Source: Desulfosporosinus sp.
Lineage (GTDB): Bacteria > Campylobacterota > Campylobacteria > Campylobacterales > Arcobacteraceae
Reading direction: 5' to 3'
Assembly: GCA_020719775.1 (NCBI GenBank)
Contig: DYPS01000012.1
Location: 1-37,924 of the forward strand
DNA length: 37,924 nucleotides
The notes under the pieces are model-generated. The model ran no database searches, was not told the DNA's origin, and worked only from the letters and a program-made list of their open reading frames with translations. The stretch's first letter is position 1. Each line of letters opens with the position of its first letter. The translations under genes and the position numbers were made by a program. Below, one piece after another: positions 1 to 37,924 of this stretch.

Positions 1-3000
1 ACTTTTTCCCCACCTTTTGTGATGGCTATCGTTTTAAGTGAATTTGGTACAGATGAAGAGACACTTGATATAAAACTCAAAGGATTATATTCTACCGCTT
101 CCCCTTGTGTATGGTTAAAATCCCAGTATCTATTGATTCTTCTTGATTCCGCTTCATACGAATTTACAGGGAAAGTATCATAACTTCTCCCACCAGGATG
201 CGATACAAAGTAGTTAAATCCACCGATTGATTTTTTATTCCAAGTATCGACAACATCAAAAGTCAGTGGTGTATCCACTCCAATAGTTGGATGGAGTGCC
301 GACCATGGTTGCCATGCACGGTATCTTACACCACACACAAACTCCCCATCAATTCCTGTTTTTACTAAAGGAATTTCAATACCATTACAAGTAACGATAT
401 ATCGTTCAGGGACAAAATCTTTCACTTTAAGTTGTAACCTTTCTAATGAACTATCAACATATCTAGCAGTCCCTTGACTTCCACTCTCTTCACCCAAAAC
501 ATGCCAAGGCTCTATAGCTGAGCGTATCTCTAGGTGGATTTTTTCAATTGTTGTCATCCCATGTAATGGAAATCTAAACTCAAAAAATGGATCAAACCAA
601 TCAAGTTCAAAATGATACCCTTCATCATTTAAATAATCCACAACACTTCGTAAATCCTCTTTTACATAATGTTCAAGTAAAAACTCATCATGAAGTCTCG
701 TTCCCCATCGCACAAGTTTATGTTTGTATGGATTCTTCCAAAAACAACTTACCAATGCTCGAACCAATAACATCTGCAACATCGCCATTTGGTAGTGTGG
801 CGGCATATCAAAAGCTCGAAGTTCTAAAATCCCAAGTCGTCCCGTTGAGCTATCTGGAGAATAAAGTTTATCAATACAAAACTCGCTTCTATGGGTATTT
901 CCTGTGATATCTGTTAGCATATGCCGGAACAATCTATCTGTAAGCCAAAAAGGGACATCCCCCTCCTCTGGAATCTGAGAAAATGCAATCTCTAACTCAT
1001 AGAGATTTTCCATTCTCCCTTCATCAACTCTAGGCGCTTGAGATGTTGGGCCGATAAAGGCTCCACTAAAAAGGTACGAAAGCCCAGGATGATGTTGCCA
1101 AAAAGTTATCAAACTTTGAAGCAATCGTGGATTTCTTAGAAGTGGTGAATCACTTGGAGTCATTGCTCCAATCGTGACATGATTACCGCCACCCGTTCCT
1201 GTGTGTTTCCCATCGGTCATAAACTTTTCAGTCCCAAGTCGACACATTCTAGCATCTTCATAAAGTATGCTCAGATTGTCACTTAACTCTTTCCACGAAG
1301 TTGCTGGTTGGATATTCACCTCAATGACCCCTGGGTCTGGAGTTACTTTGATTCTATCTGTTCGTAAATCGTGTGGTGGCTCATATCCCTCAAGTAATAC
1401 CTTCATATCAAGAGCAAGTGCCGTTTCTTCAATAGAAGCTATTAAATCCAAAAATTCTTCTGTATCGGTAAGTGGTGGTAAAAAGAGACACAATTTCCCC
1501 TCTCGAACCTCAGCACACATCGCCGTTTTCACAAAAGCTGAGTAAGTATTTAAAATCGTTGTTGTATCATTTAAATTTTCTCCCCTTTTTTTCACATTTG
1601 TTTTATACTCCCCAAGCTCAGGAAAAGATGCGAACAAATCAACTTCAAAACTTTGTTCTAATTCTGTATGTGGTTTGGCCAAAAGTGAACCAAGAGGAAG
1701 TCTTAGTCCAATAGGGGAATTTCCAGCACTTAAAAACATATGTTTTCTTCTAAATTCCCATTTTGAAGTGATCCATTTTGTTTTTCCAAAACCAATAGGG
1801 AGAACATATCCCACCTCATTATTGAGACCATTTGCTAATTTTTCAGCAATTGTTTGTCGCTCCAAAGAATCTTTGAGGTCAAACTCTAAAGGGTCAATAT
1901 CAAGTGGCATCTCCGCCTCTTTCATAATATAATACACTGGGTCTTCATAAGCCGTTACAATATTTTCTGGGCTTACTCCAAGCACAAGTGCAAGATGGGA
2001 AAGAAATTTTTTCGCATCCTGTGTTGTATAGGGATAGGTTTCGTTTTTATCTGCAAGCAGTTCTGGATTTTCCCAAACAGGAACACCATCTTTTCTCCAA
2101 TAGATAGTTGTTTGCCATCTAGGAATTGGCTCCCCTGGATACCATTTACCTTGTGCATGGTGCAAAAGCCCACCAGTTGTAAACGACCCAAGAAGTTTTC
2201 TTGAAAGATTATTTGCCAACTCCCTTTTATGGTCTCCATCAGCTGCTGTGTTCCATTGAGGTGATTCCATATCATCGATACTCACAAAAGTTGGCTCTCC
2301 GCCCATAGAGAGCCTCACATCATTTGCGACTAAATCTTTATCAACCTCAAATCCTAAGTTGTATATCGCTTCCCATTGCTCATCTCTATAAGGTTTCGTA
2401 ACACGAGGCGATTCAAAAATCCTTGTCACTTTATTTTCATACTCAAAAGTCACTTCACATTTATCACTCAAACCCTCGATTGCATGAGCTGAATTGTAAT
2501 GTGGAGTACAAGCAAGTGGGATATGTCCTTCTCCTGCAAAAAGTCCACTTGTACTATCAAGTCCAATCCAACCAGCTCCAGGGACATACACCTCTGTCCA
2601 AGCATGAAGGTCTGTAAAATCCTCTTCTGGTCCACTTTCTCCATCAAGTGATTTGACATCAGCTTTTAGTTGCACTAAATAACCTGATACAAATCGGCTC
2701 GCAAGCCCAAGATGTCTAAGTACTTGCACAAAAAGCCAAGAGAAATCTCTACAACTTCCAAGTTTTTTCCCAAGAGTATATTCGCAACTTTGAACTCCTG
2801 ATTCAAGTCGTATGGTGTAATTGAGATAGCCATAAATTTTTTGATTCAGTGCAACTAAAAAGTCAATAATTGGCATCTCTGTAGTATCAATAGTTGAGAC
2901 AAACTCTTTGATAAGGTCACTATTATCATCTATTTCCAAGTATGGAATCAGCTCTTTTTGAAGTGTTTCATTATAACTAAACGGATAATTTTTCGCACTA

Positions 3001-3290
3001 TCTTCCACAAAAAAATCAAAAGGATTAATAGTAATCATATTAGCCAAAACTTCCACATCAATATGAAGCTTATCAGTCTTTTCTGGAAATACTATTCGCG
3101 CAAGATAGTTTCCAAATGGATCTTGCTGCCAATTAATAAAATGATTTTCCGGCTTTATTTTTAAAGAGTATGCTTCAATTGGTGTTCTACTATGCGGTGC
3201 TGGACGAAGTCTTATAATATGAGAACTTAAATTTACTTTTTTGTCATAGTTGTAGTGTGTTTTGTGTGATAATACTACCTTGAGTGCCAT
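1..3290 (-). CDS. Transglutaminase-like / DUF2126 protein, 3' end cut by window edge
   Basis: One uninterrupted frame runs from an ATG at 3290 to the left edge, giving 1096 codons with no stop, so the C-terminus lies outside the window. The first ~80 residues match the bacterial transglutaminase N-terminal domain. The core follows with a papain-like triad: Cys180 in GSCRDFSW, His229 in DLHAWTEV and Asp245 in GLDST. Everything after about residue 320 is the DUF2126 module, including the stretch TGGGNHVTIG. Family members of about 1100 residues are widespread and often sit beside an alpha-E or circularly permuted ATP-grasp gene; that partner is not visible here. The biochemical role is not established, and amide or peptide processing or transfer is inferred from the triad. 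The first-half shadow frames on the plus strand are ignored. Confidence 0.9.
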   Translation of the reverse strand, partial: MALKVVLSHKTHYNYDKKVNLSSHIIRLRPAPHSRTPIEAYSLKIKPENHFINWQQDPFGNYLARIVFPEKTDKLHIDVEVLANMITINPFDFFVEDSAKNYPFSYNETLQKELIPYLEIDDNSDLIKEFVSTIDTTEMPIIDFLVALNQKIYGYLNYTIRLESGVQSCEYTLGKKLGSCRDFSWLFVQVLRHLGLASRFVSGYLVQLKADVKSLDGESGPEEDFTDLHAWTEVYVPGAGWIGLDSTSGLFAGEGHIPLACTPHYNSAHAIEGLSDKCEVTFEYENKVTRIFESPRVTKPYRDEQWEAIYNLGFEVDKDLVANDVRLSMGGEPTFVSIDDMESPQWNTAADGDHKRELANNLSRKLLGSFTTGGLLHHAQGKWYPGEPIPRWQTTIYWRKDGVPVWENPELLADKNETYPYTTQDAKKFLSHLALVLGVSPENIVTAYEDPVYYIMKEAEMPLDIDPLEFDLKDSLERQTIAEKLANGLNNEVGYVLPIGFGKTKWITSKWEFRRKHMFLSAGNSPIGLRLPLGSLLAKPHTELEQSFEVDLFASFPELGEYKTNVKKRGENLNDTTTILNTYSAFVKTAMCAEVREGKLCLFLPPLTDTEEFLDLIASIEETALALDMKVLLEGYEPPHDLRTDRIKVTPDPGVIEVNIQPATSWKELSDNLSILYEDARMCRLGTEKFMTDGKHTGTGGGNHVTIGAMTPSDSPLLRNPRLLQSLITFWQHHPGLSYLFSGAFIGPTSQAPRVDEGRMENLYELEIAFSQIPEEGDVPFWLTDRLFRHMLTDITGNTHRSEFCIDKLYSPDSSTGRLGILELRAFDMPPHYQMAMLQMLLVRALVSCFWKNPYKHKLVRWGTRLHDEFLLEHYVKEDLRSVVDYLNDEGYHFELDWFDPFFEFRFPLHGMTTIEKIHLEIRSAIEPWHVLGEESGSQGTARYVDSSLERLQLKVKDFVPERYIVTCNGIEIPLVKTGIDGEFVCGVRYRAWQPWSALHPTIGVDTPLTFDVVDTWNKKSIGGFNYFVSHPGGRSYDTFPVNSYEAESRRINRYWDFNHTQGEAVEYNPLSFISSVSSSVPNSLKTIAITKGGEK

Positions 3291-3496
3291 TTTTTATCCT
3301 TCTAACAATAATTTAACAAAAGTATACCTATCTTCCTATATTTTTTTGATTAGAAAATACTAGAATTATATTTTAATTCTTTTTTAATACAAATTTTCTA
3401 CAAGAAATATTTTTCTTATCCTATTTATATTATCAATATATGCTTAGACTTATCATATATCAAGTTTTTAACTTCATTTTTGATAAAATCCATCTT
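3291..3496. other. AT-rich divergent promoter region
   Basis: This 206-base gap separates the DUF2126 gene (minus) from mqnP (plus). It is very AT-rich, with several TATATT-like hexamers that could serve as -10 boxes in both directions. I see no convincing hairpin, RNA gene or small coding frame in it. Confidence 0.5.
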
Positions 3497-4354
3497 ATGC
3501 AAAAAATATTAAAATTACTAAATAACTTCAATGAACTTGTGATGTTCAAACACTCTATTTTTTCATTACCGTTTATTTTTATAGCGATGGTTGTGGCGGC
3601 AAATGGATGGTTTGGATTTGAACTTTTATTTATGGGAATTTTTGCCGCCTTAAGCGCTAGAAATTTTGCGATGGGATTCAACCGTTATCTTGATCGTGAT
3701 ATCGATGCATTAAATCCTCGAACTATAAATCGTCCAAGTGTTGATGGGAGGCTCTCTCCAAAGCAAATCTATATTTTTACGATTTTAAATGCACTTATTT
3801 TTGTGGTAGTTGCTTTTTTTGTCAATGATCTCGCTTTTTATCTCTCCGTTCCTATTTTACTTGTAATTGGAAGTTATTCTTATTTTAAGAGATTTTCAAG
3901 TTTAGCTCATATTATTTTGGGAATTTCCCTTGGACTTGCCCCAATTGCAGGAGTTGTTGCTGTAAATGAAACTATCACTTTGTGGAGTATTTATCTTTCA
4001 GTTGGGGTGATGTTTTGGGTAGCTGGATTTGATTTACTTTATTCTTTACAAGATATTAAGGTGGATAAAGAACTAGGACTTCACTCAATTCCTTCTCGTT
4101 TTGGAGTCGAAAAAACAATGTTATTTTCAAAAATAATGCACGTTCTAACTGTTACTTTTTGGGCTTTATTTGTTTATGAAGCCCATCTTGGTTTTTTTGG
4201 ATTTATTGCAATTTTAGTAAGTATCATAATGCTAAATTACGAACATTATCTAGTCAATAAAGATTTTAAAAAAATTGATAAAGCATTTTTCACTATCAAT
4301 GGTTATCTTGGAATAATTTTCTTTTTCCTCATCGTTTTAGATATTATTTTTTAG
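3497..4354 (+). CDS. mqnP: UbiA-family prenyltransferase, MqnP type (futalosine menaquinone pathway)
   Basis: Integral membrane aromatic prenyltransferase of 285 residues. Two Mg-diphosphate binding motifs are visible: NRYLDRDID (NxxxDxxxD) in the first cytosolic loop and DIKVD (DxxxD) in YSLQDIKVDKELG. About eight hydrophobic segments surround them. Bacteria with the futalosine route use MqnP to attach the polyprenyl tail to the naphthoquinone precursor, and Campylobacterota rely on this route, so MqnP fits better than UbiA of ubiquinone synthesis. The ATG at 3497 is chosen over the upstream start at 3440, which would add 19 residues and give a protein longer than usual. The Shine-Dalgarno sequence is weak. 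Substrate assignment comes from the lineage and is not read directly from the sequence. Confidence 0.82.
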   Translation: MQKILKLLNNFNELVMFKHSIFSLPFIFIAMVVAANGWFGFELLFMGIFAALSARNFAMGFNRYLDRDIDALNPRTINRPSVDGRLSPKQIYIFTILNALIFVVVAFFVNDLAFYLSVPILLVIGSYSYFKRFSSLAHIILGISLGLAPIAGVVAVNETITLWSIYLSVGVMFWVAGFDLLYSLQDIKVDKELGLHSIPSRFGVEKTMLFSKIMHVLTVTFWALFVYEAHLGFFGFIAILVSIIMLNYEHYLVNKDFKKIDKAFFTINGYLGIIFFFLIVLDIIF

Positions 4355-4411
4355 ATGAATAATAAAGCATAAACAAGTTACTATTTTCTATTTAAAATAA
4401 AAAGGTTTTTT

Positions 4412-4765
4412 ATGAAAAAAATATTCTTCTCTCTTGCACTTATGGGGACTTTACTATTCGCTGGTAATAGTTATAAAGATGATGAAATTGAAGTTAAAAA
4501 AAATATTGTGTACTTAAAATCAACTGGGAAAAGAATTGATGGAGTAGTTAATGAATTTTATGAAACTGGTGAACTTGCAAGCGAAAGAACTTATAAATTT
4601 GGGATAATTACCGATATGAAAACATATAAGTTATCAGGGGCTTTAGCTTCTCAAGTAATTTTCAAAAATGGTAAAGCTACTTGTGGAAAAATGTATTATG
4701 AAAATGTTAAAAAAGATAGAATGATGACTCATGCTGATTTTATGAGATTTAAGTTGGCATATTAA
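4412..4765 (+). CDS. Small exported MORN/YwqK-like repeat protein
   Basis: A 117-residue protein beginning with a typical signal peptide (MKKIFFSLALMGTLLFAG), so it is probably periplasmic or surface exposed. The mature part has two degenerate MORN_2/YwqK-type units: NEFYETGELASERTYKFG and a second one ending VIFKNGK. A single Cys (about residue 92) follows the second unit. A purine-rich ribosome site (aaaagg) lies just before the ATG. The gene ends 7 bases before the convergent aat stop codon. Function is unknown; such repeats are usually structural or protein-binding. It stands alone, not in an operon. Confidence 0.75.
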   Translation: MKKIFFSLALMGTLLFAGNSYKDDEIEVKKNIVYLKSTGKRIDGVVNEFYETGELASERTYKFGIITDMKTYKLSGALASQVIFKNGKATCGKMYYENVKKDRMMTHADFMRFKLAY

Positions 4766-4772
4766 ATATTTT

Positions 4773-5444
4773 TTATACATAACTTTGAAGAAGTTGAAAA
4801 TATTTCTCCCTTTTGATCTCATAAGCTCCTAAGCTTGCAAGATGGTCATTATACACTTGACAATCTATAAGTTTTATCCCATTTTCTAAAGCTTGATTGC
4901 ATAGATGGTACAATGCTACTTTAGAAGCATCACTTACTTTTGCAAACATACTTTCACCACAAAAAATATCCCCTATCATTACTCCATAGAGTCCACCAAC
5001 TAATTCATCATCTTGATAAGTTTCAATACTAAATGCAAGCCCTAAATGAAAAAGATTTGTATAAGCCTCTATAAATTCTTCGCTTATCCAAGTTTCACTC
5101 TCATGTTTTCGTTTGATATTGGAGCAATTTTTGATAACTGCTTCAAAATTTTCATTTGATTTGACCACAAACTTTTTGCTGTTTATTATTTTTTTCAAAC
5201 TTTTTGAGACTTTCATTTTGCTGGGCTCAAGTACCATCCGTTTTTGTGGGCTATACCAATAAATATAATTGTATTCATCAATAAACCAAGGAAAAATTCC
5301 ATTTTCATAAGCATTAATAAGCCTTTGGGGATGAAAATCTCCACCAATTGCTACAAGGTCATTTTGCATCATATCAAGGGTAGGGAACTCAAAGCTTGAG
5401 TCATCAAGGAGATAGATTCTTTCTTTTTTGTCTAATAGATTCAT
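4773..5444 (-). CDS. aat: Leucyl/phenylalanyl-tRNA-protein transferase
   Basis: Aat transfers Leu or Phe from aminoacyl-tRNA to the N-terminus of proteins that carry Arg or Lys there, marking them for ClpS/ClpAP degradation (N-end rule). Family signatures are clear: YENGIFPWF, IYWYSPQKRMVLEP, the ETWISEEFIEAY region and VGGLYGVMIGDIFCGESMF. The length, 223 residues, is normal. The ATG at 5444 is preferred over the in-frame codon at 5480 because AAAGG lies 7 bases upstream and the start then falls 4 bases after the stop of the upstream EamA gene, a common operon spacing. Co-transcription with the transporter is likely but has no obvious functional meaning. Confidence 0.93.
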   Translation of the reverse strand: MNLLDKKERIYLLDDSSFEFPTLDMMQNDLVAIGGDFHPQRLINAYENGIFPWFIDEYNYIYWYSPQKRMVLEPSKMKVSKSLKKIINSKKFVVKSNENFEAVIKNCSNIKRKHESETWISEEFIEAYTNLFHLGLAFSIETYQDDELVGGLYGVMIGDIFCGESMFAKVSDASKVALYHLCNQALENGIKLIDCQVYNDHLASLGAYEIKREKYFQLLQSYV

Positions 5445-5448
5445 CAAA

Positions 5449-6333
5449 TTAGCCTTTATTTCTTGACAGAAGGATTCCACTTAAAACAATCATAGCACCA
5501 CCAAATAAAACTGTAAGAGTTGGTAAAGTGTCTCCAAGAATAATTCCAAATATCGTGGCAAACAAAACAACCGAATAACTCACAGCACTTACAACTCCAG
5601 CTTTCGCATACAAATAAGCTCTTGTCATATAGATTTGCCCAAAAGCAGCCGCTATCCCCATTAAAATAATCCAAACAGAGTCAATCAAACTAGGGACAAC
5701 AAAGGGGCTAAAAAAGGGTTCAAGTGTTTCAAAAACAAAAAAATGACCACTTATTATAAGGATAAGTGGGATAACCGTACCACAAATCATAAAAGATAAA
5801 ACGATACTCCTCTCATCATAATATGGGCTAAGATTTCTGACACTTATATAAGCAAGTGCCGATAAAAATCCTGTCAGAATCCCCATAGCATGAAGCAGAT
5901 TCCACTCCATGCCACTGAGAATCACTACACCAAAGAAACCGGTAAAAATCGCCATATAAGAAGAAAACTTGAGTTTTTCTTTCAAAAGAAAGAATGCCAA
6001 TAATGCTGTAAAAATAGGCTCTGTTTTGGCATATACTATCGCATTCGAAAGGGTAGTTGCCCCTATAGTATAAAAAAAAGTAAGCAAAGCAATCGTCCCT
6101 ATCACACCACGGAAAGCAAGTATATAAGGTTTCCCGCCAATATTTTTAATGGGGGTAGCAAAGAGGGTAAATCCTACGACAATCAAACCAATCGCATTTC
6201 TCCAAAATGTCACTTCAACTGCACCCATCGAAACTGAAAGGAGTTTTGCAAATGCCATCGTAAGAGCAAATAAAAAAGAAGCGAACACCATATAAAGGAT
6301 GGCAAGTTGTAAATTAGATAAAGTTTTAAGCAT
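5449..6333 (-). CDS. EamA/DMT-superfamily transporter
   Basis: A 294-residue membrane protein with ten predicted helices in two EamA halves. The first half begins near LAILYMVFASFLFALTMAFAK and the second near HAMGILTGFLSALAYISVR. Drug/metabolite transporters of this family export amino acids, nucleotides or drugs; no residue here allows a substrate call. The ATG at 6333 is used instead of a TTG at 6360, which would add nine polar residues before the first helix. The 5' region carries a duplicated tactgaaat sequence. Its promoter must lie in the short gap shared with arsC, so the dyad at 6373-6400 could influence both genes. Confidence 0.85.
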   Translation of the reverse strand: MLKTLSNLQLAILYMVFASFLFALTMAFAKLLSVSMGAVEVTFWRNAIGLIVVGFTLFATPIKNIGGKPYILAFRGVIGTIALLTFFYTIGATTLSNAIVYAKTEPIFTALLAFFLLKEKLKFSSYMAIFTGFFGVVILSGMEWNLLHAMGILTGFLSALAYISVRNLSPYYDERSIVLSFMICGTVIPLILIISGHFFVFETLEPFFSPFVVPSLIDSVWIILMGIAAAFGQIYMTRAYLYAKAGVVSAVSYSVVLFATIFGIILGDTLPTLTVLFGGAMIVLSGILLSRNKG

Positions 6334-6372
6334 TTCAGTATTGTAGTATTTCAGTACCAAATTTCTTATTAG

Positions 6373-6400
6373 TAATATATCAATATATCTTGATATATTA
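6373..6400. promoter_or_regulatory. Perfect inverted repeat, probable ArsR-family operator
   Basis: Two perfect 11-base arms, taatatatcaa (6373-6383) and ttgatatatta (6390-6400), flank the 6-base spacer tatatc. The core ATCAA-N6-TTGAT is the form described for several ArsR/SmtB repressor sites. The right arm overlaps a TATAAT -10 box (6399-6404) in front of arsC, so a bound repressor would block RNA polymerase. Assignment to the ArsR at 12996 is inferred. Confidence 0.65.
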
Positions 6401-6404
6401 TAAT
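6399..6404 (+). promoter_or_regulatory. -10 box of the arsC promoter
   Basis: A perfect TATAAT 43 bases before the arsC start, overlapping the right arm of the dyad. No -35 consensus is evident, which is usual for sigma-70 promoters in this phylum. Confidence 0.55.
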
Positions 6405-6446
6405 TTATATGATATAGTTTTGCAAAATAAAGAGAAAGGATTTCAA

Positions 6447-6848
6447 ATGGGTAAAAAAGTATTAGTTTTATGTACAGGAAATAGTTGCCGAAGCATTATC
6501 GCGGAAGCTCTCATTAATGCTAACCTTGATGGGGTAGAGGCTAAAAGCTCAGGTGTACGAGCAAGTGGAAAAGTAAATCCAAATGCAAAAAAGTTGCTTG
6601 AGGAGAAGGGAATTTGGAGAGACGAGTATCACTCCAAAACACTTGAAACAGTCATAACGGAGGAGTTTGATTTGGTAGTAACGGTTTGTGACCATGCAAA
6701 TGAAACTTGCCCAATGTTTCCTCGCCCTGCTCCAAAAATCCATGTAGGCTTTGAAGATCCAGATGGAAAGGGATTTGAAGCTTTTGAAGCTACTTATAGA
6801 GAAATAGAAGAAATATTATTGCCCAAATTAGTTGAAGCTTTAAAATAA
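6447..6848 (+). CDS. arsC: Arsenate reductase, low-molecular-weight phosphatase type
   Basis: A 133-residue protein of the low-molecular-weight tyrosine phosphatase fold. The N-terminal P-loop CTGNSCRS (Cys8-X5-Arg-Ser in LVLCTGNSCRS) would attack arsenate. Two further cysteines in TVCDHANETCPMFPRPA sit where thioredoxin-coupled ArsC enzymes form the relay disulfide. It would reduce As(V) to As(III) in the cytosol using thioredoxin. The start at 6447 is set by AGAAAGGA 6-13 bases upstream; the longer frame from 6390 lies over the promoter. It is the first gene of the stress cluster, with chrA 5 bases downstream. No arsenite pump of the Acr3 or ArsB type is visible, so removal of As(III) must rely on another gene. 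Confidence 0.9.
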   Translation: MGKKVLVLCTGNSCRSIIAEALINANLDGVEAKSSGVRASGKVNPNAKKLLEEKGIWRDEYHSKTLETVITEEFDLVVTVCDHANETCPMFPRPAPKIHVGFEDPDGKGFEAFEATYREIEEILLPKLVEALK

Positions 6849-6853
6849 TCATA

Positions 6854-7999
6854 ATGATAAATATATCTATTTTTTGGCATTTTTTTATCCTAGGTCTTTA
6901 TAGTTTTGGAGGACCAATAGCCCATATTGGCTATTTTAGAAAAAAATTTGTCGAAGAATTAACTTGGCTAAATGATGAAGAGTTTTCAAAAATCGTAGCA
7001 CTTAGTCAGTTTTTACCAGGGCCTAGTTCCTCTCAAATTGGGTTTACAATCGGATTAAAAAAAGGTGGAATTATTGGTGCGATATTAGCTTTTATTGGAT
7101 TTACATTTCCATCTTTTTTACTTTTATATGTAGCTGCAACTTTTCAAAATATCTATGAAAACGATAGTATTCTTTATGCTTTAATGAGTGGATTAAAACT
7201 TTTTGCAGTAGTTATTGTTGCGGATGCTACTTTTAGTATGTTTAAATCGCTTTGCAAAACTATATTAAGCAAAATTATTTTTGTTTTTGCAACTTTATTG
7301 TTGGTTTTTAATCAAAGCTTTTTTAGTCAAATTTTAGTCTTAACTATTTCAGCTTTTGTTGCTTTCGTTTTTATAAAAGAAAAAAATGAATCTAAAATGA
7401 GATATCAAAAACCTTATATTTTACCTTTGGCTATTTTTTTCATTTTATTGATTTTTTTACCATTTTTTGCAAGCCAAGACAAATTATTACACCTATTTAA
7501 CTCTTTTTATCAAGTGGGGTGTTTAGTTTTTGGGGGAGGACATGTGGTTCTTCCTTTGATTAAAAGCAATATAAATATAGATGAAAATAGTTTTTTAGTA
7601 GCATATTCTTTAGCTCAAGCAGTTCCTGGACCTATGTTTACTATTGCTTCATATATTGGCATTATTGCTTTTCCTGAGTCCCATTTTTTAGGGGCAGTTG
7701 TTTCTACGCTTGCGATTTTTTTGCCAGGTTTTCTTTTGATTCTCTCTTTTTACAAAAGTTTTGAAAGTTACTCAAAAAATTCAACAGTTTCAAAAATAAT
7801 TTTAGGCATTAATGCAAGTGTTGTCGCAATATTATTTAGTATTTTAGTTACCATTGTTATTCCAAGTGGAATTTTAAATATTTATGATTTTATTTTTGCA
7901 ATACTTGGCTTTTTTGTGATGAGAAAATTTAAAATTTCTGTATTACTTCTAATTTTATTTTATTGTGGATATGGATTTATAAGGAGTTTGTATGTTTGA
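6854..7999 (+). CDS. chrA: ChrA-type chromate transporter (CHR family)
   Basis: A 381-residue membrane protein with both CHR halves. The N-half has FILGLYSFGGPIAHIG and ALSQFLPGPSSSQIGFTIG; the C-half repeats them as VGCLVFGGGHVVLPLI and SLAQAVPGPMFTIASYIG. CHR proteins export chromate, apparently by exchange or proton-motive force, and some also carry sulfate. The location between arsC and an ArsP-like permease suggests an oxyanion-resistance role. The start follows arsC by 5 bases, and the end overlaps the next gene by 8 bases, so translation is probably coupled. Chromate as the true substrate is not proven by sequence. Confidence 0.88.
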   Translation: MINISIFWHFFILGLYSFGGPIAHIGYFRKKFVEELTWLNDEEFSKIVALSQFLPGPSSSQIGFTIGLKKGGIIGAILAFIGFTFPSFLLLYVAATFQNIYENDSILYALMSGLKLFAVVIVADATFSMFKSLCKTILSKIIFVFATLLLVFNQSFFSQILVLTISAFVAFVFIKEKNESKMRYQKPYILPLAIFFILLIFLPFFASQDKLLHLFNSFYQVGCLVFGGGHVVLPLIKSNINIDENSFLVAYSLAQAVPGPMFTIASYIGIIAFPESHFLGAVVSTLAIFLPGFLLILSFYKSFESYSKNSTVSKIILGINASVVAILFSILVTIVIPSGILNIYDFIFAILGFFVMRKFKISVLLLILFYCGYGFIRSLYV

Positions 8000-8951
8000 T
8001 TGGTGGGAACATCTTAGTGGTGATTTGACTTTTGGGCTCTTAGGATTTACAAAAGGGTCTCATTTAGGGGAAGCTATCCATTTTTTCCTCTATGATACAC
8101 TCAAAATCTTTATCCTTTTGGTTGTCATTATTTTTGTAGTTAGTTTCTTTAGAACCTATTTCAATACTGAAAAAGTGAGGGTATATCTTCAAGGGAAAAG
8201 TGAGTTTAGCGGAAATATTTTCGCTTCATTTTTTGGGATAATCACCCCATTTTGTAGCTGTTCAGCAATCCCTTTATTTTTAGGATTTATGCAAGCTAGA
8301 ATCCCTATGGGGATAACTTTTAGTTTTCTTATCTCCGCACCTTTAAATAATGAGATAGCAATAGCTATGCTTTTTGGACTTTTTGGGTGGAAAATAACAG
8401 CTATTTATATAGGTTTGGGGTTAAGTATTGCGATATTGGGTGGATATATGATAGGGAAAATGAAATTAGAAAAATATGTTCTTATCCCTGTGACACCTAT
8501 GGAAGGGGAACTTGATGATGTAAAAATCGAGCTAAGTTTAAACAAAAGAGTAAAAGAAGCTTGGGACTATACACAAGATATTTTTACTAAAATCTATTTG
8601 TATGTGATGATGGGAGTTGGAGTTGGAGCATTTATTCATGGATATATCCCCGCTGATTTTATCTCCCAATATGCTGGTGGAAATGTTTGGTATGCTGTGC
8701 CACTTGCCATTTTAATGGGGATTCCTATGTATTCAAATGCTGCTGGTATAATGCCATTAGTAGAGGTTCTCACAAGCAAAGGGATGCTTTTGGGAACAGC
8801 TCTGGCATTTATGATGGCTGTAACTGCTCTTAGTCTTCCAGAGGCGATGATACTCAAAAGAATATTGCATATCAAACTGATAGCGATATTTTTTGGAATC
8901 GTTGGATTTGGAATACTTCTTGTTGGGTATCTTTTTAATACGATTTTATAA
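7992..8951 (+). CDS. COG0701 (DUF318) permease, ArsP-like
   Basis: A 319-residue permease with eight or so membrane helices. The diagnostic metal-binding stretch TPFCSCSAIPLFLGF is present around residue 90, followed by FSFLISAPLNNEIAIAM. A related repeat LAILMGIPMYSNAAGIMPLVE occurs in the second half. ArsP members export trivalent organoarsenicals through the paired cysteines, while other COG0701 proteins carry copper or zinc. Position directly after arsC and chrA, with an 8-base overlap, favours an arsenic role. The symbol arsP is withheld because the family also contains other metal permeases. Confidence 0.82.
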   Translation: MFDWWEHLSGDLTFGLLGFTKGSHLGEAIHFFLYDTLKIFILLVVIIFVVSFFRTYFNTEKVRVYLQGKSEFSGNIFASFFGIITPFCSCSAIPLFLGFMQARIPMGITFSFLISAPLNNEIAIAMLFGLFGWKITAIYIGLGLSIAILGGYMIGKMKLEKYVLIPVTPMEGELDDVKIELSLNKRVKEAWDYTQDIFTKIYLYVMMGVGVGAFIHGYIPADFISQYAGGNVWYAVPLAILMGIPMYSNAAGIMPLVEVLTSKGMLLGTALAFMMAVTALSLPEAMILKRILHIKLIAIFFGIVGFGILLVGYLFNTIL

Positions 8952-8977
8952 CAATAAATAAAAAGAGAAAATCAAAA

Positions 8978-9895
8978 ATGAAAAAGACACTAATGGCGAT
9001 GGTTCTTGTGACCGCCTCACTTTTTGGGCAAACATATGACTTAAAACCTATCCACATAACGAAAGATATCACTTGTATTATAGGTGACCTCAATCCTCCA
9101 ACAAAAGAGAATAAAGGTTTTGTATCTAATATGTGTTATGTGAATATTGGAGATAGTTTGGTGGTGCTTGATGCTGGACCTACTTACAGATTTGCAGAGG
9201 ATTTTTATGATTTGATGAAAAAAGAGTATCCAAAACTTGAAGTTTCCCATGTTATTTTATCAAATTTTCATGATGACAGAGTACAAGGAGCTGGTTTCTT
9301 TCAAGAAAAAGGGGCAAAAATAGTGGGATATAAAAATCTTAACGAGGATATCAAAGGAAATTTGGATAAATTTGAGCGGATGAAAATGATTTTAAATCCA
9401 GAATTTTTAAAAGGAACTACAATTCCAAAAGCTGATTTGCTTGTGGAAAATGGCTATGAGATTAAAGGTTCAAAGAAAACACTTACGATTGTCAAACCAA
9501 GCCGTGTAAGCGAAGAGAAAAGTGATATAGCGATATATTCAAAAAGTGATAGTTTCTTATTTGTTGGAAATATTGTTTTTAACGGAAGGATGATTAATTA
9601 TACAAAAAACTCTTCAGTTGATGGGTGGATAGAAGCTTTGGAAAATCTTGCAAAAATGGATGCAAAATATCTTTTAGGTGGACATGGGAAAGAGTATGAT
9701 GCAAAGAGTTATCAAACAACTTTAGAGTATTTAAAAACATTGAGAACTGGTGTCAAAAAAGGGTATGAAGAGGGAGTAAGTGCAATAGAGATGGGTAAAG
9801 TGGTCGATACGAAAAAATTTAATTTTTTGTACTATTACGAACAACTTAATTATGGAAATATCCAAAATCTTTACAATCAACTTGAATGGCAGTAA
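8978..9895 (+). CDS. Exported metallo-beta-lactamase-fold protein with degenerate metal site
   Basis: A 305-residue protein with a signal peptide (MKKTLMAMVLVTASLFG) and the MBL fold. The normal HxHxDH motif reads N96-F-H98-D-D100-R101, so the first and last histidines are replaced. The GD motif of the fourth metal ligand reads VGN (Asn198). The last motif keeps His236 in LGGHGKEY, and the strand VVLDAGPT is normal. Resemblance is to the MBL-fold group seen beside quinoprotein or sulfur-oxidation genes. It may bind one metal ion or none; hydrolase activity is doubtful. It sits between the permease and the small thioredoxin, inside the metal/oxyanion cluster, and is exported, so a periplasmic binding or redox role is possible. 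Confidence 0.78.
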   Translation: MKKTLMAMVLVTASLFGQTYDLKPIHITKDITCIIGDLNPPTKENKGFVSNMCYVNIGDSLVVLDAGPTYRFAEDFYDLMKKEYPKLEVSHVILSNFHDDRVQGAGFFQEKGAKIVGYKNLNEDIKGNLDKFERMKMILNPEFLKGTTIPKADLLVENGYEIKGSKKTLTIVKPSRVSEEKSDIAIYSKSDSFLFVGNIVFNGRMINYTKNSSVDGWIEALENLAKMDAKYLLGGHGKEYDAKSYQTTLEYLKTLRTGVKKGYEEGVSAIEMGKVVDTKKFNFLYYYEQLNYGNIQNLYNQLEWQ

Positions 9896-9904
9896 AATAA
9901 GTTT

Positions 9905-9922
9905 AGAGCAACTCGTTGCTCT
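9905..9922 (+). terminator. Hairpin after the MBL-fold gene
   Basis: agagcaac (9905-9912) and gttgctct (9915-9922) are perfect complements around a 2-base centre, or a 7-bp stem with a CTCG loop. It starts 10 bases after the stop codon. The following tract (ctttagtgttt) is only moderately T-rich, so termination may be partial. Confidence 0.45.
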
Positions 9923-9934
9923 CTTTAGTGTTTG

Positions 9935-9972
9935 CTACTTTAACAATTTTTTATAAATTGTGTTAAAAGTAG
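9935..9972 (+). promoter_or_regulatory. Extended dyad in the leader of the small thioredoxin gene
   Basis: ctactttaaca (9935-9945) pairs with tgttaaaagtag (9961-9972) with one bulged base. An alternative inner hairpin pairs acaattt (9943-9949) with aaattgt (9955-9961). The two folds are mutually exclusive, so this could be an operator or an RNA switch; which one is not decided by the sequence. Confidence 0.4.
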
Positions 9973-9985
9973 TCATACAACATTG

Positions 9986-10010
9986 GTCCCTTCAAAAATG
10001 GGACATTTTT
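9986..10010 (+). promoter_or_regulatory. Short GTCCC/GGGAC hairpin with T-tract before the ribosome site
   Basis: gtccc (9986-9990) and gggac (10000-10004) flank a 9-base loop and are followed by attttt. The ribosome site aaagga starts 4 bases later. It resembles a weak attenuator terminator in front of the thioredoxin gene. Confidence 0.3.
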
Positions 10011-10025
10011 AAAGGAAATATAGAT

Positions 10026-10259
10026 ATGAAACTAGAAATTTTAGGAACAGGTTGTGCGAAGTGCAAAACACTTGAAGCGGTGGCAAAAGAGGCGGTAGCA
10101 AAAGTAGGTGGATTTCATCAAGTGATAAAAGTGGATGATATTATGGAGATTATGAAATACAATGTCGTAAGTACCCCTGCACTTGTTATAGATGGTATTG
10201 TAAAAAGTACAGGAAAAGTTTTAAATGTCGATGAAGTGATAGCTTTGATGAATCACTAA
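10026..10259 (+). CDS. Small CxxC thioredoxin-like protein (TM0996/redox-active disulfide family)
   Basis: A compact 77-residue thioredoxin-fold protein. The redox site is GTGCAKC (Cys10, Cys13) directly after the first strand, and the cis-proline loop is STPALVIDG. This length and the GCxKC motif mark the mini-thioredoxin group often found beside ArsP-like permeases and ArsR repressors. It may pass electrons to ArsC or keep metal-binding cysteines reduced; this is inferred from context. The ATG at 10026 is chosen because aaagga lies 10 bases upstream and the fold begins there; the longer frame from 9960 crosses the hairpins. Lys/Glu-rich helices and no signal peptide place it in the cytosol. 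Confidence 0.85.
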   Translation: MKLEILGTGCAKCKTLEAVAKEAVAKVGGFHQVIKVDDIMEIMKYNVVSTPALVIDGIVKSTGKVLNVDEVIALMNH

Positions 10260-10342
10260 TGAAAAAAGTTTATTAACGTATTAATATATGTAGTGTAATA
10301 TCCTTAATCTTTTAGGAACAAAAATTGCAAGGGAGTTTATCT
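10260..10342. other. Gap before the CDF gene
   Basis: This short AT-rich gap holds ATTAA-CGTA-TTAAT (a small dyad near 10273) and a TAATAT-like hexamer that could be a -10 box. No ATCAA-N6-TTGAT site like the arsC operator is present. Confidence 0.35.
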
Positions 10343-11254
10343 ATGGATAAAAAACAAACTTTACAAAAGGTGATATTTTTGAATATTATTTTGGTAATAG
10401 CAGAGATTTGTGCAGGGATTTTTAGTGGTTCGATGGCACTTATTGCAGATGCTTTTCATAATCTTGGCGATGTTCTAGCACTCTTTATTTCACTCGTTGC
10501 TATCATCTATGGTGCGAAAAAAGCGAGTGAAAATATGACTTTTGGGTATATCAAAGCTGAAATGATGGCAGCATTTATTAATTCAATTTTTTTAATTGTT
10601 ACGATGCTTTTTATCCTTTTTGAATCAATTAGTAGATTTTTTGAGCCCTCCTCAATCAATGCACCTATCGTAATATTTGCTTCACTTTTGGCTCTAGCAG
10701 TCAATGGATATAGCACTTATTTACTCGCTCAAAGCAATATCGGGCATCATCACGACAACTGTGAAGAGGAACATCACCACGAACACAAAGACCTCAATAT
10801 CACTTCGGCATATTTGCATATGTTAGGGGATGCTGTCATATCACTTAGTGTAGCTATTAGTGGAGTGCTTATTTACTTTTTTGGTATTGTGATGATAGAT
10901 ACACTTCTTTCTGTTGTATTTAGTATTTACATTATCAAAGAGACCTATCCGATACTAAAAAAATCATTTTTTGCTTTGATGGATGGTAATAATGTAGATT
11001 TGACAAAAGTGGAAAAGTTGATTTTAGAAGATTCAATGATAAGTTCCATTCATGATTTGCATATTTACAATCCTAATTCAAAAGAGATTTACGGAAGTGT
11101 TCATATAGTTTTAAATGAAAATTTAGAGCTTGAAGCTATAGAAACTATCCTAGAGCATATCAGAATAAGAATTGCAACGGTGGGAATTAGCCATTTTGTT
11201 ATTCAACCTGAAAGTTTGAAATATCATGGAGTGAATTTTTGCAATACTCACTAA
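10343..11254 (+). CDS. Cation diffusion facilitator (CDF) metal exporter
   Basis: A 303-residue CDF protein with six membrane helices and a cytosolic C-terminal domain. The transport-site motifs are visible: HNLGD in helix 2 (IADAFHNLGDVLALF) and HMLGD in helix 5 (AYLHMLGDAVISL), giving the His/Asp tetrahedral site typical of zinc-type CDFs. Between helices 4 and 5 lies a histidine-rich loop, GHHHDNCEEEHHHEHKD, also typical of zinc or cobalt exporters. The start at 10343 follows a strong aaggga(g) site; the TTG at 10325 is upstream of that site. The CzcD-like domain order supports export of Zn or a similar divalent cation. Proximity to the oxyanion genes makes this a mixed metal-resistance cluster. 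Confidence 0.88.
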   Translation: MDKKQTLQKVIFLNIILVIAEICAGIFSGSMALIADAFHNLGDVLALFISLVAIIYGAKKASENMTFGYIKAEMMAAFINSIFLIVTMLFILFESISRFFEPSSINAPIVIFASLLALAVNGYSTYLLAQSNIGHHHDNCEEEHHHEHKDLNITSAYLHMLGDAVISLSVAISGVLIYFFGIVMIDTLLSVVFSIYIIKETYPILKKSFFALMDGNNVDLTKVEKLILEDSMISSIHDLHIYNPNSKEIYGSVHIVLNENLELEAIETILEHIRIRIATVGISHFVIQPESLKYHGVNFCNTH

Positions 11255-11284
11255 AAATAGAGTTTTATAAAAGCAATTCTTGGC

Positions 11285-11290
11285 TATAAT
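11285..11290 (+). promoter_or_regulatory. -10 box, probable sulP promoter
   Basis: A TATAAT hexamer (context ggctataattatcc) in the 165-base gap between the CDF gene and sulP. Transcription from here would give a leader of about 120 bases. No other strong signal or RNA gene was seen in the gap. Confidence 0.4.
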
Positions 11291-11419
11291 TATCCCCTTT
11301 TTATAATCAAGTAAAACAACATATCTCAAATTTTAAAAGATTATATGTAACTTTATAAAACTTATCTATCTCTACTCAAACTTCATAGTAGTATATAGAA
11401 AAAATATTTCGGAGAAAAA

Positions 11420-12916
11420 ATGATTCAAAAATATTTCAAAAAAGAGGAGTGGTTTGGCAATATTCGTGGTGATATTTTATCAGCCATGGTTGTTGCTATC
11501 GCTCTTATTCCTGAAGCAATAGCTTTTAGTGTTATCGCTGGAGTTGACCCAAAAGTTGGGCTATATGCTTCATTCTGTATCGCTGTTGTGATTTCAATTG
11601 TTGGCGGAAGACCTGCTATGATAAGTGCTGCAACTGGTGCCATGGCACTTGTAATGGTATTTCTTGTAAAAGTTCATGGTTTGCAGTATCTTTTAGCTGC
11701 TACTATCTTAACTGGTATTTTTCAGATAGCACTAGCTTATTTTGGAGCAGCTAAATTTATGAGTTTTGTATCTCGTGCTGTTATGGTTGGATTTGTAAAT
11801 GCTTTGGCAATTTTGATTTTTATGGCCCAATTGCCTGAACTTACCAATGTCACTTGGCATGTGTATCTCCTCACATTAGCTGGACTTGGGATTATTTATA
11901 TTTTTCCGTATATCCCAAAACTAGGCAAATTACTCCCCTCCCCACTTGTAGCCATCATCGTTTTGACTCTTGTGGTTTCGTTTATGGGGATAGATGTACG
12001 AACGGTTGGCGATATGGGAACACTCCCTGATACTTTACCACTCTTTTTATTACCAGATGTTCCACTGAATTTTGAGACTTTAGAGATTATTTTTCCATAT
12101 TCATTTGCACTAGCAATCGTAGGGCTTTTAGAATCTCTTATGACTGCAACGATACTCGATGATATGACAGATACAAAAAGTGATAAAAACAAAGAGGCAC
12201 GAGGACAAGGAATAGCAAATATCGCTTCAGGTTGTCTTGGAGGGATGGCAGGATGTGCGATGATAGGACAATCTGTTATCAATGTAAAATCAGGTGGTCG
12301 TGGGAGATTGTCAACTTTTTTAGCGGGAATATTTTTGCTTATTTTAGTAGTTTTTTTAAGTGATTTAGTTTCGATTATCCCAATGGCTGCACTCGTTGCT
12401 GTTATGATTATGGTCTCAATTTCAACATTTCAGTGGGAGTCAATCAAAGGGCTTCAAACTTTACCGCTTTCAACAAATATCGTGATGCTCTCAACTATTG
12501 TTGTTACCGTTTATACCCACAACTTAGCTCTAGGAGTACTTACTGGAGTACTTTTAGCATCACTCTTTTTTGCAAATAAAATTAGTCACTTTATGTATTA
12601 TGAGACTTTTTATGATGAGGAAAGTGACACAAAAAGCTATAAAATAGTAGGGCAAGTTTTTTTTAATAGTAGTGATAAATTTTATGATTTATTTGATTAT
12701 AAAGAGAACGCTACCAATGTTATCATAGATGTTACAAGGGCTCATTTTTGGGATATATCAGCAGTTTTTGCACTTGATAAAGCAGTGATAAAACTCCGAA
12801 AAGAGGGGAAAGCTGTAAGTATCATCGGGCAAAATGAAGCAAGTTCCACTATTATAGATAGATTTGGTATCCATGATAAACCAGAGGAGATTGAAAAAGT
12901 GATGGGTGGACATTGA
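11420..12916 (+). CDS. SulP-family anion transporter with STAS domain
   Basis: A 498-residue SulP (SLC26-like) transporter. The N-terminal part carries the family signature around [26 protein letters not shown], followed by [15 protein letters not shown] and about 10-12 further helices; the C-terminal ~90 residues form a STAS domain ([23 protein letters not shown]). SulP proteins move sulfate, bicarbonate, molybdate or dicarboxylates, usually with Na+ or H+; the substrate here is unresolved. A good ribosome site (ggag) precedes the ATG. Next to chrA and arsC, sulfate or a related oxyanion is a reasonable guess. The TGA overlaps the TTG of the decayed small-thioredoxin frame that follows. Confidence 0.9.
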
Positions 12917-12996
12917 AAATCAAGATTTTAGTAACAAATAATACAAAATATAATAACCTTTTAAATATTGATGAAATTATAGGGATGATGGGATAA
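12913..12996 (+). pseudogene. Internally deleted remnant of a small thioredoxin gene
   Basis: From a TTG overlapping the sulP stop, a 27-codon frame reads [16 protein letters not shown] then LNIDEIIGMMG and ends TAA, whose last base starts the arsR ATG. Its first part aligns without gaps to the start of the 10026 thioredoxin (ILGTGCAKCKTL against ILVTNNTKYNNL), with both active cysteines replaced by Asn and Tyr. Its last part aligns to that protein's C-terminus (LNVDEVIALM against LNIDEIIGMM). The central ~50 codons are missing. It is best read as a decayed copy kept in frame; it may still couple translation of sulP to arsR. It is too short to search reliably. Confidence 0.6.
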
Positions 12997-13301
12997 TGGA
13001 TATTTTTCTAAAAACGATTGGAGCTCTTAACGATACAACAAGAATACAAATACTGAACTTTATCAACCATCATGAAGAAGTATACGTTTGCGATATAGAA
13101 AACTCATTTGAGATGATACAGTCTCGAATTTCTAGACATCTTAAAATCTTAAAAGATGCAGGTTTTTTGAAAGTTACAAGAGAGGGAAGATGGGCAAAAT
13201 ACTCTATAAGAACTCCGCTAGATAGATTTAGACAGTCTATTTTGGAAGAGATTAGTTATCTCGATCTTCCATTGCCAGCTTTAATAAAAAAAATAAATTA
13301 A
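12996..13301 (+). CDS. ArsR/SmtB-family repressor
   Basis: A 101-residue winged-helix regulator. Helix-turn-helix residues are MIQSRISRHLKILKDAGFL, followed by the wing TREGRWAKYSI. The classical arsenite motif CVC of ArsR is here Y30-V-C32, so only one of the two paired cysteines is present; Cys32 and residues elsewhere might form another type of sensing site. The ATG shares its first base with the stop of the upstream remnant frame (TAATG), suggesting coupled translation with sulP. It is the last gene of the cluster and the obvious candidate to bind the 6373-6400 dyad before arsC. The inducer could be As(III), another thiophilic metal, or something else. Confidence 0.88.
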   Translation: MDIFLKTIGALNDTTRIQILNFINHHEEVYVCDIENSFEMIQSRISRHLKILKDAGFLKVTREGRWAKYSIRTPLDRFRQSILEEISYLDLPLPALIKKIN

Positions 13302-13302
13302 A

Positions 13303-13344
13303 TTTTAATTAATATTGATAGGTTTTAATTAAAATAATTATAAA
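13303..13344 (+). promoter_or_regulatory. Direct repeats and -10 box upstream of the prepilin gene
   Basis: ttttaattaa occurs at 13303-13312 and again at 13323-13332, exactly 20 bases (about two helix turns) apart. The second copy extends into the 12-base palindrome ttttaattaaaa. A TATAAA hexamer follows at 13339-13344. They could be activator sites or simply AT-rich promoter elements. Confidence 0.35.
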
Positions 13345-13385
13345 ATTTCGTTGGTATAAACTCTAAATTATTAAGGATAAAACTT

Positions 13386-13805
13386 ATGAAATCATCTACA
13401 AAATCCTCCGTTATCAGAAAAAAAGGTTTCTCCCTTATTGAACTAATTTTTGCTATTATTATTATTGCTATCATAGCATCTGTTGCCGTTCCTAAACTTA
13501 TGGGAATTAATGAAAAAGCAAAAGCATCAACAATTAATGGGGATATTTCAACGATCATATCTTCCGTTCAAAGCTATTATATGGTACATAAAAAAATAGA
13601 TAAAATTAGTGATTCTATCTCTTTAAATCCATCTATTTGGAACATCTCAGATAAAGAAGTTTCTTTTAAGGAAAACACTAAAGAGTGTATCAAAATCACA
13701 GTCGAGGCTACTAGTATCAATTTAACCATTGATGAAAGTGCTGGTAGTGTTTGTAAAGAACTTTTTGCAAGTGGTATCAGAAATGATATTTTTAATTTAG
13801 AGTGA
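13386..13805 (+). CDS. Type II secretion / type IV pilin-like prepilin
   Basis: A 139-residue prepilin. The type III signal KKG|FSLIEL has Gly before the cleavage site, Phe+1 and Glu+5, followed by a strongly hydrophobic helix (IFAIIIIAIIASVAVPKLM) that anchors the subunit and packs in the filament. The rest resembles small pseudopilins, with two cysteines (KECIKI and SVCKEL) that may form a C-terminal disulfide. Maturation would need a prepilin peptidase, not seen in the window. No assembly ATPase, secretin or other pilin is nearby, so it is an orphan copy. Ribosome site aagga precedes the ATG. Assignment to a specific system (Gsp, Tfp or competence) is not possible. Confidence 0.85.
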   Translation: MKSSTKSSVIRKKGFSLIELIFAIIIIAIIASVAVPKLMGINEKAKASTINGDISTIISSVQSYYMVHKKIDKISDSISLNPSIWNISDKEVSFKENTKECIKITVEATSINLTIDESAGSVCKELFASGIRNDIFNLE

Positions 13806-13814
13806 TTTTAGTAG

Positions 13815-13964
13815 AAAAAGATTCAAGGCAGAACACTCCTCCCAGATACCAAAACACACCACAAGAAAAATTTCCTTGCTATATTCCTATCCTGGGGACT
13901 TGACTTTAAATGCAATTGCAAAGGTCTAAGAAGAGCAATGGAATTGTACAAAAAAGAGTATTAA
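13815..13964 (+). other. Unexplained intergenic stretch with 49 open codons, no start
   Basis: Between the prepilin stop and the convergent 68-residue gene lies a frame open from just after two TAG codons to the TAA at 13962. It has no good start or ribosome site. Its end reads LDFKCNCKGLRRAMELYK, which looks protein-like (two close cysteines, a charged helix), so it may be the tail of a decayed gene. It also contains the 10-base palindrome tgcaattgca (13911-13920). I recognise no family and no RNA gene. Confidence 0.3.
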
Positions 13965-13991
13965 ATTTTTATTAATAATCTTTTACAATCT

Positions 13992-14198
13992 TCATCCACC
14001 TCCACAAAGTCCTCTATAATTTGTATTTTTAATCTTTTCTAAATATACTAAAGTATGCTCTAAAACTTTTTTTTCTTCCACAAGTGGTTGCATTTGACTA
14101 TTTTTATCAGTCAAATTAATTGATTGATTATCAACTAAAGCTAAAACTTCAATCCTAATTTCATCAAGCCTTTTATTTATAATATCTATCATTTTCAT
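13992..14198 (-). CDS. Small coiled-coil protein with CGGG tail, cysK partner
   Basis: A 68-residue protein of unknown function. It is mostly helical and charged, with two coiled-coil-like stretches (MIDIINKRLDEIRIEVLAL and PLVEEKKVLEHTLVYLEKI), and ends in the distinctive tail RGLCGGG with the only cysteine four residues from the end. The ATG overlaps the TAA of cysK by one base (TAATG), with GAGG from the end of cysK as ribosome site, so it is translationally coupled to cysteine synthase. A role tied to cysteine or sulfur handling is possible but is only inferred from position. Base composition matches its neighbours. I found no catalytic motif. Confidence 0.75.
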   Translation of the reverse strand: MKMIDIINKRLDEIRIEVLALVDNQSINLTDKNSQMQPLVEEKKVLEHTLVYLEKIKNTNYRGLCGGG

Positions 14199-15136
14199 TA
14201 TTTTACCTCATCTTTTATATTAAATATTCCTGTACTTAAATATCTTTCTCCACTATCACAAAGTATCGTTACAATTCTTTTGCCTTTATTTTGTGGTTTT
14301 GAGGCTAGCTTTATGGCAGCAGCAACATTTGCTCCACTTGAAATTCCTACCAAAATACCTTCATTTTTCGCAATTCTTATAGTAGTTTCAATCGCTTCAT
14401 CATTTTCAATGGCAATGATTTCATCATAAATAAAAGTATTTAAAGTTTTTGGAATAAATCCAGCACCGATCCCTTGTATTTTATGAGGGGCTGGTTTACC
14501 TCCACCAAGAACATTTGATGCTTGTGGTTCAACTGCTACAATTTGGATCATTGGTATATTTTCTTTGAGTACTTTTCCAACACCACTAATCGTCCCACCA
14601 GTACCAACACCAGCGACAAATATATCAATATTGCTATCCATATCTTTTAATATTTCAAGAGAAGTTGTTCTTTCATGAACAGATGGATTATCTGGATTTG
14701 AAAATTGATCAAGCACGATAGCATTATTAGCCATTTCACATAATTCTTTCGCTTTATTAACAGCACCAGTCATCCCTAAAGATGCTGGTGTTAAAATAAT
14801 ATTTGCTCCGTAAGCTCCAATAAGTTGCCGTCTTTCAAGTGACATAGATTCTGGCATAGTTAAGGTAAGCTTCAATCCAAAACTAGCACAAATTGAAGCA
14901 AGCCCAATTCCTGTATTGCCACTTGTTGGTTCTATGATATGTGTTTCTTGATTTATCCTTCCAGATTTTAAAGCTTGAGCGATCATATTAAGTGCAACTC
15001 TATCTTTTACTGAACTTGATGGATTCATAAATTCACATTTACCATATATTTCTCCGTAAAGTTCTTTGTCTATGTTGTGTAGTCTTACAATTGGTGTGTT
15101 ACCAATAAGTTCACTTACATTATTTGCTATTCTCAT
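14198..15136 (-). CDS. cysK: Cysteine synthase A (O-acetylserine sulfhydrylase)
   Basis: A PLP enzyme of 312 residues that makes L-cysteine from O-acetylserine and sulfide. The PLP lysine lies in SSSVKDR (about residue 42), the substrate loop in [12 protein letters not shown], the phosphate-binding loop in [13 protein letters not shown], and the C-terminal [13 protein letters not shown] is typical. The start overlaps the mutS stop by four bases (ATGA), and the end overlaps the next gene by one base. Fold and length fit CysK; CysM (thiosulfate) is less likely but not excluded. Its place in the same coupled operon as MutS7 is unusual and has no clear metabolic logic. Confidence 0.93.
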
Positions 15137-18090
15137 TTTTCCTCCAAATTTGTGTAGTGCAGTTCCAATCCATTTGATGTGGTTACAAAACCATTTATAT
15201 AAATTTTGCCATCATGTACCAATTTATGATGTTTTTTACATAGTGGTATCAGATTGTACTTATGATTGACATTGACATGCCCAATAAATCCTTTTTCATC
15301 AATTTTTCGTTGCTCTTTAATATGATGTACATCATCCACAGTGGTCCCACAAATAGCACATGAGGTGATATACAATTCTTTATTGTATATACTTGTTTTT
15401 TTAAAAGAAAGCCTCTCCACTGTATCGTAATCATCAGTCAGACCTTTACGTATATCATTAGCTACTTTTAAAAACTCTTTATCCATATGAAGTGATTTTG
15501 CAAATTCTAATCCATACATGCTACTCCCGCTTCCATATGATAGTTTTCTATTAAAGATAAGTTTATCTTCATTTTCATCATAAATTACACTCAAATGCAA
15601 ACAGATAATATTTCGTAAAAGTTCTATCTCTTTGATGGTTGGAAGTTGGTGAAGATGAGTAGCAAAAAGAAATATCGACTTCATTTTAGAAAGTTTTAAA
15701 ATAGCTGATGCCACGATACTAAGTCCACTCATTGTTTCGGTACTATGGCTTATCTCATCTCCTAAAATTAGTGATTTTACCCCTGCTCTGTTAAAAATAT
15801 TTTTAAGCTCAAGCATCTCTACTGCAAAACTAGAAAGTCCTCGTGCGATATTATCAGCCCCACTAATTCTTGTAAAGAGTGAATCAAAAAGCGAGAATCT
15901 CATAGAAGTTGCTGGAACAAAAAAACCACTTTGAGCCAAAATAACACACAGTCCGATGGTTTTCATCAAAGTAGATTTTCCACTACTATTAATGCCATAT
16001 AAAAGAACACCATTCATATGGTTATCTACAATAGTCATTGGTTTAGAATTTGCAATAATAACATTATCTTTGTGCTCTTGTTTTGAAAGGTTGAGATTCC
16101 CTAAAATAATATCATTTGGTATATAAATACCTCTCTCTTCGGCCATCTCCAAAATAGGGTGTCTTCCTCCAATAAGCTCAATAAAATTTTCATTTAAATC
16201 TGTTTTAATAATTTTTGGACAAACATAATTATATTTTTTTGATGTTTTAATATTCGAAATAGTCACATCAATTTCAGCAATAAATGATACAAGTTGAGTG
16301 AGTAAATCACTAAACTTTTTATCATAATATTTTATATACTCATTAAAAACTATTTTATTAAGTTCTATTATTTTTCGTAAATTATGCACATATTTATCTG
16401 AAATAATTGTAGTTAATTTATTAGATATTTTTACATTATTTGTTTGAATTTTAATAGTAAAATCCTTAAATAGATAAAGCTCATCATCGATGATAAGATG
16501 ACTTTTAAGAAAATCCTCTTTTATCATCATATATCTATTTTTGGTTAAATTCAAAAAGAATCCCTCTTTGTCAAGACGATGTATAGATACTTGATTCGTA
16601 TCTTTTGTATCCAAAAGATCTAAAATATGCTCCTGGAAGAGTGAAAGTTTTTTTTCAAGCTGTCTATTTTCCTCTAAAAGTAGATCAATTTTTGTGTCAA
16701 TATTTTCACAAATCATATTTTCATTAATATCTTTGAGCATATATTTTCCAACGATATCGATATGAAAAGTTTTTTTAATATTACTTAGAAAAATATCGAT
16801 CTCTTCACTTCCACATGGTGCCTTCATAAAGTGATAGCTTTCCATAAAGGTAATCACTTCCTTAATACTAAAAAGAGAATCATAAAGATAACTTAATTCA
16901 AATGGATGGATTCTTGAAAGTTTTATTCTTCGTGCTAATCTTTCAATATCATAGATATTTCCCATAGAACCTTCAATAGGCATATGATAATCATATAAAT
17001 CAAGTGACAATTGATATCTTCTTAGTATCTCTTTTTCATCTTTTATTGGATGTGTGAGTCGTTCTTTTAAAAGTCTTTTCCCCATAGCTGTTGCTGTATT
17101 ATTAATAAGATTTGAAAGGCTTAGAGAGTGGTTTAATTCAATTACATTAAGTTGTTCTAAAGGATTATTTCCAAGATAGACAAAATGATTAAGATCTAGC
17201 TTAATAGGTAAAAAAAGTCTTTGAACTATTTTACTATCATGACTTATAACAAAATCTATCAAAATCGCTAAACTCTCACTTGAAAGTGGATACTTCTCCA
17301 TATCCATATGTTCTATCGGGCTTAGAAGTGATTCTATTACAAAGACATTTTTAAAAAGTTCATTTTGGTAACTTATTTTCATTCTACTTGTGTTGACATG
17401 AAATATTTTATGAGAAAGTTCAAGATAGTCCAAAACCTCTTTTTGATTAATCTCCTTATCTAAAAAAGTAACTATCACTTCACTTGTTTTATGTGTATTC
17501 ATATAGTTAAAAACTTCATCTAATGCAAATGAAGTATCTTCGCTTGTTCCAAAAATTTCATTATAAAAACATTTTCCAGTGGTTACATCAATCGTACTGT
17601 ATCCGATTAAATAGTTCTCTTTTACTTTATCGATAACAATTGAAGTAATCGTATTTTCATCTTGATTTATTGTGTAATCAAAATTTGTACCAGGGGAGAT
17701 AATCGCATCGACTATCCTTTTTACTTTAGGGGGAACTCCTATTTGTTTGATAAGAATAACGGTATATTTTTGTTGAGCTATGATACGGCCTAGATGTTTT
17801 TCTAGTGAAATAGAAGGAACTCCAGCCATAATTGGGTTACTTTGAGAGTTCTCAAGAATATTTTTATTTTTTCTTGTAAGCTGAATATTTAAAAGTTCCG
17901 CTATCTCTTTAGCTTTTCCAATTTTATCTTTTTCATTATTGACTTCATAAACTTCAAAGAAAGTTCCCACCTCCATAAGAACTACACTATTCTTCCCATA
18001 TTTTTTTTCAAATAGTGTTTGGAGTTTAAAATAAGCCTCGGTAAGAAGAATCGATTTGTCTTCTAATATAAGAGAAATTTCATCAATCAT
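15133..18090 (-). CDS. MutS7-type mismatch repair ATPase fused to HNH nuclease
   Basis: A 985-residue MutS homologue. The N-terminal mismatch-reading domain has the F-x-E motif in GTFFEVYEV (Phe44, Glu46). Connector, lever and clamp domains follow, and the ATPase has a Walker [10 protein letters not shown] (699-707) and Walker B with Asp778-Glu779 in LILGDEIS. After the ATPase the C-terminus carries an HNH domain: Cys911-x2-Cys914, His922-His923, Asn946, Cys951-x2-His954. This domain order is that of MutS7, described from octocoral mitochondria, giant viruses and Epsilonproteobacteria. The fused nuclease could cut the strand without MutL. The start at 18090 overlaps the upstream stop (TAATG) and follows AGGGAAAG; a GTG at 18114 would add eight residues. 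Confidence 0.92.
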
Positions 18091-18524
18091 TAAAATGGTG
18101 CTTTCCCTGTCCACTCTCGTATCATTTTTCGCTCCTCTTGTGTGAGTTCAGCTTCAGGATGAAAAGAGACATAGCTTTTTAAAGGCATAGCCACAAAAAC
18201 TGCACTATATATTTCACCTATTTTTTTATCTTTTTCTTCAAGAGTGTAACTTTCCCAAATAGAAAAATTAAGCCATTTTTTTCCCAAGTCAACATGTCGG
18301 CTCATAGACCAAGATAATGGAGCAATGTGGCTATACCAAGGCAGCACAGTATTATTCGAGTGGCAATCATAACAACTTCTTTTAAAAATAGTCATTATTT
18401 GAGGAGGTGCTTTTATTTCTTGTGCTAAATCTATTTTTTTTGGTTCATCATAACTTACTGGAATAAGTTGGATTAATAAAAAAAATCCAATTAAATATTT
18501 TAAAATAGTTTTAACAACTATCAT
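18090..18524 (-). CDS. Haem-binding domain protein, membrane anchored
   Basis: A 144-residue protein with an N-terminal signal anchor (YLIGFFLLIQLIPVSYDEP) and a periplasmic single-haem domain. The c-type site is CYDCH in IFKRSCYDCHSNNTVLPWYS, and the downstream pattern HVDLGKKWLNFSIW matches the Haem_bd family. A methionine after the helix (AMPLKSYVSFHPEAEL) could be the sixth ligand. The start overlaps the previous gene's stop by 4 bases (ATGA), and its stop overlaps mutS by one base. Likely role: periplasmic electron transfer or haem-dependent sensing; the partner is unknown. The covalent haem requires cytochrome c maturation genes outside the window. Confidence 0.85.
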   Translation of the reverse strand: MIVVKTILKYLIGFFLLIQLIPVSYDEPKKIDLAQEIKAPPQIMTIFKRSCYDCHSNNTVLPWYSHIAPLSWSMSRHVDLGKKWLNFSIWESYTLEEKDKKIGEIYSAVFVAMPLKSYVSFHPEAELTQEERKMIREWTGKAPF

Positions 18525-19114
18525 TTCGTATCCCTTTCGTTTTCTAATTCTAAAGCATCTTCAAATTGGAGGATATTTAATTCTATAAAAAAGAAACATA
18601 CTATCCAAAGTGTAGCATCATAAAAATCAAGCCATTCCCCATCTATCTGCCATAAAATAGCGATAATAAAAAGTGAAATATAGAGTGCTATTTTGATAAA
18701 TCTTAAAAACTTGACAGCAATGTGATGAAAATGTTTTTCATAAAAAATATCATACTCAATCAAAAGTGCTACAGCTATCCAAATAACGGCATTGAAAATA
18801 TCCAAACTACCATTTTCTCCAATATAAGCACTTGTTCCATACTCGTAAGCAGAATACACTATGAGGATATAGGCGATTAATCTTCCAGTTTGCAAAAAAA
18901 GTTTTTCAGTCAAAGAGGAATAATCTTCATCTAGTTGTGATGTTTCCCATTCAAGTAATAGAAGTAGTACAAGCCAAGCTAGTGATTCTATACCTTCAAC
19001 AACTGTTTGTTCCATAAAAAATAAAATCATATTTATAAATAATAACACATAAATAGCCCATTTAAAATAAGGAAAAACTCTCCCTATAAATGAGTTCTTA
19101 GTAAAAATCAACAT
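18521..19114 (-). CDS. Six-helix membrane protein built from three repeats
   Basis: A 197-residue integral membrane protein without a recognised family. It consists of three similar helical hairpins. In the second helix of each, a Trp is followed eight residues later by a Glu: W47/E55, W112/E120 and W170/E178, in LAWLVLLLLLEWE, VIWIAVALLIEYD and TLWIVCFFFIELN. Acidic loop segments precede each (VEGIES, GSLDIFN, WLDFYDA). A clean ATG follows AAAGGGAT at its start. It is the first gene of an operon with a haem protein, MutS7 and cysK, joined by 4-base overlap to the next gene. Function is unknown; ion or quinone-related roles are guesses. Confidence 0.7.
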   Translation of the reverse strand: MLIFTKNSFIGRVFPYFKWAIYVLLFINMILFFMEQTVVEGIESLAWLVLLLLLEWETSQLDEDYSSLTEKLFLQTGRLIAYILIVYSAYEYGTSAYIGENGSLDIFNAVIWIAVALLIEYDIFYEKHFHHIAVKFLRFIKIALYISLFIIAILWQIDGEWLDFYDATLWIVCFFFIELNILQFEDALELENERDTK

Positions 19115-19191
19115 TCTATCCCTTTGTTAAAAAATGAAACAAGATGATACCAAATGGGTGTAAAAAAAGAGTTAAAAATTATAAGATTCAT

Positions 19192-19512
19192 TTAGTCTTC
19201 CATAAAAATTTCATACGGTCTTTCCACTTCGTTAAGAAACAAATCAACAGAGATATTTCTACTTCTTCTAAAAAATTCTTTTCCCTCAAAATAGACTATA
19301 ATTGTAGGAATTGCAAAAATTTGAAGTTGTGAGATAAACTCTTTTTCATTTTCAATATCTATTCTCAACTGTTCTATTTTTGGAAAATGTTCTGCGAACT
19401 TTTGTGTAATTTTAGGATAAAGTGCTTTACAAACTCCACAATGTTCCCCTCCAACATAAAGCATCAAAGCTTTTGAAGATTTTACTTTTTCATTTAATAT
19501 CTGTTCGCTCAT
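19192..19512 (-). CDS. Thioredoxin-fold protein with CGVC site
   Basis: A 106-residue thioredoxin-like protein. The active site is GEHCGVCKAL (Cys25-Gly-Val-Cys28) and the cis-proline loop is AIPTIIVYFEGKEF. There is no signal peptide, so it acts in the cytosol. The CGVC pair differs from the classic CGPC of TrxA, so it is probably a specialised reductase or bacillithiol/other-partner protein rather than the main thioredoxin. The ATG has an AAGGAT ribosome site 7 bases upstream. It lies 16 bases after addB on the same strand and may be the last gene of that transcript. What it reduces is unknown. Confidence 0.85.
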   Translation of the reverse strand: MSEQILNEKVKSSKALMLYVGGEHCGVCKALYPKITQKFAEHFPKIEQLRIDIENEKEFISQLQIFAIPTIIVYFEGKEFFRRSRNISVDLFLNEVERPYEIFMED

Positions 19513-19528
19513 ATTTAATATCCTTGAT

Positions 19529-21871
19529 TCAATCTCGATTGCACATCACTTTATATGGACAAAATTCACATATTTGCTTTTTAGAGCACATTTCAAAATC
19601 AACAATTGTTGTTTGCAAACTTTTTAAAATTTCATCCAATTTTTTCAATTTTTGCTCAAGGACCAGCTCCTCTTTAATTTTTCCATCATTGAGATCATAG
19701 TATCCAACCATAGAGACTCCTAAATGTTTAGTGGCTAAAAAATAAAATTCGAGCTGAAAATCTGTTGTATCCTCATAATTTTTAATACTATCTATTTTTA
19801 AGCTTGTTGATGTTTTATAATCTATTATTGCAAAAGTTCCATTTACTAGCTTATCTATTCTATCAATCTTTCCTTGTAATGTAATATTATTTATTTGAAT
19901 TAAAAATGGCTCTTCCAAAGCATGGATTCTAATACCAGATTGAAATCTTTGTTGTTCATTTTGAAAAAACATCTCTAACTGTTTTTTCCACAATTCAAGC
20001 TCAATAGTTAAATAAGGATTTGTATTTTGATATTTTGACAATTCATTTTTCATCTCTTCAATAGTAAATTTATTATTTTTAAAATTTTTTTCTAAAATAT
20101 TATGAATTATATTTCCAATTTCGTAACCTTTAGGTTTTAAAGCTATTTCATGCTGATTTATTTTTAAAATATATTGAAAATAATATCTCCGTTTGCATTC
20201 CAAAAATATCTTAAGTGATGTTGCTGACCACCTTAAAGTTGATAGATTGATCTCTTTTGTAATCTTTTTTTTATCAATAAAAATCTCTTTCTTTTGCTTT
20301 AATATATCCGTAAAATCTACATCAATAATATTTTGTTTTTCAAAAAGTTCATTTAAGAATCTACTTGCCGTATGCTCTTTATCTGCAACATACGATATAT
20401 GTACTTTTTTTGCATTTTGAAACAATCTTTGATAGTAATATTTTTGTAAATTTTCTCTATCTTCTAATGTTGGAAGTTTTGAATATTTTTTAATACTTGT
20501 TGAAAGATACTTATCCTTGATACTTCTCTTGGGCACTATATTATCATTAAAATCTATTACAATAACTCCTTCATATTCCATAGCTCTTGTTTCCAATATA
20601 CCAACAACAGTAATCTTTCCTCCATTTGTGTCATCCAATACAATTTTTTCTAATTTTTTTAAAAAGATCTCAAATCCATCTTTAAATCTTACATTATCAT
20701 CTATTTCAACAAGAGCTAACATACTCTCAAGTAAAACTTTTATTTCAAAAAACTTTTCCAAAATCTCTTTGTTTTTTTCTTGCTGTAAAATAAAATCCAA
20801 TAATTCAATAAAACATTCTTTATCTATTTTTTTATTCCAAAGTGGCTTAATCTTTTCATCTATATAAACTTCATCAATCAAAAAATATTTGATTTTTTCT
20901 TTATTTTTTGGTTCATCAATATTCAAATAATCTCTAATTGCATGAGCATATTGATAAATATTTAATTGATTAATCTTCATACCCATAGCAAAATTACAAT
21001 ATTTCTCATCATCAAATATTTTTATCCATTGACTAAATTGCTCATCTGGAGTAACCAAAACTATATTTGAAGGATTAATTCCTTCTTTTATCATAGATAC
21101 GATTGAATACTTAATCATCCCCAATTGAAGCAAACGACTACTAACCGGATAAATATTATGCTCTATTGCTTTTGATTCTAATCTATTTTTCTTTATGATA
21201 ACTGCATTTGAAATATCAAGCTCATATTGATAATTAATCTCAAGTTCTAATTTAATTTTAGAGAAGAGTTCTATGTTTTTTTGATTAAACTTATTAATTG
21301 TACAATAGAGTGAAAGTGGTATAATTTTTGCCAATTCCTCTATTAAGTAAAATTCAAATGCTGAAAAATAACCTTCATAATAGAGCTCTATGTTTGAAAA
21401 TACTTCAAGAAAATCTTTATTAATCGAAAAATTTTCAGGAAGTATTATTCTATCAAATGCATTTTTTTCTTCAAGAATTTGTTTGTAGTTATCATATATT
21501 GCTCTTAAGATTCTTAAATGTTCTTCATAAAAACTGTATGAATCATAGATTATAAGATCTTCAATAGTCTTAAATTCGCTATTAAGTTCATTAAAAAATT
21601 TAAAAATATACTCACCTTGAGTATATAACTTAGCAAAATCATCGCTTAAGCCCAATTTCTTAAAATTTAATTTTTTAATAGCTTTTTGTAAATAAATAAT
21701 CCTCAAATCACTATCAACTATTAGCTTATTTTTAGGTGGTATAATGATTCTATTGAATAACTCTCCAATAGTAATCATTTTCGGCAAAAACTGATTACAC
21801 AATTTATTTTGCCTTATGTATTCCCTAATAGATCTATTTGTAGGAAATATCAATAAGCTTCTAGATAGCAT
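19529..21871 (-). CDS. addB: AddB-type nuclease subunit (PD-(D/E)XK, Fe-S)
   Basis: A 780-residue protein resembling AddB of the AddAB helicase-nuclease, which processes double-strand breaks for RecA. The N-terminal part is helicase-like but lacks a Walker A motif (SLLIFPTNRSIREYI), as in Campylobacter and Helicobacter AddB. The RecB-family nuclease is at the C-terminus: His590 in GNIIHNIL, Asp670 in GKIDRID, Asp684-Tyr-Lys686 in AIIDYKTS. An iron-sulfur cluster is expected from Cys559 (FLECKRRYYF) with Cys768, Cys771 and Cys777 near the end. The start overlaps the previous gene's stop by 11 bases. No addA is in the window, so it must be encoded elsewhere. Loss of Walker A fits known epsilonproteobacterial AddB. 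Confidence 0.88.
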   Translation of the reverse strand: MLSRSLLIFPTNRSIREYIRQNKLCNQFLPKMITIGELFNRIIIPPKNKLIVDSDLRIIYLQKAIKKLNFKKLGLSDDFAKLYTQGEYIFKFFNELNSEFKTIEDLIIYDSYSFYEEHLRILRAIYDNYKQILEEKNAFDRIILPENFSINKDFLEVFSNIELYYEGYFSAFEFYLIEELAKIIPLSLYCTINKFNQKNIELFSKIKLELEINYQYELDISNAVIIKKNRLESKAIEHNIYPVSSRLLQLGMIKYSIVSMIKEGINPSNIVLVTPDEQFSQWIKIFDDEKYCNFAMGMKINQLNIYQYAHAIRDYLNIDEPKNKEKIKYFLIDEVYIDEKIKPLWNKKIDKECFIELLDFILQQEKNKEILEKFFEIKVLLESMLALVEIDDNVRFKDGFEIFLKKLEKIVLDDTNGGKITVVGILETRAMEYEGVIVIDFNDNIVPKRSIKDKYLSTSIKKYSKLPTLEDRENLQKYYYQRLFQNAKKVHISYVADKEHTASRFLNELFEKQNIIDVDFTDILKQKKEIFIDKKKITKEINLSTLRWSATSLKIFLECKRRYYFQYILKINQHEIALKPKGYEIGNIIHNILEKNFKNNKFTIEEMKNELSKYQNTNPYLTIELELWKKQLEMFFQNEQQRFQSGIRIHALEEPFLIQINNITLQGKIDRIDKLVNGTFAIIDYKTSTSLKIDSIKNYEDTTDFQLEFYFLATKHLGVSMVGYYDLNDGKIKEELVLEQKLKKLDEILKSLQTTIVDFEMCSKKQICEFCPYKVMCNRD

Positions 21872-22415
21872 TTGTTTTTATATAAAATTGTCCTATCTCT
21901 TTTCCAATCTTGATACTTCCCATAATATTCCAATATGCTTTTTTATTTAACACAACCTTTTTTGTTTCATTGCTATGTTTCATAACAATTTCTTGATTAA
22001 ATTCATGTGTTGATGGCATCGTAAAAAGAATCTTCACATCGATATTTTCAATTATTTTTTTGCTATTTTTATCTTTTACAGTAACTAAAATAGAATTATC
22101 TTGTGTACTAAGTATATTTCTTCTATCTTTTCTTTCTTTAATTACCCTTTGTGATAGATAAATATCCTGATATGATAATTCACTTAATATAAAATCATTT
22201 ATTCTAATCTCTATAATATATTTATCACTAAATCTATCATTATTAACTATAATTTGATTAAAATTTTCATCAACATCGTGGTAATAACTCATAAAAGTAT
22301 TGTCATTGTCTTTTCCAACTCCAGCACCTAATGTCATCATAATAGTCCAAGTGATAAGGGAGATACTAAATAAAAACTTAGCAATAAATATTGTATATAA
22401 TGTTTTTTTACTCAC
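21861..22415 (-). CDS. Membrane-anchored FixH-like protein
   Basis: A 184-residue protein with one N-terminal membrane helix (IFIAKFLFSISLITWTIMMTL) and a beta-rich periplasmic part. The C-terminal segment, with MPSTHEFNQEIVMKH and WNIMGSIKIGKEIGQFYI, follows the pattern of FixH/CcoH-type cbb3 assembly proteins. Similar small membrane proteins follow ccoP in Campylobacter relatives. The start is GTG, overlapping the previous gene's stop by 8 bases. Function in oxidase assembly or copper/haem delivery is inferred from position and weak pattern only. It is separated from the cco operon by a terminator, so it is not in the same transcript from ccoN. Confidence 0.55.
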   Translation of the reverse strand: MSKKTLYTIFIAKFLFSISLITWTIMMTLGAGVGKDNDNTFMSYYHDVDENFNQIIVNNDRFSDKYIIEIRINDFILSELSYQDIYLSQRVIKERKDRRNILSTQDNSILVTVKDKNSKKIIENIDVKILFTMPSTHEFNQEIVMKHSNETKKVVLNKKAYWNIMGSIKIGKEIGQFYIKTNAI

Positions 22416-23100
22416 TTAGATCTTCCTTATTATTTAGTTTTTGTTTTGCTTTAAATTCTTTTTTTATTTTTTTTTCCCTTAATATAATGAAAAAATATAA
22501 AACAATTCCTACAAGAACCATAGTATACATGAATACTTTCCATATTGTACTAGCGATTTTCCCTTCGCTTCCTATACTTGATTCTAATTTTAATCCTTTA
22601 TTTTTAGCCAAAACATCAGCAATTTGAGCATAGCCATTTAATGATGCTGCACTTACTTTTGAATTTAATGTATTTTTATCTTGTGCAGCTAAAAGTGGAA
22701 TAACATACTCATCAAGTATTGAGTCTTTATCAATAACGCTTTTTAAATCATCGCTATAAAGAATATTTGTATACTTTTGATCTAATGCCATTGTTAAGAT
22801 AACATACGATTTAGCTCCATCAGAATCTTTTAGCACAGTTGCTATCAAATCTAATTCCTTCTGTTTCATTTGAACCATTCTATCTTTCAAAGGCAGATCA
22901 GGATCTATTCCATTGTTCCCTTTTATATCAAGATAAACACTAATATTAAGCTTCGCTTTTACTTCATTTCCCATTGTACTAATTTCATCACCTGCTCTTT
23001 GATCAAGTAAGTTTCCTGTATTCAAGATAAAATTCCTTTGATCCGCAGCATTTAGAAATAATATAATCGTAGAAATTAATAGTATAAATCTTAGTTTCAA
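22408..23100 (-). CDS. TPM-domain-like periplasmic protein with C-terminal anchor
   Basis: A 230-residue protein with a signal peptide (MKLRFILLISTIILFLNA) and one transmembrane helix near the C-terminus (TIWKVFMYTMVLVGIVLYFFI) ahead of a basic tail. The periplasmic core (ISTMGNEVKAKLNISVYLD, then ILTMALDQKYTNILYSDDL) looks like a TPM (YgcG-like) domain, whose members are phosphatase-like or assist folding of membrane complexes. The start is TTG preceded by AAGGAT; no better ATG is in frame. It overlaps the FixH-like gene by 8 bases, so the two are probably coupled. It stands downstream of the cco operon beyond its terminator. Role unknown; relation to cbb3 assembly or haem handling is an inference. 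Confidence 0.6.
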   Translation of the reverse strand: MKLRFILLISTIILFLNAADQRNFILNTGNLLDQRAGDEISTMGNEVKAKLNISVYLDIKGNNGIDPDLPLKDRMVQMKQKELDLIATVLKDSDGAKSYVILTMALDQKYTNILYSDDLKSVIDKDSILDEYVIPLLAAQDKNTLNSKVSAASLNGYAQIADVLAKNKGLKLESSIGSEGKIASTIWKVFMYTMVLVGIVLYFFIILREKKIKKEFKAKQKLNNKEDLSE

Positions 23101-23202
23101 TTATCATCCTTTGTTATTTTAATCTTTATTATGTTACACATTTTTTGCTAAATAATCGCTTTTTATCAATATGCTATTGATAAATTAATATTAAAAATCT
23201 AT

Positions 23203-23232
23203 AAAAAAAGGGTAAGTGAAAATCACCTACCC
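23203..23232 (-). terminator. Intrinsic terminator of the cbb3 operon
   Basis: On the minus strand the RNA forms a 10-bp stem (23223-23232 with 23210-23219, one G-U pair, 3-base loop) followed by seven U residues (23209-23203). It lies 35 bases after the microprotein stop and defines the end of the ccoN-to-microprotein transcript. The mismatch on the plus strand supports use on the minus strand only. Confidence 0.82.
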
Positions 23233-23266
23233 TCTAGCAATTTTGTAAAAATTAATTACTACTTTA

Positions 23267-23359
23267 TTATCCTACAAACACCCTTGTTGAATCAAAAAAT
23301 GATAAATATATTGTTACAACTGCAGAAACTACCAATAACCATGCAATAATTTTATCCAT
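23267..23359 (-). CDS. 30-residue membrane microprotein in the cbb3 operon
   Basis: A short frame on the minus strand, ATG at 23359 and TAA ending at 23267, with the product MDKIIAWLLVVSAVVTIYLS plus 10 more residues ending FVG. A TAAGGA ribosome site lies 7 bases upstream, built from the DUF4006 stop codon; the gap between the two genes is 9 bases. The product is one hydrophobic helix (residues 4-22) with a short polar tail containing a Arg. It is the last gene before the terminator. Tiny single-helix subunits such as CcoM and CcoH-like proteins are known for cbb3 oxidases, and CydX for bd oxidase; this could be an equivalent. I do not recognise the family by name. Confidence 0.75.
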   Translation of the reverse strand: MDKIIAWLLVVSAVVTIYLSFFDSTRVFVG

Positions 23360-23368
23360 AATATATCC

Positions 23369-23599
23369 TTATTTATTTTGCCACATAGTGTGGTTTTCAG
23401 GGCTATTCATTTTAAGTCCATTCAAATCTTGATTGATTGTGTAAAATTTCTCAGCATTTGCTTTTTGAGCACCTATACCAAAAAATGTTAAACCACCTAA
23501 AATACTCAATAATAAAGCTACCGCAATAAAATATCCAATAAGTCCATGAAAAGTAAATAATCCTCTTTCTGATTCGTTCATTTCTTTATTTAATCCCAT
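23369..23599 (-). CDS. DUF4006 family protein of the cbb3 operon
   Basis: A 76-residue membrane protein with one central helix (LIGYFIAVALLLSILGGLTFF) and short polar ends. The RGLFTFHGLIGYFIAV pattern matches DUF4006, found after ccoP in Campylobacterota. Function is unknown; a small cbb3 subunit or assembly factor is likely from its constant place. The ATG is preceded by GGAGGAAAC, embedded in the last codons of ccoP, two bases after its stop. A second ATG seven codons inside is also possible. Confidence 0.8.
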   Translation of the reverse strand: MGLNKEMNESERGLFTFHGLIGYFIAVALLLSILGGLTFFGIGAQKANAEKFYTINQDLNGLKMNSPENHTMWQNK

Positions 23600-23600
23600 C

Positions 23601-24494
23601 TTAGTTTCCTCCTATGCTTCTAATATATTCTGCAACAGCTTTAACTTGAGTTTCAGACAATCTTCCAGCAAAACTTGGCATAGCCCCTATAGAACCTTTT
23701 TTACCATCTTTTAATACCGCAGTGACTAACTCATCATTATAAGACTTAAGACTTGGTGCAACCATAGCTATACCTTCTCCATTTTCACCATGGCAACTAA
23801 CACAAGCAGCAAATGCAGCAGGTTTTTCACCTTTTAATCCTCCAGCAACATAAGTAGCAAGAATTTCAACATCAGCTCCACTTGCCATTCCAGCAGGCAT
23901 TCCAGCAGGAAAAGCAGTTTTATAGTTATTTGCCCCATTATTAATTATATGAGCTACTTGCTCTTTGCTCATTCTAGTTGTAAACCCTTGTGCTTTTCCA
24001 TCTATTCCATCACCATCAATACCATGACAAGGAGCACATTGCACTAAGAATACAGATTCACCCATTGCTCTAAGTCCAGCAGCATCAATATTTTTATTTT
24101 TTTCTTCAAATTTTGCTTGATACTCTAAAGTTTCTTCATTGTATTGCCCAATTTGTGAAAATTGGTTTGTTGGGTATCCCATAAAGAAATACCAAAACAT
24201 CCAGATAATTGAACCAATAAAAATTAATCCCCATCCTGAAGGAATTGGATTTGTATATTCACCGATACCATCCCAATTTTCTTCAACAAGTTCACCACCT
24301 GCTTTATCATTTTTGATTTGATTAACATATTTTAATGCAGTAGCAACTGTAATAGCAACAATCGCAAATCCACCAAGCATAGTTAAATCGTTTATATAAT
24401 CCTCACCAAGACTAAAAGAGTCACCTGCTACGAAGTAAGTTCCTGCCATTAGTGCTACGATAAGGATAATTCCACCTATTACCATAGATTTCAT
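23601..24494 (-). CDS. ccoP: cbb3-type cytochrome oxidase subunit CcoP (dihaem)
   Basis: A 297-residue membrane-anchored dihaem cytochrome c that feeds electrons to CcoO/CcoN. Two helices at the start anchor it (residues 5-24 and 38-55, then 85-105 region), and two haem sites follow: CAPCH and CVSCH. Sixth ligands are probable methionines in AGMPAGMASG and GAMPSFAGRL. AGGAG precedes the ATG. It is directly between ccoQ and DUF4006. This is the usual subunit order for the phylum and the length is normal. Confidence 0.95.
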   Translation of the reverse strand: MKSMVIGGIILIVALMAGTYFVAGDSFSLGEDYINDLTMLGGFAIVAITVATALKYVNQIKNDKAGGELVEENWDGIGEYTNPIPSGWGLIFIGSIIWMFWYFFMGYPTNQFSQIGQYNEETLEYQAKFEEKNKNIDAAGLRAMGESVFLVQCAPCHGIDGDGIDGKAQGFTTRMSKEQVAHIINNGANNYKTAFPAGMPAGMASGADVEILATYVAGGLKGEKPAAFAACVSCHGENGEGIAMVAPSLKSYNDELVTAVLKDGKKGSIGAMPSFAGRLSETQVKAVAEYIRSIGGN

Positions 24495-24522
24495 ATTATT
24501 TTCTCCTTTTTATTCTTTTGTA

Positions 24523-24726
24523 TCACTCTCTATTTGATTCTAATGGTTTAGAATCAATACTATCATTATGAACTAAATCAGAATATTTTTCAAAATCTCT
24601 TTCACCTGTTTTTTGTCGTTTATATATTGAATAAGCATAACTATAAAATACTACAAAGACAAATAAAATAATAAAAAATTTTCCATATCCTTGTATTGTC
24701 AATAATGTTTCTTGATCTAAATTCAT
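24523..24726 (-). CDS. ccoQ: cbb3-type cytochrome oxidase subunit CcoQ
   Basis: A 67-residue small subunit with one helix (FFIILFVFVVFYSYAYSIY) and a charged cytosolic tail. CcoQ stabilises the assembled cbb3 complex. The gene follows ccoO by 10 bases and has a AAAGG site before the ATG. Family assignment comes mostly from size, topology and position between ccoO and ccoP. Confidence 0.88.
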   Translation of the reverse strand: MNLDQETLLTIQGYGKFFIILFVFVVFYSYAYSIYKRQKTGERDFEKYSDLVHNDSIDSKPLESNRE

Positions 24727-24736
24727 TAAATAACCT

Positions 24737-25402
24737 TTATTTCAAAGAGTTCATATAAGCAATAATTGCAACAATCTCAGGAATCTTACCAGCAGCTACC
24801 GCATCTTTAACATCTTGATCTTTCATATCAGCAGCTATCAATTTAGCTTCTTCCAAAGCACTTGCTTTAGCTTCATCAAGTGTTCCTAATTTTGGCATAC
24901 CCTCTTTATCATAAGGAACACCAAATACATTTTTAACTGTAACAGCCTCCGCATATGCCGTATCTACATCAGCAACATTTGTAAACTGATGAGCATATGA
25001 AGGCATAACAGTGCCTGGAACAACTTCTGAAGGCGCTTTCATATGATTTTCATGCCAATCAGTAGTTCTATAGTTTCCAACTCTCATAAGATCTGGTCCA
25101 GTTCTTTTTGATCCCCACAGGAATGGTCTATCATAAGCATACTCACCACTTAATGAATACATACCATATCTATCAGTTTCAGATTTAAATGGTCTAATTA
25201 ATTGCGAATGACAAGCATTACAACTATCTTTAATATAAACATTTCTTCCAGTAAGTTCTAACATACTATATGGCTTTGTACCAACAGTAGGTTGAGAAGC
25301 TTTTGCAAAATCAGGAATAATCTCAATAAAACCTGCAAATGCAACTGTTAAAAATAACACAACTGCGAAGAAAAACGGTCTTTGTTCTAACCAATGAAAC
25401 AT
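24737..25402 (-). CDS. ccoO: cbb3-type cytochrome oxidase subunit CcoO (monohaem)
   Basis: A 221-residue membrane-anchored cytochrome c. An N-terminal helix (FFFAVVLFLTVAFAGFIEIIP) anchors it; the haem site is CNACH in YIKDSCNACHSQLIRPFK. The downstream stretch KRTGPDLMRVGNYRTTDW and the methionine in PGTVMPSYAHQFTN are typical; the latter would be the sixth ligand. It carries electrons from CcoP to the haem b/copper centre in CcoN. A strong AGGAG ribosome site precedes the ATG. The gene starts 18 bases after ccoN. Confidence 0.95.
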   Translation of the reverse strand: MFHWLEQRPFFFAVVLFLTVAFAGFIEIIPDFAKASQPTVGTKPYSMLELTGRNVYIKDSCNACHSQLIRPFKSETDRYGMYSLSGEYAYDRPFLWGSKRTGPDLMRVGNYRTTDWHENHMKAPSEVVPGTVMPSYAHQFTNVADVDTAYAEAVTVKNVFGVPYDKEGMPKLGTLDEAKASALEEAKLIAADMKDQDVKDAVAAGKIPEIVAIIAYMNSLK

Positions 25403-25420
25403 AATTTTCTCCTCCCTTTC

Positions 25421-26890
25421 TTAAGCGCCCATAGGCGAAGCATTAGCTGGTTCTTTTGTAAGAACTCTACCAGCTGTAGCAGTTTTGTACATATTATACG
25501 CAAACATAAAGAATCCAACTAAATACAATAATCCACCAACAGCTCTAATTGTATAATAAGGATGTAAAACTTCAACAGTATCAATAAATGAATAAACTAG
25601 TGAACCATATTCGTCATAAGCTCTCCACATCATACCTTGCGTAATACCTGCAATCCACATAGATGTAAAATAAAGTACGATAGCAACAGTTTGAATCCAG
25701 AATTGTGTTTCAAGTAAAGATTTAGAATAAATCTCTCTTCCATACATTCTTGGAGCCATATGCATTAATGCAGCCATAACCATAAATACAACCCATCCTA
25801 GTACGCCATCATGTACATGTCCTGGAATCCAGTCAGTAAAGTGTGCAATAGCATTAACAGATTTGATAGCTTGGATTGGACCTTCTATTGTTGATAACAT
25901 ATAGAATGTAGAAGCCATAACCATAAATTTAATTAATGGATTTGATTGTAATTGTCCCCACTCCCCTTTCATAGTTAAAAGCATATTAATTGCAGATCCC
26001 CATGATGGTAAAATTAAAACAACTGACATAACAGAACCCATAGTTTGCATCCAATCTGGAACAGTACTATAAACAAGGTGATGCCCACCAGCCCATAAAT
26101 AAACAAACATTAATCCCCAGAAAGCTAACATAGACAATTTATAACTAAATATATTTTGTCCTGATTCTTTTGGTAGGAAATAATAAATAATAGCGATAAT
26201 TGGAGTAGTAAATACGAATGCAACTGCATTATGACCATACCACCATTGAACTAAAGCATCATTTGTACCAGCATACATAGAAACTGAGTGCATTATTGAA
26301 CCATATCCACCAGAAGCAAAATATGTTGGAACTTCCATATTGTTAAATAAGTATAACATTGCAACAGCTAAGAATGAAGACATATAATACCAAACTGATA
26401 CATATAATGTTCTTTCTCTCCTAATACCAATCATACCAAACATAGCAACACCCCAAAGAACCCACCATACAACAACCAATAAGTCTAATGGCCACTCTAA
26501 TTCAGCATATTCTTTAGATGTTGTAAATCCAGTTAATAGTGTTACAACTGCTAAAAGTATTGTTAAGAAATAAAGTGCAAAGTGTAACTTAGCAACACCC
26601 ATTAAAAATGGTGATTCTTTCAGTGAAACTTTTAAAACTCTTTGTCCTACATAATACCATGTAGCGAAAATTCCACTTAGTGTAAAACCAAAAGCAACAC
26701 CGTTAGTGTGTAAAGGTCTTAGTCTACTAAATGTACCATACTCTCCAGCTAAATTGTTTAAAGCTGGGAATGCAAGTTGGAATGCAAGTATAACACCAAC
26801 TGTCATACCTATAATTCCAAACAGAATTGTGGCAAAAGTAAAAGCTTTTGCAATCGAGTAGTCATACTCAATTTGTGCACCGTTTTGCAT
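25421..26890 (-). CDS. ccoN: cbb3-type cytochrome oxidase catalytic subunit CcoN
   Basis: A 489-residue haem-copper oxidase subunit I of the C family with twelve helices. Visible ligand motifs: the low-spin haem His in PLHTNGVAF, the CuB motif WWYGHNAVAF, GGHHLVYS (two CuB histidines), and the helix with HFTDWIPGHVHDG, which holds the high-spin haem and low-spin ligands. It reduces oxygen to water at low oxygen tension and pumps protons. The ATG at 26890 is set by a strong AGGAGG 6 bases upstream; the longer frame from 26920 adds ten residues across this site. It is the first gene of ccoNOQP. Confidence 0.96.
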   Translation of the reverse strand: MQNGAQIEYDYSIAKAFTFATILFGIIGMTVGVILAFQLAFPALNNLAGEYGTFSRLRPLHTNGVAFGFTLSGIFATWYYVGQRVLKVSLKESPFLMGVAKLHFALYFLTILLAVVTLLTGFTTSKEYAELEWPLDLLVVVWWVLWGVAMFGMIGIRRERTLYVSVWYYMSSFLAVAMLYLFNNMEVPTYFASGGYGSIMHSVSMYAGTNDALVQWWYGHNAVAFVFTTPIIAIIYYFLPKESGQNIFSYKLSMLAFWGLMFVYLWAGGHHLVYSTVPDWMQTMGSVMSVVLILPSWGSAINMLLTMKGEWGQLQSNPLIKFMVMASTFYMLSTIEGPIQAIKSVNAIAHFTDWIPGHVHDGVLGWVVFMVMAALMHMAPRMYGREIYSKSLLETQFWIQTVAIVLYFTSMWIAGITQGMMWRAYDEYGSLVYSFIDTVEVLHPYYTIRAVGGLLYLVGFFMFAYNMYKTATAGRVLTKEPANASPMGA

Positions 26891-26940
26891 CAATATCCTC
26901 CTAAAATAAAATAAAGCCACAATAATATGAAATACAACCG

Positions 26941-26955
26941 TAACTTATCAAGTTA
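26941..26955. promoter_or_regulatory. Palindrome in the ccoN promoter region
   Basis: TAACTT-ATC-AAGTTA is a perfect 6-bp inverted repeat, 51 bases before the ccoN ATG. A second TTAACTT half-site lies at 27024-27030 on the same (minus) strand. AAAACTT (26980-26986) and AAGTTTT (27008-27014) form another dyad. The promoter must lie in this 157-base gap. A regulator is likely but the palindrome is not a standard FNR box. Confidence 0.45.
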
Positions 26956-27028
26956 ATTTTATCAGTACTTTAATTAAATAAAACTTAATATATTAATAAT
27001 ATAAATAAAGTTTTTATTCAGTAAAGTT

Positions 27029-27046
27029 AAAAAAAGCACATGCTTT
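27029..27046 (-). terminator. Weak intrinsic terminator after rsmI
   Basis: Directly after the rsmI stop the minus strand reads aaagc-atgt-gcttt followed by seven T residues in all. The 5-bp stem has a 4-base loop (or 6 bp with 2 bases). Weak but well placed, separating rsmI from the cco promoter region. Confidence 0.5.
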
Positions 27047-27047
27047 C

Positions 27048-27869
27048 CTATTTTAAAAAGGCTTCATAAATATCTTTAATTGATTTTCCTGTCATTTTGG
27101 CTAGAAGTTTTGCTTTTTGCTTTGGTGGTAAGCTTAATTCTTTAATATCATCAATCGTAAGTATTTCACCATCCTTTTTTTCCACACAATTTAGAATAAC
27201 CACCCATTCTCCTCTTGTATCAACATTTTTGAATATCTCTAGAATGTTGCTAATTTTACCTTTAAAAGATTTTTGATACATTTTTGTAAGTTCTTTTACT
27301 AAAAAAATCTCTTTATTTGGATCAATTGCTGCTATTTCTTCTAACAATTGCATAATTCTGTGTGGCGATTCGTATAAAATAGTAAGATACTCACTATTCA
27401 TAAGCTCACTAAGTGGTGATTTTCTATTACCCGCCTTATGTGGTAAAAATCCATAAAATAAAAATTCTTTTTTGTTAAATCCACTCATAGCATAAGCAGT
27501 TAGAAGTGCATTTGCACCTGGAATAACATCATAAGGGATATCATTCTCGATACAAAATTCAACTAAAATAGCCCCTGGATCACTTACACAAGGCATTCCA
27601 GCATCGCTAACATAAATGCAGTTTTTCTCTTTGAAAGTAGTTAAGAATTCATTTGAAGTAAATTTATTTTCATTGTGTGAATGGACACTTAAAAATTGTT
27701 TTAAAGAAGTATCTATCTGAAAATTTAATTTTTGATTGATAAGATTGAAAAGTTGTTTTGTTACCCGCGTATCTTCACAAAGAATAAGTTCCGCATCTCT
27801 TAGAGCATTTAAGCTTCTAAAAGAGATATCCTCCAAGTTTCCTATAGGAGTGGGAACAAAAGTAAGCAC
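27048..27869 (-). CDS. rsmI: 16S rRNA 2'-O-methyltransferase RsmI
   Basis: A 273-residue enzyme of the tetrapyrrole methylase fold that methylates the ribose of C1402 in 16S rRNA. Signature segments: VPTPIGNLEDISFRSLNAL at the start, LCEDTR in the first loop, YVSDAGMPCVSDPGAILV for SAM binding, and FLPHKAGNRK. The start is GTG, three bases after the rpmE stop; the ribosome site is weak, so translation may depend on rpmE. Length is normal (270-290). It shares a transcript with rpmE, a common ribosome-linked pairing in Campylobacterota. Confidence 0.95.
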   Translation of the reverse strand: MLTFVPTPIGNLEDISFRSLNALRDAELILCEDTRVTKQLFNLINQKLNFQIDTSLKQFLSVHSHNENKFTSNEFLTTFKEKNCIYVSDAGMPCVSDPGAILVEFCIENDIPYDVIPGANALLTAYAMSGFNKKEFLFYGFLPHKAGNRKSPLSELMNSEYLTILYESPHRIMQLLEEIAAIDPNKEIFLVKELTKMYQKSFKGKISNILEIFKNVDTRGEWVVILNCVEKKDGEILTIDDIKELSLPPKQKAKLLAKMTGKSIKDIYEAFLK

Positions 27870-27872
27870 TAT

Positions 27873-28076
27873 TTATTTTTTAATAGCATATTTTGTGTTG
27901 AATTTTTCAACTCTTCCAGCAGCATCTACAATTTTTTGCTCACCTGTAAAGAATGGATGACATTTTGCACAGATATCAATTCTCATAGATTCAACATTTG
28001 ATTTTGTTTCAAAGCTGTTCCCACAAGCACAACTTACTTGACAAACTTTATAATCTGGATGTATATCTTGTTTCAT
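27873..28076 (-). CDS. rpmE: 50S ribosomal protein L31
   Basis: A 67-residue protein with the L31 pattern. It has the zinc-ribbon type: Cys16-x-Cys18 in VSCACGNSF and Cys36-x2-Cys39 in [13 protein letters not shown], so it is the zinc-binding C+ form used when zinc is plentiful. Ribosome site GGGG precedes the ATG. It is the first gene of the rpmE-rsmI transcript. The 216-base gap upstream is divergent to moxR and holds promoters for both. Confidence 0.96.
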
Positions 28077-28246
28077 TTTGGCCCCTTTTTGTTTTATATT
28101 TTTTTGTTTTATGTGTGAAAGGTCGAGCTATGATTATTCTATCGCCCTTCATCTGATAAAAGTTTGCGATTTTACTCAAAAAAAGCTTAATCTTTTATGA
28201 GATAATATCAGCTTAACATATCAAGAATTCATTTAGTTTTATCTGT

Positions 28247-28252
28247 TATAAT
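28247..28252 (+). promoter_or_regulatory. -10 box of the moxR-bat operon
   Basis: A TATAAT hexamer 40 bases before the moxR ATG, in ctgttataatc. No -35 consensus is visible. The rest of the 28077-28292 gap is AT-rich with no clear RNA gene. Confidence 0.5.
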
Positions 28253-28292
28253 CTTTTAAAAGAGATTTTATGTAAATATTTTTGGAGTAATC

Positions 28293-29231
28293 ATGCTAGA
28301 AACAATAAAAGATGAAATAAAAAAAGTAATAGTAGGACAAGATGATCTTCTTAATGGGATGCTTATAGCTTTGTTTTGTGAGGGTCATATCTTTGTTGAA
28401 GGAATGCCAGGACTTGCGAAGACAACTGCGATTAACTCTTTAGCAAAAACTTTAGGTTTTAGTTTTAAAAGAGTTCAATTTACCCCTGATTTGCTCCCAA
28501 GTGATATTACAGGGAGCGAAATGCTCGATTTAAAGAATAATGATTTTAAAATCAAACATGGACCAATCTTTACTAATCTTTTATTAGCAGATGAAATAAA
28601 TAGAGCAGGAGCAAAAATACAATCGGCCTTGCTTGAAGCTATGGCAGAAAAACAAGTTACTATCGGTGATGAGACTTTTAAGCTCCCCTACCCTTTTATG
28701 GTTCTTGCAACTGCGAATCCAGTAGAACAAGAGGGAACTTATGAGCTTCCTGAAGCTTCTTTAGATAGATTTATGTTGAAAATAAAAGTTTCCTATAATA
28801 CTATTGAGGAGGAGTTTGAGATAGTTCAAAGAGTTGCCAAAAAAGGGTTTGAAACTATCAATAAAGTGCTCTCTTTTGAAGAGTTTACTACTATCAAACA
28901 AAAAATAAAAGATATTCATATCGATGATGAACTTTCGCGATATATCTTAGAGATTATCTTTGCCACAAGAAATCCTGAAAATTATGGACTTCCTGAATTA
29001 AAACAGTATATAAACTTTGGAGCAAGTCCAAGAGCAAGTATCGATCTATATAAAGCAGCTAAAGCATATGCTTTTTTGCAAATGAAAGAGTTTGTTACCC
29101 CTTATGATATCTCTAAAGTTGCTTTTTTAGTTCTAAGACATAGAATAATCTTGAACTATCAAGCTATAGCAAATGATATAACAGCAGATGATATTATCCA
29201 AAAAATTATAGAGAAACTTCCAAAACCATAA
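28293..29231 (+). CDS. MoxR-family AAA+ ATPase
   Basis: A 312-residue ATPase. Walker A is GMPGLAKTT (37-45), Walker B is LLLADEINRA, and the sensor regions ANPVEQEGTYELPEASLDRF and SPRASIDLYKAAKAYAF are typical of MoxR. MoxR ATPases act as chaperones that assemble or activate partners with a VWA domain. It begins the seven-gene Bat operon, and its end lies nine bases before the DUF58 gene. GGAG seven bases upstream supports the start. Confidence 0.93.
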   Translation: MLETIKDEIKKVIVGQDDLLNGMLIALFCEGHIFVEGMPGLAKTTAINSLAKTLGFSFKRVQFTPDLLPSDITGSEMLDLKNNDFKIKHGPIFTNLLLADEINRAGAKIQSALLEAMAEKQVTIGDETFKLPYPFMVLATANPVEQEGTYELPEASLDRFMLKIKVSYNTIEEEFEIVQRVAKKGFETINKVLSFEEFTTIKQKIKDIHIDDELSRYILEIIFATRNPENYGLPELKQYINFGASPRASIDLYKAAKAYAFLQMKEFVTPYDISKVAFLVLRHRIILNYQAIANDITADDIIQKIIEKLPKP

Positions 29232-29240
29232 TGGATACTC

Positions 29241-30089
29241 ATGGATAAAATCATCAATAGTAAGTTATATCAAAATAATCTGCAAATCACTACAAAAAAA
29301 AGAATCTTTTCCCATCTAAGTGGGGAACATAATTCTATTTTTAGCGGGAATGGTTTAGATTTTAGAGAACTCAGAGAATACAACACAAGTGATGATATTA
29401 GACATCTTAATTGGAAAGTAACTGCAAGAATTGGAACACCTTGTGTCAATGTCTTTAGTGAAGATAAAAAATTAAATTTTGTTTTTGTTTATTTGATAAG
29501 TGGTGGGATATATTTTGGAACACATAGGGCTAAAAAAGATACAATGAGAGATGTGCTCGCGAATCTTTCTTATGCAGCTTTTAAAAAAAAAGATTTAGTA
29601 TCAACATTATTCTTTAGTAATCAAATTGAATCTCTCAATTACTCTTCAAAAAATAAAATGATAATAGAACAAGATATAAAAATCGCCAATAATCTCAACC
29701 CATTAGGGAAGCAAATTGATTATAAAAAACTTGAAAGTTATCTCCTCTCAAGTGTGAAACAAAAATCTATCATTTTTTTAATTGGGGATTTTTTAGAATT
29801 ACCAACTCTTAGATTTTTAAGTGCGAAACATGAGCTTTATGTAGTTATAGTACGGGATAAGTTTGAAGAGGATATCAAACTTCTTGGAGATTTTAATATC
29901 AAAGATACAACTTCACTTGATAGTGAAAATATTTTTTTAGATGAGGGAAATTTGAAAAAATATGTAGAACTTATGCAAGCACACGATGTTGCTCTTTTTA
30001 CGATGTTTCATAAACTAAAAATCAAATATAAAAAGATTTATACAGATGATGATGTAGTGTCAAAATTACTCCAACTAATAAGAGATTAA
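29241..30089 (+). CDS. DUF58 domain protein
   Basis: A 282-residue cytosolic protein with the DUF58 hallmark GLDFRELREYNTSDDIRHLNWKVTARIGTP (split: GLDFRELREYNTSDD, IRHLNWKVTAR) near residue 40. The rest resembles a degenerate VWA fold. DUF58 genes nearly always follow moxR and are thought to be the ATPase's partner. No metal site of a functional VWA domain is visible. It begins with a plain ATG nine bases after moxR. Confidence 0.9.
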   Translation: MDKIINSKLYQNNLQITTKKRIFSHLSGEHNSIFSGNGLDFRELREYNTSDDIRHLNWKVTARIGTPCVNVFSEDKKLNFVFVYLISGGIYFGTHRAKKDTMRDVLANLSYAAFKKKDLVSTLFFSNQIESLNYSSKNKMIIEQDIKIANNLNPLGKQIDYKKLESYLLSSVKQKSIIFLIGDFLELPTLRFLSAKHELYVVIVRDKFEEDIKLLGDFNIKDTTSLDSENIFLDEGNLKKYVELMQAHDVALFTMFHKLKIKYKKIYTDDDVVSKLLQLIRD

Positions 30090-30099
30090 AAGTAGAAAA

Positions 30100-30483
30100 A
30101 TGGAAGAACTAAAAGATATTAAACCCGAAATAGTAATTATCAATAGCTTTCTTATAGATATGCTCTTTTTGGGCTTTATTATTATGTTAGTGGGGGTATT
30201 GGGATATTTTATCTATAGATTTTTCAATAAAGACAGAAAAGAAGATAAAAGAAAACTTTCCGTCCTCTATCTCAAATCGTTTGATTTTGAGAATTTAGAG
30301 GATAAACAAATAGCTTATGAGTTTACAAAACATGGTTATATCACCCTTGAAGAGCATTTTTGTGATGAATTTTTTAAAATCTTAAAGCAACTAGAACCTT
30401 TTAAATACAAACAAGAGGTTCCAAAGATAGATGATGATTTAAAAGAGCAAATGAAAGACTATGTCAAAGTGAGGATACGATGA
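30100..30483 (+). CDS. DUF4381-like membrane-anchored protein
   Basis: A 127-residue protein with one N-terminal transmembrane helix (FLGFIIMLVGVLGYFIYRFF) and a charged cytosolic helical part. Size, topology and position after DUF58 and before the first VWA gene match DUF4381 proteins of other moxR-VWA operons, but sequence similarity is not clear by eye. It overlaps the next gene by four bases (ATGA). Its role is unknown; membrane anchoring of the MoxR or VWA assembly is inferred. Confidence 0.6.
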   Translation: MEELKDIKPEIVIINSFLIDMLFLGFIIMLVGVLGYFIYRFFNKDRKEDKRKLSVLYLKSFDFENLEDKQIAYEFTKHGYITLEEHFCDEFFKILKQLEPFKYKQEVPKIDDDLKEQMKDYVKVRIR

Positions 30484-31376
30484 GTTTATACGGTATCACT
30501 TTTTTATTTCCTTATATTTTACTTGCTCTTTTTATCTACCCAATATGCCTTTATTATTGCAAAGAGAAAGCTCAAAGTATCTATTTTTCAAATATGCCAA
30601 TGGTTAAATCTGCAACAAAAAATCAAGGCTATATCTTAAAAGTTTTACGATTTTTAATTTTTTTCTTTTTAGTTTTAGCTTTAGCAAACCCTGTAAAGGA
30701 AGATGATATCGCTCTAAATGAAAAAAATGGTTATGAAATCTCACTGATAGTTGATGCAAGTGGCAGCATGGCTGAAAACAATAAATTTGGCATTACAAAA
30801 GAGATATTAAGTGATTTTATACAAAAAAGAGCGACTGATAGATTAGCCTTAAGTGTATTTGCCGATTTTGCTTATGTTGCAATACCTCTTACTTATGATA
30901 AAACTACATTTACTTATCTTTTAAATCTTTTAGAAGTGGGAGTTGCGGGGCAACGGCAAACAGCACTATATGAAGCTTTGTACCTCAGTAATAACCTTTT
31001 TAAAGGGAGTACTTCCAAAAACAAAATAGCGATACTCCTGACCGATGGGATGGACAATGCAAATACAATCCCTATTGAAGTAGCAATAAGTGTAGCAAAA
31101 AAATATGGGATAAAAGTCTATACCGTAGGGGTTGGTCAAATAGGTGATTTTGATCCTGTAAGTTTGAAGCAAATAGCAGATGCAACAAAAGGGAAATTCT
31201 ATCAAGCTTCAACAAAAAAAGAATTACAAAAGATTTATCAACAAATTGATAGTTTAGAAAAAAGTAAGATAAAAACAGACCAACTTGTCAAAAAAACATA
31301 TTTGTATCAGTACCCACTTGATATTGCTATTGGATTTCTTTTTATTTTACTCCTTATCAATAGGAGAAATTCATGA
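30480..31376 (+). CDS. batA: VWA-domain membrane protein, BatA type
   Basis: A 298-residue protein. Two N-terminal helices (about 5-22 and 53-70) and one C-terminal helix surround a VWA domain. The MIDAS metal site is complete: Asp92-x-Ser94-x-Ser96 in IVDASGSM, a Thr in the middle loop, and LLTDGMDN. This matches BatA of aerotolerance operons, which bind partners in the periplasm or membrane. It overlaps its neighbours by four bases at both ends, so translation is coupled. The exact partner is unknown. Confidence 0.88.
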   Translation: MSLYGITFLFPYILLALFIYPICLYYCKEKAQSIYFSNMPMVKSATKNQGYILKVLRFLIFFFLVLALANPVKEDDIALNEKNGYEISLIVDASGSMAENNKFGITKEILSDFIQKRATDRLALSVFADFAYVAIPLTYDKTTFTYLLNLLEVGVAGQRQTALYEALYLSNNLFKGSTSKNKIAILLTDGMDNANTIPIEVAISVAKKYGIKVYTVGVGQIGDFDPVSLKQIADATKGKFYQASTKKELQKIYQQIDSLEKSKIKTDQLVKKTYLYQYPLDIAIGFLFILLLINRRNS

Positions 31377-32323
31377 GTTTTTATAATTCATATGCTTTTT
31401 TAGTCCTTTTTTTACTGTTGATTTTGTTTTTTATAAAAAGGAAAAACAACAATTATGAATCCTATTTTTCACCTTTTATGCTCAAAAAGATTATTATTGG
31501 AAAAAATCAAACACAATTTAATTTACTCCTTTTGGTTTTTAGCTTTGTTTGTTTAGTGCTCGCACTTGCTCGCCCAATTATAAAAAATAAACCTATTGTA
31601 GTTTCCCAAAACTCTGTCTCTTTTGTTGTTGCTTTTGATATTTCAAAATCTATGATGGCAACTGATGTCTATCCTAATCGACTTTTATTTGCGAAAAATA
31701 AGTTTTCCCAACTCCTTACAAATCTTAAAAATGAAAAAATTGGTGCTATTGCATTTAGTAGCAAATCATTTTTGATAGCACCCCTTACAAGCGATTATGG
31801 AACAGTAAAATACCTTATTGATAATCTTAGTTTAGAATCAATTAGTGTCTATGGTTCTTTGGTAGAGGAGGCTTTGCAGGCAACTTCAAAACTACTTGAG
31901 GGGAGCAACGATAAGTCTTTATTGATTTTTACAGATGGTTGTGATAATAACGATTTCACACAAGAGATAGCTTTTGCAAAAAGCAATAATATTAAAGTGT
32001 TTATTTATGCAATTGGGACAAAAAAGGGGAGTGCGATAGATAACGATGGGGATGTTTTAAAAGATGGGCAGGGGAATATTGTCATCACAAAACTAAATGA
32101 AAATATCAAACAACTTGCTTTTGAAACAGGTGGAGCTTATTTGGAATATTCTCCGCAAGATAAAGATATAGAAAATCTTTTAGAAGCGATTCGTGAAAAA
32201 TCAGAAGCGAGAAAAATAGGTGACGCTGTTATTTATGATAATGATGAGCTTTTTTATATTCCCCTTTTGATTGGACTTTTGTTTTTTATGGTAGCGATTA
32301 GTGGTTTTAGGAGAAAAAGATGA
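31373..32323 (+). CDS. batB: VWA-domain membrane protein, BatB type
   Basis: A 316-residue protein. Helices lie at the N-terminus (about 6-22 and 50-66) and the C-terminus, with a VWA domain between. The MIDAS site is Asp89-x-Ser91-x-Ser93 in FDISKSM with FTDGCDNND. It is a paralogue of the preceding BatA, and the pair is typical of bat operons. Four-base overlaps join it to batA and to batC. Role as for BatA: probable assembly of a membrane complex; not biochemically defined here. Confidence 0.88.
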   Translation: MSFYNSYAFLVLFLLLILFFIKRKNNNYESYFSPFMLKKIIIGKNQTQFNLLLLVFSFVCLVLALARPIIKNKPIVVSQNSVSFVVAFDISKSMMATDVYPNRLLFAKNKFSQLLTNLKNEKIGAIAFSSKSFLIAPLTSDYGTVKYLIDNLSLESISVYGSLVEEALQATSKLLEGSNDKSLLIFTDGCDNNDFTQEIAFAKSNNIKVFIYAIGTKKGSAIDNDGDVLKDGQGNIVITKLNENIKQLAFETGGAYLEYSPQDKDIENLLEAIREKSEARKIGDAVIYDNDELFYIPLLIGLLFFMVAISGFRRKR

Positions 32324-33033
32324 GGTTTTTATTTGCTTTTTTTGTGACGATGGGGGGTGTGTACGGAACCCCTTTGGATTATTATTATCTTTACAAAGCA
32401 AATTCTTTTGAAAAAGGGAAACAATACACTGAAGCACTCCATAGTTATAAACAGATTCACAACAAAAGTGATGCGGTGAGATACAATATGGGCAATTTGT
32501 ACTATAAAAAGAAAAGCTACCAAAAAGCAATTGAAAGTTATCTGGGGATCAAAAGTAATAATCTTCAATATCAAACTTTACACAATCTTGGAAATAGTTA
32601 TGCAAAGATAAACGAGATTGATAAGGCGATAATGCGTTATGAAAAAGCACTTACAATTAAAAAAGATAAAGATACATTGTACAACCTTGAACTCCTCAAA
32701 AAAATGAAAAATGAAAAACAAAAAGAGCAACAACAAGAAACGACACAGAAAAATGAAGATAACAACGATACCAATCAAGAAGAAAACCAAAAAGATACAA
32801 ACAAAGGGAAATCAGAGGGTAAAAATGGAGAGGTAGCGGGGGAGAAACAAAAACAAAATGATGATAAAATCAAAAAAGATAAAGTACAAAATCAAATAAG
32901 AAAAGCGGGAGAGCTTTCAGATTTAGAAGAAAAAAAATGGTCACAAATACTTGAAAATAGAGATATCAAAACTTTACTTGTACCAATCTCAAATGGTGGA
33001 GAAAAAAATGAACACAATATCAAACCTTGGTAG
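32320..33033 (+). CDS. batC: TPR-repeat exported protein, BatC type
   Basis: A 237-residue protein. A signal peptide (MRFLFAFFVTMGGVYG) precedes about three TPR units (YYLYKANSFEKGKQYTEAL, NLYYKKKSYQKAIESYLG, NSYAKINEIDKAIMRYEKAL) over residues 20-120. The last ~110 residues are low complexity, rich in Gln, Asn, Lys and Glu, and end in a short conserved-looking tail. TPR domains bind proteins, and BatC is proposed to bridge VWA proteins and BatD. The end overlaps the batD start by 26 bases. Confidence 0.85.
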   Translation: MRFLFAFFVTMGGVYGTPLDYYYLYKANSFEKGKQYTEALHSYKQIHNKSDAVRYNMGNLYYKKKSYQKAIESYLGIKSNNLQYQTLHNLGNSYAKINEIDKAIMRYEKALTIKKDKDTLYNLELLKKMKNEKQKEQQQETTQKNEDNNDTNQEENQKDTNKGKSEGKNGEVAGEKQKQNDDKIKKDKVQNQIRKAGELSDLEEKKWSQILENRDIKTLLVPISNGGEKNEHNIKPW

Positions 33034-34444
33034 AATAGTTTTTCTATTATTGTTTACCAATATTTTATTTGCAAATATTTCAGTAACTGTTGATAAAAAA
33101 TTATTTTATAAAGGGGATACAGTAACCCTTCAGATAAAAGCAACTGGGGAAGATATAGAATTTCCAAATTTGAAAGATATCGCTGGATTTCCTATCATTG
33201 GAACAAGTACAAGTGAACAAATTTATGTGGTAAATGGGAAAACAACAAGGGGAAAAATTGTAAACTATATGTTTGTCCCAAATAACTCTATGGTGATTCC
33301 CTCTTTTATTGTCAAGGTAAATGGAGGAAATTTTAAAACAAATCCAATCTCTATTAAACAAACAATCCCACAAGTTTCAAAAGGGAAAGATGATATTGTC
33401 CTTTTGCTAGAAACAAATAAAGATAAAGTGTATGTTGGGGAGGCGATTGTCACTACTGTTATTTTCAAATACAAAGTAGGGATAAATTTAGTGGATGCGA
33501 AATTAGAACCTTTTAAACCAAATAATTTTTGGGTAAAAGGGCTTAAAGGGGAGGAGCCAAAAGAGGAAAATGGCTATATGGTGTATAAAAGTAGCTTTTT
33601 GATATTTCCTCAAAGAAGTGGAAATCTTAGGCTAGAAAATCAACTTATTTCAGTTGCTCTCAAAGATGTGAATAGTTATGATACAAAACAAGTCAAAATC
33701 TTTTCAAATAATAAGGTAATCAAAGTTCTTCCACTCTCTTCTGGTTTGAGTGTGCAAGGGAAATATACAATAAATGCCACAGTAGATAAAACAGAAACTT
33801 CAAGTAATGACCCAACAAATCTCACTATCTCGATTGATGGACTTGGAAATATTGATGATATTGAAGAGTTTACCTTGGATTTGCCAGAACAAGTTGTTTA
33901 TTCTTCCAAACCAACAATCACAAGTGGTTTGCAAGATGGAAATTATAGGGGGACTTTTACCCAAAAGATATCGATTATCAGCGATAAGGATTTTGAAATT
34001 CCAGAGATAACTTTCAAATATTTCGATAAAACAACCGCAAAAGAGGTTGAGATTAGTACCACACCTTTTTTGATAAAAGTGACGGGGAAAAAGAAAACAC
34101 CAACAAAAGTTTTAGAGCAAGGTGCGCAAACGGTTGTTTCTCATAAAGAGGATGGAAACACAAAATATTTCTATGGTTTTGGTGGGATAATTTTTGGTGC
34201 TTTGGTAACTCTTTTGTGGATGAGGAAAAAAGCGATACAATCAGCCCCAAAAGAGAGACCATTGGAAGTGGCGATAAAAAAAGCGAAAACAGATAAAGAG
34301 CTGTATGATTTACTCCTTCCATATTCACAAAAACAAGAATTAAAAGATTTCATCAGAAATCTGGAAGAAAATATCTACTTTTGTGCAACCAATACCATAG
34401 ACAAAAAAGAATTACTACTAGTTTTATCCAATGAAATAGGATGA
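33008..34444 (+). CDS. batD: BatD-family membrane protein
   Basis: A 478-residue protein: signal peptide (IVFLLLFTNILFANIS), a long beta-rich periplasmic region with two Ig-like segments, and one C-terminal transmembrane helix (YGFGGIIFGALVTLLWM) with a short cytosolic tail. The start region VTVDKKLFYKGDTVTLQI and VNYMFVPNNSMVIPSF matches BatD. The ATG at 33008 is set by ggtggag 7-13 bases upstream; the longer frame from 32951 adds 19 residues of no signal type. It closes the Bat operon. Known bat genes are linked to oxidative stress and oxygen tolerance in Bacteroides and Leptospira; the mechanism is not settled. Confidence 0.88.
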   Translation: MNTISNLGRIVFLLLFTNILFANISVTVDKKLFYKGDTVTLQIKATGEDIEFPNLKDIAGFPIIGTSTSEQIYVVNGKTTRGKIVNYMFVPNNSMVIPSFIVKVNGGNFKTNPISIKQTIPQVSKGKDDIVLLLETNKDKVYVGEAIVTTVIFKYKVGINLVDAKLEPFKPNNFWVKGLKGEEPKEENGYMVYKSSFLIFPQRSGNLRLENQLISVALKDVNSYDTKQVKIFSNNKVIKVLPLSSGLSVQGKYTINATVDKTETSSNDPTNLTISIDGLGNIDDIEEFTLDLPEQVVYSSKPTITSGLQDGNYRGTFTQKISIISDKDFEIPEITFKYFDKTTAKEVEISTTPFLIKVTGKKKTPTKVLEQGAQTVVSHKEDGNTKYFYGFGGIIFGALVTLLWMRKKAIQSAPKERPLEVAIKKAKTDKELYDLLLPYSQKQELKDFIRNLEENIYFCATNTIDKKELLLVLSNEIG

Positions 34445-34501
34445 AATTTATCAAATCGATAGAAAATTTTAAAGGATAACTTCTCTTAATAAAAAAATAA
34501 G

Positions 34502-34507
34502 TATAAT
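34502..34507 (+). promoter_or_regulatory. -10 box of tRNA-Ser
   Basis: TATAAT 14 bases before the tRNA 5' end (context aagtataatgtc). Spacing fits direct transcription start close to the mature tRNA. Confidence 0.6.
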
Positions 34508-34521
34508 GTCATCCTTTAAAT

Positions 34522-34609
34522 GGACGATTGTGAGAGCGGTTTAATCTGCCATCTTGGAAAGGTGGTGTGCTTCACAGCACCATAGGTTCAAATCCTATAT
34601 CGTCCGCCA
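34522..34609 (+). tRNA. tRNA-Ser (anticodon GGA)
   Basis: An 88-base tRNA with the CCA tail encoded. Acceptor GGACGAT (34522-34528) pairs with ATCGTCC (34599-34605). The anticodon stem CCATC/GGTGG holds the loop TTGGAAA, giving anticodon GGA (reads UCC/UCU). A long variable arm with a GTGC/GCAC stem and a TTCAAAT T-loop confirm the class II serine type. It stands alone between batD and glmU. Confidence 0.96.
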
Positions 34610-34634
34610 TCATACTCTTTTAGTGATAATTTGT

Positions 34635-34640
34635 TATAAT
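34635..34640 (+). promoter_or_regulatory. -10 box of the glmU operon
   Basis: TATAAT in ttgttataatct, 43 bases before the glmU ATG, in the gap after tRNA-Ser. No -35 box is clear. Confidence 0.5.
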
Positions 34641-34682
34641 CTACTCTTAAATAAAAATTACATACAACTTAGGTAAATCAAA

Positions 34683-35993
34683 ATGAAAACAGAACTCTCA
34701 ATTATCATCTTAGCAGCCGGTCAAGGAACACGGATGAAATCAGCTATTCCAAAAGTACTCCACAAGATTTCTGGTTTTGAGATGCTTTATTACTCAATCC
34801 TAGAAGCTCAAAAATTAAGTGATGATATCACTGTTGTTTTGTATCATCAAGCAGATTTAGTTCAAAAAACTATGGAAAAATACTTTACAAATATCTCATA
34901 TCATATTCAAGACCATCAAAACTTTCCAGGGACTGGTGGAGCGGTGATGGGAATAGTTCCAAAACACTCAAAAACTTTGGTACTCAATGGAGATATGCCA
35001 CTTATTGAGGCTAGTGAGTTAGTAAATTTAGTTAGTGATGCGAAGCTTACAATGTCTGTTTTGAACTTAAAAAATGCAAATGGATATGGTAGAGTTGTGG
35101 TGGAAAATGGAGCAGTTAAGAAAATCGTTGAGCAAAAAGATTGCAACGAAAATGAACTTGCTATCAATATTGCAAATGCTGGGATTTATTGTTTTGATAC
35201 TGAGTTTCTACTAGCAAATTTAGGGGAATTGACAAATAATAACAATCAAAAAGAGTACTATATAACCGACCTTGTGGAGATGGCGATTAAGCAAAATTTA
35301 CAAGTTGTTCCTGTTGAAGTGAGTGAAGAGAATTTCAAAGGTGTTAATTCTAAAATAGATTTAGCAAATGCAGAAGTTATCCACCAAAATAGGATAAAAG
35401 AGCGATTTATGGCAAATGGTGTGATTATGAGGTTGCCTGAAACTATCTATATTGAAAGTAGTGTAAAAATTGAGGGGGAGAGTGTATTGGAAAATGGAGT
35501 TGCACTCCTTGGAAATACAAAAATAATCAATAGCCATATCAAAGCAAATAGTGTAGTTGAAAATAGTGTATTAGAAAATAGCGACATAGGACCAATGGCA
35601 AGAATTCGACCAGATAGCCATCTTGTTGATACCCATGTTGGTAACTTTGTAGAGATAAAAAAAGGGAAATTAACAGGGGTAAAAGCTGGACATTTAAGTT
35701 ATCTTGGAGATTGTACAATAGATGCTGGTTCAAATATTGGAGCAGGAACTATCACTTGTAACTATGATGGGAAGAAAAAATATCAAACGATTATCGGGAA
35801 AAATGTTTTTGTAGGAAGTGACACTCAACTTGTCGCACCTCTCAATATCCCTGATGATGTGATGATAGCAGCAGGAACAACTGTAACAAAAGACCCGCAA
35901 AGTGGCGACTTAGTCCTTAATCGAACTCCTCAAAAAAGTATTGCTAAGTTTTTTTATAAATTTTTTGGAAAAAATAATGTTACTAAAAGATAA
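34683..35993 (+). CDS. glmU: Bifunctional GlmU (GlcN-1-P acetyltransferase / GlcNAc-1-P uridylyltransferase)
   Basis: A 436-residue cytosolic enzyme making UDP-GlcNAc for peptidoglycan and lipopolysaccharide. The N-terminal uridylyltransferase has LAAGQGTRMKSAIPKVLHKI and metal-binding LVLNGDMPL. The C-terminal left-handed beta-helix domain (hexapeptide repeats such as NSVLENSDIGPMARIRPDS, and IGAGTITCNYDGKKK with VFVGSDTQLVAPL) gives the acetyltransferase. Slightly shorter than E. coli GlmU. The gene overlaps coaBC by 17 bases. Confidence 0.96.
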   Translation: MKTELSIIILAAGQGTRMKSAIPKVLHKISGFEMLYYSILEAQKLSDDITVVLYHQADLVQKTMEKYFTNISYHIQDHQNFPGTGGAVMGIVPKHSKTLVLNGDMPLIEASELVNLVSDAKLTMSVLNLKNANGYGRVVVENGAVKKIVEQKDCNENELAINIANAGIYCFDTEFLLANLGELTNNNNQKEYYITDLVEMAIKQNLQVVPVEVSEENFKGVNSKIDLANAEVIHQNRIKERFMANGVIMRLPETIYIESSVKIEGESVLENGVALLGNTKIINSHIKANSVVENSVLENSDIGPMARIRPDSHLVDTHVGNFVEIKKGKLTGVKAGHLSYLGDCTIDAGSNIGAGTITCNYDGKKKYQTIIGKNVFVGSDTQLVAPLNIPDDVMIAAGTTVTKDPQSGDLVLNRTPQKSIAKFFYKFFGKNNVTKR

Positions 35994-37239
35994 AAATATA
36001 CTCGTGGGAGTTACCGGTTCGATTGCTATTTACAAATCTTTAGAGCTTATTCGTCTTTATATAAAAGCTGGAGCAAATGTCAAAGTGATTATGACAGATG
36101 GGGCAAAAAGATTTATTGCTCCACTTACATTTGAGACGATTTCACAAAGTAGTGTTTTAGATGAAAACACTGAAAATTGGGACAAAAACTCTATTAACAA
36201 CCACATTGCTATTGGAAAATGGGCTGATATATTTATCATCGCTCCTGCAACTGCAAATACTATAAATAAACTAAGCAATGGGATTGCTGATAATCTTCTC
36301 CTTCAAACAGCTTTAGCTTACCCACGAATGAAGCTTTTAGCACCTGCGGCTAATACTAATATGATAGAAAATCCTATCACAAAAGCAAGTCTTAAAATGC
36401 TTGCCCTTTGTAATTTTCAAACAATTAGCCCAATTTCAAAAGAGTTAGCTTGTAGAGATGTCGGAAATGGTGCGATGACGGAAGTTCAAGATATTTTTGA
36501 TGCAACAGCAAGAGAATTACTCCAAGATAGCTATTGGATAGATAGAAAAGTTGTTCTAAACGGTGGAGCAACGATTGAGAAGATTGATGATGTACGATTT
36601 ATCTCAAATTTTTCAAGTGGAAAAATGGCTGGAAGTTTAGCTACAGCACTCTACTACAAAGGGGCTGATGTTTGTTTGGTGGGGAGTAGTGACTTTAAAG
36701 TCCCTAGTGAAGTGCATATTATCAAAACAACGAGTGCTAGTGAAATGAATAGTTACCTCACAGATTGTATCAGGGTAGCCAAAAAAGGGAAACTTTCAAA
36801 TGCTACTTTGATGGATAACTCAAATGTCCAACTTATTCAGAAAAAACCATATTTTTTTGGGGTAGCGGCGGTTTCTGACTACACTCCAAAATATCCACAA
36901 AATGGGAAGCTCAAAAAAGATGATATTGGGGAAAATTGGAGTTTAGAACTCAAAAAAAATATTGATATTTTGGCAAATTTACCTAAAGAGGATATCTATA
37001 CTATTGGTTTCAAAGCTGAGATGGATAAGGCAAATGGGAAACAAAATGCCCTTTCTATGCTTCAAAATAAAAAACTTGATGGAGTTTGTTTGAATATTTT
37101 GGATAATACTAACACTTTTGGAAGCGATACCAATACGATTGAGTTTTTAAATTCAGCAGATAGTTTTATAGTAAGTGGAGAGAAACTCATTATCTCATTT
37201 GAGCTTTTAGAAAATTTACAAAAGGTTTTTAATGAATAG
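35977..37239 (+). CDS. coaBC: CoaBC (phosphopantothenoylcysteine decarboxylase/synthetase)
   Basis: A 420-residue bifunctional enzyme of coenzyme A synthesis, converting 4'-phosphopantothenate and cysteine to phosphopantetheine. The N-terminal CoaC flavoprotein shows VGVTGSIAIYKSLELIR, IAPATANTINKLSNGIADN and PAANTNMIENP (active-site region). The C-terminal CoaB part has LNGGATIEKIDDVRFISNFSSGKMAG and GVAAVSDYTP. The ATG at 35977 with GGAA upstream overlaps glmU by 17 bases; the TTG at 35941 would add 12 residues. It overlaps uppS by 8 bases. Confidence 0.95.
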   Translation: MLLKDKNILVGVTGSIAIYKSLELIRLYIKAGANVKVIMTDGAKRFIAPLTFETISQSSVLDENTENWDKNSINNHIAIGKWADIFIIAPATANTINKLSNGIADNLLLQTALAYPRMKLLAPAANTNMIENPITKASLKMLALCNFQTISPISKELACRDVGNGAMTEVQDIFDATARELLQDSYWIDRKVVLNGGATIEKIDDVRFISNFSSGKMAGSLATALYYKGADVCLVGSSDFKVPSEVHIIKTTSASEMNSYLTDCIRVAKKGKLSNATLMDNSNVQLIQKKPYFFGVAAVSDYTPKYPQNGKLKKDDIGENWSLELKKNIDILANLPKEDIYTIGFKAEMDKANGKQNALSMLQNKKLDGVCLNILDNTNTFGSDTNTIEFLNSADSFIVSGEKLIISFELLENLQKVFNE

Positions 37240-37921
37240 TTACAAACAACTGCCGAATCATATCGCTATCATTATGGATGGTAATGGCAGATGGGCAAAA
37301 AGTCATGGACTTAGTAGAACTGCTGGACATGAAGAGGGAGCTAAAACGGTTCGAGAGATAACTACTCATTGCTCTAAAATTGGGGTGAAATATCTTACTT
37401 TATATGCTTTTAGTACCGAAAATTGGACAAGACCAAAGTTAGAAGTTGAATTTTTGATGAAGTTGCTTGAGAGATGGTTTAAAAGTGAATTATCAATTTA
37501 TTTAGAAAATAATGTACGATTTAAAGCTATTGGAGAGCTTAGTAAATTTTCTAAAAGTTTGCAAAAAACTATTAAAGATGTGGAGGAAAAAACAGCGCAT
37601 TGTACTGGGCTTACTCAAGTTTTAGCCCTTAATTATGGAAGTCGTGATGAAATTACAAGGGCTTTTAAAAAAGTTATAGAAAACAATTTAGATATAACTG
37701 AAGAAAATATTGATGCTTCTCTTGATACTGCAACATTTGGAGACGTTGATTTGCTTATTCGCACAAGTGGAGAGGTAAGATTGTCAAACTTTTTATTGTG
37801 GCAATGTGCTTATAGTGAGATGTTTTTTACTGATACTTTATGGCCTGATTTTGCCCCAAAAGAGCTAGATGAGATTATCGAGCAATTTACAAAAAGAGAG
37901 AGAAGATTTGGTGGTATTTAG
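37232..37921 (+). CDS. uppS: Undecaprenyl diphosphate synthase
   Basis: A 229-residue cis-prenyltransferase that makes the C55 carrier lipid for peptidoglycan and other envelope polymers. The catalytic Asp16 lies in MDGNGRWA; the other conserved blocks are LYAFSTENWTRPKLEV, ALNYGSRDEI, and LIRTSGEVRLSNFLLWQ with EMFFTDTLWPDF. Full length; the TAG ends three bases before the window end. Eight-base overlap with coaBC suggests coupled translation. Confidence 0.96.
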   Translation: MNSYKQLPNHIAIIMDGNGRWAKSHGLSRTAGHEEGAKTVREITTHCSKIGVKYLTLYAFSTENWTRPKLEVEFLMKLLERWFKSELSIYLENNVRFKAIGELSKFSKSLQKTIKDVEEKTAHCTGLTQVLALNYGSRDEITRAFKKVIENNLDITEENIDASLDTATFGDVDLLIRTSGEVRLSNFLLWQCAYSEMFFTDTLWPDFAPKELDEIIEQFTKRERRFGGI

Positions 37922-37924
37922 TAT

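Follow-up and report, generated by a model that had tools for sequence, protein, structure and literature searches.

Does a frame of 31 codons, placed directly behind the DUF4006 gene of a cbb3 oxidase cluster, encode a protein, and if it does, what might that protein contribute to the oxidase? We addressed this question in a window of 37,924 nt (the whole stretch of DNA that was analysed, from contig DYPS01000012.1), where a first-pass annotation had described an overlooked gene for a membrane microprotein. The features discussed below are collected in Table 1.

Table 1. Positions of the cbb3 cluster genes and associated signals in the window.
Feature	Position	Strand	Description
ccoN	25421..26920	(-)	TIGR00780 above cut-off
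ccoO	24737..25402	(-)	TIGR00781 above cut-off
ccoQ	24523..24726	(-)	FixQ PF05545 above cut-off; TIGR02736 just below cut-off
ccoP	23601..24494	(-)	FixP_N, Cytochrome_CBB3
ccoX	23369..23599	(-)	DUF4006, PF13179; Pfam E 1.8e-24
ccoY ribosome-binding site	23366..23370	(-)	AAGGA, read from sequence; 6 nt 5' of ATG
ccoY	23267..23359	(-)	homologue of CcoY (Cj1485) from C. jejuni; membrane protein of 30 aa with one helix
Stem-loop and U-run	23207..23235	(-)	13 pairs; candidate partial terminator or mRNA stabiliser
ccoZ homologue	22408..23100	(-)	TPM domain and C-terminal helix; TTG start
Probable ccoH homologue	21861..22415	(-)	position and weak similarity to Cj1483

A short gene conserved behind ccoX

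The ATG-to-TAA frame was present as described, and its product is MDKIIAWLLVVSAVVTIYLSFFDSTRVFVG. The ribosome site was likewise found, as an AAGGA that overlaps the stop codon of ccoX (the DUF4006 gene), with purine-rich sites of a similar kind 5' of most ccoY homologues, and the nine-base gap reported between the two genes was borne out by measurement. AlphaFold2, supplied with 47 homologues, folded the product into one helix over residues 2-22 (mean pLDDT 85.9), in keeping with the single hydrophobic helix originally proposed. The suggestion that its size falls below usual gene-calling limits is doubtful, because 93 nt lies at, not under, a common 90-nt cut-off and because the homologue in Campylobacter jejuni carries an annotation. 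A search of Pfam and NCBIfam returned no model for the frame; a weak match to DUF986 (E 0.057) fell below the cut-off, no family match was obtained with PADLOC and no match in a plasmid comparison, and promoter-like matches in the region did not exceed those in shuffles.

Dozens of equally short open frames occur in the window, so that length alone is no evidence of a gene, and the idea that this one arose by chance takes its force from them; conservation, synteny and selection rule that idea out, and we give it practically no credence. Almost every relative in the initial set has an ORF of 29-37 aa 3' of DUF4006, usually with [FY][VI]G at its end. From 47 such ORFs, with Campylobacter left out, we built a profile, which matched immediately 3' of ccoX at every one of 110 loci (whole genomes supplied 30 of them and named genome contigs the other 80, with some overlap with the training genomes). 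Across the phylum, the profile matched in 270 of 397 genomes and DUF4006 in 381. A further 30 genomes with DUF4006, chosen mainly because they had no profile match, all carried a hydrophobic single-helix ORF of 29-41 aa in the ccoY slot, nearly always with a sequence resembling a ribosome site; Helicobacter-like genomes were among these 30. Of the 16 genomes in which DUF4006 was not matched, 14 had no ccoN match either; the remaining pair, G268 and G414, have contigs that stop 1.8 kb past ccoN or within it, short of where the gene would be expected. Two genomes with two ccoN copies had two ccoY copies, the second divergent.

Selection was assessed among eight congeners, where pooled dN/dS was 0.12 in the ccoY frame and 0.78 and 1.52 in the two alternative ones. 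Column shuffling, repeated 300 times, never gave a value as low, and differences at codon positions 1, 2 and 3 numbered 92, 51 and 307. A conserved frame in relatives and a bias toward synonymous substitution were the two checks proposed in the first-pass annotation, and both came out in favour of a gene. The ORF is a real gene under purifying selection and tightly linked to ccoX, and it occurs wherever ccoX and the cbb3 oxidase occur.

The family also has divergent members. At loci L205 and L206, from genomes with two cbb3 loci, the second locus bears a diverged ccoY of the form MYYTIWFLL...ARVFVG. At L174-L202, a Helicobacter-like ORF of 33-41 aa, with a consensus around LEKIL...FIPN, follows DUF4006. 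These Helicobacter-like forms are a divergent group that the main profile mostly misses; an hhalign probability of 90.7% against that profile is suggestive of homology with CcoY but, for a helix of such small size, falls short of proof.

Identity with CcoY and place in the cluster

In C. jejuni, ccoP is followed by cj1486c (ccoX, DUF4006), cj1485c (ccoY), cj1484c (ccoZ) and cj1483c (ccoH) (PMC8267372). The gene of interest here is cj1485c, which encodes 33 aa with one helix and was named ccoY in 2021, when its deletion was found to lower, without abolishing, the activity of the cbb3 oxidase, the high-affinity enzyme with which the bacterium consumes oxygen (PMC8267372). The description of the window's gene as overlooked therefore does not hold. 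To place the published work on our sequences we used its primers, which matched nothing in the first Campylobacter-like genus searched and led to C. jejuni in the second: genome G148 was recognised by seven of the eight deletion primers and by further screening primers, all in order (PMC8267372). The ORF in its ccoY slot is MSKALEYLIVIGLVAAAAITAWSVLTVNHLHIG, 33 aa long as published, and is matched at E 2.9e-7 by the profile built without Campylobacter. The window's gene shares with C. jejuni ccoY its position directly 3' of ccoX, its size, its single helix, its profile match and the succession of a ccoZ and a probable ccoH homologue behind it. Unlike the C. jejuni gene, it stands 9 nt past ccoX without overlap, with 166 nt and a hairpin before ccoZ, and its product has the C-terminal tail DSTRVFVG instead of TVNHLHIG.

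The downstream neighbours bear on where the cluster ends. A ccoZ-family HMM trained outside Campylobacter matched Cj1484 at E 3e-48, and the model of the window's ccoZ product (pLDDT 91) has a fold that matches TPM domains, as well as the TPM subunits of mycobacterial bcc:aa3 supercomplexes. The gene after ccoZ is probably ccoH, given its position and a weak, single comparison with Cj1483 (25% identity, E 6e-4). Because a ccoZ homologue and a probable ccoH come next, ccoY is located inside a ccoNOQPXYZH cluster and does not end the operon as had been supposed. Elsewhere in the window, at 15133-18114(-), lies a gene for a 993-aa protein that by eye resembles a MutS-family ATPase of the MutS7/octocoral mtMutS type, with an HNH-like motif at its C-terminus.

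A conserved hairpin between ccoY and ccoZ

The first-pass annotation placed an intrinsic terminator 35 bases downstream of ccoY. A hairpin with a U-run is indeed present, beginning 31 nt past the stop codon, and is considerably more stable than shuffled sequence (-17.6 kcal/mol, z -4.9). Stem-loops 20-60 nt past the ccoY stop recur across the phylum, including at the ccoZ start in L007-L202. Since ccoZ starts at the ccoY stop in most loci, the hairpin there falls within its first, signal-peptide codons; within the genus of the window, the usual distance to the ccoZ start is at least 100 nt and the hairpin sits in the spacer.

The structure was compared at each locus with 40 synonymous recodings that kept the protein and used ccoZ's own codons. 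At 118 of 136 loci no recoding was as stable as the observed hairpin (mean z -4.4), a count of related loci that are not independent. In a 45-locus subset, none of 20 recodings was as stable at the ccoZ start in 40 loci, against 0-3 loci in the control regions (ccoZ 75-150, ccoZ 150-225, the ccoX start and ccoY). The last 75 nt of ccoX showed a weaker local excess of RNA structure (10 of 45 loci by the same measure). RNAalifold, applied to 23 sequences, found compensatory changes at seven of ten pairs. Many stems are followed by a U-run (86 of 156 among those below -8 kcal/mol), the Sulfurimonas-like GAGGGC...GCCCTC stem being an example that has none; Helicobacter-like loci are mixed for the hairpin. 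Rfam gave no match to the hairpin, and scores for the L20 leader, RsaA and STnc390 were far below cut-off.

By analogy with published systems, the hairpin may act as an attenuator or mRNA stabiliser that separates ccoNOQPXY from ccoZH. In Clostridia, internal terminators set operon stoichiometry (PMC9045158), and in Rhodobacterales an HRC-8-4 motif lies between ccoNOQP and ccoGHIS, likewise at a cbb3 locus (PMC8632094). In each case a terminator-like stem-loop stands between the structural and the downstream genes of one cluster; the published examples come from other phyla and are intergenic, whereas the hairpin behind ccoY is mostly within coding sequence. That it is a phylum-wide cis-acting RNA, setting the ratio of ccoNOQPXY to ccoZ and ccoH through partial termination or 3'-end protection, is a proposal on which we consider the case evenly balanced. 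If true, the high-level transcript would end with CcoY, which would be made at the level of a subunit rather than of an assembly factor.

Published mutants and the role of CcoY

The primer positions in G148 call for caution over the published mutants. There, the ccoZ ATG begins one base before the ccoY stop codon, and the downstream-flank primer of the cj1485c deletion starts at the base following that stop, so that the deletion appears also to remove the ccoZ start codon. The activity lost in the cj1485c mutant could accordingly be due to CcoZ, and because the ccoZ start codon was apparently lost with ccoY, this strain gives no clean demonstration of a role for CcoY itself. The downstream primer of the cj1486c deletion starts past the ccoX stop and excludes the ccoY ATG; the ccoX mutant may thus also be devoid of CcoY, and both strains are possibly double mutants. 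The primer sites of the ccoX and ccoY deletions lie at positions 1527-1654 of L168 (reverse strand numbering). A cassette promoter was used to limit polar effects, and translation of ccoZ from an alternative start in the cj1485c mutant is possible; the complementation found in the main text of the article is for ccoNOQP, with none found there for the cj1485c mutant (PMC8267372).

We consider it highly probable that CcoY is an inner-membrane, single-helix protein which packs against the cbb3 oxidase, or against a cytochrome bc-cbb3 supercomplex, and aids its assembly or stability. It is translated within ccoNOQPXYZH from a ribosome site of its own. The protein would most likely span the membrane with the N-terminus on the inner side, so that the conserved [FY][VI]G at its other end reaches the periplasm, and would lie beside CcoX in the complex, helping to assemble or stabilise it. 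The microprotein encoded at this cbb3 locus looks translated and is conserved in Campylobacterota; it is likely to be an accessory subunit or assembly factor, as first suggested. The lowered activity of the cj1485c mutant speaks for this reading. Against it we count that no structure of CcoY exists, that CcoY is missing from the proteins listed for the complex by mass spectrometry, and that the phenotype of the published mutant may be that of CcoZ.

Mass spectrometry of the C. jejuni complex listed nine proteins, including CcoX, CcoZ and CcoH, and CcoY was absent from the list (PMC8267372). That absence, together with the partial activity kept by the cj1485c mutant, could indicate a transient factor that helps CcoX to act on CcoN and CcoO and is missing from the finished complex, a reading we regard as somewhat unlikely; a hydrophobic protein of 33 aa is easily missed in bottom-up proteomics, and tight co-occurrence with the oxidase fits a subunit and a factor alike. 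We find it far harder to credit that ccoY serves as a translated coupler which hands ribosomes on to ccoZ, its peptide being incidental. In most loci the ccoZ start does overlap the ccoY stop or lie less than 20 nt away, but strong purifying selection acts on the amino-acid sequence of CcoY, and the window's genus keeps the gene despite its usually distant ccoZ.

Other small oxidase proteins can be compared with CcoY. CcoM of the Pseudomonas stutzeri cbb3 oxidase is a single helix of 36 aa (PMC10433244), which is described as required for a stable complex and not for activity (PMC8267372). The parallel with CcoM drawn in the first-pass annotation stands as regards a small single-helix protein of a cbb3 oxidase. 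No sequence link appeared in a PDB search with the ccoY profile, where cbb3 chains gave no match at E up to 10; unlike for CcoY, no DUF4006 partner gene is described for CcoM in the cited texts. PDB searches with CcoX and CcoZ profiles yielded nothing relevant. C. jejuni CioY, of 34 aa, bound CioA in co-immunoprecipitation (PMC11955535), and CioY and E. coli CydX resemble CcoY as small helix proteins of terminal oxidases. Their partners are bd-type oxidases encoded at a separate locus, whereas the window's ccoY is encoded with ccoNOQP and not with a bd-type oxidase; the resemblance is functional only.

CcoY is already known in kind, and what is new is its near phylum-wide spread and the conserved hairpin behind its gene. 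In Campylobacterota it accompanies ccoX almost universally, even in Helicobacter-like genomes in which its sequence has drifted out of the profile's range, and annotation and structural work on the cbb3 oxidase should therefore seek it. The sole published ccoY mutant may also be without ccoZ. The conserved hairpin in coding sequence offers a testable account of how the levels of subunits and assembly factors are set.
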